Assembly: GCA_029858285.1 (NCBI GenBank)
Contig: JAOUFN010000005.1
Coordinates: 1-64,000 of the forward strand
Direction: 5' to 3'
Origin: Nitrospirota bacterium
GTDB lineage: Bacteria; Nitrospirota; JACRHL01
DNA: 64,000 bases
Shown: positions 1 to 64,000 of the stretch, piece by piece
How positions within the stretch are numbered: position 1 is the stretch's first letter
Layout: each line of letters opens with the position of its first letter
The notes under the pieces: model-generated
Databases searched by the model: none
Seen by the model: the letters and a program-made list of their open reading frames with translations, nothing else
Told to the model about the DNA's origin: nothing
Position numbers and translations under genes: made by a program

Positions 1-72
1 CACGGCAGTTAAGCTCTCACGGGCCGATGGTACTGCGCGGGTCACTGCGTGGGAGAGTAGGTCGCCGCCAGG
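1..72 (+). rRNA. rrf: 5S ribosomal RNA, 3' part
   Basis: The first 72 bases match the 3' half of bacterial 5S rRNA, including the GCCGATGGTACTGCG helix region and the closing GAGAGTAGGTCGCCGCC segment. The 5' part lies outside the window. A strong terminator follows at once, as expected for the end of an rRNA operon. The exact 3' end is placed by analogy. Confidence 0.93.
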
Positions 73-80
73 ATTTTTTC

Positions 81-122
81 CCAACGCCCCGTGCACCCAA
101 CGCACGGGGCGTTGGCTTTTTT
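81..122 (+). terminator. Rho-independent terminator of the rRNA operon
   Basis: A 14-bp perfect stem (81-94 pairing with 102-115) with a seven-base loop is followed by a run of T residues at 117-122. It sits directly after the 5S rRNA. Confidence 0.93.
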
Positions 123-286
123 ATGCCACCCCCCCTTCCCCCAGCCGTTTCCTGAAGACTTCCGGCCAACGGCCAATTTTTCGGCCAGGTCTTCCGGCCA
201 GTCTTCCAGACATTACATTTTGCGGGCATCTCCGGCGTTCCAGGACTGCCTTTTACCGGGATCCGGAGTCATTTCCGGTCGGGAGC

Positions 287-315
287 TTGTCAATGGCGGC
301 GTAAATCCGTATCAT
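287..315 (+). promoter_or_regulatory. Probable sigma-70 promoter of the SH3-like gene
   Basis: TTGTCA (287-292) and TATCAT (310-315) are separated by 17 bases and lie about 60 bases before the start codon at 378. The rest of 123-377 holds no gene that I can support. Confidence 0.5.
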
Positions 316-377
316 CCGGTGCTCTGGAGTCATTTTCAGCGAGCAGTGTATGTTTTCTCGGTGAGGGAGGTTGCCTC

Positions 378-719
378 ATGAAGTTGGTTCGCAAGGGCTG
401 GTTGGTTGCATTGGCGGTGGTGTTGGGTGTGTTTTTGGGCGCCACTCATTCGCTGGCGCAGGACGCCGCCGCTCCCCCGAAGCCGAAAAAAATGGTCATC
501 AACGGCATGTCCAGCGGTGTGCTGCGTGTGCCGGAGGTGGCTGTGTGGAGTTGCGCCGGTGGGCAGATGGGTGGTTGCAGCCTGGTGGGCAAGCTGGCCC
601 ATGGCACCGAAGTGACCCGCTTTGAAGATGGGGTGGCGCGCGGCCTGAAGTGGTACCGCATCGAAGGCGGTGACGTGAAGGGCTGGGTGCGCGAGGAATT
701 CCTTAAAAATCCTGGCTGA
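378..719 (+). CDS. Small secreted SH3-like domain protein
   Basis: This 113-residue protein has a signal peptide (hydrophobic stretch about 9-25, likely cleavage after SLAQ). The mature part of about 85 residues has the pattern of a bacterial SH3-like domain: a conserved W-S-C segment, a second Cys seven residues later (possible disulfide), a central G-x-L-x-H-G-T-E-V strand and a final W-Y-R-I...G-W-V-x-E-E-F block. Such domains usually bind peptidoglycan or peptide ligands in the periplasm; the ligand here is unknown. The start is supported by a GGGAGG ribosome-binding site seven bases upstream. It is a single-gene unit after the rRNA operon. Confidence 0.72.
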   Translation: MKLVRKGWLVALAVVLGVFLGATHSLAQDAAAPPKPKKMVINGMSSGVLRVPEVAVWSCAGGQMGGCSLVGKLAHGTEVTRFEDGVARGLKWYRIEGGDVKGWVREEFLKNPG

Positions 720-932
720 TGGCCCCCACTTGCAGTGACCTTCGGGGGGCCGCAAGGGTGGCCGTTCGGGCGGGCGTGTGTGTTTTCGTGCCAAGGCCGT
801 CCTGCTGACGCCAAGGCCCGTGTTGCGCGACCCCGGCGGGCCTGCTGACGGTGCGGGCTGCGGGCTGCGGGCTGCGGGGGGTTGAAAGGGGGGGGGCGAA
901 TTTGCCTTCGGGATTCCCCGCCTTGCCCTGGG

Positions 933-1337
933 CTACGGCGTGCGGTCGTCGCCCAGGGCAAGGCGGGGGGCATCGCCCCACAGGCGCTCAAGGCCGTAAA
1001 AATCCCGGGCCTCGTCGATAAAGACATGCACCACCAGATCGCCGTAATCCATCAGGATCCAACGGCCCTCGCCACGCCCCTCGATGTTGATGGGCTCGCG
1101 CCCGGACTGGGACAGGGCGGCGTCGATGCTCTGGTAGATGGCGTCTACCTGAGTGCTTGAGTGACCGGTCACCACCAGAAAAAAATCGGCGATGCTGGTC
1201 AGTTCCGTGACCTCAAGGGCGACGATGTCGTCGCCCATTTTGGCGTCGGCAGCCGCCGCAGCAATGCGCGTGGCCTGCTCCGCTGAAATTTCCTGGTGTG
1301 GTGCCGGGGAAGTGTGGGCTTGGGTGGGACTGCTCAT
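933..1337 (-). CDS. rsfS: Ribosomal silencing factor RsfS
   Basis: The 134-residue product carries the RsfS core: K-M-G-D-D-I-V-A-L-E-V, then L-T-S-I-A-D-F-F-L-V-V-T-G, the E-G-R-G-E-G-R-W-I-L-M-D-Y-G-D block and V-H-V-F-I-D-E-A-R. RsfS binds ribosomal protein uL14 and blocks joining of the 30S and 50S subunits under nutrient limitation. The first 25 residues are an extra N-terminal tail. In many bacteria rsfS directly follows nadD; here nadD is about 4.8 kb away on the same strand, with two opposite-strand genes between, so rsfS relies on its own promoter. Confidence 0.93.
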   Translation of the reverse strand: MSSPTQAHTSPAPHQEISAEQATRIAAAAADAKMGDDIVALEVTELTSIADFFLVVTGHSSTQVDAIYQSIDAALSQSGREPINIEGRGEGRWILMDYGDLVVHVFIDEARDFYGLERLWGDAPRLALGDDRTP

Positions 1338-1348
1338 AATTTTGCCGG

Positions 1349-1377
1349 ATTATACAGGTAAAGCGCCCTGTGGACAA
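1349..1377 (-). promoter_or_regulatory. Sigma-70 promoter of rsfS, giving a near-leaderless transcript
   Basis: On the minus strand TTGTCC (1377-1372) and TATAAT (1354-1349) are exactly 17 bases apart. Transcription would start near 1342, only about five bases before the rsfS ATG at 1337, and no ribosome-binding site is visible. Confidence 0.7.
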
Positions 1378-1644
1378 CCGCCTTTCGGGGCGGTGCAAGC
1401 CAGAGGTGGCGTCATCGCCTGCCACCGGCGGTCTGGGGGGTGCGGAAAAAAGTGCGCACTGTTATCGCTGAACGGTTGACACGGTGCCGTCAAATTGGTT
1501 TGACTGTGTGCACATGTTGTGCATTGCGCGTGTGTCGGGGGGCTTGCCCACGCAGGCGGCAAGGGCGGGTAAAAAGTTTAAAAACCGATGGGGCGAGTCC
1601 GGCGGCGCCGGATATCTCCCCTCTTTGTGTAACAGGGGGGTGTC

Positions 1645-4600
1645 ATGTTTCCGATTGGCTCGTTTCCGGGTTTGATGAAGGTGGTTGTGTCCCGCCGGGT
1701 GCGGGCCTCGGTGGCACTGGTGATGTCGCTGCTGATGACGCTGGCTCCGACAGTCAGCTTTGCCCAGACTCCCGTTCCCGCACGGGTGTTCCAGAACGAC
1801 ATTCTGGAGGCGTTTGTGCCGGGTCCGCTGACCTGGGTGCGAATTCCGGAGCCGGGCAACCTGTCGCTGTTCGTGGCCAACCGGGCCGCCGCCGTCCGGC
1901 TGGGCAAGGCCCTGTTCTGGGACATGTCGGTGGGCAGCACCGGCACCCAGGCGTGCGCCACCTGCCATTTTCACGCCGGTGTGGACGCCCGCGACCGCAA
2001 TCAGGGGCATCCGGGCGCCAATGCCATCTTCGAGGTGGGGGGCGCCAACCACCAGGCGGCCCTTGCGGACCTGCCGTTCACCACTTTTGCCGACCCGGAC
2101 AACCGTTTCTCGGCCCGTACCCGCAGTAATCTGGACGATGTGTTTGGCTCCCAGGGCGTGCCGTTTTCAGCCTACAAGGCGATCACCCCCGGCAACCCGG
2201 TGGACAGCACGACACCCCTCGCCGACGGTGTATTCAACGCCCCGGACGCGGGTGGCATGGCACTCAACACACGCCGCGTCACCGGGCGCAACACGCCCTC
2301 CGCCATCAACGCGGTGTTCAACCTGCGCAACTTCTGGGATGGTCGCGCCGCCATGGCCTTCAACGGCGTGACGCCGTTCGGCCAGCACGACCCGGCGGCG
2401 AAGGTGTGGACGGTGGGCACCACGGGCGTGCCCACGCAGGTGTCGATCCAACTGGACCTTTCCAGCCTGGCCTCCCAGGCGGTGGGGCCGGTGCTGAACG
2501 ACGTGGAGATGTCTGCCACCGGTCGCAACTGGACCGACGTGGGGCGCAAGCTGTTGCCCATGCAGCCCTTGATGCAGCAGGCGGTGAGCCCCGCCGACAG
2601 CGTGCTGGGGGGCATGGCGGCGCCGGGCGCCGGACTGACCGGCACCTATGCCGACATGGTGCGCGCCGCCTTCCAGCCCGCCTGGTGGAACAGCACCACG
2701 CCGGTCACCGTGAACGGCGGTTCGTATTCCGTGATGGAGGCCAATTTTTCGCTGTTCTTCGGCCTCGCCATCCAGATGTACGAGTCCACCCTGGTGTCCG
2801 ACAACGCCAAATTCGATCAGGTGCGGCGCGGTGACGTGCTGCCCGACGGCACCGTGGCCAGGCTGACCGCCAACGAACTGCGCGGTCTGGAGATTTTCAC
2901 CAACATCGGGCAGAACACCAACCCGGACACGCCGGTGGGTTTTTGCGCCATCTGCCACCTGGGCCCGGAGTTCACCGGCGCGGCGGTCAGCCAGGTGGGG
3001 TTGGGTGGATTGGCGCTGCCGGGACTCCCGGTGGCCCCGGAGTTCCTCGTGGAGCGCATGCAATCCGGCGCCGGGCTGGCCCTGGCGCGGCTGGTGATGA
3101 GCACCAATCCGCTGCCGGATCAACTGCCGTTTCCCGCCGGTTTCAACCTGAACCCGGACACCTCGCCCCTCACCCTCACCATCCAGGTGCGGCCCCACGC
3201 CGGTGACCCCACCGCCAGCGGCACCTACAAGAACGCCTTTGGCAAAAAACTCACCCAGCCCGCCGTCACGGCCCTGGGGCTGGAGCCGAATCCGCAAACG
3301 CCCACCTCTCCGGCCGTCACGGCCACGCTGACCGTGGGCCGGGACGGCAGCATCGGGCTGGAGGTGTCCACCTTCAACCTGGTTCCGGGCGTGTACGACG
3401 TGCTGGCGGGCAACGTGGTGCTGGGCACCCTCACGTCCGTACCCAACGTGGTGTATGACCTGGGCTTCTACAACGTGGGAGCGACGCCCACCGTGGACGA
3501 CATGGGGCTGGGCGGCAGCGTCAATCCGGACGGCCTGCCGGTGAGTCTTTCGAAGCAGCGCATCATGGGCCTGCCGGAGCCGTTCATTCGCGCCGGGGTG
3601 CCGACGGTGATTGATCCGGTCACCGGGTTGCCGATGACCATCGTGGCGCCGATTGCCACCGATACGCCGCTGATCAACGGCACCTTCAAGGTGCCGAGTC
3701 TGCGCAACGCGGAACTGACCGCCCCCTACTTCCACAACGGCGGCAAGCGCACCCTGTGCGACGTGGTGGATTTCTACAACCGGGGCGGGGATTTCCATGC
3801 CGAAAACGCGCAGGACATCGCCCCGCTCATCCAGAACCTGGGCATGACCGCCAGGGACAAGGCCGATGTGGTGGCCTTCCTGCTCACCCTCACCGACAAC
3901 CGGGTGCGCAACCAGCAGGCGCCGTTCGACCATCCGCAACTGTTCATTCCCAACGGCCACACGGCCGCTGGCGGTCTGGCGCCCGACGCCCAGGTGCTGG
4001 ACGCCAACGGCGACGGTGTGGCCGACGACAACTGGCTGGAACTGCCCGCCGTGGGCGCCGCCGGCGGGCCGACGCTCCAGGACTTCCTGGGCGGTGGCGT
4101 GGGCGCCTGTCTGGTGACGACACCGGACACCACGGCGCCGGTGGTGACCGCTCCGGCGTCCGCCACCGTGGCGGCGGTGGACGGCACCGGCACGCCGGTG
4201 ACCAGCGTGGCGATCCAGACGTTCCTGGGCAGCGCCACGGCCAGCGACAACGTGGGCGTGACCAGCTTTACGAACAATGCCCCGGCCAGGTTCCCGCTCG
4301 GGGTCACCCTGGTGACTTTCACCGCCACCGACGCGGCGGGCAACACCGGCACGGCGAGCGCCAGCGTGACGGTGGCCGACCAGACCCAACCGCTGGTGAC
4401 CCCCCCGGTGTCCATCACCGTCACGGGGACGGACGCCACCGGGATTGCCAGCACCAATCCTGCGGTCGCGGCGTTCCTGGCCGGGGCCACGGCCACCGAC
4501 AACGTGGGGGTGACCAACCTGACGAACAACGCCCCGGCGCAACTGCCGACAGGTGTCACCACGGTGACCTTCACCGCCACGGATGCGGCGGGCAACACCG

Positions 4601-5433
4601 GCACGGCCAGCGCCAGCGTGACGGTGATTGATCCGACCCTCCCGACGGACACCACGCTGCCGGTGGTGACCGCCCCGGCAGCCGTCACCGTGGCGGCGGT
4701 GAACGGCTCCGGCACGCCGGTGACGAATGCGGCGATCCAGACGTTCCTGGGCGGTGCCACGGCCACCGACAACGTGGGGGTGACCAGCCTGACGAACAAC
4801 GCCCCGGCGCAGTTCCCGCTCAACGTCGCCACGCTGGTGACCTTCACCGCGAGTGACGCGGCGGGCAACACCGGCACGGCCAGTTCCACGGTGACGGTGA
4901 CCGATCAGACCCAACCGGTGGTGACCCCCCCGGCGTCCATCACCGTGGTGAGCTCCACGGCGGTGGCGGTGTCCGACCCGGCGATCCAGGCGTTCCTCGG
5001 CGGCGTGAAGGCCACGGACAACGTGGGGGTGTCGGGAGCCATCCAGAACAACGCCCCGCTGTCCTTCCCGCCCGGCGTCACCACGGTGACGTTCACTGCG
5101 GCGGACGCGGCGGGTAACACCGGCACGGCCAGCACCACGGTAACCGTGGCGGCCCAGACCAACACCCCGCTGCACGATGCGGTGTGGGCCGGGGACAAGG
5201 CGAAGGTGGAAAGCCTGATTGCGGGAGGCGCCAGCCCCGACGCCATCGGCGTGGATGGCCGCACCCCGCTGCATCTGGGGGCCATCAAGAACAACAAGGA
5301 GATTGTCGGCATCCTGCTGAAGACGGTGAAGAAGATCAACGGCACCGACAATTTCGGCCACACGGCGCTGTTCTACGCCACCAACGCCGAGGTGCGCAAG
5401 CTGCTCCTCAGCTACGGCGCCATCTCGTTGTAG
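1645..5433 (+). CDS. Di-heme cytochrome c peroxidase-like protein fused to HYR repeats and ankyrin repeats
   Basis: A 1262-residue exported protein. A signal peptide (about residues 11-41, ending S-F-A-Q) is followed by a MauG/cytochrome c peroxidase-type region with two heme motifs, CATCH at 104-108 and CAICH at 434-438, and the late family signature P-Y-F-H-N-G-G-K...V-D-F-Y-N-R-G-G near 700. From about 828 to 1170 there are four HYR-type immunoglobulin-like repeats of about 85 residues, each ending T-F-T-A-x-D-A-A-G-N-T-G-T-A-S. The last 90 residues form about three ankyrin repeats (T-P-L-H-D-A..., T-P-L-H-L-G-A...). Classical peroxidases of this family are about 350 residues. Start at 1645 is supported by AGGGGG; ATG 1675 is an alternative. 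Substrate unknown; periplasmic or surface location inferred. Confidence 0.85.
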   Translation: MFPIGSFPGLMKVVVSRRVRASVALVMSLLMTLAPTVSFAQTPVPARVFQNDILEAFVPGPLTWVRIPEPGNLSLFVANRAAAVRLGKALFWDMSVGSTGTQACATCHFHAGVDARDRNQGHPGANAIFEVGGANHQAALADLPFTTFADPDNRFSARTRSNLDDVFGSQGVPFSAYKAITPGNPVDSTTPLADGVFNAPDAGGMALNTRRVTGRNTPSAINAVFNLRNFWDGRAAMAFNGVTPFGQHDPAAKVWTVGTTGVPTQVSIQLDLSSLASQAVGPVLNDVEMSATGRNWTDVGRKLLPMQPLMQQAVSPADSVLGGMAAPGAGLTGTYADMVRAAFQPAWWNSTTPVTVNGGSYSVMEANFSLFFGLAIQMYESTLVSDNAKFDQVRRGDVLPDGTVARLTANELRGLEIFTNIGQNTNPDTPVGFCAICHLGPEFTGAAVSQVGLGGLALPGLPVAPEFLVERMQSGAGLALARLVMSTNPLPDQLPFPAGFNLNPDTSPLTLTIQVRPHAGDPTASGTYKNAFGKKLTQPAVTALGLEPNPQTPTSPAVTATLTVGRDGSIGLEVSTFNLVPGVYDVLAGNVVLGTLTSVPNVVYDLGFYNVGATPTVDDMGLGGSVNPDGLPVSLSKQRIMGLPEPFIRAGVPTVIDPVTGLPMTIVAPIATDTPLINGTFKVPSLRNAELTAPYFHNGGKRTLCDVVDFYNRGGDFHAENAQDIAPLIQNLGMTARDKADVVAFLLTLTDNRVRNQQAPFDHPQLFIPNGHTAAGGLAPDAQVLDANGDGVADDNWLELPAVGAAGGPTLQDFLGGGVGACLVTTPDTTAPVVTAPASATVAAVDGTGTPVTSVAIQTFLGSATASDNVGVTSFTNNAPARFPLGVTLVTFTATDAAGNTGTASASVTVADQTQPLVTPPVSITVTGTDATGIASTNPAVAAFLAGATATDNVGVTNLTNNAPAQLPTGVTTVTFTATDAAGNTGTASASVTVIDPTLPTDTTLPVVTAPAAVTVAAVNGSGTPVTNAAIQTFLGGATATDNVGVTSLTNNAPAQFPLNVATLVTFTASDAAGNTGTASSTVTVTDQTQPVVTPPASITVVSSTAVAVSDPAIQAFLGGVKATDNVGVSGAIQNNAPLSFPPGVTTVTFTAADAAGNTGTASTTVTVAAQTNTPLHDAVWAGDKAKVESLIAGGASPDAIGVDGRTPLHLGAIKNNKEIVGILLKTVKKINGTDNFGHTALFYATNAEVRKLLLSYGAISL

Positions 5434-5457
5434 CACGCCGGGCAGCCCGGACATGAA

Positions 5458-5497
5458 AGACTCCGTGAGGCGCCGGGCCACACGGGGTCTTTTTTTT
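5458..5497 (+). terminator. Rho-independent terminator after the peroxidase fusion gene
   Basis: A 10-bp stem with one G-T wobble (5458-5467 with 5481-5490) is followed by eight or more T residues, 25 bases after the stop codon. Confidence 0.85.
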
Positions 5498-5576
5498 GCG
5501 CCGGGGGCAACCGAAAGGAGGGGCCGAGCGTGTCATCCCGGCCCGTGATAGCATTGTTGCCCCTTGGTGGAGATCC

Positions 5577-6056
5577 ATGCAAAACGTTGACCTTGCCCAT
5601 CTGACGGCCATCCTGCAGGCATCCATTTCGCCGGTGGCGCTGATCTCCGGCGTGGGCCTGTTGCTGATGTCCCTCACCAACCGCTTCGGGCGGCTGACGG
5701 ACCGTGCCCGCGACCTGGGACGCCAGGCCCGCACCGCCACTCCTGCGGAAATGGCGCGGCTGGACGACCAGATCGTTATCATCTACCGTCGGGTGGACAT
5801 TCTCCGGGCATCCATCAGCCTGGCGGCGGCCAGCATCCTGTGCGCCAGTGTCATGATCATCGCCCTGTTTGCCGCCTACACCTTCAACGCCCCGCTGCAC
5901 TATTTCACCATCGGGACGTTTATTCTTGGCGCCGTCTGTCTGCTGGCCTCGATTATCCTGTTCATCAAGGACGTGGGCATGTCGCTGAAGGCGCTGAGGA
6001 TGGACCTGGGAGAGCATCTGACAGACCGTACCGGGCAGCGTCGCAGCGGGCAGTAG
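5577..6056 (+). CDS. DUF2721 family membrane protein
   Basis: The 159-residue protein has three predicted membrane helices (about 8-25, 73-95 and 103-124). Its first helix leads into a conserved cytoplasmic segment L-L-x-M-S-L-T-N-R-F-G-R-L-T-D-R-A-R. This layout fits the DUF2721 family, whose function is unknown. ATG 5577 was chosen because GGTGGAG lies three bases upstream and the protein begins just before the first helix. It follows the terminator of the peroxidase gene and converges with nadD, so it is probably transcribed alone. Confidence 0.75.
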   Translation: MQNVDLAHLTAILQASISPVALISGVGLLLMSLTNRFGRLTDRARDLGRQARTATPAEMARLDDQIVIIYRRVDILRASISLAAASILCASVMIIALFAAYTFNAPLHYFTIGTFILGAVCLLASIILFIKDVGMSLKALRMDLGEHLTDRTGQRRSGQ

Positions 6057-6113
6057 CCCGAGCCCCCTGCCGGGGGGGGCGGGCAACCCCGTGTCGCCGG
6101 GAGCGGGTGGCGC

Positions 6114-6782
6114 TCAGCGGTACAGGCGGTGGGTGCGGATGTACGCAGCCACTGTCGGGGGAAGCCCCTCCACCGCTTCGGTGCCAGCCGTCAGGGCCTT
6201 GCGGATGGCGGTGCCCGACACCGGGCACGGCGGGATCGGCACCAGCGTCAGGCGGATGCCGTCGGCGGAGGTCAGGGGCAGGGGCGCCTCGGGGTCGCGG
6301 CCGCAGCAGTCCAGCAGGGGGGAAAAATCGACACCCGCCAGCGCCGACAGTTCCGCCAGTTGCCCAAAACGGGCGCCGGGGCGGAACAATACCGCCAGCG
6401 GCACGCGGCGCAGCACCGCATCCGGGCGGTGCCAGGCGTCGATGCGCAGCAGCGCGTCCAGCCCCAGAATCAGGGTCCAGCGGGTTGCGGGAAAAGCGGC
6501 GCACAGGGCGTCCAGGGTGTCGATGGTCCAGGACGGTCCGCTGCGGCGCACCTCGATGGCGTCCACCTCGAACCCGGCGATGTGTTCCGTGGCCAGCCGC
6601 ACCATCTCCAGCCGGTGGGCGGCGGGGGCCAGGTCATGGCGTTTGAGGGGCGGCTCACCCGCCGGGATGAAGCGGATGCGGTCCAGCGCCAGGGCCTTGC
6701 GACAGGCCTCGGCCACGCGCAGGTGACAGGTGTGCACCGGGTTGAAGGTGCCGCCAAAGATACCGATGCGGGGGGCGGGCAT
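6114..6782 (-). CDS. nadD: Nicotinate-nucleotide adenylyltransferase NadD
   Basis: NadD transfers AMP from ATP to nicotinate mononucleotide, giving deamido-NAD in NAD synthesis. The 222-residue protein begins R-I-G-I-F-G-G-T-F-N-P-V-H-x-x-H, the nucleotidyltransferase signature, and ends with the S-G-T-A-I-R-K motif (usually I-S-S-T-x-I-R). The frame stays open upstream, but ATG 6782 places the glycine-rich motif at the expected N-terminal position. It lies five bases downstream of proA and is probably cotranscribed with it. Confidence 0.93.
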   Translation of the reverse strand: MPAPRIGIFGGTFNPVHTCHLRVAEACRKALALDRIRFIPAGEPPLKRHDLAPAAHRLEMVRLATEHIAGFEVDAIEVRRSGPSWTIDTLDALCAAFPATRWTLILGLDALLRIDAWHRPDAVLRRVPLAVLFRPGARFGQLAELSALAGVDFSPLLDCCGRDPEAPLPLTSADGIRLTLVPIPPCPVSGTAIRKALTAGTEAVEGLPPTVAAYIRTHRLYR

Positions 6783-6787
6783 TCTGC

Positions 6788-8101
6788 TCAGGTACGCAAC
6801 TGGCCGTCGCCCAGCACCACGAATTTCTGGCAGGTCAGTTCCCGCAGGCCCATGGCGCCACGGGCGTGCAGGCGGCTGGTGGAGATGCCGATCTCGGCCC
6901 CCAGACCGAACACGCTGCCGTCGTGCAGGCGCGAGGAGGCGTTGACCTGTACCGCGGCGGCGTCCACCTCGCGCACAAAGCGCATGGCGGTGGTGTAGTC
7001 GGCGGTGACGATCACCTCGGTGTGTTGCGATCCGTGGCGGCGGATGTGGGCCACGGCGTCGGCGTAGCTGTCCACCACCTTCACGCTCATTTCCAGGCAC
7101 AGCCACTCGGTGTCCCAGTCCGGGTCCACGGCGCCGACGGTGGTCGGCGCGGAGTCCTTCAGCAGGGGCAGGGCGCGGGGGCAGGCGTGCAGTTTCACCC
7201 CCAGCTTCTGCATGCGGGTGCCCAGACGGGGCAGGAAATCGGCGGCCAGGTCACGGTGGACCAGCAACGTCTCCAGGGCGTTGCAGGTGCCGGGGCGTTG
7301 CACCTTGGCGTTTTCCGCAAGCCGCAAGGCCATGTCCAGGTCGGCGGCCTTGTCCACGTAGGTGTGGCACAGCCCCTTGTCGTGCTTGACCACCGGGATG
7401 CGGCTGTTGTCGGTGACCATGCGGATGAGCCCCTCGCCGCCCCGCGGGATGATCAGGTCGATGTAGCGGGTCTGCACCAGCAGGTGGTCCACGGCGGCGC
7501 GGTCGGTGGTCTCCAGCAGCATCACGCAGTCGCGGGGCAGTCCGGCGGCGGCCCCCGCCTGGTCCAGCACGCGGGCGATGGCGGTGTTGGAGTGGATGGC
7601 CTCGGAGCCACCCTTGAGGATCACGCCGTTGCCGCTCTTGATGCACAGGGCGGCGGCGTCGGCGGTGACGTTGGGGCGGGACTCGTAAACGATGCCGATG
7701 ACGCCGATGGGCACGCGCATGCGCCCCACCAGAAAGCCGCCGGGGCGGCGCTGCATGTTTTCGATCTCGCCCACCGGATCGGGCAGGGCGGCGACTTCGT
7801 TGAGGCCGGTGGCCATGGCCTGGATGCGCGCCGGGGTCAGCGCCAGGCGGTCGAGCATGGCGGCATCCAGCCCCTTGGCGCGGCCCGCCTCCAGATCCTT
7901 CCGGTTGGCGCGGGTCAGTTCGTCCGCGTGCTCCAGCAGGGCGGCGGCCATGGCGGTGAGGGCCGCGTTCTTGACTTCGGTGGGGGTGGCGGCCAGTTGG
8001 ATCGAGGCTTCCCGCACCCGGCGGGCGCGGTCGGCGACGTAGGCGGCGATGTCCCGTTCCGGGGTGATCGCGGGGTTCTGGTGGGGGGAGTGCTTGGACA
8101 T
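6788..8101 (-). CDS. proA: Gamma-glutamyl phosphate reductase ProA
   Basis: ProA reduces gamma-glutamyl phosphate with NADPH to glutamate semialdehyde, the second step of proline synthesis. The 437-residue length is typical of the family. The catalytic cysteine is C273 in P-G-T-C-N-A-L-E-T; other family blocks are P-I-G-V-I-G-I-V-Y-E-S-R-P-N-V-T near 131 and the C-terminal A-E-I-G-I-S-T...G-A-M-G-L-R-E-L-T. The proA-nadD pair is compact and on the minus strand. The proB partner is not in the window. Confidence 0.96.
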   Translation of the reverse strand: MSKHSPHQNPAITPERDIAAYVADRARRVREASIQLAATPTEVKNAALTAMAAALLEHADELTRANRKDLEAGRAKGLDAAMLDRLALTPARIQAMATGLNEVAALPDPVGEIENMQRRPGGFLVGRMRVPIGVIGIVYESRPNVTADAAALCIKSGNGVILKGGSEAIHSNTAIARVLDQAGAAAGLPRDCVMLLETTDRAAVDHLLVQTRYIDLIIPRGGEGLIRMVTDNSRIPVVKHDKGLCHTYVDKAADLDMALRLAENAKVQRPGTCNALETLLVHRDLAADFLPRLGTRMQKLGVKLHACPRALPLLKDSAPTTVGAVDPDWDTEWLCLEMSVKVVDSYADAVAHIRRHGSQHTEVIVTADYTTAMRFVREVDAAAVQVNASSRLHDGSVFGLGAEIGISTSRLHARGAMGLRELTCQKFVVLGDGQLRT

Positions 8102-8301
8102 GTCGGGGTTACCTCGGGGCCATTTTACCGGAAACCGGCGTTTCCGGCAGTCGGACGAAAGTCTTTTTTTCGATCATTTATCCGTCCTCCTTCCGGGAAG
8201 GCGCGTATTGCGCGGCATTCGGGGGGGGTGTGGGGGGCAAAGCCGCCGCGCCCGGCGGCACCACCACAGGGCGCCGGTGGAGCGGGGGCGGAGCGGGGGC
8301 A

Positions 8302-8331
8302 TTGACCCGGAGTGGGTAAGTTTCTTACAAT
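8302..8331 (+). promoter_or_regulatory. Sigma-70 promoter of the ffh-rpsP-rimM-trmD cluster
   Basis: TTGACC (8302-8307) and TACAAT (8326-8331) have an 18-base spacer. They lie about 100 bases before the preferred ffh start. The rest of the 8102-8433 gap shows no gene. Confidence 0.7.
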
Positions 8332-8433
8332 CTCAGGCTTCCCTTCAAGGAAAAACGGGAAAATGGAAGAATGCCGGGGGACCGCGCCGCGCTGGCGCCA
8401 GCTTCCGGGTGGCTAACAGGATACGGGAAAGTA

Positions 8434-9768
8434 GTGCTCAACGCCCTTTCGGACAAGCTCGAAAAGGTACTCGGTCGCCTCAAGGGGCGGGGGGTGCTCA
8501 ACGAGCAGAACATTGACGAGGCCCTCAAGGAGGTGCGCTTTGCGCTCCTCGAGGCCGACGTGCATTTTGCGGTGGTGAAGTCGTTCATCGCCGGGGTGCG
8601 CGAGCAGTGTTTGGGGCAAAACGTGCTGGGCAGCCTGTCTCCGGGCCAGCAGGTGGCCGGGGTGGTGCAGCGCGAACTGGCGCGGGTGATGGGTGGCCAG
8701 CAGGCGCAGCTTGATCTGCTCCCCGACGACCTGACGCCGATCCTGATGGTCGGCCTGCAGGGTTCCGGCAAGACCACCACCAGCGGCAAGCTGGCGTTGC
8801 GCCTCAAGGGGCAGGGTCGGCGGGTGCTGCTGGTGGCCTGCGACCTGCAACGTCCCGCGGCGGTGGAGCAGCTCAAGACCCTGGGGGGGCAGATCGGCGT
8901 GCCGGTGCTGGACCCGCAGCCCGCCGGGGGGGACCCGGTGGCGGCGGCGAAAGCCGGGCTGGAACACGCCCGCGTGAACCGCTTCGACGTGGTGCTGTTC
9001 GACACCGCCGGGCGGCTGCACGTGGACGCCGAACTGATGGCCCAGCTGGTGCGCGTGAAGCAGGCGGTGTCGCCGCGCGAAACCCTGCTGGTGGCGGACG
9101 CCATGACCGGCCAGGAGGCGGTGAACATCGCCGCCAGCTTCCACAAGGCCCTGGGGGTGACCGGCATCATCCTGTCCAAGCTCGAGGGCGACGCGCGAGG
9201 CGGCGCAGTGCTGTCGATGCGCGAGGTGACCGGCTGCCCCATCAAGTTTGTGGGCGTGGGCGAAAAGCTGCCGGCCCTGGAGACCTTCCACCCCGAACGC
9301 ATGGCCGGCCGCATCCTGGGCATGGGCGACATGCTCGGGCTGCTGGAGCGGGCCGAGACCACGGTCACCCGTGACCAGGCCGAGGCGCTGGCGGGAAAAC
9401 TGCGCAAGAGCGAGTTCACCCTCGAGGATTTTCGCGATCAGATGCGCCAGTTGCGCAAGATGGGTTCGCTGTCCGACCTTCTGGGCATGCTGCCCGGAGC
9501 GGGCAAGCTGGCCAAGGCCGCCCAGGCGGTGCCGGAAAAGGAGTTGGGCCGGGTGGAGGCGATCATCAACTCCATGACCCGCGCCGAGCGTGACAACCAC
9601 ACCCTGATCAATGGCAGCCGCCGCCGCCGCATCGCCAAAGGCAGCGGAACCTCGGTGCAGGAGGTCAACCGGCTGCTGAAGAATTTCGCCCAGGGCCGCA
9701 AGATGATGAAAAGTCTCGCGGGCGCCGGGGGCAAGTCATACAAACTCAGGCAGATGCTGCCGTTCTAG
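8434..9768 (+). CDS. ffh: Signal recognition particle protein Ffh
   Basis: Ffh binds 4.5S RNA and signal sequences and delivers ribosomes to FtsY at the inner membrane. The product has the N domain (V-L-N-A-L-S-D-K-L-E-K-V-L), the G-domain P-loop G-L-Q-G-S-G-K-T-T (about residue 107), D-T-A-G-R, and the methionine-rich M domain with G-S-G-T-S-V-Q-E-V-N-R-L-L-K. I chose GTG 8434 because family members start just before this L-N-A-L-S segment, giving 444 residues. ATG 8371 has a GGAAGA upstream and would add 21 residues without family support. First gene of a translation operon. Confidence 0.95.
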   Translation: MLNALSDKLEKVLGRLKGRGVLNEQNIDEALKEVRFALLEADVHFAVVKSFIAGVREQCLGQNVLGSLSPGQQVAGVVQRELARVMGGQQAQLDLLPDDLTPILMVGLQGSGKTTTSGKLALRLKGQGRRVLLVACDLQRPAAVEQLKTLGGQIGVPVLDPQPAGGDPVAAAKAGLEHARVNRFDVVLFDTAGRLHVDAELMAQLVRVKQAVSPRETLLVADAMTGQEAVNIAASFHKALGVTGIILSKLEGDARGGAVLSMREVTGCPIKFVGVGEKLPALETFHPERMAGRILGMGDMLGLLERAETTVTRDQAEALAGKLRKSEFTLEDFRDQMRQLRKMGSLSDLLGMLPGAGKLAKAAQAVPEKELGRVEAIINSMTRAERDNHTLINGSRRRRIAKGSGTSVQEVNRLLKNFAQGRKMMKSLAGAGGKSYKLRQMLPF

Positions 9769-9794
9769 GACGGCGTACCGACAAAGGAGAACCA

Positions 9795-10040
9795 ATGGCC
9801 GTTACCATTCGCATGACCCGCATGGGTCGCAAAAAATTGCCCTTCTACCGCGTGGTGGTGCTGGACAGCCGCGTGCGTCGCGACGGACGCTGCCTCGAGG
9901 TGCTGGGCACCTTCGATCCGCTGGCCGCCACCGGTGGCCTGAATTTGAAGGTCGATCGCGTGGACGAGTGGGTGAGCAAGGGCGCCACCGTGTCGGACGC
10001 GGTGCGTGACCTGGTGGTGCGCGCCCGCGCCACGGCCTGA
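9795..10040 (+). CDS. rpsP: 30S ribosomal protein bS16
   Basis: The 81-residue protein begins M-A-V-T-I-R-M-T-R-M-G-R-K-K-L-P-F-Y-R-V-V and contains L-E-V-L-G-T-F-D-P, the hallmark of bS16, a primary assembly protein of the 30S subunit. AAGGAG lies six bases before the ATG. It sits between ffh and rimM in the conserved order; the small KH-domain gene often found after rpsP is absent. Confidence 0.97.
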   Translation: MAVTIRMTRMGRKKLPFYRVVVLDSRVRRDGRCLEVLGTFDPLAATGGLNLKVDRVDEWVSKGATVSDAVRDLVVRARATA

Positions 10041-10044
10041 CGCC

Positions 10045-10063
10045 GTCCGGCCCCGCGCCGGAC
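10045..10063 (+). other. Hairpin between rpsP and rimM
   Basis: A 7-bp perfect stem (10045-10051 with 10057-10063) lies in the 44-base gap. The T run follows only ten bases later and overlaps the rimM start region, so it is not a standard terminator. It may attenuate or protect the rpsP end. Confidence 0.35.
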
Positions 10064-10084
10064 TGTCGCGGAGTTTTTTTGTCC

Positions 10085-10657
10085 ATGCACGGAGACGCCG
10101 GTGAGCTGGTGATGATCGGCACCGGGGTCCGTGCCCACGGTGTGCGCGGCGAGGTGCGCGTGGCGCCCCTGTCGGGGGATCCGCAGCGCTTTGGCGCGGG
10201 TCTTTCGGTGGTGTGGCGCCGGGACGGCTTCGCCGACCGCTCGCTGACCGTGCGCCGGGCGCGCGGCAAGGGCGAACTCGCCTATGTTTTTTTTGACGAA
10301 ATAGCCGACCGCACCGCCGCCGAACCCCTCAACGGCGGCCAGCTTTGGGCGCGGGCCGATTCCTCCCCCGATCTGGGCGAGGACGGCGGCTGGTACCACC
10401 ATCAACTGCTGGGGCTGGAGGTGGTGGACGAAGCCGGCTCCCCCCTTGGCCGCCTGACCGGCATCTTCGACGGCCCTGCCCACGACAACCTGGAGGTCAC
10501 CTCTCCCGGAGGCGTTACCTGGCTGGTGCCCGCGGTGCCGGCCTTTCTGCTGCGGGTGGAACTGGAGGCGGGACGGGTAGTGTTGCGCCCCATTCCCGGC
10601 CTGATTCCCGAGGCGGCGCGTCCTGACGCCCCCGGCCCGCCCTCCGACGGCGGTTGA
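10085..10657 (+). CDS. rimM: Ribosome maturation factor RimM
   Basis: RimM assists maturation of the 30S head and binds uS19. The 190-residue product has the N-terminal signature G-T-G-V-R-A-H-G-V-R-G-E-V-R-V and the C-terminal PRC-barrel segment H-D-N-L-E-V-T...V-P-A-V-P-A-F-L-L-R-V. The start is uncertain: TTG 10079 is five bases from GGAG (10070-10073), while ATG 10085 is eleven bases away. It lies three bases before trmD. Confidence 0.92.
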   Translation: MHGDAGELVMIGTGVRAHGVRGEVRVAPLSGDPQRFGAGLSVVWRRDGFADRSLTVRRARGKGELAYVFFDEIADRTAAEPLNGGQLWARADSSPDLGEDGGWYHHQLLGLEVVDEAGSPLGRLTGIFDGPAHDNLEVTSPGGVTWLVPAVPAFLLRVELEAGRVVLRPIPGLIPEAARPDAPGPPSDGG

Positions 10658-10660
10658 TCC

Positions 10661-11374
10661 GTGCGCGCCGCCATCATCACCCTGTTTCCCGCCATGGTGC
10701 AGGCGGTGCTCGACACCAGCATACTGGCGCGGGCGGCCCGCTGCGGATTGCTGGAGTGCGCGGTCACCCCGCTGCGGGAGTACGGCCTCGGGCGCTACCG
10801 CAAGGTGGACGACGAGCCCTATGGCGGAGGGCCGGGCATGGTGTTCCGCCCGGAGCCGGTGTTTGCCGCCGTCGAGGCGGTGGAGGCGGTTTTCGGGGTG
10901 GAGTGCCGGCGGCTGATGCCGTCGCCCCAGGGGCGGCGCTTCGATCAGGCCCTGGCGGCGGAACTGGCGGTCGAAGAGCGCCCCCTGGTGATTCTGTGCG
11001 GGCACTACGAGGGGGTGGACGAGCGGGTGCGCGAGGGGCTGCGCTTCGAGGAAATCTCCCTGGGGGATTTCGTCCTCACCGGCGGCGAACTGCCGGCCCT
11101 GGCCATGCTGGACGCGGCGGTGCGGCTGATCCCCGGAGTTCTGGGGGATGACCGCTCCCCCGTTTCCGACACCTTTACCGAGGCCGTGTCGGGGGGGCTC
11201 AAATACCCCCAGTACACCCGGCCGGAGGTGTTCCGGGGCATGGCGGTGCCCGAGGTGCTGCGCTCCGGCCATCATGCGGAAATCGAGCGCTGGCGGGCCG
11301 GGCAGGCCCACGCCGCCACCCGCTCCAAGCGCCCCGACCTGCTGGCCGGCGAGCGGGACGCCGCCGATGCCTGA
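10661..11374 (+). CDS. trmD: tRNA (guanine37-N1)-methyltransferase TrmD
   Basis: TrmD methylates G37 next to the anticodon, preventing +1 frameshifting. The 237-residue protein has the SPOUT trefoil-knot motifs I-L-C-G-H-Y-E-G-V-D-E-R and I-S-L-G-D-F-V-L-T-G-G-E-L-P-A, and Y-G-G-G-P-G-M-V near residue 56. The start is GTG 10661, three bases after rimM. Its end overlaps the next gene by eight bases. Confidence 0.96.
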   Translation: MRAAIITLFPAMVQAVLDTSILARAARCGLLECAVTPLREYGLGRYRKVDDEPYGGGPGMVFRPEPVFAAVEAVEAVFGVECRRLMPSPQGRRFDQALAAELAVEERPLVILCGHYEGVDERVREGLRFEEISLGDFVLTGGELPALAMLDAAVRLIPGVLGDDRSPVSDTFTEAVSGGLKYPQYTRPEVFRGMAVPEVLRSGHHAEIERWRAGQAHAATRSKRPDLLAGERDAADA

Positions 11375-11960
11375 GGCCGCCATTTATGTGGCCCTGGTGC
11401 ACGGCCCGGTGAAGAACAAGCGCGGCGAGCGGGTCACCACCGCCGTTACCGGCCTGAATGTTCACGACATCGCCCGCGCCGTGACCACCTATGGGGGCCG
11501 GGGCTATTTTCTGGTCACCCCGCTGGCGGCCCAGCAGGAGTTGGTGCGGCGCATGGTGGCGCATTGGGAAGGTAGTTTTGGCACCCATTACAACCCCAAC
11601 CGCAAGGACGCGCTGGGGGTGGCCGAAGTGGTAAACAGCCTGGACGATACCATCGCCGCCGTGGCCGGGCGCGAGGGCGGGGCGGCGCCCCGGGTGGTGG
11701 TGACTTCGGCGCGGGAGGTGGCGGGGGTGGCGCCGGTGACGTTCAGCGACCTGCGGGGGCGGATTGCCGATGGTGGCGCGCCGCTGTTGCTGGTGTTCGG
11801 CACCGGCTGGGGCCTGGTGGAGGAAACCATCGGCGGCGCCGACCTGCTGCTGGAGCCGATCCACGGTCATGGCGGATACAACCACCTGAGCGTGCGCAGC
11901 GCCGTGTCCATCGTGCTGGACCGTCTGCTGGGAGAGCGTGGGGAGCGGGGGCCGGAGTAG
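11367..11960 (+). CDS. SPOUT-type SAM-dependent RNA methyltransferase (uncharacterised family)
   Basis: This 197-residue protein begins A-I-Y-V-A-L-V-H-G-P-V-K-N-K-R-G-E and ends with L-L-V-F-G-T-G-W-G-L and I-H-G-H-G-G-Y-N-H-L-S-V-R-S-A-V-S-I, the pattern of a small SPOUT RNA methyltransferase family encoded between trmD and rplS in several lineages, notably deltaproteobacteria. The RNA target is not known to me. ATG 11367 overlaps the trmD end by eight bases, indicating translational coupling. Confidence 0.8.
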   Translation: MPEAAIYVALVHGPVKNKRGERVTTAVTGLNVHDIARAVTTYGGRGYFLVTPLAAQQELVRRMVAHWEGSFGTHYNPNRKDALGVAEVVNSLDDTIAAVAGREGGAAPRVVVTSAREVAGVAPVTFSDLRGRIADGGAPLLLVFGTGWGLVEETIGGADLLLEPIHGHGGYNHLSVRSAVSIVLDRLLGERGERGPE

Positions 11961-11980
11961 AGAAAAAGATTTGGAGATTC

Positions 11981-12009
11981 TTGATCCCGTTCGGTGGATC
12001 AGGCATAAT
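11981..12009 (+). promoter_or_regulatory. Sigma-70 promoter of rplS with an inverted repeat in its spacer
   Basis: TTGATC (11981-11986) and CATAAT (12004-12009) are 17 bases apart. TGATCC (11982-11987) and GGATCA (11996-12001) form an inverted repeat across the -35 box and spacer, a possible regulator site. A leader of about 90 bases precedes rplS. Confidence 0.65.
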
Positions 12010-12106
12010 GGGCGTTTCCCATGGGCGTGTTCCGTGGTGCCTTTTGCGGGGGGTCTGTCGCCCTTTGGCGGTCGGGTCCTTCGTGTGATTTTTGTGGAGA
12101 AGAGTG

Positions 12107-12586
12107 ATGAACCGGCTTGAGCGCATCGAAAAATCCCTGGCGGCCACCAACCGCCCCCAGTTCGTTGTGGGCGATGCGGTGCGGGTGCATGCCAAGGTGG
12201 TGGAGGGCGGCAAGGAGCGCATCCAGGTGTTCGAGGGAGTGGTGATCGCCCGCAGTGGTGGATCCAACCGCGAAACCTTTACCGTGCGCAAGGTGTCGTA
12301 TTCCACCGGTGTGGAGCGCGTGTTCCCGCTGAACTCACCGAACGTGGACAAGGTCGAGGTGGTGCGCCGCGGCCGGGTGCGCCGCGCCAAGCTGTATTAC
12401 CTGCGGGAGCGTCGCGGCAAGGCCGCGCGCATTGCCGAGCGCGACATGCGTGGCAAGCGGGCTGCCGAACTGGCCGCCCTGCTGGCTGCCGAGGGCGTCG
12501 CCAGCGCTGCTCCGGAAACCCCGGAAGCGACCTCTCCCGGTGTCGCCGATGGCGGAGCCGCCGACGAGACCAAGCCGGGCGCCTGA
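12107..12586 (+). CDS. rplS: 50S ribosomal protein bL19 with C-terminal extension
   Basis: bL19 contacts the 30S-50S interface. The core has [37 protein letters not shown] and [12 protein letters not shown]. With 159 residues it is about 40 longer than usual; the extra C-terminal tail is Ala/Glu/Pro-rich and likely disordered. The start ATG 12107 has GGAG seven bases upstream. Confidence 0.96.
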
Positions 12587-12594
12587 CGGCTCCG

Positions 12595-13227
12595 GTGCGG
12601 TTGCATCCGGCTGTGATGCGCCCAGGTCCGTTGTGGGAATACGAAGGCCGTGCCCAGGGTCGTGGCGCACGCGCCATTGCCGGCATTGATGAGGCCGGGC
12701 GCGGGCCGTTGGCCGGTCCGGTGGTGGCCGCGGCGGTGATTCTCGACGCGGCGGATCCCATCGCGGGGCTCAACGACTCGAAGCAACTCTCCGAGAAGAC
12801 CCGGGAACGACTGTTCACGGAAATTCACACCCGGGCCCGTGCGGTGGGGGTGGGCATTGTGCATGCCGGGGAGATCGATCGCATCAACATTCTTCAGGCG
12901 ACCATTCTGGCCATGACCCAGGCGGTGGAGCGATTGTCGGCGGGTGGCGTCGAGGCCGATTACCTGCTGCTCGATGCCCTGACCCTGTCGGCGCTGCCCC
13001 TGCCCCAGGAGGGGATCATCGGCGGCGACGGCAAGAGCGCCAGCATCGCCGCCGCCTCCATCGTGGCCAAGGTTACCCGGGACCGCATCATGGTGGCATA
13101 CAACGACAACTTTCCGGGCTATGGATTTGCCGTCCACAAGGGCTATCCCACCCGCGCCCACCGCGAGGCGCTGTCGCGCCTCGGCCCCTGTCCCATCCAT
13201 CGGCGCAGCTTTCGGGGCGTCGCCTAG
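12595..13227 (+). CDS. rnhB: Ribonuclease HII
   Basis: RNase HII removes ribonucleotides from DNA and RNA from RNA-DNA hybrids. The active-site set is visible: D32 and E33 in G-I-D-E-A-G-R-G-P-L, D127 in L-L-L-D-A-L and D145 in I-I-G-G-D-G-K-S, followed by S-I-A-A-A-S-I-V-A-K-V. It has 210 residues from GTG 12595; ATG 12616 is an equally possible start. It follows rplS by eight bases and is part of the rplS-rnhB-yraN operon. Confidence 0.95.
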   Translation: MRLHPAVMRPGPLWEYEGRAQGRGARAIAGIDEAGRGPLAGPVVAAAVILDAADPIAGLNDSKQLSEKTRERLFTEIHTRARAVGVGIVHAGEIDRINILQATILAMTQAVERLSAGGVEADYLLLDALTLSALPLPQEGIIGGDGKSASIAAASIVAKVTRDRIMVAYNDNFPGYGFAVHKGYPTRAHREALSRLGPCPIHRRSFRGVA

Positions 13228-13231
13228 ACCC

Positions 13232-13633
13232 GTGGCGTGGTTCACAAAGCAGGAAGAAAAGCCGGGGGCGGGCGGCCTGCTGGGGCGCGAGGCCGAGGAC
13301 CTGGCCTGCCGCCACCTGCGGGACGGCGGCATGGCGGTGGTGGCGCGCAACTATCGCGCCGGGCGGGTGGAGCTGGATATCGTTTGCACCGATGGTGACG
13401 CGGTGGTGTTCGTGGAGGTCAAGGCGCGCAGCTCCAGCGGTTTTGGCGGCGCCCCGGCGGCGATCAGCGCCACCAAGCGCGGCCGGGTGGGGCGGGCGGC
13501 CCGGCATTACCTGACGGAAAAGGGGTTGTACGGGGAAGTTCCGTGCCGCTTCGATGTAGTATTGGTGGACGCGGGGCAGCGTCCATATCGGATCACCCAT
13601 ATTCCCAACGCCTTCGCCGTGGAGGAGACCTAG
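13232..13633 (+). CDS. yraN: UPF0102/YraN family nuclease-fold protein
   Basis: The 133-residue protein has the YraN signature: G-R-E-A-E-D-L-A, then N-Y-R-A-G-R-V-E-L-D-I-V and V-F-V-E-V-K-A-R-S-S, a restriction-endonuclease-like D-ExK core. The role is not firmly established. GTG 13232 was chosen because the upstream in-frame region lies inside rnhB and has no family similarity. Cotranscribed after rnhB (four-base gap). Confidence 0.88.
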   Translation: MAWFTKQEEKPGAGGLLGREAEDLACRHLRDGGMAVVARNYRAGRVELDIVCTDGDAVVFVEVKARSSSGFGGAPAAISATKRGRVGRAARHYLTEKGLYGEVPCRFDVVLVDAGQRPYRITHIPNAFAVEET

Positions 13634-13636
13634 CCT

Positions 13637-13894
13637 GTGGAGATCGGGTTCAATCAGAACGTCCCGGCGCATGGCAAGCTGTACCATGTGCAGACCGAGG
13701 ACGTGGAGGCCTCGGCCGAAATCGTCACTCACGTATTCATGGATGGGCGCATCCTGCATACCTACCGGCTGTCCTACGCGGACTGGAAGACCGACGCCGC
13801 GTGGCGTCCCCGGGTGGCCGAGCAGGCCAAAAAGCAGCACACGCTGATGGTCGCCGCCATTCATCGCGGTCGCTTTGAACAGCCGAGCGCCTGA
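13637..13894 (+). CDS. Conserved hypothetical protein of 85 residues
   Basis: The protein reads I-G-F-N-Q-N-V-P...Y-H-V-Q-T-E-D, then V-T-H-V-F-M-D-G-R-I-L-H-T-Y-R-L-S-Y. I recall this layout from short uncharacterised proteins but know no function. It starts at GTG 13637 with GGAGGAG nine bases upstream, three bases after yraN, so it is the last gene of the rplS operon. No signal peptide or membrane helix. Confidence 0.7.
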   Translation: MEIGFNQNVPAHGKLYHVQTEDVEASAEIVTHVFMDGRILHTYRLSYADWKTDAAWRPRVAEQAKKQHTLMVAAIHRGRFEQPSA

Positions 13895-13901
13895 ATTCAG
13901 A

Positions 13902-13928
13902 TTGCAATGTGCAACAACAGGTTATACT
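13902..13928 (+). promoter_or_regulatory. Possible promoter region of ctpA
   Basis: TTGCAA (13902-13907) and TATACT (13923-13928) are only 15 bases apart, so the promoter is uncertain. The segment 13913-13925 (AACAACAGGTTAT) recurs at 21926-21938, a similar distance before another gene. Confidence 0.4.
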
Positions 13929-14046
13929 GAAGAGTTGTGGTTTACCGTCCGCCCCGTCATGGATGGTGATCGCGTTAAGGGCGCGATCGGGGTGGCTTGG
14001 GGCCGCGTGTCCGCACGCGGCATGATTTGACCGGCAGGGAGTCCGC

Positions 14047-15465
14047 ATGAGCAATTCAGGCAGCAATCCGGGTGACAATTCAGGCCGCGGGCCGGACCAC
14101 GGGCAGGGTGGTGGCGGGTACGGCGGCTTCACCGTGGCCGTGCTGGTGGCACTGGTGGCCGGCTGGCTGCTGGGGTCCAGCATGCAGGCGGGCCCGGTCA
14201 TGGCCCAGGGCACGTTTGACGGCCTGAAAATCTTTACCGAGGTGCTCAACGACATCCAGACCAAGTATGTCGAAGAGGTAGACAGCGAGAAGCTCATCGA
14301 GGGCGCCATCCGCGGCATGATCGATACCCTCGATCCGCACTCCTCTTATATGCGCCGGGAGGAATACAAGGACCTGCAGTCCGACACCAAGGGCGAATTC
14401 GCCGGGCTGGGCATCCAGATCGCCGTGCGGGATCGCAAGCTGGTGGTGATTTCCCCCATCGACGATACCCCGGCGGCCCGTGCCGGCATTCTGGCCGGTG
14501 ACCACATCTCCGAGGTGGACGGCACCGCCACTAAGGACTTGACGGTGAACGAGGCGGTGAACCGCATGCGCGGCGTCAAGGGCACCACCGTGGTGCTGAC
14601 CATCCTCCGCGAGGGCGAGGAAAAACCCCTCAAATTCACCCTGAAGCGCGACATCATCAAGGTCGAGAGCGTCACCTCGCGCACGGTCAGCGATGGCATC
14701 GGGTATGTGCGCATCAGCCAGTTCCAGGACCGTACCGGCGCCGAACTGCGCAAGGCCCTGGGCAAGCTCAAGGCCGACGGCATGGAGCAACTGGTGCTGG
14801 ACCTGCGCAACAACCCCGGAGGCCTGCTGACGGCCTCGGTGGAAGTCACCGAGCAGTTCATCGGCGAGGGCGAGATGGTGGTGTACATTCAGGGCCGCGA
14901 CGGCGACCGTGAAGAGTATTTTGGCCACAGCGGCAAGTACGCCGACGTGCCGATAGTGGTGCTGGTGAATGGCGGTTCCGCCTCGGCGTCCGAGATTGTT
15001 TCCGGCGCCCTGCAGGATCTGAAACGCGCCGTGGTGGTGGGCACCCAGTCCTTCGGCAAGGGATCGGTGCAGACCATTCTGCCTCTGTCCGACGATTCGG
15101 GATTGCGGCTGACCACCGCCAAGTACTACACCCCCGCCGGGCGTTCCATCCAGAACAAGGGGGTGACCCCGGACGTGGTGGTGGAATTCAACGCCGACAC
15201 GGCGGTTTCCAAGGAGCGCAAGCGGGCCTTTGTACGGGAACGCGATCTGGAGCGCCATCTGGAAACCGAGCCGTCGCAGAAGGACGATCGGGACAAGCCG
15301 ATCGGCGAACAGAGCGACGAGGCGGAGGGGGACATCAAACTCAGCACCGAGGAGGAGTCCTTCCTGCGTGACAACCAGTTGCAGGCAGCGGTGGACCTCC
15401 TCAAGGGGTGGCGGGTGATGGCCCACAGCCTGGCTCCCCCGCACCCGGCCGAGGCCACGAAGTAA
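14047..15465 (+). CDS. ctpA: S41 family C-terminal processing protease CtpA
   Basis: A 472-residue membrane-anchored protease that trims C-termini of envelope proteins. One N-terminal transmembrane helix (about 27-46) is preceded by a Gly/Ser-rich tail. A PDZ domain spans about 112-195 and the protease domain 205-400. Catalytic S313 lies in G-G-S-A-S-A-S-E-I and K338 in F-G-K-G-S-V-Q-T, with the family spacing of 25 residues. The L-D-P-H-S-S-Y-M motif near 95 is typical. The acidic C-terminal 70 residues are outside the core. The nearby DegP suggests an envelope quality-control cluster. Confidence 0.95.
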   Translation: MSNSGSNPGDNSGRGPDHGQGGGGYGGFTVAVLVALVAGWLLGSSMQAGPVMAQGTFDGLKIFTEVLNDIQTKYVEEVDSEKLIEGAIRGMIDTLDPHSSYMRREEYKDLQSDTKGEFAGLGIQIAVRDRKLVVISPIDDTPAARAGILAGDHISEVDGTATKDLTVNEAVNRMRGVKGTTVVLTILREGEEKPLKFTLKRDIIKVESVTSRTVSDGIGYVRISQFQDRTGAELRKALGKLKADGMEQLVLDLRNNPGGLLTASVEVTEQFIGEGEMVVYIQGRDGDREEYFGHSGKYADVPIVVLVNGGSASASEIVSGALQDLKRAVVVGTQSFGKGSVQTILPLSDDSGLRLTTAKYYTPAGRSIQNKGVTPDVVVEFNADTAVSKERKRAFVRERDLERHLETEPSQKDDRDKPIGEQSDEAEGDIKLSTEEESFLRDNQLQAAVDLLKGWRVMAHSLAPPHPAEATK

Positions 15466-15496
15466 CCCCCCGAAGGGCATCGCACGGTTCGGGCGC

Positions 15497-16195
15497 GTGT
15501 TGCCGGTAACCTTGTGGCTGATCCGCCACGGCCAGGCGGAGACCGGAGGCGCCCTGACCGGCCACCGGGACCCTCCCCTGGCGGCGGCGGGCCACCTTCA
15601 GGCGGCGGACGCGGCCGCGGCGCTCAGCGGCATCCCCCTGGCGGCGGTTTACTGCAGCGACCTGCAGCGCAGCGAAAACACCGCCCGTGCGGTGGCGGCC
15701 CGCAGTGGCGGGGCGCCGCTCGAAACCGATCCGCACCCAACCGCTCCCCACAGGCTTGTTCCGTGTGCCGATGGTCGGCTGCGGGAACGCCATTTTGGCG
15801 ATTGGGAGGGGGTGTCGGTGGCCGAATTGCAGCGTTCCGACCCCGATTCCCTGGCCAGGCTCTGGTGCGACCCCCGATTTTCCCCCCCCGGCGGAGAGAG
15901 CTTTGCCACGCTGGCGGCGCGTGCGCTGGCGTGTCTGGGCGAACTGCCGCCCCGCCACCCCGGACTTCCCATCGCGGTCGTCACCCACGGGGGGGTGTTG
16001 CGGGCGGTGCTGGCCGACGCGCTGGGGCTGGATCTGGCCGCCGCCATGCGCATTGAGGTGGCGTGGGGGCACGCCGTGCTGCTGCAGCGGTTCCCGGACG
16101 GCGGCATGCGTCTGGTGGGGGTCAATCTGCCCCCCCAGGCCTGGGGGATCATGTGGCATGCCCTGGAAGCCGACGATTTTCGCCTGACCGCCTGA
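15497..16195 (+). CDS. Histidine phosphatase family protein (PGAM/CobC-like)
   Basis: The 232-residue protein has the phosphohistidine motif L-I-R-H-G-Q-A-E-T at the N-terminus, R-E-R-H-F-G-D-W-E-G in the middle and the second catalytic histidine in V-V-T-H-G-G-V-L-R. The F-G-D-W-E-G block is shared by phosphoglycerate mutase-like enzymes and alpha-ribazole phosphatase CobC. Since the window carries cobalamin genes, CobC is possible, but it is not adjacent to them. Start GTG 15497 has no obvious ribosome-binding site. Confidence 0.85.
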   Translation: MLPVTLWLIRHGQAETGGALTGHRDPPLAAAGHLQAADAAAALSGIPLAAVYCSDLQRSENTARAVAARSGGAPLETDPHPTAPHRLVPCADGRLRERHFGDWEGVSVAELQRSDPDSLARLWCDPRFSPPGGESFATLAARALACLGELPPRHPGLPIAVVTHGGVLRAVLADALGLDLAAAMRIEVAWGHAVLLQRFPDGGMRLVGVNLPPQAWGIMWHALEADDFRLTA

Positions 16196-16319
16196 ACTCC
16201 CCACCCCGGTGGGTGGTGATTTGGAATCCACCTCCGGCCCGGCTATCATCGGAGGGTGGGGAGACACCGTTTTGCAGGTGTGTGGCGGGTGGCGGGCATA
16301 ACGCAACAAGGAGGATGGC

Positions 16320-17762
16320 GTGTACAAAGGCTTGGTGGTCGGTCTGTCCGTGGCGGCGGCGGTGGCGTGTGGGGGCGGCGCCCTGGCGGCTTCCGACCGT
16401 GCCACCGTGGACAGTGCCCAGTTGCAGGCCATCTCCCGCACCTTCGTGGACATTGCCGAACAGATCACTCCGGCGGTGGTGGGCGTGTCCACCTCCCGCG
16501 TGGTGGGGGGAGCGTCCGGAGGCGCGCCGCCATTTTTTACCGATCCCTATTTTCGCTGGTTCTTTGGCGAAAAGACCCCCGACTTTGGTCCCCGTGACCA
16601 CGAGGAAGAGGGGCTTGGTTCCGGCGTGCTGGTGTCGCAGGACGGGTTGATCCTCACCAACGCCCACGTGGTGGACGCGGCGGACCATATCCGGGTGACC
16701 CTGGTGGATCGGCGCTCCTTCAAGGCCACGGTGGTGGGGGTGGACAAGAAAACCGACCTGGCGGTGTTGCGTATCGACGGTGAGCACTTGCCGTGGGTGC
16801 CATTTGGCGACAGCACGGCGCTGCGCGTGGGCGAGGTGGTGCTGGCGGTGGGCAACCCCTTTGGTCTCAGCCAGACCGTGACCATGGGCATCGTCAGCGG
16901 TGTGGGACGCCAGGGGGTGGGCATCACCGACTACGAGGATTTTATTCAGACCGATGCCGCCATCAATCCCGGCAACTCCGGTGGCGCCATGGTGAACACG
17001 CGTGGCGAACTGGTGGGAATCAATACCGCCATCTTCACCCAGAGCGGCGGTTACGAAGGCATCGGCTTTGCCATTCCCGCCAATCTGGCGCGCGGCGTCA
17101 TGGGGAGCCTGGTCAAAAAGGGGCGCGTGGTGCGCGGCTGGTTGGGGGTGTCCATCCAGGAGATGACCCCGGAACTGGCCGCCCAGTTCGGCCTTGCCAG
17201 CCCGCGCGGGGCGCTGGTCACCGATGTGGTCAAGGGCAGCCCGGCGGACAAGGCCGGGCTCAAACGCGGCGACGTGATCCTGACCCTGAATGAGCGCGAG
17301 ATCCACAAGCTGACCCAGTTGCGGCTGCTGGTGGCGGCCACCGAAGTGGGCTCGGAAGTGGAATTGACGTACCAGCGGGATGGCCAGCGCAAGCGCGCCC
17401 GCGTGGCGGTGGGAGAACTGCCCGAAGAGGCCGCCGCGGTTCCCGAGGCGCCGGAGGTCACCGGTTCCGGCCTCGACAACGTGCTGGGCGGCATCAAGGT
17501 GGGCGCCATCGACCGGGAGTCGGCGCGGCGCTTCCAGATCGATCCCGCCACGCGGGGGGTGCTGGTGCAGGATGTGGTGCCGGGCAGCGCCGCCTCACGC
17601 TCCGGGCTGATTCCGGGTGATGTGATCGTCGAAATCAACCGCAAGGACGTGGCCGGTCTGGTGGATTTCAACCGTATTGCGCGGGAGATCAAACCCGGGC
17701 AGCGGGTGCTGGTGCTGATTTCGCGCCAGGGCCAGACTCTGTTCGTGGGGATCGAGCCGTAA
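16320..17762 (+). CDS. degP: DegP/HtrA family periplasmic serine protease
   Basis: A 480-residue exported protease/chaperone that degrades misfolded envelope proteins. A signal peptide (1-24, ending A-L-A-A) is followed by a trypsin-like domain with H116 in T-N-A-H-V-V, D146 in K-T-D-L-A-V and S220 in P-G-N-S-G-G. Two PDZ domains follow (about 270-365 and 385-480). Start GTG 16320 is five bases after a strong AAGGAGG; an ATG at 16315 is out of frame. It follows the phosphatase gene and ctpA. Confidence 0.96.
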   Translation: MYKGLVVGLSVAAAVACGGGALAASDRATVDSAQLQAISRTFVDIAEQITPAVVGVSTSRVVGGASGGAPPFFTDPYFRWFFGEKTPDFGPRDHEEEGLGSGVLVSQDGLILTNAHVVDAADHIRVTLVDRRSFKATVVGVDKKTDLAVLRIDGEHLPWVPFGDSTALRVGEVVLAVGNPFGLSQTVTMGIVSGVGRQGVGITDYEDFIQTDAAINPGNSGGAMVNTRGELVGINTAIFTQSGGYEGIGFAIPANLARGVMGSLVKKGRVVRGWLGVSIQEMTPELAAQFGLASPRGALVTDVVKGSPADKAGLKRGDVILTLNEREIHKLTQLRLLVAATEVGSEVELTYQRDGQRKRARVAVGELPEEAAAVPEAPEVTGSGLDNVLGGIKVGAIDRESARRFQIDPATRGVLVQDVVPGSAASRSGLIPGDVIVEINRKDVAGLVDFNRIAREIKPGQRVLVLISRQGQTLFVGIEP

Positions 17763-17813
17763 ACTGGGGTGCACCCGGTGGGGGTGCCCGGGGGAATTGG
17801 GGGTACTTTGGGT

Positions 17814-18191
17814 ATGCACGAACCGAAGCGAATTGCCTCGCTGGCGCAGGTGCGAGGCCGTGATGACCGCGTCCTCTCCGAATGCTACGTGGTGGCCATG
17901 GGGTTTTCCGGCTGCTCCGTGCTGTCGGAAATGGCGGTGGACGCGGGGGTTTCGGTGTTCGTGGATTTTGTATTCCTGAACACCCGTGGCGCCCCCGAGG
18001 GGGAAACCGTGGCCGCCCGCGTGGTCGCCTGCACGCGACGCCCCGGAACCTACTGGATTCAACTGCGCTTCGACCGCAGCCTGGACCGGGAAGACGGCTC
18101 GCGGCTGGCGGATTTCATTCTTCGGGAACAGGGGGCAGGCCCAGCAACGCCGCCCCCACCGCTGCATGCAGCCGGGGCCGGAAACGCTTGA
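17814..18191 (+). CDS. Probable PilZ-like domain protein
   Basis: The 125-residue product has a beta-rich region A-M-G-F-S-G-C-S-V-L...G-V-S-V-F-V-D-F-V-F that resembles the D/N-x-S-x-x-G core of PilZ domains, which bind cyclic di-GMP. The arginine motif normally upstream is only weakly present, so nucleotide binding is doubtful. ATG 17814 is preferred over an upstream start. The last 77 bases overlap the end of the convergent hydrolase gene, which is unusual. Confidence 0.5.
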   Translation: MHEPKRIASLAQVRGRDDRVLSECYVVAMGFSGCSVLSEMAVDAGVSVFVDFVFLNTRGAPEGETVAARVVACTRRPGTYWIQLRFDRSLDREDGSRLADFILREQGAGPATPPPPLHAAGAGNA

Positions 18192-19293
18192 TGCCGGAGT
18201 TCTCCGGGTCCGGGTGTACCCGGTTGGAAAGCAGCACCACCACCCATTCCCGTTCCAGATCCACCCACACCGAGGTGCCGGTGAAGCCCAGGTGCCCCGC
18301 CGAGGTGCGGCCGAAATGGGGGCCCGCAGTGGTGGGTGGCGGGTAGGGAGTATCAAAACCCAGTGCCCAGGAAGAGCCCGGCACCACCGTGTTGCGGGTC
18401 AGGCAGCGGCGCGCCACGGCCTGGGTGGTCCAGGTCGAGCGACCGTGCCAGGCGTCCACCAGCGCCAGCCCCCAGCGGCCCACGTCCCCGGCGGTGCCAA
18501 ACAGCCCGGCGTGACCCGACACACCCCCCATGGCGAAGGCGTTGTCGTCATCCACGGCGCCCCGGATAACGCCACCGCGCCAGTCGCGACGGGCGGTCGG
18601 CGCCACGTCGTGACCCTCAAGGCGCCGGGCCTGATTGCCGGGGTTGTAGGCGGTGTCCGCCAGCCCCAGGGGCTCCGCCACCAACCGGCGAAACAATTCC
18701 TCCAAAGGGGTGCCGGTGGCCCGCTCCAGGGCCACGCCCAGCAGGATGAAGCCCGGATCGCTATAAACACTCTTCTCCCCCGCCGGGCGCTCTGGCGGCT
18801 CCGCCATGATCCGACGCACGATCCAGTCGCGACATGCCGGGGTGCCGGGGGCGAGTCCGGCGCCGTCCGCGCCACAGGCCATTTCATAAAACGGCTTCCA
18901 CGCCGGCAGCCCCGAGGAGTGGGTGAGCAGGTGGAACAGGGTCACGTCGGCGGTGGCCCAGGCCAGTTCCGGCAGCAGCCGGGAAACCGGATCGGCGGGG
19001 TCCAGGCGGCCCTGATCCATCAGGCGCATGAAGCAACTGGCGGTGCTCATGGCCTTGGTGATGGAGGCCAGGTCGTAACGCGTGCCGGGATGCACGGCGG
19101 GGGCGGGGGGATGGCCGGCGTCGGCCCGAAAAAGGCTGCCCGCGGCCTGCCGCCACACCACTGCGCCACGCTCCGCCACCCACAGCACCGCGCCGGGGAA
19201 CACCCCCTCGGCGACTCCCGCCGCCAGCACCCTCCGGGTTGCCGCGAAACGTTCCGGTCCCGAATCTGTTTTGCCGCCTGCCATGGGGTCCAC
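18115..19293 (-). CDS. Serine hydrolase, class C beta-lactamase fold
   Basis: The 392-residue protein carries the S-x-x-K catalytic motif as S-I-T-K in R-Y-D-L-A-S-I-T-K, the Y-S-D of V-Y-S-D-P-G-F as the Y-x-N equivalent, and a late H-x-G (G-H-L-G-F-T-G) block. It belongs to the large family of beta-lactamase-like esterases and D-Ala-D-Ala peptidases. No signal peptide is visible, so a cytoplasmic esterase or amidase role is more likely than antibiotic resistance. ATG 19284 is an alternative start. Its 3' end overlaps the PilZ-like gene on the other strand. Confidence 0.85.
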   Translation of the reverse strand: MDPMAGGKTDSGPERFAATRRVLAAGVAEGVFPGAVLWVAERGAVVWRQAAGSLFRADAGHPPAPAVHPGTRYDLASITKAMSTASCFMRLMDQGRLDPADPVSRLLPELAWATADVTLFHLLTHSSGLPAWKPFYEMACGADGAGLAPGTPACRDWIVRRIMAEPPERPAGEKSVYSDPGFILLGVALERATGTPLEELFRRLVAEPLGLADTAYNPGNQARRLEGHDVAPTARRDWRGGVIRGAVDDDNAFAMGGVSGHAGLFGTAGDVGRWGLALVDAWHGRSTWTTQAVARRCLTRNTVVPGSSWALGFDTPYPPPTTAGPHFGRTSAGHLGFTGTSVWVDLEREWVVVLLSNRVHPDPENSGIKRFRPRLHAAVGAALLGLPPVPEE

Positions 19294-19420
19294 CTTTTGA
19301 TGCGTTGCCGCCGATTTGTCCCTTCCGCCACCCGTGCCGGTTTCCTGCCGCCGGGGGGGGGCGCAATGTTTGACCGGGCAAGACTCTTTATCGTACTATC
19401 CCCCGTCAAGAGACTACATC

Positions 19421-19465
19421 TGACGCCGTGAATGGCGTCAAAAATTGACGCTGCGGATGGCGTCA
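19421..19465. promoter_or_regulatory. Two tandem palindromic operator-like sites before the ferredoxin gene
   Basis: Site 1 (19421-19440) is TGACGCC-N6-GGCGTCA. Site 2 (19446-19465) is TGACGC-N8-GCGTCA. Their centres are 25 bases apart. A further TTGACG lies at 19474-19479. They lie between the divergent hydrolase and ferredoxin genes and could bind a dimeric regulator. Confidence 0.6.
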
Positions 19466-19538
19466 GGACAGATTTGACGTACTGGCGGCGTTGGCCGTGC
19501 ATACCCATATCCTCACCACTTGTAGCAAAGGGGATTGA

Positions 19539-19793
<255 letters not shown>

Positions 19794-19795
19794 CC

Positions 19796-19849
19796 GGCAC
19801 GGCCCCCGGCGGGGGGCACGGCCCCCGGCGGGGGGCACGGCCCCCGGCG
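19796..19849. repeat. 19-bp tandem repeat, about three copies
   Basis: The GGCACGGCCCCCGGCGGGG unit starts at 19796, 19815 and 19834. It equals the GC-rich part of the larger repeat unit that follows, so it looks like slippage within that element. Confidence 0.85.
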
Positions 19850-20206
19850 GTATTCGCGAAAACCCGTGGCTGATCCCGGATTCATCGCGAAACGTTCCGC
19901 GCCTTTCGAGGCTCCAGGACGCGACCGGCGGGGGGCACGGTCCCCGGCGGTATTCGCGAAAACCCGTGGCTGATCCCGGATTCATCGCGAAACGTTCCGC
20001 GCCTTTCGAGGCTCCAGGACGCGACCGGCGGGGGGGCACGGTCCCCGGCGGTATTCGCGAAAACCCGTGGCTGATCCCGGATTCATCGCGAAACGTTCCG
20101 CGCCTTTCGAGGCTCCAGGACGCGACCGGCGGGGGGGCACGGCCCCCGGCGGTATTCGCGAAAACCCGTGGCTGATCCCGGATTCATCGCGAAACGTTCC
20201 GCGCCG
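19847..20206. repeat. 100-101 bp tandem repeat, about 3.6 copies, TTCGCGAA element
   Basis: The TATTCGCGAA box starts at 19851, 19951, 20052 and 20153. Each unit has TATTCGCGAAAACCCGTGG, then a TTCATCGCGAA box 24 bases later, then a GC-rich tail with GGCACGG. Copies are almost identical except for C/T changes and one extra G; the fourth is truncated near 20206. Related single copies occur at 21160-21218 and 37118-37178. There are no spacers and no coding content. Confidence 0.92.
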
Positions 20207-20286
20207 TCTGGCGGTATGGCGCGCCCCTGTTCACCGGCCGCAGGCGGAGGTTGCGCCGCCGCGGTGATCCTGTCATCGTAATCAGG

Positions 20287-20314
20287 GGCCCGCCGGGCGG
20301 CGGGCCTTTTTTGT
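20287..20314 (+). terminator. Rho-independent terminator before dnaQ
   Basis: GGCCCGCC (20287-20294) pairs with GGCGGGCC (20299-20306) and is followed by six T residues and TTGTTG. It ends transcripts from the ferredoxin and repeat region. Confidence 0.85.
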
Positions 20315-20352
20315 TGTCACTCCCGCAGCGGCGTCAGGGGGAGAATCCCGCC

Positions 20353-21102
20353 ATGCAGACCGAACACACCGAACGCCGGAGACAAGTGGTTCTGGATACC
20401 GAAACCACCGGTCTCAGTCCCGGCGAAGGCCACCGTATCGTGGAGGTCGGTCTGGTGGAGATGGTCAACCGCCACTGCACCGGCAACACCTTTCACCACT
20501 ACATCCACCCCCAGCGCGAAATCCCCGAAGAGGCCGCGCGCATCCACGGCATCACCGACGCCCAGGTGGCGGGCGCCCCAAAATTCGGCGAGATCGCCGA
20601 AGCCATGCTGGCGTTCATCGGCGACTCCCCCCTGGTGATCCACAACGCCGTGTTCGACCTGTCGTTCCTCAACCACGAACTGGCCTTGTGCGGCCGCCCC
20701 TCCCTGGACGGGCACCCGGTGGTGGACACCCTCACCGAGGCGCGCCGCCGCCACCCGCGCCAGCGCAACAGCCTGGACGCCCTGTGCCGCCGCTACGGCG
20801 TGGACAACAGCCAGCGCACCCTGCACGGCGCCCTGCTCGACGCCGAAATCCTTGCCGATGTCTACGTGGCCATGCTGGGAGGCCACCAGACCGCGCTGGA
20901 CGGCCTCACCGAGCAGTGGGGCGGCTCCACACTGGTCATCGCCGGAGAGGCGAGCCGCGCCTCCTCCCACCCCGGCCTGATCCCCCATGGCGCCACCCTG
21001 CCCGTGGGCAGGGTTCCCCGTCTGGTTCCCCCCAGCCCCGAAGAACTTGCCGCCCACACCACCCTGCTCACCCGTCTCGAAGGAGGAAGCTCCGGCCACT
21101 GA
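20353..21102 (+). CDS. dnaQ: DNA polymerase III epsilon subunit (DEDDh 3'-5' exonuclease)
   Basis: The 249-residue product has the proofreading exonuclease motifs: L-D-T-E-T-T-G (ExoI), H-N-A-V-F-D-L-S-F-L-N (ExoII) and H-G-A-L-L-D-A-E (ExoIII, DEDDh type). After the catalytic domain there is a C-terminal tail of about 60 residues consistent with polymerase binding. ATG 20353 is preceded by GGGGGAGAA. Usual partners such as rnhA or coaE are not adjacent. Confidence 0.92.
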   Translation: MQTEHTERRRQVVLDTETTGLSPGEGHRIVEVGLVEMVNRHCTGNTFHHYIHPQREIPEEAARIHGITDAQVAGAPKFGEIAEAMLAFIGDSPLVIHNAVFDLSFLNHELALCGRPSLDGHPVVDTLTEARRRHPRQRNSLDALCRRYGVDNSQRTLHGALLDAEILADVYVAMLGGHQTALDGLTEQWGGSTLVIAGEASRASSHPGLIPHGATLPVGRVPRLVPPSPEELAAHTTLLTRLEGGSSGH

Positions 21103-21159
21103 CAAGAGCCGGGGAAACCCCTCAGGCGTATTCGCGGGCAGGCCACGGCAGGCACGGCA

Positions 21160-21218
21160 GGCACGGCCTGCAGCGGTATTCGCGAAAAACACACGGCGAG
21201 GGCCAGGTTCATCGCGAA
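21160..21218. repeat. Dispersed TTCGCGAA element, single copy
   Basis: GGCACGGCCTGCAGCGG is followed by TATTCGCGAAAAA and TTCATCGCGAA, the same order as in the 19847-20206 array. A partial GTATTCGCGGG copy lies just upstream at 21128. Confidence 0.75.
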
Positions 21219-21240
21219 GTCGGCCGCGCGGGTGGAAACG

Positions 21241-21395
21241 GCCTGCCGTCCCGACCGATGATTGAATCGGCCCGCACCGGGCCTGTCGAAGGGGGCTGCC
21301 CGGCGTCCGGCGATCCGGGGGCCAGCGGCCTGCCGTCCCGGCCGGTGATTGAATCGGCCCGCACCGGGCCTGTCGAAGGGGGCTGCCCGGCGATC
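21241..21395. repeat. Two direct copies of a second repeat family
   Basis: Copies at 21241-21309 and 21328-21395 (period 87) share GATTGAATCGGCCCGCACC and GGGCCTGTCGAAGGGGGC with few differences. The inner GCCCG-CAC-CGGGC is a hairpin. An inverted partial copy (TTCGACAAGCCCGGTGCGG) lies at 22477-22495. Confidence 0.85.
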
Positions 21396-22067
21396 CGGGG
21401 GCGCCCCGAACCCCGCCCACCCCTTAAAACCCGCGTCGGATCTGCGTTCCTGGCGAATCTGGCCGCGAATCTTTGTTTCTCTACGCCACTTTGGCCACCA
21501 CAGCGCCAAAAATCGCGCACTCAAGCCATTGAAAATGCGTGGCCTTTTCCCCGAAGTCCTGCGAAAAAACCGCTGCTGAAAACATCCATGTGCCGCAGTC
21601 TTATCCGGTATATCAACGGGTTGCGTGCATTCCGGGGCGGGTTTCACCACACCCCGCGCTTCCCGCCCCGCAAAGCCGCAAAAGCGCCCTCCCCCGCCCC
21701 GGACGCGGGGGGCGCGCCGTCACCCCGGCGCATATGGAGAAACCGCCGCAAACCGCCGCAACCCCTTGTCATTGCGGACCAAAATAGCCCCATGGGGCGC
21801 GCAACCCATTGACGGATAAAGGGATGCAAATCCGCTTCCCGCAGCGCGAAGAAATGCCGGAGTGGGGGCGAGGGGCAAAAAAAAACCAATCCATGTCGGT
21901 TACCACCGACAAATATCCGTTTGATAACAACAGGTTATGGTGTGGTTGAATGGGTGGCTCCCCGGCGTCTGGCCGGTGGGCCATTGCCCGACCGGCCGGG
22001 TTTGGGCATGTTGGAGGGGGAGGAGGGCGCGGCCAGCCCGTGCGCGGGGTTTTACAAGGAGATTGCC
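21396..22067. other. Intergenic stretch without a supported gene
   Basis: No reading frame here has recognisable protein features. The base composition is less GC-rich around 21430-21620 and 21780-21930. A 13-base AACAACAGGTTAT segment at 21926-21938 also occurs before ctpA. Confidence 0.5.
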
Positions 22068-22451
22068 ATGCGCCTGCCCAGGGGCGTCAAGACCGCGCCA
22101 GACGGGCGCATCGTGTTCCATGTGCCGCCGGGATCCCCGCTCAACCGGGTGATGTATCGCGACCGGCGCGGGCGGTTTTTGCCGCACCCCAGGGTGAAGC
22201 CGGTGCGACGGGTGCGGTTTCGCAAAATCGCCCGCAAACGCCGCCCGCATTATTGTCACCGCTGGCACGATGCCCGTGGCCGTTTTTGCCTGCGTCCGCC
22301 CATGTCACTGGGAGAAATCATCGCGCTGGCGCAGGTGCTCAAGCTGGGGGCGGTGGCGGAGCATTTTCTGCGTGGGGCGTGGCAGCGGGAGCAGGCCGGT
22401 CTGGCCACGCCGGGCAGGTCATCCCCCACCGGGCGACGGCGTCCGCGATGA
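22068..22451 (+). CDS. Hypothetical basic protein
   Basis: A 127-residue, very Arg-rich protein of unknown function. It has segments F-R-K-I-A-R-K-R-R-P-H-Y-C-H-R-W and G-R-F-C-L-R-P-P-M-S-L-G-E-I-I-A-L. ATG 22068 is preceded by AAGGAG at a spacing of six, the best evidence that it is translated. It lies between repeat-rich DNA and gltD (convergent). Confidence 0.5.
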   Translation: MRLPRGVKTAPDGRIVFHVPPGSPLNRVMYRDRRGRFLPHPRVKPVRRVRFRKIARKRRPHYCHRWHDARGRFCLRPPMSLGEIIALAQVLKLGAVAEHFLRGAWQREQAGLATPGRSSPTGRRRPR

Positions 22452-22476
22452 ACTCCGGGCCGTCGAACCGCGCCGG

Positions 22477-22495
22477 TTCGACAAGCCCGGTGCGG
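22477..22495 (-). repeat. Inverted partial copy of the second repeat family
   Basis: The 19 bases differ at one position from the reverse complement of 21262-21280 and 21359-21377. Confidence 0.6.
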
Positions 22496-22583
22496 ACGGC
22501 GCCGTTTCAACAACCGCTTGGGCCCCCCCTCTCTCTCCCCCCGGTTGGGGGCCCGCCTCTCCCCCCCGGTCGGGGCGTGCCCG

Positions 22584-24012
22584 CTAGGGGAGGTGGGTTT
22601 CGCCCATCAGGTAGCGGTCGATCTGACGCGCCGCCTGGCGGCCTTCGGCAATCGCCCACACCACCAGGCTCTGGCCACGCCGGGCGTCTCCGGCGGCAAA
22701 CACCCCCGGCACCGAGGTCTGGTAATCGGCTCCGGCCTTCAGGTTGCCGCGTTCGTCCAGATCACACCCCAGATCCTTCACGAAGCCCGCGGTTTCCGGG
22801 TGCAGATAGCCCATGGCCAGCAGCACCATGTCGCAGGGGATGGAGAAGGCGGAACCGGGGATCTCGCTCATCTGCGGACGACCGGAGGCGTCGGGCTGCC
22901 ACTGCACCCGCACCGCGTTCAGGGCCGTGAGCTTGCCGCCCTTGCCCTCGAACGACTTGGTGAGGGTGGCGAACATGCGCTCGCCGCCTTCTTCGTGGCT
23001 GGTGGACTCCCGCATTACCCGCGGCCACTGGGGCCAGGGGTTGTCCGATGGCCGTTGGTCGGGGGGCTCGGGCAGCAGTTCGATCTGGGTGATGTGTTTG
23101 GCGCCGTGGCGGATGGACGTGCCCAGGCAGTCGGAACCGGTGTCGCCGCCCCCCAGGATCACCACCCGCTTGCCGGTGGCGAGCAGGTCGTGGGCCGGGT
23201 CCAGCCTGTCGCCCCAGTTGCGGCGATTTTGCGGCACCAGGAACTCCATGGCGAAGTGAACTCCGGATAACTCGCGCCCCGGCACCCGCAGGTCGCGGGG
23301 CACGGTGGAGCCGACACAGATGCACACGGCGTCGAACTCGTCGCGAAGTTGGGCGGCGGAAATGTCCACTCCCACGTGGGTGTTGGGGGACAGTTGCACG
23401 CCTTCGGCGGCGAGTTGTTCCACGCGCCGCTGCACCACGCGCTTTTCGAGCTTGAAATCGGGGATGCCGTACATCATCAGCCCGCCGATGCGGTCGTCGC
23501 GCTCGAACAGCGTCACGGTGTGCCCGGCGCGGTTCAGTTGCTGGGCGGCGGCCATGCCGGCGGGACCGGAGCCGATCACCGCCACCTTCTTGCCGGTGCG
23601 GCGGGTGGGGGCCTCGGGGGCAATCCAGCCGGAGTCGAAGGCGCGGTCGACGATGGCGCACTCGATCTGCTTGATGGTCACCGGCGTGTTGTGGATGTTC
23701 AGCACGCAGGACGACTCGCACGGCGCGGGGCAGATGCGGCCGGTGACCTCGGGGAAATTGTTGGTGGCGTGCAGGCGACGGATGGCCTCCTGCCAGCGGC
23801 CGTGGTAGACCAGATCGTTCCAGTCGGGAATGAAATTGCCCAGCGGGCAGCCGTTGTGACAGAACGGCACCCCGCAGTCCATGCAGCGCGCGCCCTGAAG
23901 CTTCAGGTCGTCCTCGGCCAGGGGCACCATGAACTCGTGGTGGTGGCCGACGCGCTCCTTGACCGGGTGGTAGCCGTGGCTCTTGCGCTCGTACTCCTTG
24001 AAGCCGGTGATC

Positions 24013-24020
<8 letters not shown>
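22584..24020 (-). CDS. gltD: Glutamate synthase (NADPH) small subunit GltD
   Basis: GltD oxidises NADPH through FAD and feeds electrons to GltB. The 478-residue protein has the N-terminal iron-sulfur cysteine clusters (C-M-D-C-G-V-P-F-C and C-P-A-P-C-E-S-S-C), a FAD site [12 protein letters not shown] and an NADPH site [12 protein letters not shown] chose TTG 24020 because the protein then begins with the family segment [11 protein letters not shown] and GGAGGG lies eight bases upstream. It overlaps the gltB end by eight bases. Confidence 0.95.
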
Positions 24021-28683
<4,663 letters not shown>

Positions 28684-28885
28684 GGTGCTTATGATCCGTC
28701 CACCAAAAAAAACACGCTTGAAACAAACGCTGTTCTAACCGGGGGAGCTAGCCGGAAATCCGGCCCGCAGGCCGATTGCCCCTGGCCTGCGACCGGACAC
28801 GGGCGGCGGGCGGCGGGGGAGGGCCACGGGGCGGTCCACCCGTCATCCGGCCCCCTGAATCCGGCAGGTAATCCCGAAACGGCCC

Positions 28886-28914
28886 ATTATACATCAAGCG
28901 TTCCCGGTTGTCGC
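28886..28914 (-). promoter_or_regulatory. Candidate promoter of gltBD
   Basis: On the minus strand TATAAT occupies 28891-28886. A weak -35 (GCGACA, 28914-28909) is 17 bases upstream. This predicts a leader of nearly 200 bases, GC-rich, before the gltB start at 28683. No other gene is seen in 28684-29055. Confidence 0.45.
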
Positions 28915-28955
28915 CCCCCGGTCCCAACCCCCACGGGAGAGGGGGCGGGTTCCAC

Positions 28956-28984
28956 TTGACGGGGGGAGGGGGGGCGCCTACCAT
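28956..28984 (+). promoter_or_regulatory. Sigma-70 promoter of the pyr operon
   Basis: TTGACG (28956-28961) and TACCAT (28979-28984) have a 17-base spacer. A leader of about 65 bases precedes pyrR. Confidence 0.65.
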
Positions 28985-29022
28985 ACCGGTGGTTTGCCGC
29001 CCTCCAGTTTTCTGTCCTTTAA

Positions 29023-30685
<1,663 letters not shown>

Positions 30686-30689
<4 letters not shown>

Positions 30690-32038
30690 GCGACGGCATG
30701 GACAACCCGGTGGTGACCATCCTCGGCGGCCATCTGGTGGACCCCGCTGCCGGGGTCGATGCCCCCGCTGACCTGCGCATCGAGAATGGCCGAATTGCCC
30801 GGGTGACGGCTCCCGGCGCCCTGCCCCGCGAGGGGCAGGTGATTGACGCCGCCGGACGTCACGTCCTGCCCGGCCTGATCGACACCCACGCCCACCTGCG
30901 CGAGCCGGGTCACGAGCACAAGGGGACCGTCGCCGACGCCGCCTTCCAGGCGGCCATGGGCGGCATCACCTGTCTGTTCGCAATGCCCAATACCGATCCG
31001 GTGTGCGACTCCCGCGCGGTGTGCGAGATGGTCATCAACCGCGCCCGCCAGACCGGCGCTGTGCGCGTGCTGCCGGTGGGGGCAATGACCCGGGGCATGG
31101 AAAACCGGGTGCTGTCGGAAATGGGGGAACTGGCCGCCTGCGGCTGCCCGGCACTGGCCGACGCCTGGGCGCCCATCGAGAGCAGCCAGATGTTCCGCCG
31201 CGCCCTGGAATATGCCCGTGGTGTGGGACTGCCGGTGATCACCGTGCCCCAGGACCTGGGGCTGTCCGCCGACGGCGTCATGCACGAGGGAGACGTGGCC
31301 ACCCGCCTGGGATTGGCCGGGATTCCGGCGGCCAGCGAGGAGATTTCGGTGGCCCGCGCCATCGCCCTGGCGGAACTGGCCGGTTGTCGCCTGCACATCG
31401 CACCGATTACCACCGCCGGATCGGTGCGGCTGGTGGCGGACGCCCGGCGGCGCGGTCTGGACGTCTCCGCCGGCACCGCCCCCCACTACCTGCACCTGAC
31501 GGATGCGGCGCTCATCGGCTACGCCACCGCCGCCAAGGTCTATCCGCCGCTTCGCCCACGCACCGATCTTGAGGCTCTGCGCGCCGCCGTCGCCGACGGC
31601 ACGGTGAGCGTGCTTTCCAGTTGCCATGCCCCCCACGCCGACTATGAAAAGGCGGTGGAGTTCTCCCTGGCGCCATTTGGCATGGCCGGGCTGTCCACGG
31701 CCCTGTCTCTCACCCTGCTGCTGGTCAAGGAGGGGGTGTTGCCCCTGAGTTCCGCCGTGGCCCGCTGGACCCATGGGCCGCGCGAGGTGTTCGCTCTCGC
31801 CGATGCGGGCACCCTGGCAGAAGGCAGCCCCGCCGATCTGACCATCGTGGACCTGTCCTCCACCTGGGAAATTACCCCCCGGGCGGTGGCCGGGCACGGC
31901 CTCAGCACCCCCTGGCTGGGGCAGACCTTGCCCGGTCGTGTATGCCAGACCCTTCTGGGGGGAAAGATCGTGCACGACAGTCAGCGCTCCACCGCAGTTC
32001 CCCCCCATCACCCCGAAGACGCAGTTCACCACGCATGA
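30686..32038 (+). CDS. pyrC: Dihydroorotase-like protein, probably non-catalytic (PyrC'/PyrX type)
   Basis: A 450-residue amidohydrolase-fold protein. The N-terminal H68-x-H70 pair ([10 protein letters not shown]) and D159 are kept. Three positions that hold metal or catalytic residues in active type I dihydroorotases are changed: H to V187 (in V-I-T-V-P-Q-D), H to P240 (in H-I-A-P-I-T-T-A-G) and the D of D-H-A-P-H to C313 (C-H-A-P-H). This pattern and the overlap with pyrB fit the inactive PyrC' subunit that supports PyrB assembly in pseudomonads. Loss of activity is inferred; another active pyrC would be expected elsewhere. Confidence 0.85.
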
Positions 32039-33189
32039 GTACCCCCATTTCCGCCGCCCATTCCACCACCAATCCGGTGCCCGCCCTGCTGGCTCTGGCC
32101 GATGGCCGCACCTTCCGGGGCAGTGCCGTTGGCGCCGTGTCTGCCACCCCGGTGGCGGGGGAGGTGGTGTTCAACACCGCCCTCAGCGGGTATCAGGAAA
32201 TTCTCACCGATCCTTCCTACAGCGGGCAGATGGTCACCATGACCTATCCCCATCAGGGCAACTACGGCGTCAATGGCGTGGATGTGGAATCGGCGCGCCC
32301 CTATCTGACCGGCTTCATCATGCGCGAGTGCGAGACCTTGCCCTCCAACTGGCGCAGCGAGCAGTCATTGCCGGACTATCTGACGCAGCACGGCATCGTC
32401 GGCATTGAGGGCATTGATACCCGCGCCCTCACTCGCCACATCCGCGATGCCGGGGCCCAGCAGGCGGTGATCGTCTCCGGGCGCGCCGCGGACGACACCG
32501 GGAAGGCGGTACAGGCGGCCCGTTCCGCCCCCTCCATCGAGGGGCGCGACCTGGTGCGGGAAGTCACCTGTGCCGCCCCCTACGCATGGAGCGAGCCGAC
32601 CCCCGGAAACACCGCTCCCAAGGCCCGTTACAAGGTGGTGGCCTACGATTTCGGCATCAAGCGCAACATCCTGCGGCTGCTGGTGGACCACGGTTGCGAG
32701 GTGACCGTGGTGCCCGCCGATACTCCCGCCGGGGAGGTGCTGGCCATGCGCCCCCACGGGGTGTTTCTGTCCAACGGTCCGGGTGATCCGGCGGCGGTGA
32801 CCTACGCCGCCGACCGCGTGGGAAGACTGTTGGGCAACGTGCCGGTGTTCGGTATCTGCCTGGGGCACCAGCTCCTGTGTCTGGCACTGGGGGCGCGCAC
32901 CTTCAAGCTGCGCTTCGGCCACCACGGCGCCAACCAGCCGGTGCAGGACCTGGCCACCGGCAGGGTGGAGATCACATCGCAGAACCACGGCTTCGCGGTG
33001 GATCCGGAGCAGCTTCCCAGGGAACTGGAAGTGACCCACGTCAATCTCAACGACCGCACGGTGGAGGGGGTCAAGCACCGCAGCCTGCCGGCTTTTTCGG
33101 TGCAATACCACCCGGAGGCGGCCCCCGGACCCCACGACTCCGCCTACCTGTTCCAGCGTTTCACCCAACTGATGGATTCCGAGAAATAA
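32035..33189 (+). CDS. carA: Carbamoyl-phosphate synthase small subunit CarA
   Basis: CarA hydrolyses glutamine and passes ammonia to CarB. The 384-residue protein has the N-terminal domain with [17 protein letters not shown] and the class I glutaminase triad: Cys in F-G-I-C-L-G-H-Q and His/Glu in [14 protein letters not shown] 32035 overlaps the pyrC stop by four bases (ATGA), showing translational coupling in the pyr operon. Confidence 0.97.
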
Positions 33190-33198
33190 CCGACCCGT

Positions 33199-36432
<3,234 letters not shown>

Positions 36433-36618
36433 GGTGCCACGGCGGGTGTTCCTCGTTTGCGGGGAGCGTTCTGGCGTCCGCCAGTATCCGGGCAAATGGA
36501 GTTTCGGCCACGGTTCGCCAGAGAGGCGGTCGTGGCCGACGTCTTGTCCCGACGACAGCAATTGTAACGGTGGCGGCTGGTGATGACAGCCGACGCCACG
36601 ACAGCGAGAGATAAAACC

Positions 36619-37089
36619 ATGCGCGAACCCATCACTGCCGAAGGCTTCCAGAAACTCAAAGAGGAACTGGCGCGCCTCAAGACCGTAGAGCGCCCGGCCG
36701 TGATCGAAGCCATTGCCGAGGCGCGTGGCCACGGCGACCTGTCCGAGAATGCCGAGTACGACGCCGCCAAGGAAAAGCAGGGCATGATCGAGGGGCGGAT
36801 TGCCGAGATCGAGCACAAGCTCGCCATTGCCGAGATCATCGACGTGTCCACGCTTTCCGGTGACAAGGTGACGTTTGGCGCCACCGTGACCCTGCTGGAT
36901 ACCGACGCCGACAAGGAGGTCACCTACCAGATTGTGGGGGTGGACGAAGCGGATCTGAATCGCGGCCGCATCTCCGTGCGTTCCCCCATGGCCCGTGCCC
37001 TCATCGGCAAGAGCGTTGGTGAAGAGGTCACCCTGGTCGCCCCCGGGGGTACCCGCGAATTCGAAATTCAGGACGTGGCATTCCAGTAG
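36619..37089 (+). CDS. greA: Transcription elongation factor GreA
   Basis: GreA reactivates backtracked RNA polymerase by stimulating transcript cleavage. The 156-residue protein has the coiled-coil tip with [13 protein letters not shown], including the two acidic residues, and the C-terminal [19 protein letters not shown] 36619 fits the family N-terminus ([15 protein letters not shown]); an in-frame ATG at 36580 would add 13 residues. It follows carB by 186 bases, the carAB-greA order of many proteobacteria. Confidence 0.96.
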
Positions 37090-37117
37090 GGGGGTACTCC
37101 CCGGCGGTTTTTGCGGC

Positions 37118-37178
37118 GGGCACGGCCCGCAGCGGCGTATTCGCGGAAAACCCGTGGCGCAGCCGTGCCCATCGCGAA
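37118..37178. repeat. Dispersed TTCGCGAA-type element, single copy
   Basis: GGGCACGGCCCGCAGCGG, GTATTCGCGGAAAACCCGTGG and CATCGCGAA occur in the same order as in the array at 19847-20206. It lies in the gap between the convergent greA and CBS genes. Confidence 0.7.
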
Positions 37179-37259
37179 CCCACCCCTGCCTTTATCCCCT
37201 TTATCTCCATCGCCCCTTGCGGGAGAGGTCGGGCGCGGCCAGGTGCGCCGTGAGGGGGG

Positions 37260-37640
37260 CTAAAGGCGGTTTTTGTAGTAGAGCACCAGGTCGCGGATGG
37301 AGATGATGCCGACCGGTTCGCCCTTTTCCGTCACCACCAGATGGCGGATGTGGCGGGTACTCATCAGTTCGTTGGCTTCGGGGATCGATTTTTCGATATC
37401 GATGGTAATGAGCGGGGCGCTCATGATTTTTTCCACCTTGCAGGTGGCGGGGTCAATCTGCTGGGCAATCGCGCGGCGCACCATGTCGGTCTCGCTGACG
37501 ATGCCGCAAAATGCCTTGTTCCGCTCGACCAGCAGAGCGCCCACGCGTCCCTCGGTCATCCGCTCCGCAACCTGAAACAGGGTGGCGTCGGCGGGAACCG
37601 ACAGAATGTCGCGCTTCATCAACACAGCCAGCGGCATCAT
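37260..37640 (-). CDS. Two-CBS-domain protein
   Basis: The 126-residue protein consists of a CBS pair: M-K-R-D-I-L-S-V-P-A-D-A-T-L...A-L-L-V and I-M-S-A-P-L-I-T-I-D...H-L-V-V-T-E-K-G-E-P-V-G-I-I-S-I-R-D-L. Such stand-alone pairs usually bind adenine nucleotides and act as sensors; the target is unknown. ATG 37640 was chosen because GGAGG lies eight bases upstream, while the more distal TTG 37661 would place that site inside the coding region. Confidence 0.88.
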   Translation of the reverse strand: MMPLAVLMKRDILSVPADATLFQVAERMTEGRVGALLVERNKAFCGIVSETDMVRRAIAQQIDPATCKVEKIMSAPLITIDIEKSIPEANELMSTRHIRHLVVTEKGEPVGIISIRDLVLYYKNRL

Positions 37641-37751
37641 GGCAGGATCCTCCAGGCTCAAAAAAGAGGGAACCCGCCAATCCTAGCACTGGCCACGGCA
37701 TTGCGTCCAACGCTCCGGGAGCCCGGGTAATCCGGTGGGCCGGTGGGAGTC

Positions 37752-38285
37752 TCAGGGGGACAGGCGGCGCAGGGCGACGGGAATGGCCACGGCCAACCCG
37801 AAGCACAACACCAGGTTGGCGCCGAGGGCGGCGCTGCGCAGGCGGGTCATCAGGTCCATGGCGGCAGCTCCGGGCAGTGGCGGTACGGCTCCGGCGCGAA
37901 AGGAAAGCACGGCAAACACCACCCCGCAGGCGGCGGCAGCGGTCAGGGTGGTGCGGCGGCCGGGGGGGCCAAGGGCGCGGCACAGGGAGGTGATCACCAG
38001 CGACAGACCAGTGGTGATCGCCAGCGAGCCCACCAGAATGCCCCACAAGGGGGTGGTGGGCGGCGTGGCGTGGGGGGTGGCGTGGCCGAGGGCGTAGGAT
38101 AGTTCCAGCGCCTCAATGCTGTTCAGATGCGGTGAGGCCAGGGTGATGATGGCCACGGCGTACAGCAGTCCCACCGGCAGTGCGGCGGCCACGGCGGCGG
38201 CAAACAGGCTGCGGACGGGAAATTGCGGGCCGGTCGGGGTGACCGTCCCGGAGGGTGTCAACGGCACGGGACGTGGCCCCGTCAA
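37752..38285 (-). CDS. cbtA: Cobalt transporter subunit CbtA
   Basis: The 177-residue membrane protein has about five hydrophobic helices and a conserved start F-P-V-R-S-L-F-A-A-A-V. Together with cbtB it forms a cobalt uptake system recognised by its linkage to cobalamin riboswitches. It starts at a TTG that overlaps the cbtB stop by four bases (TTGA). Other residues such as L-G-H-A-T-P-H could bind metal. Confidence 0.8.
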   Translation of the reverse strand: MTGPRPVPLTPSGTVTPTGPQFPVRSLFAAAVAAALPVGLLYAVAIITLASPHLNSIEALELSYALGHATPHATPPTTPLWGILVGSLAITTGLSLVITSLCRALGPPGRRTTLTAAAACGVVFAVLSFRAGAVPPLPGAAAMDLMTRLRSAALGANLVLCFGLAVAIPVALRRLSP

Positions 38286-38470
38286 TGACAGGGGAAGCCG
38301 GCCACGTGGCGCACATCGTGCAGGGCGTCATGCACTGCCGGGTAAGGGGCGGCGCCTGCCAGCCACAGCAGGGCCAGCCCGGTGAGCAGGGGCAGGGCGA
38401 AAGGCGCCACCCGGGCGGCAATTGTCGAAAGGGCCGCGCGGCCACGGAATGGTTGAGTGAACGCGTGCAT
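38282..38470 (-). CDS. cbtB: Cobalt transporter subunit CbtB
   Basis: The 62-residue protein has one transmembrane helix and the typical C-terminal metal-binding tail H-D-A-L-H-D-V-R-H-V-A-G-F-P-C-H. It starts at ATG 38470 with an AGGAGGAG ribosome-binding site four to five bases upstream. It lies just after a cobalamin riboswitch and overlaps cbtA by four bases. Confidence 0.88.
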   Translation of the reverse strand: MHAFTQPFRGRAALSTIAARVAPFALPLLTGLALLWLAGAAPYPAVHDALHDVRHVAGFPCH

Positions 38471-38508
38471 GGGACTCCTCCTCGGGAGATCGTCGTTTTT
38501 TCCCTTGC

Positions 38509-38680
38509 GGCAGGTCTCCTGACTCGCGCCTCATGGCTCCGGTCCGGCCTTCCCAAGCCGGGTATTCCGGCTCAGTGGCGTGGGTGGACGGGAGCTCCGC
38601 GCTTACAGTGGCGGGACCGCACCGGATTTGCACCGGTTTCCCTCTTGATGGCCGGACCACCGTCCGGCGCCGCTGGGCAG
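38509..38680 (-). promoter_or_regulatory. Cobalamin riboswitch upstream of cbtBA
   Basis: Read on the minus strand, the conserved order is complete: a GGTGGTCCGGCC stem, GGGAAACCGGTGCAAATCC, GGTCCCGCCACTGT, and the terminal B12-box half AGTCAGGAGACCTGCC at 38524-38509. It ends about 30 bases before the cbtB ribosome-binding site. No T-rich terminator is present, so control of translation initiation is more likely. High cobalamin should switch off cobalt uptake. Confidence 0.93.
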
Positions 38681-38686
38681 GGGGAG

Positions 38687-38716
38687 TTTGTACCACCGGT
38701 CGGGATGCGGCGTCAA
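38687..38716 (-). promoter_or_regulatory. Promoter of the cbtBA transcript
   Basis: Minus-strand TTGACG (38716-38711) and TACAAA (38692-38687) are 18 bases apart and lie just ahead of the riboswitch. Confidence 0.5.
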
Positions 38717-38762
38717 TTGATACTTCCCCCGATCCTTCCCTGCTTGACTGCCCGGCGCGGGG

Positions 38763-39998
38763 TCAACTGCTGATGTGCTGGCCGGGGGGAGTGGGAGGAA
38801 AGTGGGTTTCCAGCCCGGTATTGCCGTGCAGCAGGGCGCGGCGCAGCAGGTCCAGCCCGCGGGTCACGCTGCGGGCGATCACCCGGGAGCGGTCTCCGCG
38901 GTGCAAAAATCCCCGGCAGAAGGTGCCGTCCGCCGTCGCTACCGCCATGAACACCAGTCCCACCGGCTTGTCCGGGGTGCCGCCTCCGGGTCCGGCGATG
39001 CCGGTGACGGCCAGGGTGATGTCCGCGTGGGAACGGCCCAGCAACCCTTCGGCCATGGCGCGGGCCACCGCTTCACTGACCGCGCCATGGGTGTCGACAA
39101 GGTGCTGCGGCACCCCAAGCGCCTCGACCTTGGCGGCGTTGGAATAACTCACCACGGTCCGTTCTACGTAATCCGAGGCCCCGGCCACGGCGGTCAGGGC
39201 GGCACAGATGGCGCCGCCGGTACAACTCTCCGCGGTGGCCACCATCCATCCCCTTTCCCGCAATAACCTCCCCACCACCCCCGCCAGAGGGGTGTCGTCC
39301 TCGCCGTACACCACGTCGCCGAGGGCGGTGCGCAACCGCCTGGCCGTGTCTTGCAGTGTTCCGGCGTCCACCGCTGTCAGGTGCAGGTCCACCGCCAGCG
39401 GGTTCGCGGTCACCCCCCACTCGACGCCGGAAAGACCTGTTAACACCCGGCCTACCTCCTGATCCAGTTGCCGTTCCATGCGCCCCACGGTACGCAGCGT
39501 CAGGGCATGGCGAACCGCGTGGGGAAAATGCGCCCGGAGGCGTCGTTCCAGTTCCGGCCACATGGTCTCCAGTTCCCACGGCACCCCCGGCAGGGCGGCC
39601 AGCACCCGCTGTGTTTCCGTCACCACCCAAAAGCCGGCGGCGCTGCCTTGCGGGTTGTGGAGTTGTTCGCCGCCTTCCGGCAGGGCGCCGGGGCGGTGCT
39701 CGGGCAGGGGGGCGGGCGTGGTCAGTGGGCGGTTCAGGGCGAGGGCCAGAGCCGGGCGGGTGAGGTCGTCCCCGGTGGGGCCAAGGCCGCCGGAGACAAT
39801 CACCACGTCTGCCCGCAGCAAGGCCTCACGGGCGGCGGTGGTGATTTCGGCGCCGCCGTCCCCCACCAGGGTGATGCGCAGGCACGGCAGCCCCATGGCG
39901 GCCAGTTTCCGGGCCAGAAAGAGACCGTTGCTGTCGGCGGTTTTGCCGGTGACGAGCTCCTCGCCGGTCAGCAGCAGTTCGGCGCGGGGGGCGTTCAT
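38763..39998 (-). CDS. cinA: CinA family protein, nicotinamide-nucleotide amidase
   Basis: A 411-residue two-domain protein. The N-terminal molybdopterin-binding-like domain has L-L-T-G-E-E-L-V-T-G-K-T-A-D-S-N and V-S-G-G-L-G-P-T-G-D-D-L-T-R. The C-terminal PncC domain has T-A-E-S-C-T-G-G and V-T-G-I-A-G-P-G-G-G-T-P-D-K-P-V-G. PncC deamidates NMN in the pyridine nucleotide cycle. It begins one base after pgpA, so the two are cotranscribed. Confidence 0.93.
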   Translation of the reverse strand: MNAPRAELLLTGEELVTGKTADSNGLFLARKLAAMGLPCLRITLVGDGGAEITTAAREALLRADVVIVSGGLGPTGDDLTRPALALALNRPLTTPAPLPEHRPGALPEGGEQLHNPQGSAAGFWVVTETQRVLAALPGVPWELETMWPELERRLRAHFPHAVRHALTLRTVGRMERQLDQEVGRVLTGLSGVEWGVTANPLAVDLHLTAVDAGTLQDTARRLRTALGDVVYGEDDTPLAGVVGRLLRERGWMVATAESCTGGAICAALTAVAGASDYVERTVVSYSNAAKVEALGVPQHLVDTHGAVSEAVARAMAEGLLGRSHADITLAVTGIAGPGGGTPDKPVGLVFMAVATADGTFCRGFLHRGDRSRVIARSVTRGLDLLRRALLHGNTGLETHFPPTPPGQHISS

Positions 39999-39999
39999 G

Positions 40000-40503
40000 T
40001 CACAGCCCGGGGATCAGCCGCAGGAGGAGGTGCAGCACTGCGCAGGCGTACAGCCCGGCCAGAAGGTCATCGCCCATCACTCCGGCGCCGCCCGCAAAGC
40101 GCCGTTCGGCCCAGCGACAGGGGAACGGTTTCCAGATGTCGAACAGGCGGAACAGAAAAAAGGCCAGCACCAGATGTTCCCAGGTGCGGGGAACCGCGAT
40201 CAGGGTGACCAGAATGCCGACCACTTCGTCGATGACGATGGATTGATGGTCCTTGCCCCCGAGCAGGCGTTCGGCCCGCCCGGCGATGAACACTCCGGCC
40301 ACCGCCACCAGTGCGGTTGCGGCCAGGTACAGGGGTAACGAAAGGGACAGCAATGGCCACGCCAGCAGCAGGGCCACGGCGCTTCCCGCCGTGCCGGGGG
40401 CCTTGGGCAGGCGACCGCTGCCGAGGCCGGTGGCCAGCAGCAGCACCATACGGTCGGTCATGGACAGGGGCTGGGCAGCGCTGTCGTGGGGGGATGTACT
40501 CAT
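40000..40503 (-). CDS. pgpA: Phosphatidylglycerophosphatase A
   Basis: The 167-residue membrane enzyme removes phosphate from phosphatidylglycerol phosphate. It has the family motifs G-L-G-S-G-R-L-P-K-A-P-G-T-A-G-S, I-V-I-D-E-V-V-G and F-R-L-F-D-I-W-K-P-F-P, plus about three membrane helices. ATG 40503 was preferred to the upstream in-frame start, which would add an unsupported segment. Paired with cinA as in many proteobacteria. Confidence 0.93.
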   Translation of the reverse strand: MSTSPHDSAAQPLSMTDRMVLLLATGLGSGRLPKAPGTAGSAVALLLAWPLLSLSLPLYLAATALVAVAGVFIAGRAERLLGGKDHQSIVIDEVVGILVTLIAVPRTWEHLVLAFFLFRLFDIWKPFPCRWAERRFAGGAGVMGDDLLAGLYACAVLHLLLRLIPGL

Positions 40504-40769
40504 GGGGGCGAAGGTAGCACGGGGCCGGGGCTGGGGCAACCGGGCTGTACACTAAAAATAAAACATGTCGCCGAAAATAGCGCAAAGGCCTCCTCGGGTC
40601 ATCGGGGTGGTTCTGCGGCTCAAGCATTTGGGGGCAATCTGCCGATAAATGTGGAAGTTTACGGCAACTTCGGGAGGTCCCCGGGGGGCACCATGGGTTC
40701 CGTGGTCCGTGACCACGGCCGGTGCCAGCGGGCCGCGAAGGGGTGACATGGGGAGACAGAGGGAGTCCT

Positions 40770-42134
40770 GTGAGCGGATCTGTTGAGCCAACCTGTTACC
40801 TGTTGCGGCATCGGCAACACCCCACCATTCATCGTCTGGCAGATTACCGCCGCATCGGCGGCTACAAGTCCATCGAACAGGTGGTGGGGCGCATCAGCCG
40901 CGAGGAATTCACCCGCTGGATGGCCACCGCGCACCTGCGCGGGCGGGGCGGCGCGGGGCAGCCGGTGGCCAAAAAATGGGGGCGGATGCTGGACATCCCC
41001 GGTCAACGCTATGTGATTGCCAACGGCGACGAATCGGAACCGGGGGCCTTCAAGGACCGCGAATTGATGGAGTGCAACCCCCACCAGTTGCTGGAAGGTG
41101 TGTTGCTGTCCGCGTGGGCGGTGGGGGCCACCCGCGCCATCATCTATGTGCGGCTGGAGTACGAACTGGCCCAGGAGCGGGTGGCGCGGGCCATCAAGGA
41201 AATCACCGACGCGGGCATTGCCGGGCCGGACATGATGGGAACCGGAGTCGAGGTGGAACTGGAGATGTTCGTCTCTGGCGGCGCCTACATCTGCGGCGAG
41301 CAGACGGCGCTGATCGAGACCATTGAGGGCAAGCTGCCCTATCCGCGCCCCAAGCCGCCCTACCCCACCATCAACGGCTTGTGGGGGCGGCCCACGGTGG
41401 TACAGAACATCGAAACCCTGTGCGCCATTCCGCTGGTGGTGGAACTGGGGCCGGAAGGGTTCAAGGCTATCGGACCGGCCACAGCCCCCGGCCCCAAGGT
41501 CTATTCCATCAGCGGCCATGTGGCGCACCCCGGCAACTATGAATTTCCCATGGGCATCACCATGCGGCAGCTTCTGGAAGCGGCGGGTGGGATACCCAAT
41601 GGCCACAAATTCAAGGCCGCTCTCACCGGCGGTGCCGCTTCAGCCTTTATCACCGCCGACCATCTGGATATCGCCCTGGATTTTGATTCCCTGGACGCCA
41701 TCGGCGGGGAGTTCGGCACCGGCACGGTAATGGTGTTTGACGACCATACCTGCATGGTGGGCGCCACTCAGAGCCTGCTGCGTTTTTTCCGCGATGAGTC
41801 GTGCGGCAAATGCACGCCGTGTCGGGAAGGTACCCAGCTCATGCACTTGTGGCTGGCCAATCTGGAGGGGGGGCGCGGGAGCATGGCCGACATCGACGCC
41901 CTGGGGCGCCTGTCGGGGCTGGTGCCCGGCACCACCTGTTGCGCCCTGGCGGACGGGGCGTGCCTGCCGGTGAGTTCCGGCCTGCGCCACTTCATGCCCG
42001 AGTTTCTCTACCATGTGGAGCACGGCTGTTGTCCCCCGGGCGAGGGCCACATCCACCTGCCCCACGACGACGTGGCGGGCACCTTCCACGAAGGCCATGT
42101 GCCAACCCTGACCGAGCTGCACCCCCGCCGCTGA
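40770..42134 (+). CDS. NuoF-like NADH-binding flavoprotein, stand-alone
   Basis: The 454-residue protein resembles the NADH/FMN-binding subunit of complex I and of NAD-linked hydrogenases: G-R-G-G-A-G-Q-P-V-A-K-K-W, N-G-D-E-S-E-P-G-A-F-K-D-R, the glycine-rich Y-I-C-G-E-Q-T-A-L-I-E and the 4Fe-4S motif E-S-C-G-K-C-T-P-C-R-E-G with the fourth cysteine in T-T-C-C-A-L-A-D-G. No nuoE or nuoG neighbour is present, so the complex it serves is unknown. GTG 40770 has GGGAG four bases upstream. Confidence 0.88.
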   Translation: MSGSVEPTCYLLRHRQHPTIHRLADYRRIGGYKSIEQVVGRISREEFTRWMATAHLRGRGGAGQPVAKKWGRMLDIPGQRYVIANGDESEPGAFKDRELMECNPHQLLEGVLLSAWAVGATRAIIYVRLEYELAQERVARAIKEITDAGIAGPDMMGTGVEVELEMFVSGGAYICGEQTALIETIEGKLPYPRPKPPYPTINGLWGRPTVVQNIETLCAIPLVVELGPEGFKAIGPATAPGPKVYSISGHVAHPGNYEFPMGITMRQLLEAAGGIPNGHKFKAALTGGAASAFITADHLDIALDFDSLDAIGGEFGTGTVMVFDDHTCMVGATQSLLRFFRDESCGKCTPCREGTQLMHLWLANLEGGRGSMADIDALGRLSGLVPGTTCCALADGACLPVSSGLRHFMPEFLYHVEHGCCPPGEGHIHLPHDDVAGTFHEGHVPTLTELHPRR

Positions 42135-42135
42135 T

Positions 42136-42170
42136 CCCCACCCGGGGGCGTTTCGGCCCCTCGGGTGGGG
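42136..42170. terminator. Strong hairpin after the nuoF-like gene, no T run
   Basis: CCCCACCCGGGGGC (42136-42149) pairs with GCCCC-T-CGGGTGGGG (42156-42170), a 14-bp stem with one bulged T. It starts one base after the stop codon and separates the gene from cobI. Without a T run it may act as a processing or pausing structure. Confidence 0.55.
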
Positions 42171-42200
42171 CAACTCCGGTATACTGGCCCCAGCGCCGGT

Positions 42201-42989
42201 ATGCCCATGTCTACCCACCCACCTCATTTGCCCGTTTCCCCATCCATCGGAACCTTGTACGGAGTCGGCCTTGGCCCCGGCGACCCGGACCTGATGACCG
42301 TGCGCGCCAGGCGCGTGGTGGAGCAGGCGCGCCTGCTGGCGGTACCGGTGAAGGCTCCCGGTAACCCCTCCTTCGCCCGCGCCATCGTACGGGAGGTGCT
42401 GACACCGGAGCAGGAAGTTCTGGAACTGACATTTCCCATGCGTTCCGATCCGGAGGTGTTGCGTCCCCACTGGGAGCGGGCTGGCCGGATTGTGGCCGAA
42501 CGCCTTCAGGCGGGGGAGGACGTGGCCTTTTTGTGCGAAGGCGATCCCTTCACCTACGGCACGTTCATCTACGTGTTCCGCGAGGTCTGCCGACTGCTGC
42601 CGGGGGCGCCGGTAGAGGTGATTCCGGGGGTTACCGCCTACCACGCCGCCGCTGCCCGCACCCTGCTGCCCCTGGCCGCCGGGGACGATCGGGTGGCGGT
42701 GCTGCCCGCCACCTACGGCATCAAGGTGGTGGGGGAGATGTTGAAACGCTTTGATACCGTGGTGCTGCTCAAGGTCAAGCCGGTGCTGGACGGCCTCATC
42801 GACCTGCTGGAGAAACGCGGGCTGGCCAAACACGCGGTGTTCGTGGAAAAAGTAGGTACCTCCGAGGAGCGCGTCGTGGGCGATATTTCGAGTTTGGCCG
42901 GGACCACGGCAGAATACCTGTCGCTGGTGCTGGTGCATAATCCCGACCGGGTGAAGGAGACGGTGATCCGCGGATGCCGCAAGAAGTAG
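42201..42989 (+). CDS. cobI: Precorrin-2 C20-methyltransferase (CobI/CbiL)
   Basis: The enzyme adds the C-20 methyl group to precorrin-2 or cobalt-factor II from SAM in cobalamin synthesis. The 262-residue protein has the uroporphyrin-III methyltransferase-type signature Y-G-V-G-L-G-P-G-D-P-D-L-M-T, the loop L-C-E-G-D-P-F-T-Y-G-T-F and P-G-V-T-A-Y-H-A-A-A. ATG 42201 is used; ATG 42207 is also in frame. Presence of cbiG in the window favours the early-cobalt route (CbiL-like). Confidence 0.9.
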   Translation: MPMSTHPPHLPVSPSIGTLYGVGLGPGDPDLMTVRARRVVEQARLLAVPVKAPGNPSFARAIVREVLTPEQEVLELTFPMRSDPEVLRPHWERAGRIVAERLQAGEDVAFLCEGDPFTYGTFIYVFREVCRLLPGAPVEVIPGVTAYHAAAARTLLPLAAGDDRVAVLPATYGIKVVGEMLKRFDTVVLLKVKPVLDGLIDLLEKRGLAKHAVFVEKVGTSEERVVGDISSLAGTTAEYLSLVLVHNPDRVKETVIRGCRKK

Positions 42990-43426
42990 GAAATCAACCC
43001 GATCCGGTGCAGCCCGGTCAGTCGCGGCACCATCCGATTCCGGACGACCCGGCGCCGCCGGATCCGGTGGTGCGGGTGGCCAAGATCGCCGTGGTGCTGA
43101 TGACCGTGCTGCTGGTGGCGGGGGTGGCAACCCTGATCGTCACCGCCAGCCGCCGCCAGATGGCCAAGGTAGCTCCATCATCCCCCTCTTCCGCGCCGTC
43201 CGTACGGGCGGGCGTCGACAGCGTTGCCGGAGCGGTGGTGACCCTGCGCCCCGGCGCGCGGGCAGTGGACGTGAGCAGTGCGCCGTCGGTGGTGGATGTT
43301 CTGGTGGAAAATCCGGACGGCACCCGCGATGTGGTACAGATTGAGCGTTCCAGTGGCCGGGTGCGGGGCGTCATTCAGTTGCGGTCCGCCACCACGACGT
43401 CCGGGTCGTCCGGAGAGGAAAAGTAA
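42974..43426 (+). CDS. Single-pass membrane protein of unknown function
   Basis: The 150-residue protein has a Pro-rich N-terminus, one transmembrane helix (about 34-57) and a periplasmic domain with V-D-V-L-V-E-N-P-D-G-T-R-D-V-V-Q-I-E-R-S-S-G-R-V. I do not recognise a named function. It overlaps the cobI end by 16 bases and its stop overlaps the rnr start by one base, so the three genes are translationally coupled. Confidence 0.72.
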   Translation: MPQEVGNQPDPVQPGQSRHHPIPDDPAPPDPVVRVAKIAVVLMTVLLVAGVATLIVTASRRQMAKVAPSSPSSAPSVRAGVDSVAGAVVTLRPGARAVDVSSAPSVVDVLVENPDGTRDVVQIERSSGRVRGVIQLRSATTTSGSSGEEK

Positions 43427-45711
43427 TGGCCAAAAATCTGCTGGAACGGGTGTACGCGGTGGTCAAACGCTGCGGCAGCGAGCCTCTTTCGGAGGCCGAA
43501 CTGATGCGGCGGCTGAATCTGCCCATGGCGCGCCGAAAGGAGGTCAAGCACGCCCTGCGCGACCTGGTGGCTGATGGTCGTCTGGCACGGGCGGGGAAGG
43601 ACGGCTTTGTGGAGGCCACGGCGGCGCCGGGGGTGAGTGGACGGCTGATCGCCCACCCGGACGGCTTTGGTTTTGTGGTCCTGGACGGCGGCGGCGAGGA
43701 CGTGTTCGTGCCGCGCCACGAGATGGGCGACGCCATGCACGGCGACCGGGTGTCTCTGAAGGTGGGGGAGGGGCGCGACGGGCGCACTGCCGGATACGGC
43801 CTGACGGTGCTGGAACGGGGCAGTCAAACCCTGGTGGGGCGGCTGGAACGCCTGCACCAGCGCTGGGCGGTGGTGCCCCTGGACGGACGCCAGACGCGCC
43901 CGGTGCTGATCTCGGCCTCCGAAGTCGGCACCGCCCGGGAGGGTGATTTGGTGCAGGTGCGCCTGACCGGCTACCCGGAGCACGGTGAACCCCTGTCCGG
44001 CACGGTGGAGAACGCCTTGGGGGACGGCACCAACGCCACCCTGGATTCGCCCCTGGTGCTGGCCGAATGCGGAATCGATCCGCCGTTTCCCCCCGAGGTG
44101 GCGGCGGAGGCTGCACGTCTGCCCCAGACCGTCACCGCCCCTTACCGCGAGGGGCGCGAGGATTTGCGCGGTTTGCCCACGGTGACCATCGACGGCGAGA
44201 CCGCCAAGGATTTTGACGACGCCGTCAGTTGGCGCCCGGAGGCGGACGGCGCCAGCACCCTGTGGGTGCATATCGCCGACGTGGACGCCTTCGCCCCGGT
44301 GGGCTCGGCCCTTGATGTGGAAGCCCGGGAGCGCGCCACCAGCGTGTATCTGGCGGACATGGTGGTTCCCATGTTCCCGGAGGCGCTGTCCAACGGCATC
44401 TGCTCCCTGAACCCGGAAACCGACCGCTGCACCCTCACCGCCGAGATGCAGTTCGACGCCGCCGGACACCGTACCGGTTATCGCATTTACACCTCGGTGA
44501 TCCGCAGTGACGCGCGCCTGACCTACACCGGCGTCAACCGCATGCTGGTGGGGGGGGATGCCGAGTTGCAGACCCGCTATGCCGCCCTGATGCCCATGCT
44601 GCGGGGCATGGAAAAGCTGGCCCGACAGCGCATGGTGGTGCGTGGGGAACGCGGCAGTCTGGATTTTGACCTGCCGGAAACCTTGATCGTGCTGGGCGCC
44701 GGGGGCGAGATCCGCGACGTGCTGAGCGAGGAGCGGGAAATCGCCCACCGCCTGATCGAAGAGTTCATGCTGATCGCCAACGAAACGGTGGCGGAGTGGC
44801 TGACCTCGGGGCGCTGGCCGTGCGTGTATCGGGTCCATGAGGACCCCGATCTGGACAAGATCAACGCCTTCGTGCCGGTGGCGCGCAACGTGCTGGGGCC
44901 GGATATTCCGATCCCGTTCTACCGCGAGGTGCCGCCCCCCAAAACGCTACAGTGGTTGCTCGGCAAGGCCAGCGGCCACCCGGCGGAACATGTGCTGAAC
45001 TCCTTGCTCATCCGCTCTCTCAAACAGGCACGCTACACCGGCGAGCACCTGATGCACTATGGGCTGGCGGCGGAAACCTACTGCCATTTCACCTCCCCCA
45101 TCCGCCGTTATCCGGATTTGATGGTGCACCGGCTGGTGCGCCATCGCCTTGCAGGGGGCGACTGGCGCGACTTGAAGTGGGTACGCACCCTGGAGGAGAC
45201 GGCCATCCACGCCTCGTCGCGGGAGCGCCGCGCCATGGGTGCCGAACGGCGCGTGACCGCCATCAAGAAATGCCGTTTTCTGGCGCGCAAGGTGGGGGAG
45301 GCGTTTGAGGGCATCATCTCGTCGGTGGCGCGCTTTGGCATGTTCGTGGAAATTTCCGAGGTGGGTTTTGACGGTCTGGTGCCGGTGGAAAATCTGCCGG
45401 AGCGGGTGACCTTCGACGACCGCCACATGGCGTTGGTGGGCAAAACCCATCGCTGGCAGATCGGCGACATGGTGCGGGCGCAGGTGGTGTTCGCCGACCC
45501 CCTGGCGGGGCGTGTGACCCTGGAACTGGAAGAGGCCGAAGGGGAGGAACAGGGGCCACCCCCCGGACGCCGTCCGCCCCACGGCGGCAGGGGAAAAGGC
45601 GGTGCGCCGGGCAGCCCTTCGGGTGGTGGAGCCGGGGCGGGGGCCGCCAAGGCCACCCGCACCCACAAGGCGGGCGTGAAAAAGGTGCGTCCCAAGCGCA
45701 AGCGACGTTAG
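43426..45711 (+). CDS. rnr: Ribonuclease R
   Basis: RNase R is a processive 3'-5' exoribonuclease that degrades structured RNA. The 761-residue protein has an N-terminal winged-helix region, cold-shock domains (F-G-F-V-V...D-V-F-V-P), the RNB catalytic core with D-G-E-T-A-K-D-F-D-D-A-V and H-F-T-S-P-I-R-R-Y-P-D-L-M-V-H-R, an S1 domain (E-G-I-I-S-S-V-A-R-F-G-M-F-V) and a Gly/Lys/Arg-rich tail. A GGAGAGGA site precedes the ATG. Confidence 0.95.
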   Translation: MAKNLLERVYAVVKRCGSEPLSEAELMRRLNLPMARRKEVKHALRDLVADGRLARAGKDGFVEATAAPGVSGRLIAHPDGFGFVVLDGGGEDVFVPRHEMGDAMHGDRVSLKVGEGRDGRTAGYGLTVLERGSQTLVGRLERLHQRWAVVPLDGRQTRPVLISASEVGTAREGDLVQVRLTGYPEHGEPLSGTVENALGDGTNATLDSPLVLAECGIDPPFPPEVAAEAARLPQTVTAPYREGREDLRGLPTVTIDGETAKDFDDAVSWRPEADGASTLWVHIADVDAFAPVGSALDVEARERATSVYLADMVVPMFPEALSNGICSLNPETDRCTLTAEMQFDAAGHRTGYRIYTSVIRSDARLTYTGVNRMLVGGDAELQTRYAALMPMLRGMEKLARQRMVVRGERGSLDFDLPETLIVLGAGGEIRDVLSEEREIAHRLIEEFMLIANETVAEWLTSGRWPCVYRVHEDPDLDKINAFVPVARNVLGPDIPIPFYREVPPPKTLQWLLGKASGHPAEHVLNSLLIRSLKQARYTGEHLMHYGLAAETYCHFTSPIRRYPDLMVHRLVRHRLAGGDWRDLKWVRTLEETAIHASSRERRAMGAERRVTAIKKCRFLARKVGEAFEGIISSVARFGMFVEISEVGFDGLVPVENLPERVTFDDRHMALVGKTHRWQIGDMVRAQVVFADPLAGRVTLELEEAEGEEQGPPPGRRPPHGGRGKGGAPGSPSGGGAGAGAAKATRTHKAGVKKVRPKRKRR

Positions 45712-45759
45712 CCATCACACCGGACGGCGCCGAAGCGGATTTTTTCAGGAGAGAACTCC

Positions 45760-46149
45760 ATGATTACTCGCATGGCCTTTGTGGCCCAACCGACCCGCAA
45801 CATGGCAGCGGCCAAAAGATTCTACGGCGAGGTGCTGGGCCTGAAGGCGGATTTTGCCGCCCCCCACGGCAAGTGGGCGGAATTTGTCACCCCGGATGGC
45901 GCCACGGTGGCCCTGGACGCCTTCAGTCCGGAGATCTCCGACAAGGCCCGGGCCTACCTGTCCCTGGAATCGGACGACATCGTCGCCGACGTGGCGCGCC
46001 TGAAGGCGGCGGGCGCCACCGTGGCCCGCGATACCTGGACCAATCGCGACACGGCGGGGGGTGAAATCTGCCACATGGCGGTGCTCAAGGATCCGGACGA
46101 CAATTCGGTGGTGCTGCACCAGATCGTGCCGGGGCGCCAGGGACACTGA
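45760..46149 (+). CDS. VOC superfamily (glyoxalase-like) protein
   Basis: The 129-residue protein has paired beta-alpha-beta-beta-beta modules typical of the vicinal oxygen chelate fold: N-M-A-A-A-K-R-F-Y-G-E-V-L-G-L near the start and C-H-M-A-V-L-K-D-P-D-D-N-S-V-V-L-H-Q at the end. Metal ligands could be the H and E residues in these strands. The substrate cannot be deduced. AGGAGAG lies upstream of the ATG. Confidence 0.85.
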   Translation: MITRMAFVAQPTRNMAAAKRFYGEVLGLKADFAAPHGKWAEFVTPDGATVALDAFSPEISDKARAYLSLESDDIVADVARLKAAGATVARDTWTNRDTAGGEICHMAVLKDPDDNSVVLHQIVPGRQGH

Positions 46150-46179
46150 CCGTCGGTACCGGCCGCCAGCAGGATCGGG

Positions 46180-46938
46180 TTATCTCTCCGGCGGAATGTC
46201 GGAGGGCGGCGGCAGGGAGCCCCGCATGTCACACTGCCACACCCAGTCGTTGTCGGCCCGCGAGCAGATGTTGAAGCGGGCCGCGTCGAAGCGCAGAACG
46301 TAGCGATCCCCCTTTTCTCCCAGCCGCTGGTAGCGGAACGGTCGGGGGTGAGTTCCCGTGATCGCGGGAGGAATTTCCATCCCGGCAAGCTCTCCAAGTT
46401 CCTCCAGCGAGATGGGGTACATCCCGTATTCGTAGAGAACTTCCTTCAGTACCGTCCGCAGTTGGTTTTCGCGTTCGAAGGCGGCCTGCGTGGCGCCCGA
46501 CAGGATGGCGTTGACCACCAGAAACGCCAGCAATACCCCGACCATCAGATTGCGAGTGCGCTTCAGCCCGGCCGGGGGAGCCCACGCCGGGGGGCGCAAC
46601 CCCAACGCCACGGCGGCCACCCCCAGCAGGAGAACGGCTACCAGCACCCCTTTGCCGAGGGGGTCGTGGCCGAGGGAATGTTCCAGAAAAAACAGGAAGC
46701 TCGCGTACAGCAGCAACAAGTAGACCGGTCGCCACAGCCACGGCGCCAGCTTTTGCCAGGCGGTGGGCGGAGTTTCTGCCGTCGGTGCTTCAGCGGGTGA
46801 TGCCCCGGAGGGGAGATGGGCGCCAGATGGATCGCTGGACGGGCCGGACGCCGGTCGTTCCGGCGGCGGGGCGCCGGGCGGTGGCGAAACGGGCGGGGTG
46901 GGTGGGGTGGGTGGGCCCGGGGGGGTGGGCGTATTCAT
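46180..46938 (-). CDS. Pilin-like-domain membrane protein, paralog 3 of a tandem triplet
   Basis: The 252-residue protein has a Pro-rich cytoplasmic N-terminus (about 1-65) and three predicted helices: one around W-R-P-V-Y-L-L-L-L-Y-A-S-F-L-F-F-L-E-H-S, one of small residues, and one ending in V-N-A-I-L. An amphipathic helix leads to Y-E-Y-G-M-Y-P-I-S-L-E-E-L-G-E-L, resembling the post-helix region of type II pseudopilins. A Cys pair near the C-terminus (C-S-R-A-D-N-D-W-V-W-Q-C) is shared with both paralogs. I know no named family. It is 13 bases after the preceding paralog. Confidence 0.7.
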   Translation of the reverse strand: MNTPTPPGPPTPPTPPVSPPPGAPPPERPASGPSSDPSGAHLPSGASPAEAPTAETPPTAWQKLAPWLWRPVYLLLLYASFLFFLEHSLGHDPLGKGVLVAVLLLGVAAVALGLRPPAWAPPAGLKRTRNLMVGVLLAFLVVNAILSGATQAAFERENQLRTVLKEVLYEYGMYPISLEELGELAGMEIPPAITGTHPRPFRYQRLGEKGDRYVLRFDAARFNICSRADNDWVWQCDMRGSLPPPSDIPPER

Positions 46939-46951
46939 GCCGGGGTGATCC

Positions 46952-47635
46952 TCATGGTGTTGTTGTCGAGCCGGCCTTCCTGCTGCACTGCCACAGGGAG
47001 GAGCCACCTCTGCCGGAGTCATCGGACAGGGAGCATACCCGGAACATGGGGGCGTCAAAGCTTAGCGTGTAGTGCTCTCCGTTCCCCCCGAAACGCTCAT
47101 AGTGGAATGGCACGGAGTGACGCAGCCCCATTGCCGTGGGGGGGATGCTCGTGGAGGAAATGCCCCCCAACTCCTCCAGCGATGCGGGGTACAGGCCGTA
47201 GTCGTAGAGGCACTGTTGCAGTGCGGCCAGCACATCCATGGAGCGGTTGATGGTGGACGCCTCCAGCGCCCCCAGCGCGGCATTGGCCACCAGAAACAGG
47301 ACGACCACCCGCGTGGCCATGCGACGGACACCCAGCCATCTCTCCGGTGTGGGCCACAGCAGACGGCTCAAGCCCACGGCCAGCAGGAGCGCAATGATGA
47401 CCACAGTCGTACCGAGTGCGTCCCTGCCCAGGGAATGATCCAGAAAAAACAGGAAACAGGCGTACAGAAATAGCGCCCGCGACGGCTCCCATACCCATGG
47501 GGACACCCGTTTCCAGGTGGAGGGGGGCGGGGTGACTGGTGGCATCGCGGAAAAAGGCGGAACGGATGCCGGGGCAGCGGGCGGAGCCGGTGTCGCCGGG
47601 GGGGAGGCCGAAATATTTTGTGGCGGGGCGCTCAT
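46952..47635 (-). CDS. Pilin-like-domain membrane protein, paralog 2 of a tandem triplet
   Basis: The 227-residue protein shares the three-part plan of its neighbours: a Pro/Ala-rich N-terminus, helices with F-L-Y-A-C-F-L-F-F-L-D-H-S-L-G-R-D-A-L-G, then Y-D-Y-G-L-Y-P-A-S-L-E-E-L-G-G-I and a terminal Cys pair (V-C-S-L ... W-Q-C-S). ATG 47635 overlaps the stop of paralog 1 by four bases. Function unknown. Confidence 0.7.
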   Translation of the reverse strand: MSAPPQNISASPPATPAPPAAPASVPPFSAMPPVTPPPSTWKRVSPWVWEPSRALFLYACFLFFLDHSLGRDALGTTVVIIALLLAVGLSRLLWPTPERWLGVRRMATRVVVLFLVANAALGALEASTINRSMDVLAALQQCLYDYGLYPASLEELGGISSTSIPPTAMGLRHSVPFHYERFGGNGEHYTLSFDAPMFRVCSLSDDSGRGGSSLWQCSRKAGSTTTP

Positions 47636-48390
47636 GCGTCCGTGTCGGGGGGGGCCGAAGGGAGGTTGCCGTTCGTGGTGCATCGCCACCCGGAGGCGAG
47701 GTCCTGGACGCGGTCGGTCTGCGAACAGATGACGAACATGGCGGAATCGAAACGCAAGATGTAGTGCCCCCCGTCTTCTCCAAAGCGCTGGTAGCGGAAC
47801 TGTCCTGGGTGGCGCAGTGATGCCGTAGGGGGGATGCCCATGGCGGCCAGTTCACCCAGTTCCGCCAGCGAAACGGGGTACATCCCGTATTGTTGAAAGC
47901 ATTTTCTCAACGCGCTCTGCAATATCCAGGCGCGGTCGATGGTAAATGCCTCGGTCACCCTCAGGATCGCGCTGGCTACAAGGAACATGACGAACATGTG
48001 TGCCGCCAGTGTGCGGCCATCCGTCAGCCGCTTCGGTGTGGCCCAAAGCGGGGGGTTCAATGCCAGCGCCATGGTTCCCGCTCCCAGCAGGATGATGGCT
48101 GTAAGCGCCATCTTGCCGAGGGGATCGGGGCCCGAGGAGTGATCCAGAAAAAAAAGCAGGCCGACGTACAGTGCCGACAGATAAAGTGAGCGCCACAACC
48201 ACGGCACCAGTTTTTTCCGCATGACGGAAGGCGCAACCGAAGGCGGTGCGGTGCCAGGTGGTGTGGCGTCCGATAGAGTGCCGCCGGGCGGTGCGTCGGT
48301 TGGCGGTGAACCCGGTGGTGGAATGGCGGGTTCTGGCGAACCGGAAGGACCGGGCGGGGCCGACGGGCCCGGCAGGGTCGGCTCATTCAT
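47632..48390 (-). CDS. Pilin-like-domain membrane protein, paralog 1 of a tandem triplet
   Basis: The 252-residue protein has a Pro/Gly-rich N-terminus (1-60), helices including L-Y-L-S-A-L-Y-V-G-L-L-F-F-L-D-H-S-S-G-P-D-P-L-G, then Q-Q-Y-G-M-Y-P-V-S-L-A-E-L-G-E-L and a Cys pair (V-I-C-S ... W-R-C-T). It is the first of three related genes and overlaps the SAM hydrolase stop by four bases, so all four genes form one operon. Confidence 0.7.
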   Translation of the reverse strand: MNEPTLPGPSAPPGPSGSPEPAIPPPGSPPTDAPPGGTLSDATPPGTAPPSVAPSVMRKKLVPWLWRSLYLSALYVGLLFFLDHSSGPDPLGKMALTAIILLGAGTMALALNPPLWATPKRLTDGRTLAAHMFVMFLVASAILRVTEAFTIDRAWILQSALRKCFQQYGMYPVSLAELGELAAMGIPPTASLRHPGQFRYQRFGEDGGHYILRFDSAMFVICSQTDRVQDLASGWRCTTNGNLPSAPPDTDA

Positions 48391-49172
48391 GCGGCGGTCA
48401 CCTGCTGCGCCGTGACCGGGCCACCCACGTGTGCCCCTAGTAGTTCAGCGGCAGAGCCGTCGCGGACAAACACTTCAATGCGCCCGCTGCTGCCGGGGAT
48501 GAACGCCGCCACACCGGGCAGCACGTCGCCGTAATGCCGCGCCCGGTAGACGGTGTGGTGGCCCAGGGTCACCGAGCGAATGCGGTCCACCAGTTCCTCG
48601 GGCAGGCTGGTGACCAGGTTGCCGAAGCGGTCTATGTGCAGCACCATGCCGCGCCACCCCTCCGTAACCTGCGCCGCGCCGGGCAGTGGGCGTGCGAGAT
48701 TGTCGGTTATGCGTGGTCCGAAAGCCGCTGGAGCCTTTCCCATGGCCAGATGCGCGGCCGCCGGGGCGAACACGTCGCGGCCGTGAAAGGTGGCGGAACG
48801 GCGGGCGGGCAAAAAATCCGGCACGCCGATCTGATGCGCGACCAGTTGGCCGTCCGCCTCCAGCAGGGGGGCGAGCACCCCGTTGTCGGGGCCGACAAAA
48901 AAGGCGCTTCGCCCTTGGGCCACCAACGCCCGGCGCGGTCCCCCCACTCCCGGATCCACCACCACCACATGGATGGTGCCGGGGGGGAAAAAACCCAGCG
49001 ACTGGGACACCAGAAAGGCCCCCTGATCCACATTGAATGGCGGCACCTCGTGGCACAGGTCCACGATGCGCGCGGTCGGGCAGATGGAGAGGATTACCCC
49101 CTTCATGATCCCCACATAAGGGTCGTGGTGACCAAAATCGGTGGTGAGGGTGATTACCGGCGGGTTGGTCAT
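48387..49172 (-). CDS. SAM hydrolase/halogenase family protein (DUF62)
   Basis: The 261-residue protein has I-T-L-T-T-D-F-G at the N-terminus, V-V-D-P-G-V-G-G, F-V-G-P-D-N-G-V-L and a C-terminal I-D-R-F-G-N-L-V-T-S. These are the blocks of the SAM hydroxide adenosyltransferase family, which splits SAM to adenosine and methionine; halogenating members are rare. ATG 49172 has AGGGAAG upstream and fits the family start. It leads an operon with three uncharacterised membrane proteins. Confidence 0.9.
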   Translation of the reverse strand: MTNPPVITLTTDFGHHDPYVGIMKGVILSICPTARIVDLCHEVPPFNVDQGAFLVSQSLGFFPPGTIHVVVVDPGVGGPRRALVAQGRSAFFVGPDNGVLAPLLEADGQLVAHQIGVPDFLPARRSATFHGRDVFAPAAAHLAMGKAPAAFGPRITDNLARPLPGAAQVTEGWRGMVLHIDRFGNLVTSLPEELVDRIRSVTLGHHTVYRARHYGDVLPGVAAFIPGSSGRIEVFVRDGSAAELLGAHVGGPVTAQQVTAA

Positions 49173-49373
49173 GGCGCTTCCCTGCAAAAACCAATGCACA
49201 GGGTGCCCCATGTATCGCCTCTAGTACAAGGGGTGGCCATTACCCTACCCGCCTGCGCCATGGCGGGTCGCATTCGTCGGTGCTTCGGTCTGCTCTGGCT
49301 ATCGCACGGAGGTGGGACCGTCCTATGATGGCAAACTGCCGTGTAACCGGCGTACCGACAGGGAGCAACCGAC

Positions 49374-50492
49374 ATGACCCGTTATGAGGATACTGCCGTC
49401 ATTGCCATCACCAAGCATGGGGTGGCGCAGGCGGCGCGGCTGGTGGAACAACTCCCCGGTGCGGCGCTGATCGTACCTGAAAAGTTCGCCGCTGCGGCGG
49501 GGCCTCTGGCCCGAAGCCCCTATTCCGGCCCCCTGAGTGCACAGGTGGGGGGGTGGTTCGGGCGGTACCGGCGCCTGGTGTTCCACGTTTCACTGGGGGC
49601 GGTGGTACGGCTTATCGCGCCGCACCTCAAGTCCAAGGACGACGACCCGGCGGTGCTGGTGGTGGATGACGCCGGGCGGTTTGTTATCTCCGTACTATCC
49701 GGCCACGTGGGTGGGGCCAATGCCTTTTGCGAGGAAGTGGCCCACGCCCTGGGGGCCACTCCGGTCATCACCACCGCATCGGACGTGGGCAAGACCATTC
49801 CGGTGGACATTCTGGGGCGGGAACTCGGCTGGCAGGTGGACCCCCTTACCAAAGGCAACATCACCCGGGTGTCCGCCGCCGTCGTCAACGAGGAGCCGGT
49901 GGCCTTCATCCAGCAGGCGGGGGAGCCGGGCTGGTGGACGCGGGACACCCCCCTGCCGCGCAGCATCCAGCGCTTTGCCGTCCTGGCCCAGGCGTCGCCG
50001 GAGGAGTTTTCCGCCGTGCTGTGGGTGACCGACCGGGAACTGACCGGGCCGTTCTGGGAAGCGGTGCGCGGGCGCTGCGTGGTGTACCGCCCGCGCTCCC
50101 TGGTGCTGGGGGTGGGGTGCGACAAGGGGACCAGCCGGGAAACCCTGGCGGAGGCGGTGGAACTGGCGCTGCGACAAAACGGCCTGTCGCCCCTGTGCAT
50201 CCGCAACCTGGCCACCATTGACAAAAAACGCGACGAGCCGGGCCTGGTGGCGCTGGCGCGGGAGCTGGGGGTGGAGGTGGTGACCTACCCGGCGGCCCAA
50301 CTGGCGGCGGTGCCGGACGTGCCCAACCCGTCCGATGTGGTGCTCAAGTACATGGGCACCCCGGCGGTGGGGGAACCCGCCGCCATGCTCTCCGCCGGGG
50401 TCGGCGTGGCCGGGCTGGTGGTGGAAAAGTTCAAGTACAAGGGCGCCGACGGCCTGAACGCCACGGTAAGCGTGGCCAGGGGGGGGTGTTAG
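49374..50492 (+). CDS. cbiG: Cobalt-precorrin-5A hydrolase CbiG
   Basis: CbiG opens the delta-lactone of cobalt-precorrin-5A and releases acetaldehyde. The 372-residue protein has the N-terminal region with F-H-V-S-L-G-A-V-V-R-L-I-A-P, the middle S-G-H-V-G-G-A-N and T-A-S-D-V-G-K-T-I-P-V-D, and the C-terminal domain L-G-V-G-C-D-K-G-T-S and S-A-G-V-G-V-A-G-L. AGGGAG lies eight bases before the ATG. It is diagnostic of the anaerobic-type cobalamin route; other cbi genes are outside the window. Confidence 0.93.
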   Translation: MTRYEDTAVIAITKHGVAQAARLVEQLPGAALIVPEKFAAAAGPLARSPYSGPLSAQVGGWFGRYRRLVFHVSLGAVVRLIAPHLKSKDDDPAVLVVDDAGRFVISVLSGHVGGANAFCEEVAHALGATPVITTASDVGKTIPVDILGRELGWQVDPLTKGNITRVSAAVVNEEPVAFIQQAGEPGWWTRDTPLPRSIQRFAVLAQASPEEFSAVLWVTDRELTGPFWEAVRGRCVVYRPRSLVLGVGCDKGTSRETLAEAVELALRQNGLSPLCIRNLATIDKKRDEPGLVALARELGVEVVTYPAAQLAAVPDVPNPSDVVLKYMGTPAVGEPAAMLSAGVGVAGLVVEKFKYKGADGLNATVSVARGGC

Positions 50493-50524
50493 AAAGCGGC
50501 GTGCCGGGCCTGGGGCGAGGGGCG

Positions 50525-51115
50525 CTACCAGCGTGCCTGTTTCTCAATTTGCGAGGCGAGGTCCTTGAGCGTATCGACGAGGGTATTGAAACGCTTGCCC
50601 CTCTTTAGCCACGCCCCGGCGGAGTGCAGGCGCTTTTGGCCCGTCGCGACCAAGGCGGCCTTTCGGGACTGAGCGCTATTGTGGGCCGCGAAGTTCCGGA
50701 GAGCCGATAGCTGCTCCAGTGCGGACCTGTATTTCTTTTTCTTCACCTCCTCTAGGAGGAAATGCTTGTCGGGCACAAACTCCTTGAGCACCTTGATGAG
50801 CCCGTCTCTGCCCTTGAAGTCGAAGAACCTCCCGCTGGTCACGAGGTACTCGCAGACCGCCTTCGAGAGATGCTTGGGGAATTTGATCCCCTTCCGATCC
50901 GACACGGTAGCTGTGTCGTTGTTGATGGACCCGACAAGGGCGTCGAACATCAACGACTCGAACCCACGGTACAGGTGAATCACCGCGTAATCGTACAGCA
51001 GTGACACGTGCTCATCGGTCGCCCCCTCCGTCCGCGCCTTGATAAACGCCGCCACTTTGTCGGCGTGTGTCCCGAAATCTCGGGTGCTTTTCTTGATGCT
51101 CCTCTTCCGCGCCAT
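50525..51115 (-). CDS. HEPN-like protein (possible RNase of a defence or toxin system)
   Basis: The 196-residue, Lys-rich, mostly helical protein has L-S-A-L-R-N-F-A-A-H-N-S with R140 and H145, an R-x4-H motif of HEPN ribonucleases, at the end of a helical domain. HEPN proteins often act as toxins or in phage defence. Base and codon use are less GC-biased than the neighbours, suggesting transfer. No cognate antitoxin is directly adjacent. Identification rests on the motif and fold pattern only. Confidence 0.55.
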   Translation of the reverse strand: MARKRSIKKSTRDFGTHADKVAAFIKARTEGATDEHVSLLYDYAVIHLYRGFESLMFDALVGSINNDTATVSDRKGIKFPKHLSKAVCEYLVTSGRFFDFKGRDGLIKVLKEFVPDKHFLLEEVKKKKYRSALEQLSALRNFAAHNSAQSRKAALVATGQKRLHSAGAWLKRGKRFNTLVDTLKDLASQIEKQARW

Positions 51116-51179
51116 TGTCGTTAGTGCAGGTCAGTGTACCTGTTCGTGCGCGTCGAAGCAGGACGCGGCGCGTAGCGCT

Positions 51180-51491
51180 TCAGCCCGCCACCACCCCGCA
51201 TTCCAGCCCGAAGCGGAAGCGGCGGGCGGTGGGGTCGAAGGTGGGGTCGGGGGTGAACCGGGTTTCCAGCACGGTGACGCTGCCCACGTTGCGCAGGTCG
51301 AAGTTCTTGAAACCGCCCCCCGCCTCCTCTTTTCCGCCCTCCACCACGCCGGTCACCAGCGGGTGGCCACCGGCGCTGCGGAATACCGCGTGGGGGGCCA
51401 TCCGCACCGGGCGTCCCGCATAGCTCAATTCGACCAGACGGCGCTGGGTGATGGCAGCGCACAAAATGTCACGGGTGGTGTCTGGTTGCAT
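51180..51491 (-). CDS. Small WYL-like domain protein
   Basis: The 103-residue protein fits the WYL pattern: A-I-T-Q-R-R-L-V-E-L-S-Y-A-G-R-P-V-R-M-A-P-H, then G-H-P-L-V-T-G-V-V and a late F-K-N-F-D-L-R-N-V-G-S-V. WYL domains sense ligands or nucleic acid and are common in defence regulators. ATG 51491 was chosen as the start of the family-like region. No HTH domain is attached. Function unknown. Confidence 0.6.
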   Translation of the reverse strand: MQPDTTRDILCAAITQRRLVELSYAGRPVRMAPHAVFRSAGGHPLVTGVVEGGKEEAGGGFKNFDLRNVGSVTVLETRFTPDPTFDPTARRFRFGLECGVVAG

Positions 51492-51561
51492 GTTTCCATC
51501 ATCCGTCGGCGGCAAGGGGGTGGGCAAGGAAATGTACCGGGGAGTCCGGGTGTTGCGGTGA

Positions 51562-52695
51562 TCAGTCGGACGGGAGAGATGTGCCGGTAAAGCTGTCCAC
51601 CAATGCCGCCAGGGCACGGCGTCGCTCCGGCGGCAGTTCACGCAAGCGGCGCAGCAGGTGTACCTCTTCCGCCGTCAGCAGGTCGCCCCCGTAGTTGCCG
51701 GGGGGCTGCGGCTGGGCCGCCCGGGCCATTCCGGAACCGGTTCGCGGGTAGGGCAGGGAATCGGCGCCAGCAAGCGGACGGGCGGCGTCCAGCAGCGGCA
51801 GCAGTTCGGAATTGCCCAAGTGCCCGGTACGCAGGCGTGTCAGGATGTCGGGGGTGGTCTCCAGGCTGAACACGGCCCCGCCGGGGATGGCACGCCGGAC
51901 CTCCGCCAGGGTGAGGGGGCCCAGGCTGCCCGCCAGCACCGCCACCACGGTGAAATCCACCCATCCGCCCGCGGATTGCAGCAGGTGGCCTGGCTGGGTG
52001 AGCGCCACGCACCAGGATTCCCCCGAATTGATCAGATTCACCGACCACCAGCGGCTGTCGTCAGTCAGGTGGCGACGCAGAAGGGCGGCGCAGGCCAGAT
52101 CGGTGTCCGGCGCTTCCACCACAAAAGGTGCTCCCTGACCATACAACAGCCAGGAGAGAGAGATGTTCTCTACCCGTGCCAGGGCGGACAGGGCATCTGC
52201 CGAGGGTGCCCTACCGTGCAGCAAGGCACCGATTTGCCTCTCTGACAATCCCATGGAAACTGCCCACTGCCGGGGGGGACGCCCTGCCATAATCTGGGCA
52301 ATGCGGCCTCCGAGCGCCGCCTGTTGCGACGGGGAAATCAGCCCCGGAATCTCTGGCGCGTGGGATTCGTCCGGTTCGACGTCCGCAGCTGCCGGGGTTC
52401 CCTGGGTGCTGGCGGGGTTTGCCTGGGCCGGGGCGGGGTGCTGAGGGGAGGAATGATCCTGGTCCATCCATCCCAGGGGTTTTCCTGTGGCGTGCTCGAT
52501 ACGTTCGGCCATGTCGTCACTCACCGGGCGTCCGCCCCCCAACAGCACTGACAGGTGGTTGGCATTGGATGCGATACGCTCCGCCAGAAATTTTACCGCC
52601 CCTCGTTTGCCCGCAAAGCGATCGTGGGTGATTTCCCCCAAAAGTGCCTCCAGGTTACGCCGACGGCGGTCGGCCCGGGTGTCGGGTTGGCCCAT
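51562..52695 (-). CDS. Phage-repressor-like protein with two HTH domains
   Basis: The 377-residue protein has a first HTH at about 20-75 (F-L-A-E-R-I-A-S-N-A-N-H-L-S...A-E-R-I-E-H-A-T-G-K-P-L-G-W-M-D), typical of CI-type repressors. A Pro/Ala linker leads to a second XRE-type HTH at about 125-195 (W-A-V-S-M-G-L-S-E-R-Q-I-G-A-L-L...L-S-W-L-L-Y-G-Q-G-A-P-F). The C-terminal 180 residues lack the Ser-Lys dyad of S24 self-cleaving repressors. It is divergent from the YdaS-like gene, as in phage CI/Cro switches. Confidence 0.72.
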   Translation of the reverse strand: MGQPDTRADRRRRNLEALLGEITHDRFAGKRGAVKFLAERIASNANHLSVLLGGGRPVSDDMAERIEHATGKPLGWMDQDHSSPQHPAPAQANPASTQGTPAAADVEPDESHAPEIPGLISPSQQAALGGRIAQIMAGRPPRQWAVSMGLSERQIGALLHGRAPSADALSALARVENISLSWLLYGQGAPFVVEAPDTDLACAALLRRHLTDDSRWWSVNLINSGESWCVALTQPGHLLQSAGGWVDFTVVAVLAGSLGPLTLAEVRRAIPGGAVFSLETTPDILTRLRTGHLGNSELLPLLDAARPLAGADSLPYPRTGSGMARAAQPQPPGNYGGDLLTAEEVHLLRRLRELPPERRRALAALVDSFTGTSLPSD

Positions 52696-52753
52696 GGAAA
52701 TACCTGTCTTGGCGTACACGGCCCACGCAGGATACACCATCTGCAAAGATGGC

Positions 52754-52781
52754 TTGACATATCTTCGCAATACGCTAATAT
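52754..52781 (+). promoter_or_regulatory. Promoter and operator region of the YdaS/Cro-like gene
   Basis: TTGACA (52754-52759) and TAATAT (52776-52781) have a 16-base spacer, one of the best promoter matches in the window. TAATATTA (52776-52783) is a perfect palindrome at the -10 box, and CGCAAT/ATTGCG arms flank it at 52767-52772 and 52791-52796. Confidence 0.65.
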
Positions 52782-52853
52782 TATGTTTACATTGCGGCTA
52801 ATCGTGGCTGCGGAGTGCGCGGTGGCCTTCCGCGCTTCGGTGAGAGGCGGAAG

Positions 52854-53102
52854 ATGCGGCTAACCGATTACCTGAAATGCATTACGGCGGCGGAGCGGCG
52901 GCACCTGGCGCAGGCGCTCGGCACGTCGGTAGTGTACCTGTCACAGTTGGCTCACGGCCACCGCAAGGCGGGCCCGGCGCTCACACTGCGGATTGAGCGG
53001 GCCACCGCAAGGCGGGTGTGCCGCCACGATTTGCGCCCGGATCTGCACCCGGCGGAAGAATGTCCAATGCTGTGTGGCCCACCGGAATCACGGCAGCGCT
53101 AA
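52854..53102 (+). CDS. YdaS-type Cro-like DNA-binding protein
   Basis: The 82-residue protein reads L-T-D-Y-L-K...E-R-R-H-L-A-Q-A-L-G-T-S-V-V-Y-L-S-Q-L-A-H-G-H-R, then L-R-I-E-R-A-T and R-H-D-L-R-P-D-L-H-P, the layout of the YdaS/Cro family. ATG 52854 has GAGGCGGAAG upstream. The gene is divergent from the double-HTH repressor; no other phage gene is seen nearby. Confidence 0.75.
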   Translation: MRLTDYLKCITAAERRHLAQALGTSVVYLSQLAHGHRKAGPALTLRIERATARRVCRHDLRPDLHPAEECPMLCGPPESRQR

Positions 53103-53166
53103 GGTATTCCCCATAGTTGGGACCGCATGTGTGCAGCAGAGCGGTCGGAGCAGAGCGATCAAAGTT

Positions 53167-53208
53167 GGCGAGCCCGTGGCGGCGAGCCCGTGGCGGCGAG
53201 CCTGTGGA
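53167..53208. repeat. 14-bp tandem repeat, three copies
   Basis: GGCGAGCCCGTGGC starts at 53167, 53181 and 53195; the third copy has two changes. It lies in the gap between the YdaS-like gene and the convergent TPR-like gene. Confidence 0.8.
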
Positions 53209-53280
53209 CGAACGCGGATGGCGGCAAGTGCAGGTACGAGGTTGATAACTTGCCTGGCAATCGGCGGGTTCTGGTGTTCG

Positions 53281-54285
53281 TCAACCCGGAAGGCGCTCGC
53301 GGTACGGCAGCCACGTCGGCCATATGGTGTTTGCGTCCAGTGCCCGCTGGGCCTCTGTATAGTCCGGACGATCGGTGAGGTCGGCCTCCCTGTATGCCGC
53401 CACCGACTGCTTGGAAAATTTTGTGGCGAGGGAAGCATCTCCGCGTGCCGAGGCCGCCTCCGCCAGCCGCCGGGCGGCCACTGCGGTGGTGTAGTCATCG
53501 CTGGAATAACGGGAGCGGAACAGGGCGTTGGCGGCCAGCACTTCTGCGTCCTCGGCATGCCCCATTCTTTCCTTCACGGCAGACAGGTGCATGACGGCGC
53601 GGGCCATCTGGCCGGGAAACGCCTCGCCCCGCAGAGTAATGTAATTCACCGATCGGTAGGCGAACAGATTGGCTCGCGGGAGGTCGCCGGACAGTAACGC
53701 CTGTTCCGACGTGATCTGGTGTAGATGGGGGATCAACCGGTCCAGTTGGGGGATTTCGTCGTTGCCCGCCCCTCGGGTTTCTTTGGTGTCACGCAGGCGT
53801 TCCGCCACCTGAACCGCCGCGCCGTACTCCCCGGAATTGATGAATGCCCCCATGGATGCAAGATACAGGCTGGCCGCTTGTCGCCAACTGGTGCCGCCCA
53901 GCAGCAGGCCGGCGTAAAACGGTGTGCAACCGCCTCGGGCGACCTGGGTGTCCGCCTTGGGATTCAGAATGGCCTGAATTTTTTCCACCACCGGGCCGGC
54001 CTGCTGGGAACGCAGCGTGCGGTTCCCATCGTGGATGACCTGGTACAGCTCTGGCCGGTTGGCCCGCTCCGCCTCGGACTGGCACAGGCGAGCCAACTCT
54101 TCGGAGTGGGGCTGTATGGCGACATAGTCGTATTCCGGTCCCGGCGGTGCAAGCAGTGCTTCGACGCGAGCCTTTTCGGCGGGAGTCCGGGATTCGGTAT
54201 TGTCGGCGCGGACTGCGATGTTCAGCGCCGAAAGTGACACGCCGCAAAAAATCAGCAGCGAGAATCCTGCGAGAAATTTTTTCAT
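53281..54285 (-). CDS. Exported TPR-like helical protein
   Basis: The 334-residue protein has a signal peptide (K-K-F-L-A-G-F-S-L-L-I-F-C-G-V-S) and a long helical region with TPR-like spacing (A-A-S-L-Y-L-A-S-M-G-A-F-I-N-S-G-E-Y-G-A-A..., A-E-V-L-A-A-N-A-L-F). No catalytic motif is seen. ATG 54285 was chosen because the signal peptide starts there. The role is unknown; it lies at the edge of the accessory stretch. Confidence 0.65.
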   Translation of the reverse strand: MKKFLAGFSLLIFCGVSLSALNIAVRADNTESRTPAEKARVEALLAPPGPEYDYVAIQPHSEELARLCQSEAERANRPELYQVIHDGNRTLRSQQAGPVVEKIQAILNPKADTQVARGGCTPFYAGLLLGGTSWRQAASLYLASMGAFINSGEYGAAVQVAERLRDTKETRGAGNDEIPQLDRLIPHLHQITSEQALLSGDLPRANLFAYRSVNYITLRGEAFPGQMARAVMHLSAVKERMGHAEDAEVLAANALFRSRYSSDDYTTAVAARRLAEAASARGDASLATKFSKQSVAAYREADLTDRPDYTEAQRALDANTIWPTWLPYRERLPG

Positions 54286-54422
54286 GAGGTGTCCCCCTCT
54301 CTGCCCTCCATCTGCCAACTCCCCGCAAACGGGGCTTGGGATGTCCTCTCGGCACTATCTTTGGGGAAGTTAAGGGGGGGCGACCGACCAGACGTGGCCC
54401 GGAGGGTGTGGCTGGAAATCAC

Positions 54423-54450
54423 GGCCGGGGTGGGCAGGCCCACCCCGGCC
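54423..54450. terminator. Strong hairpin between mrp and the TPR-like gene
   Basis: GGCCGGGGTGGG (54423-54434) and CCCACCCCGGCC (54439-54450) form a perfect 12-bp stem with a four-base loop, about 35 bases past the mrp stop on the minus strand. There is no T run. Confidence 0.5.
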
Positions 54451-54483
54451 GGGGTGCTTTGTGTATCTGCCGAAGGGGCCGGG

Positions 54484-55548
54484 TCAGACGATGCGCAGAA
54501 CGTTCCCCTGGTTGCGTACCGCGATCTTGGCGGCAATGTTGCGGGCGATTTCGGTGATCGCCAAGCTTTGGACAGCGTCCGGATCCCCGGCGGTGATGGG
54601 GGTGCCGGCGTCGCCGCCCTCGCGGATTGCCACTTCAATGGGGATTGCCCCCAAAAAATCCACGCCCAGGGTTTTGGCGGCCTTTTCCCCGCCGCCGGTG
54701 GAGAAAATGTCGGTGCGGCAGTCGCAGTTGGGACACTGGAAGAAACTCATGTTCTCGATGATGCCCAAAAGCGGAACGTTGACCTTCTGGAACATGGCCA
54801 GCCCGCGCCGGGAATCCAGCAGACTTACCTCCTGCGGGGTGGTGACGATCACCGCGCCGGTTACCGGCATCAACTGGCAGATGGAGAGTTGGGCATCACC
54901 GGTGCCGGGGGGCAAGTCCACAATCAGGTAGTCGACTTCGCCCCAGTCCACGTCGCGCAGAAACTGCTGGATGGCGCCGTGGATCATCGGGCCGCGCCAT
55001 ACCAGGGGGGTGTCGTCCGGCACCAGAAAACCCATGGACATCACATGCACACCGTGAGCTTCCGGCGGCACCATCTTGCCGTCGCGGGACAAGGGTTTGT
55101 CTTTCAGGCCCATCATCTTGGGTACGTTGGGACCGTAGATGTCGGCATCCAGAATGCCCACGCTGGCGCCTTCGCGGGCCAGTGCCACAGCGAGGTTTAC
55201 CGCCACCGTGGTCTTGCCCACCCCGCCCTTTCCAGAGGAAACGGCGATCACGTTCTTGATGCCGGGGGCCATCTGGTCCATTTGCTGATTCATGGCGGCG
55301 CGGGCCACCTGGGAACCCCAGCGCACCTCAATGTGGCTCAGCCCCGGCACACTCTCCAGCGCGACTCGGCAGCGCTTTTCGATCTCGCTCTTGAGGGGGC
55401 AGGCGGGGGTGGTCAACTGGATGGTGAAGGCCAGTTTATCGCCGTTGATCTGGATGTCCTTGACCATGTTCAGGGTGACGATGTCCTTGCCCAGTTCGGG
55501 CTCCTGAACCTTGGAAAGGGCGTCCAGCACGATCTGTTCGGTGAGCAT
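54484..55548 (-). CDS. mrp: Mrp/ApbC family iron-sulfur cluster carrier
   Basis: The 354-residue protein has an N-terminal DUF59/MIP18-like domain (V-Q-E-P-E-L-G-K-D-I-V) and a deviant Walker A P-loop, S-G-K-G-G-V-G-K-T-T at 105-114. The C-X-X-C motif that holds a shared Fe-S cluster is in F-F-Q-C-P-N-C-D-C. It delivers clusters to apoproteins. Single gene with a following hairpin. Confidence 0.94.
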   Translation of the reverse strand: MLTEQIVLDALSKVQEPELGKDIVTLNMVKDIQINGDKLAFTIQLTTPACPLKSEIEKRCRVALESVPGLSHIEVRWGSQVARAAMNQQMDQMAPGIKNVIAVSSGKGGVGKTTVAVNLAVALAREGASVGILDADIYGPNVPKMMGLKDKPLSRDGKMVPPEAHGVHVMSMGFLVPDDTPLVWRGPMIHGAIQQFLRDVDWGEVDYLIVDLPPGTGDAQLSICQLMPVTGAVIVTTPQEVSLLDSRRGLAMFQKVNVPLLGIIENMSFFQCPNCDCRTDIFSTGGGEKAAKTLGVDFLGAIPIEVAIREGGDAGTPITAGDPDAVQSLAITEIARNIAAKIAVRNQGNVLRIV

Positions 55549-55698
55549 GTATTCTCCTTCGCGCCGCCGCCGGGGGGGGAAAGGCGGGGAACGGTGATGT
55601 GGCAGCGGTTGTGTAATCGCGTGGGCAGATTATCCTGCTGGTTCCGCGGGCTGGTCAAGCGGCTGGATACACGATGGTGCCGCTGCCCGCCTTTTCCC

Positions 55699-55727
55699 TT
55701 GATCGTGCAAACGGATGTTTGTATGGT
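55699..55727 (+). promoter_or_regulatory. lexA promoter with a palindromic operator in the spacer
   Basis: TTGATC (55699-55704) and TATGGT (55722-55727) are 17 bases apart. The spacer holds CAAAC-GGAT-GTTTG (55708-55721), a perfect 5+5 inverted repeat and a likely LexA autoregulation site. It differs from the CTGT-N8-ACAG and GTTC/GAAC boxes of other proteobacteria. Confidence 0.65.
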
Positions 55728-55749
55728 GGCCTGAGGTCAAGCGCGGGAG

Positions 55750-56424
55750 ATGCTGATGTCCAGGGAATCCAAACCGTCCGATAATTTTTCCCTGAGCGCC
55801 AGGGAACGCACCGTGCTGGGCTTCATCGAGGATTTTTTTGCCTGCCACGGGGCGCCCCCCACCATGCGTGAAATTGGCGCAGGGTGTGGTATTCCCTCCA
55901 CGCGCACGGTGAGCGATGACCTCAAGCGGCTGGCCAAGGCCGGGCGTATCCGGCTGCGGCGTGGCCGCAGCCGGGGGATTGAGGTGACCACGAGGCGAAC
56001 GGTAGCGGGTGTCGGGGACTCCGGTGGCGGAGGCATCCCCCTGTTGGGCCGCATTGCCGCCGGTGTGCCGCTTGCGGCGGACGCAGTGTACGACGGGGAA
56101 CTGGCCGCCGACGGTACCACCCTGTTTGGCGCGGCGAACTGCTTTGCCCTGACGGTGCGGGGCGATTCCATGCTGGGGCGGCACATTGTGGACGGCGACC
56201 TGGCCGTCATCCGCCCCCAGTTCACGGCGCGGGACGGCGACATTGTGGCCGCCGAGGTGGACGGGGAGGTGACGCTGAAAATTTTTCGTCGAGCGGAAGA
56301 TCGGGTGTTGCTGCTGCCCGCCAACGACGCTTACGCGCCGGTAGTGCTGGATGGGTCACGTCCGTGTCGGCTGCTGGGGGTGATGGTGGGGCTGATCAGG
56401 AGCGGGAGCGGTCCGCAGCGGTAG
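55750..56424 (+). CDS. lexA: LexA repressor
   Basis: LexA represses DNA-damage genes and cleaves itself when RecA is activated. The 224-residue protein has an N-terminal winged helix (R-E-R-T-V-L-G-F-I-E-D-F-F, P-P-T-M-R-E-I), the cleavage site A104-G105 in R-I-A-A-G-V-P-L, S140 in V-R-G-D-S-M and K177 in T-L-K-I-F. ATG 55756 is an alternative start. A palindrome sits in its promoter. Confidence 0.93.
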   Translation: MLMSRESKPSDNFSLSARERTVLGFIEDFFACHGAPPTMREIGAGCGIPSTRTVSDDLKRLAKAGRIRLRRGRSRGIEVTTRRTVAGVGDSGGGGIPLLGRIAAGVPLAADAVYDGELAADGTTLFGAANCFALTVRGDSMLGRHIVDGDLAVIRPQFTARDGDIVAAEVDGEVTLKIFRRAEDRVLLLPANDAYAPVVLDGSRPCRLLGVMVGLIRSGSGPQR

Positions 56425-56443
56425 TTCGGAACGGTGTGTGCGG

Positions 56444-57340
56444 CTATCCCACCCGCCACATCGTTCCGGTCACGCTCTTGCCGTCCGGGGTGCGGCCTCC
56501 GGCGATCAGCAGGGCGTCGCCCACCGAGACCATGGCCCCCATCACGCGGCCCTCGGGAAGGTCGGGGAGCTTTTCCCAGGTGGCACCGGTCCAGCGGGCA
56601 AGGCGGGAACTGATGCCGTTGCCGTCGTTGCCCCCCGCCACATACAGGTGTCCGTTGTGCAGCGCCGCGTAGAGGCCCGCTGCCGCCCACGGCAGGCGCG
56701 TGCGGGAAAGCCCCCACACACCGCCGAGGGGGTCATAGACTTCAATCAGGTCCAGGTTGTTGAATGTCCCGTCCCGGAACGCGCCGCCCCCCATGGCCCA
56801 GATGCCGTCCGGCATCGGCACGGCGCACAGGGAGAAGCGGGCGGTGGGCATGGGGGCGATTTCCCGCCACTGTCGGCCACCCTTTTCCAGCCGTTCGCAA
56901 AAATCGAAGGCCGGGTCGGTGAGCGGTCCTCCCTCAGCGTCGGGGTGGTGGCCACCGAACAGAAAAATCTCGTCGTCGACCACGGCGGCGGCGGGGGCAT
57001 CGTGGCGCATGAGCAGGGACGGGGCCGGTTCCCAGCGGTCCTCGGCCGGGAGATAGGCCTCCACGATACTCTTGAAGTCGAAGGAGCCGTCCGGGCGCTT
57101 GAAGCCGCCGCCCATCACGTAGATGCGGTCGCCCACCGTGGCGCAGGCGATGCCAGAGCGGGAGGCGGTCATGGGCGTGCGCTCCTTCCAGCGGTCGGCC
57201 CCCGGGTCGTACACTTCCACGCTGTCCAGACTTTGAAAGTTCTCTCCACCGCCACCGAACACATACAGCTTGCCGCCGTGAACGGCGCTGCCGAAGTGGG
57301 AACGCGGGTGGCGCATGGGGGCGGCGGTGTGGACGCGCAA
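56444..57340 (-). CDS. Kelch-repeat protein B
   Basis: The 298-residue protein is a six-blade Kelch beta-propeller by pattern, with repeats such as L-Y-V-F-G-G-G-G...V-E-V-Y-D-P-G-A-D-R-W and I-Y-V-M-G-G-G-F. It is a paralog of the preceding gene, sharing block order throughout. TTG 57340 was chosen because its N-terminus then aligns with that of the paralog and GGAG lies six bases upstream. No signal peptide; function unknown. Confidence 0.82.
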   Translation of the reverse strand: MRVHTAAPMRHPRSHFGSAVHGGKLYVFGGGGENFQSLDSVEVYDPGADRWKERTPMTASRSGIACATVGDRIYVMGGGFKRPDGSFDFKSIVEAYLPAEDRWEPAPSLLMRHDAPAAAVVDDEIFLFGGHHPDAEGGPLTDPAFDFCERLEKGGRQWREIAPMPTARFSLCAVPMPDGIWAMGGGAFRDGTFNNLDLIEVYDPLGGVWGLSRTRLPWAAAGLYAALHNGHLYVAGGNDGNGISSRLARWTGATWEKLPDLPEGRVMGAMVSVGDALLIAGGRTPDGKSVTGTMWRVG

Positions 57341-57351
57341 CGTCGGCTCCG

Positions 57352-58272
57352 TTATCCGAAGTCCAGGGTTTCCACCCGGTTGGTCACCTCGCGTCCGTCG
57401 CCCTTCCAGCCCCCCACAGCGAACAGTCTCCCGTCGAGCATGGCCACGCCCATGGCGGCGCGGGGCTCGCTCAAGGAGGGTAAATCGGTGTAGCTGCCGT
57501 CGCGCAGGGAGAATTTCACCGCCCTGGCGTGGATGCCGGGGCCGGAGTAGCCACCCAGCACATACACCGTGTCGCCATCGCGCCAGATGCCGTGGGCGGC
57601 GGCGGGCCAGGGCATGGTGAAATCGGGGGTGGACCATTTGCCCGTGGCCGGGTCGAACACGTCGATGCGGTCAAAATCGCGGATGCCCCCCTTCTCGGCT
57701 ACGTAGCGGCAGCCACCGATGGCGTAAATTCTGTTCTGCCATGCAAAGCCCATGGCGGCAAAGCGTGGAATCGGCAGGTCGGCCACCTGCTCCCAGTGGC
57801 GGGCACCGGGGGTGAGACGCTCGGTGTAGCCGAACGCCGGGTCGGAGGAGGGGCCGCCCTCGGTGGCCTCCGGGTGGTGACCGCCGATGATATAGATGAC
57901 GCCGTCCAGGTCTGCGCAGGCCGGGTAATCGTGGGGCTGGCCCATGTCCGGGCCGCTCTCCCAGCGGTCGGTGGCCGGGTCGTAAATCTCTACCGTGGGC
58001 AGAAAGCGGAACTTGCCGTCGTCCTTGCGGAAACCGCCGCCCACTACCCAGATGCGGCCGCCGATCACCGCCGTCACCGCGCCGGAGCGCAGTGTGGGCA
58101 TGGGGGTGACCTCGTCCCAGCGGTCTGCCCTGGGGTCGTACACTTCGCTGGTGTTAAGGCTGGCGAAGCGCGGTCCGCCGCCGCCAAACACGTAAACGCG
58201 CCCGTTCAGCACTGCCGTGGCGGGGTGGGAACGGATGTGCTTGAGGGGGGCGACGTCGGTCCAGCGGGACAT
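57352..58272 (-). CDS. Kelch-repeat protein A
   Basis: The 306-residue protein has about six Kelch repeats (V-Y-V-F-G-G-G-G-P-R-F...S-E-V-Y-D-P-R-A-D-R-W, I-W-V-V-G-G-G-F, I-Y-I-I-G-G-H-H-P). It is the upstream member of a tandem duplicate and ends 11 bases before its paralog. ATG 58272 has GGAG upstream. Such propellers usually bind proteins or act as enzymes of the galactose-oxidase fold, but no active-site residues are recognisable. Confidence 0.84.
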   Translation of the reverse strand: MSRWTDVAPLKHIRSHPATAVLNGRVYVFGGGGPRFASLNTSEVYDPRADRWDEVTPMPTLRSGAVTAVIGGRIWVVGGGFRKDDGKFRFLPTVEIYDPATDRWESGPDMGQPHDYPACADLDGVIYIIGGHHPEATEGGPSSDPAFGYTERLTPGARHWEQVADLPIPRFAAMGFAWQNRIYAIGGCRYVAEKGGIRDFDRIDVFDPATGKWSTPDFTMPWPAAAHGIWRDGDTVYVLGGYSGPGIHARAVKFSLRDGSYTDLPSLSEPRAAMGVAMLDGRLFAVGGWKGDGREVTNRVETLDFG

Positions 58273-58309
58273 GAGAAGGTCTCCAGGAAAGGGTGTGTCT
58301 GGCGGGGCG

Positions 58310-58504
58310 CTACGGGAAGCCGGGGGGGGGCGGCGCCAGGTGCTCGGTGTCCGGCTTGTAGGCATTGAATACCCGGATGCCTTCCAGCATGTTGATGGCG
58401 ATATAAACGCACAGGGCGAGGAGCGTCGCCAGCAGAATCCACAGGCTGATGGGTATGCGCTTGCGGGTGGTGGGGGTGGCGGGTGGCGTATCCATGCCGT
58501 GCAT
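58310..58504 (-). CDS. Small single-pass membrane protein
   Basis: The 64-residue protein has a Pro/Thr-rich cytoplasmic start, Arg-Lys-Arg before one helix (about I-S-L-W-I-L-L-A-T-L-L-A-L-C-V-Y-I-A-I) and a short Pro-rich end. It precedes the Kelch pair on the same strand by 37 bases and may be the first gene of that operon. ATG 58495 is an alternative start; no ribosome-binding site is clear. Confidence 0.55.
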   Translation of the reverse strand: MHGMDTPPATPTTRKRIPISLWILLATLLALCVYIAINMLEGIRVFNAYKPDTEHLAPPPPGFP

Positions 58505-58630
58505 GATACGGGCAGGGCCGGGGGGGGTGCAATGCGGGCTGCAGATGGGGGGTGGGGACAGATCGGCGGGGCTTGTCTGGCAGGGCTTGTCCGGTCATGT
58601 TCGGCGGATGATGATAGACTGGCCTTCGGG

Positions 58631-59050
58631 ATGGCTGCAATGTCACAGGGAATCCACACCATCAGCGGGCGACTCGGGGCGATGTGTTTGGCCGTGGCGA
58701 TGATTGCGGCTTGGGTGACCGATGCTCCGGCAGTTGAAAACGGCGCCGATGTGCCTCCGGAAATCGCCCACCTGATTGCCTTTGTGGGGCATTCCGGCTG
58801 CGACATGGACCGCAACGGCAGCCGTCACACTGCGGCGGAAGCGGCCTCTCACCTGCTGCAAAAATACCGGCGCGCAAAGCGCTATGCCCCCGATGCAGAG
58901 CAGTTCATTGCCCGCATCGCCACCGGTAGTTCCCTGTCCGGAAAGCCGTACATGGTGTACTGCAGTGCGCATCCACCGACCTCGTCCGCCAACTGGTTGC
59001 GTTCGGAACTGGTTCGCTACCGCACGGAGGGGGACAAAGGCCTCCCCTGA
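58631..59050 (+). CDS. DUF5329 (YfeK-like) exported protein
   Basis: The 139-residue protein has a signal peptide (about 1-35) and the family blocks I-A-F-V-G-H-S-G-C-D-M-D-R-N-G, A-A-E-A-A-S-H-L-L-Q-K-Y, F-I-A-R-I-A-T-G-S-S-L-S-G-K-P-Y and N-W-L-R-S-E-L-V-R-Y-R. This matches DUF5329, a periplasmic family of unknown function. It is followed by pepP after 70 bases. Confidence 0.82.
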   Translation: MAAMSQGIHTISGRLGAMCLAVAMIAAWVTDAPAVENGADVPPEIAHLIAFVGHSGCDMDRNGSRHTAAEAASHLLQKYRRAKRYAPDAEQFIARIATGSSLSGKPYMVYCSAHPPTSSANWLRSELVRYRTEGDKGLP

Positions 59051-59120
59051 GGTGCCGTGCTACACTGGACCGGCGGCGGAAGGTTCCATCGCGGCGGCAA
59101 AACCCACCCGGCAGAAGAAA

Positions 59121-60437
59121 ATGAGCGGTCACTCAAACGGCATTTACGCACGGCGGCGGGAACGCTTCATGGCCCAGATGGACGGGGGGGTTGCCATCTT
59201 CCCCGGCGCGCCGGAGTCGGTGCGCTCCAACGATGTGCACCACCGTTACCGGCAGGATTCGGATTTTTTCTACCTGACCGGCTTTACTGAACCCGGCGCA
59301 GTGCTGGTGCTGGACCCGGAAAATCCAAAACATCGCTATATGCTGTACGTCCAGCCCAAAGCCCCGGACAAAGAGCGCTGGACCGGTCGCCGCGTGGGGG
59401 TGGTAGGGGCGCGTCGCCAGTTTGGTGCCGATGCAGCCTTCGAGGCGGAAAAATTCCGCGCCGACCTGCAACATCTGCTGATCGGGCGGCCCCGGGTGTT
59501 CCTGCGCATGGGTTCGGATCCGGACCTGGACCGGGAGGTGCTGGGGCACGTTGCCAGTTTGCGTGCCAGGGCCCGTGCCGGGCAGCACGGTCCTCTTGAA
59601 GTCGTGGACCCGACCCCTGCCTTGGCAGAATCCCGCCTGCTCAAGTCGCCGGACGAGATCGAACACATCCAGCGTGCCGTGGACATTACCGCCCTGGGGC
59701 ATCTTGCCGCCATGCGCGTCGCCAGCCCTGGTTGCCACGAGTACGAAATCGAAGCTGAAATCGAGTATGAATTCCGCAAGGCGGGTGGAGCCGGACCGGC
59801 TTACCCCACCATCTGCGGGGCCGGGGCCAATGCCACCATCCTGCACTACATCACCAACGACCGGCGCATGAGAAAGGGCGAACTGCTGCTCATTGACGCA
59901 GGTGCGGAGTATGGTGGCTACGCCGGGGACGTCACCCGCACAATTCCGGTGTCGGGCCGTTTCAACGACGCCCAAAGGGCTCTGTACAACGTGGTGCTGG
60001 GGGCGCAGAAGTCAGCCATTCGCAAAGTGAAGCCAGGGACGACCTTTGACGCCGTGCATCATGCGGCGGTGAAAAAACTGGCTGAGGGGCTGGTGGCGTT
60101 GGGGCTGGTGGAGGGGCCACCGGCACGGGTGGTGAAATCAGGGGATTACCGCCGTTTTTACATGCACCGTACCAGCCACTGGCTGGGGCTGGACGTCCAT
60201 GACGCCGGGCGCTACACCTCCGGAAGCGGCTCCAGCCGCCCCCTGGAGCCGGGCATGGTGCTGACCGTAGAACCGGGTCTTTATGTGGGTGCTGAGTCCG
60301 ACATCCCCATGCCGTTCCGCAACAACGGTATCCGCATTGAGGACGATGTGCTGGTGACCGCGGACGGTTGCCAAGTGCTTTCCGCCGCCATTCCCAAGGA
60401 GCCGGATGCCATTGAGCGGGTCATGTCCGGTCGTTAG
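59121..60437 (+). CDS. pepP: Xaa-Pro aminopeptidase PepP
   Basis: PepP removes N-terminal residues before proline. The 438-residue protein has the N-terminal domain (F-Y-L-T-G-F-T-E-P-G-A) and the pita-bread metal site: two Asp in D-A-G-A-E-Y-G-G-Y-A-G-D-V-T-R-T, His in M-H-R-T-S-H-W-L-G-L-D-V-H-D, and Glu in V-E-P-G-L-Y-V and R-I-E-D-D. ATG 59121 was chosen over the upstream open frame. Its 3' end overlaps the next gene by 32 bases. Confidence 0.94.
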   Translation: MSGHSNGIYARRRERFMAQMDGGVAIFPGAPESVRSNDVHHRYRQDSDFFYLTGFTEPGAVLVLDPENPKHRYMLYVQPKAPDKERWTGRRVGVVGARRQFGADAAFEAEKFRADLQHLLIGRPRVFLRMGSDPDLDREVLGHVASLRARARAGQHGPLEVVDPTPALAESRLLKSPDEIEHIQRAVDITALGHLAAMRVASPGCHEYEIEAEIEYEFRKAGGAGPAYPTICGAGANATILHYITNDRRMRKGELLLIDAGAEYGGYAGDVTRTIPVSGRFNDAQRALYNVVLGAQKSAIRKVKPGTTFDAVHHAAVKKLAEGLVALGLVEGPPARVVKSGDYRRFYMHRTSHWLGLDVHDAGRYTSGSGSSRPLEPGMVLTVEPGLYVGAESDIPMPFRNNGIRIEDDVLVTADGCQVLSAAIPKEPDAIERVMSGR

Positions 60438-60927
60438 GGAGAGGGGGTGGTGGTGGCCCCTGCTGCCGGTTGCGCTGCTACAGGTCGCCTGTTCCGCGCC
60501 ACCGCAGGGGCCGCCTCCCTACGACCCGCAGGCGGTAACGATGCAGGTGCTGGCCTTGGGGCCGGATCCGGGGGAGGGGCGCAAGGTGTTCCGCTCCTGG
60601 TGCATTTTCTGCCACGGCGATCAACAGTCCGGGGAACCCCCCACTGATTTTGGTTTTGGCAAGGAGAATCCTCGCCGCTTTCGCGGTTACCGCAACCTGT
60701 CTCCAGAGGAACACGTCACGGCAATTGTCGAGGGGTTTGTCAGCGCCGAGAGCGGGTATCGCAACATGCCACCTTTCGGACAGCGGCTGAGTCCGCGCGA
60801 AATTGCCGATGTGGCGGCCTATGAGCGGCAGTTGATGGCACTGGAACCCGCCGAATACTGGGAAAAATCACGCTTTTCGTGGTGGCCTGCCGATCCCGCG
60901 CCGTTGCCGGGGCGGGCGGGACCGTGA
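60406..60927 (+). CDS. Probable lipoprotein cytochrome c
   Basis: The 173-residue protein has a hydrophobic N-terminal segment ending in a lipobox-like L-L-Q-V-A-C and one heme motif C-I-F-C-H (about 66-70) followed by a c-type fold with M-P-P-F-G-Q-R-L-S-P-R-E-I-A-D-V-A-A-Y. The Met of M-P-P-F is the likely sixth heme ligand. It starts inside the end of pepP; the exact start is uncertain. Confidence 0.8.
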   Translation: MPLSGSCPVVRERGWWWPLLPVALLQVACSAPPQGPPPYDPQAVTMQVLALGPDPGEGRKVFRSWCIFCHGDQQSGEPPTDFGFGKENPRRFRGYRNLSPEEHVTAIVEGFVSAESGYRNMPPFGQRLSPREIADVAAYERQLMALEPAEYWEKSRFSWWPADPAPLPGRAGP

Positions 60928-61191
60928 GGCGAGGCGGAATAAAATCCGACGAGCCTTCCCCGATGGGTAAGTCTGATCGGGTGGTTCTTTTAATTTTCCG
61001 CTGTTTACGCTACCCTTTCGGTGAGGGGGCCCGGGAGCGCTTCAGAAATGCTGCGCGAATACCGACAGGAGGGTGAGGTCCAGCATGCGTGCTGTGCGGG
61101 TGTCGTGCGTGGTGCGCACGAGGCGCGTGGCATATACCGGCTCTACACGACAGACGGCCCGCAGGGATGCAGGCCATCACCGGAATTAGGG

Positions 61192-62307
61192 ATGATGATG
61201 ACACACCGCGGCATGCACTCTTTCCTGTTCGCCTTGATGCTGGCCGGTTTGCTGGTGTCCATGAGGTCGACGGTGGCAGGTGCGGCGTCGACCACGACAG
61301 CCTCCGCCGGAACTCCGGGCGCAACCTCCGCAGGCACCGCCAGCGGAGGCGAGCAGAATGTGGACGCATTACTCAAAGACCTTGAGGGAATTCTTTCGGA
61401 CGTGATGGGTGCCGAGGCAGCGCCGTCGGCGGCCACTTCCGCTGCGGGTACCCCTTCGACATCCCCGTCGGTGGTCAAGGTGGCCCCTGCCGCCCTTGCC
61501 GCCCCTGCCGCCCCTGCCGCCCCTGCCGCCCCTGCCGCAGACGGTTCCGGGGAAGACGCGGCGATGGCGAACGAGATGGGGCTGGGGACGGCTCCCACCC
61601 CGGTCGCTGCCCCGGCGATGGCGGCGGGCGGTGGCAATGCCCCTCCGGAGCAGATGGCACCTTCCGCCACCACCGTCCCGGTTGCCGCCGCCAGCGGCGG
61701 GGACGCTCCAGCCGCCAAGCAGTCCACCGTACCCGTTGCCGCAGAAGCCGATGCGATCGGTGATTCCGCGGAAGACGCCGTGGCGGCCCCGATGCAGTCG
61801 GCCAAGGCAACCGATCCCGTGACCATTCCCGACGCCGGTAACGTGATTGAGCCTTTCACCCCCACGGTGCCGCCGGCGGTGGAGGTGGACGCCGTGCCCG
61901 CCCGCACCCTGTCGACGGCGGAGGCAGCAAAGCTGATGAAGGAGGCGATGTCGTGGTTTGTGGTGGGGGAGTACCGGCAGGCGGTGCCCAAGCTGATCGA
62001 ACTGCTGCGCGCCGACCCGAAACACGCAGAGGCCCGTTACTATCTGGCTTACTCGCGCTATCGCATGGGGGACTTTCCGCAGGCTCGCGCGGAGTTTCAC
62101 GCCCTGTATCAGGTAAAGAGCGATTTTTCCCCGGTAAAGCGTAACAAACGTCCGATGGCCGCCAACACCGACAAGGGGGCTGCGCAACCAGTGCTGGATG
62201 TGGAAGGCATGTCTGCCACCGAGGCAGAAGGCACCGGGACCGCCGCCGCCGTTTCCCCGCCGACCGGGCCAGAGGTCAAACCGACCGCCGACAAGGCGGG
62301 GGCGTAG
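61192..62307 (+). CDS. Exported Ala/Pro-rich protein with a TPR-like domain
   Basis: The 371-residue protein has a signal peptide, a low-complexity Ala/Pro/Ser region (about 25-250) and a helical TPR-like unit near 270-320 (A-M-S-W-F-V-V-G-E-Y-R-Q-A-V-P-K-L-I-E-L-L and A-R-Y-Y-L-A-Y-S-R-Y-R-M-G-D-F-P-Q-A-R). The C-terminal 60 residues are again low-complexity. ATG 61192, 61195 or 61198 may be used; AGG lies upstream. The role is probably scaffolding in the envelope (inferred). Confidence 0.72.
   Translation: MMMTHRGMHSFLFALMLAGLLVSMRSTVAGAASTTTASAGTPGATSAGTASGGEQNVDALLKDLEGILSDVMGAEAAPSAATSAAGTPSTSPSVVKVAPAALAAPAAPAAPAAPAADGSGEDAAMANEMGLGTAPTPVAAPAMAAGGGNAPPEQMAPSATTVPVAAASGGDAPAAKQSTVPVAAEADAIGDSAEDAVAAPMQSAKATDPVTIPDAGNVIEPFTPTVPPAVEVDAVPARTLSTAEAAKLMKEAMSWFVVGEYRQAVPKLIELLRADPKHAEARYYLAYSRYRMGDFPQARAEFHALYQVKSDFSPVKRNKRPMAANTDKGAAQPVLDVEGMSATEAEGTGTAAAVSPPTGPEVKPTADKAGA
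61488..61539 (+). repeat. 9-bp coding repeat (Ala-Ala-Pro)
   Basis: GCCGCCCCT recurs about five times, coding an A-A-P run inside the TPR-like gene. It is a site where slippage would change length in frame. Confidence 0.7.
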
Positions 62308-62374
62308 CCTCGCGCCCGCGACCTTCGCCTTTTTCTGCGATTCCCCCCGTTCTTGTCCGGGCCCGTCCCGGGCG

Positions 62375-63673
62375 TCAGGCCGCCTTTTTCGGCAGGGTGT
62401 CGATCTTCACCTTGGCGATGCGCATGCCGTCCATGTCGACGATGGTGAACTTGTGGTAGGCGTGCATCACCACCTCGCCGCCCTTGGGGATTCCCTGTAG
62501 CTGGGACAGCATGAAACCGCCCAGGGTTTCGTATTCTGGCGACTCCGGAAGGTCCACCGGGTAATCCTCGACCAGATCGGCAATGTTGGTGTCTGCATCC
62601 ACCACCAGGGAACCGTCGCGCATGCGCTGTACCGGCTCGTCCTCGTCGGTGTCGTACTCATCCTGGATGTCCCCCACGATCTCCTCGATGATGTCCACGA
62701 TGGTCACCAGCCCGGACACGTCGCCGTATTCGTTAACGACAACAGCCATCTGCATGCGGCGCTGCTGCAACTCCTTGAGCAGGCGCAGGGCCTTCATGGT
62801 TTCGGGGACAAAATAGGGGGGGTGGAGCAGGTCCCGGATGCCGCCGCTGGCGTGTTCCGGATCACGCAACAGGGTAATCAGGTCCTTGTAGTTGAGGATT
62901 CCGCATACCCGGTCGCCGTCGTATACAGGGTAACGCGCGTGCATGTTGTCGGCGATCAGGTCGAGGATTTCCCCTAGGGGCATGCGGATGTCCACCGAGC
63001 AGATGCGTGGCCGGGCGACCATTACCTCGCGTACGCAGGTGTCGGCGAATTCGAACACACTGTGGATGAGCTGCTGCTCCCCGGCCTCGATTTCGCCTTT
63101 TTCGCGCCCCTCGCGCAACAACAGCTTGATGTCTTCTTCGGTCTCCGGCTCTGCCGGGCGCAGGGAATCGGTACGCAACAGCTTGAGTACCAAGGAACTG
63201 GAACCGGACAACAGGCGGGAAACCGGGGTGGCCAGCCGGCTGATGCGCCACATCGCACCGCTCATGGACAGGGCGATGCGGTCGGGCTGGCGGATGGCCA
63301 GAGCCTTGGGAACCAGTTCGCCAAGCACCAGAGACAGGTAGGAAATCACTGCCACCGCAGCTCCCAGCGACAGCCAACGGGCGATCTCGGGAGGGAGGTC
63401 AAATGCATATTCAAGGGCCGGTTGAAGGTGTTCGCTCGACGAAACACCACCCACTGCGGCGGCCATTGCTCCCACGACAGTAATTCCCACCTGCACCGTG
63501 GCCATGAAGCGGTCCGGGTCGGCATGCATCGCCGTCACGCGCTGGGCGTCAAGACTCCCCTCCTCGGCCATGCGCCGGATGCGGGCCTTGTGAGAGGAGA
63601 TGATGGCGATCTCGGCGCAGGCAAAAAAACCGTTGGCGATGATCAGGCCGAGAATGACCATCGCCTCAAACAT
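62375..63673 (-). CDS. CNNM/CorC-HlyC family membrane protein
   Basis: The 432-residue protein has a DUF21/CNNM membrane domain (N-G-F-F-A-C-A-E-I-A-I-I-S-S near the start, then A-T-V-Q-V-G-I-T), a CBS pair (V-M-V-A-R-P-R-I-C...A-R-Y-P-V-Y) and a C-terminal CorC_HlyC domain (L-G-G-F-M-L-S-Q-L). Family members are linked to magnesium or cobalt export and tolerance; the label hemolysin is historical. ATG 63673 is chosen because the first helix starts there. Confidence 0.92.
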   Translation of the reverse strand: MFEAMVILGLIIANGFFACAEIAIISSHKARIRRMAEEGSLDAQRVTAMHADPDRFMATVQVGITVVGAMAAAVGGVSSSEHLQPALEYAFDLPPEIARWLSLGAAVAVISYLSLVLGELVPKALAIRQPDRIALSMSGAMWRISRLATPVSRLLSGSSSLVLKLLRTDSLRPAEPETEEDIKLLLREGREKGEIEAGEQQLIHSVFEFADTCVREVMVARPRICSVDIRMPLGEILDLIADNMHARYPVYDGDRVCGILNYKDLITLLRDPEHASGGIRDLLHPPYFVPETMKALRLLKELQQRRMQMAVVVNEYGDVSGLVTIVDIIEEIVGDIQDEYDTDEDEPVQRMRDGSLVVDADTNIADLVEDYPVDLPESPEYETLGGFMLSQLQGIPKGGEVVMHAYHKFTIVDMDGMRIAKVKIDTLPKKAA

Positions 63674-64000
63674 GACGCCTTCCAAGTGGCGTAACCCTCC
63701 TTGTCGAATCGGGTGGAGCCCGCCCCGCAACCCATATGGTGCAGGTACGGAGGCTCCGCGACGAAATCCCGTACCCGTGAATTTTTCGGGAATTCCCCAA
63801 AAGACGCCGGACGCAGTGAAATCTCGTCGAGGCTAGAGGATAGCCGGAATCCACCGGATCGGGCAAGTTTCCCAAGGTGGGCTGATTGGTGTAAACGGGG
63901 TGAGCCCGCCTGTTTCGGGCCGGGAGATTTATTCTGACTCGTGGAAATGCCGACAAGAGTTGGTTACGGCTGCCTACGGGTGAGAAACCCGTGGTGAGTT
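63674..64000. other. Right-end stretch without a supported gene
   Basis: This is the upstream region of the CNNM gene. It contains a short hairpin (GCCCG/CGGGC around 63903-63919) and a perfect ACGGGT-GAGAA-ACCCGT hairpin at 63976-63992. No reading frame has recognisable features. Confidence 0.45.

Follow-up and report, generated by a model that had tools for sequence, protein, structure and literature searches.

What usually defines a type IV pilin is a cleavable leader together with assembly; type IV pilins also carry a C-terminal pair of cysteines that belongs to the D-loop (D-region). In type IV prepilins and GspG-like proteins (PF07963, PF08334), a hydrophobic helix runs into alpha1-C and is followed by a YP junction, alpha2 and beta strands. 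According to the published definition, type IV pilins possess a class III signal peptide, a short hydrophilic leader that ends in Gly before the hydrophobic helix, and a Glu5 within the hydrophobic stretch (PMC4471445). The three tandem paralogs analysed here (the trio) share the order of elements of prepilins and GspG-like proteins, but differ from them in having two extra helices and a Pro-rich head, in lying outside any pilus or T2SS locus, and in lacking a match to T2SSG (PF08334) above the Pfam cut-off, whether the whole proteins or the isolated domain are searched.

The trio is encoded in a window of 64,000 nucleotides from a Nitrospirota bacterium, which is the whole stretch of DNA that was analysed, and the relevant features are the following:

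48387..49172, minus strand: SAM_HAT, a SAM hydroxide adenosyltransferase / SAM hydrolase (PF01887, 3e-56; PF20257), upstream of P0003
47635..48390, minus strand: P0003, first paralog, 252 aa, with the head at residues 1-63, TM1 at ~64-82, TM2 at ~94-112, TM3/alpha1-N at ~127-145, and a pilin-like domain at ~146-245 that contains the Cys pair C222/C237
47632..47635, minus strand: ATGA overlap of the P0003 stop and the P0002 start
46955..47635, minus strand: P0002, second paralog, 227 aa, with the head at residues 1-46, three TM helices, a pilin-like domain and the Cys pair C201/C217
46183..46938, minus strand: P0001, third paralog, 252 aa, with the head at residues 1-66, three TM helices, a pilin-like domain and the Cys pair C225/C236
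46210..46569, minus strand: TM3 and pilin-like domain of P0001, the segment modelled alone

On the minus strand the genes follow each other in the order SAM_HAT, P0003, P0002 and P0001. The stop of SAM_HAT overlaps the start of P0003 in an ATGA, the second ATGA joins P0003 to P0002, and P0002 is separated from P0001 by a 13-nt gap with no such overlap; the stop codons of the trio begin at 47634 (P0003), 46954 (P0002) and 46182 (P0001). The preliminary description, made from the DNA letters, had placed three tandem paralogs in one operon with a SAM hydrolase, and as a gene arrangement this is confirmed. The paralogs (46183-48390, minus strand) are 40-49% identical to each other, and a search with P0003 recovers P0001 and P0002 at E 1e-45 to 1e-63 with 43-49% identity. 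Furthermore, dN/dS between paralog pairs (NG86) is ~0.35-0.58 across the TM and domain regions, which suggests that the three open reading frames are real and under purifying selection.

The heads of all three paralogs contain 33-36% Pro, and each protein shows three hydrophobic segments, whose Kyte-Doolittle means over 19 residues are 1.2-2.4. The motifs x-L-F-F-L-D/E-H-S and Y-G-M/L-Y-P-x-S-L-x-E-L are found in every member, the C-terminal Cys pair is invariant, and the loop between helices 2 and 3 is positive (3-4 K+R) across the trio. The shared head, helices, motifs and cysteines listed in the preliminary description are therefore all present in the sequences. The charge pattern, including the positive loop 2-3, points to an N-in, C-out topology with the Pro-rich head in the cytoplasm; the cytoplasmic head of the preliminary description agrees with this pattern as a probable placement that is read from charge.

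As had been claimed, a prepilin cleavage site is missing: neither a leader motif nor a cleavage Gly occurs in P0001, P0002 or P0003, and two TM helices precede TM3. The hydrophobic stretch of TM3 is also free of acidic residues throughout the trio, so that an equivalent of Glu5 is absent. With no leader, no Glu5 and two additional helices, the trio does not qualify as pilins under the definition given above (PMC4471445), and neither processing nor filament entry is expected.

Searches of Pfam, NCBIfam, PADLOC and PDB sequences with the trio returned no family match. Profile comparison links it to another group of membrane proteins, and this group to prepilins. The connection runs through a remote hit (L008, in genome G047) that resembled the architecture of the trio, and a search with this hit led to a 3-TM family (A4; L049-L055 and L057) with eight copies in seven genomes of the same phylum. 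As in the trio, the third of the three helices runs into an alpha1/G-x-Y-P/alpha2/beta domain, and there is no leader. The members differ from the trio in that they are ~170 aa long, have neither a Pro-rich head nor a C-terminal Cys pair, and are encoded by single genes in other contexts. Their neighbouring genes are shared by members from a single family (f11) of the phylum but not outside it, therefore no function was drawn from gene context. In L008, the gene adjoining the 3-TM pilin-like gene (659-1459, minus strand) encodes a protein with about four hydrophobic helices and a C-terminal part that also looks pilin-like by eye. Three other hits (L005-L007) were discarded, having aligned almost solely over the Pro-rich head.

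Profile comparison with hhalign matched the trio to the 3-TM family with a probability of 85-87% and E 4e-6 to 6e-6; the score was 43.2, and none of 100 column shuffles exceeded 21.2. TM3 plus domain scored 39.1 (shuffle maximum 18.4), and with the soluble part alone the score was 37.6 (shuffle maximum 16.8). The TM1-TM2 hairpin scored 15.0, a value that 2 of 100 shuffles reached, and its similarity to that of the 3-TM family is not significant. The 3-TM family profile in turn matches prepilins with an intact GFTLLELM-type leader, starting at its TM3. Such a leader is present in 18 of the 23 weaker hits that were read out, a count made by eye that includes two hits (L088 and L091) labelled NO-LEADER by the distance filter of the script. 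The profile-profile comparison between the 3-TM family and prepilins gave E 1e-8 and a probability of 96%, an E value that is somewhat flattering because the prepilin set was picked by the 3-TM family profile itself. Compared directly, the trio and prepilins reach E 2.6e-5 and a probability of 75%, with a score of 34.3 versus at most 15.8 in 30 shuffles. The direct score against GspG is barely above its control (18.5 versus 18.2).

In the joint alignment, helix 3 of the trio lines up with the N-terminal helix of pilins, and the Y-G-x-Y-P-x-S-L-x-E-L segment with their alpha1/alpha2 junction; the best-aligned block is the helix-YP-alpha2 region, and the beta part aligns weakly. At the sequence level, these comparisons support homology of TM3 and the following domain to type IV pilins. 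The earlier claim that the C-terminal part is pilin-like and sits on an anchor of several helices is thus supported by profile homology and by the predicted order of elements, with the correction that the likeness is better placed from helix 3 onwards, since this helix aligns with the pilin N-terminal helix. The more specific resemblance to type II pseudopilins finds no support, since Pfam T2SSG is not matched and the GspG score is weak; the likeness is to the type IV pilin / GspG-like superfamily at large.

Structure prediction gave a similar but less firm picture. AlphaFold2 on TM3 plus domain of P0001 returned helices at H2-47 and H55-62 followed by four strands (pLDDT 62, pTM 0.48), and both models of the trio are of low confidence (pLDDT 54 and 62). 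The predicted long helix, short helix and four strands follow the pilin order of elements, which is what these models offer in favour of a pilin fold; they do not confirm the fold, and a Foldseek search of the PDB with the two low-confidence models gave no significant match. A kinesin fragment and hairpins of PCNA ranked highest, and the PilA minor pilin of S. sanguinis came at E 2.8. The PCNA-like hits, which span 36 hairpin residues, were discarded.

Taken together, the trio probably consists of tethered, non-assembling, pilin-derived domains that face the periplasm on a fixed anchor and form a putative interaction module. The Pro-rich head would lie in the cytoplasm and helices 1 and 2 would form a hairpin, while helix 3 would be the former pilin N-terminal helix, continuing into alpha1-C, alpha2 and a small beta-sheet. 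In the oxidising periplasm the Cys pair would probably form a disulfide and close a C-terminal loop in the manner of the D-region of type IV pilins. With neither leader, cleavable Gly nor Glu5, and with two extra helices, the proteins would escape processing by prepilin peptidase and extraction into a filament. The three paralogs would probably form a homo- or hetero-complex and bind an envelope partner or a ligand through the periplasmic pilin domain.

An alternative that we regard as quite unlikely is that the pilin likeness is limited to a helix and a G-x-Y-P turn, arisen by convergence or chance, and that the trio are orphan membrane proteins of this lineage with another fold. The missing Pfam, NCBIfam and PDB sequence matches would fit such a history, as would the low-confidence fold, for which Foldseek provides no support, and the weak direct score against GspG. 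It does not readily account for profile scores that are about twice the control maxima, with the 3-TM family and with prepilins alike, nor for a TM3 in pilin register that is followed in order by the YP junction and beta strands.

A fixed, pilin-derived module could also be thought of as a working part of the T2SS or type IV pilus of the host, for instance as a partner for docking or capping at the inner membrane, with its pilin domain paired to genuine pilins or pseudopilins. The host does have candidate partners, since contig C40 encodes ordinary T2SS pseudopilins, GspG among them, and a second cluster on contig C4 encodes pilin-type proteins; a pilin domain would be a natural pairing surface. 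However, the contig of the window (C29) carries no N_methyl-bearing or pseudopilin gene, the trio is accordingly not within a T2SS operon, and three relatives in the family that have GspG are without the trio. There is no signal of co-occurrence, and this role is very unlikely.

That the trio acts with the upstream SAM hydrolase, say by serving as its membrane partner in recruitment to the envelope or in control, is extremely improbable despite the ATGA translational coupling, as SAM_HAT is present in 11 of 11 genomes tested, the ten others have no trio, and the following slot is variable. In related genera this slot holds DUF3592 plus patatin, a phospholipid methyltransferase, or nothing, and since the link between SAM_HAT and the trio is not kept in three other genera of the family, the coupling is probably positional. 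The functional tie implied in the preliminary description was rejected on this synteny. In the nearest genera (L030, L031, L032), SAM_HAT adjoins greA, plus carB where the contig extends that far, both genes having been named by reading the sequence. Within the window, greA and carB are not next to SAM_HAT, and cbiG is divergent.

The distribution of the trio is narrow. Among 396 genomes from the phylum of the host it is present in this genome alone, no close relative was found among them, and it is absent from three other genera of the family. Plasmid tblastn recovered no relative, and neither did pattern scans of genome contigs and viral contigs; the coverage beyond the phylum consists of these scans, which detect close relatives only. 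The architecture was also not described in the literature searched, although its absence from that literature counts for little. It is an unusual arrangement without a name, made of parts that are already known.

Pilin-derived domains on other non-prepilin anchors occur in the same phylum. One protein (L044, 295-1743) carries DUF4388, a single TM helix and, at the C-terminus, a T2SSG-like domain, and two more (L089 and L094) resemble it, as judged from partial sequences; another (L074, in its match region) lacks a prepilin leader and joins a TM2-like domain to a TM helix and a T2SSG-like domain. The anchors of both types differ from that of the trio, and those proteins that were scanned pass the Pfam T2SSG cut-off, which the trio fails. 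With L044 and L074, a pilin domain on another anchor is thus encountered more than once. If pilin-derived domains do sit fixed on multi-helix anchors, the pilin fold would also be an ordinary periplasmic module, and this would account for a group of membrane proteins of the phylum that carry no annotation. The trio is a single case among these, specific to one genome. A broader and rather doubtful generalisation is a class of 'tethered pilins', in which domains have repeatedly lost their leader and been grafted onto polytopic anchors; its members might be fixed inner-membrane proteins that partner or regulate type IV filament machines, or might act as sensors in the envelope, and the trio would be an expansion to three members with its own disulfide loop.

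Two other genes of the window were also noted. A 196-aa protein (50525-51115, minus strand) has an R-N-F-A-A-H motif as in HEPN ribonucleases, belongs to no Pfam family and gives a weak CARF/Csm6-like match in PADLOC (E 0.014), and near it a 402-aa protein (51562-52770, minus strand) shows a sub-threshold match to HTH_3.
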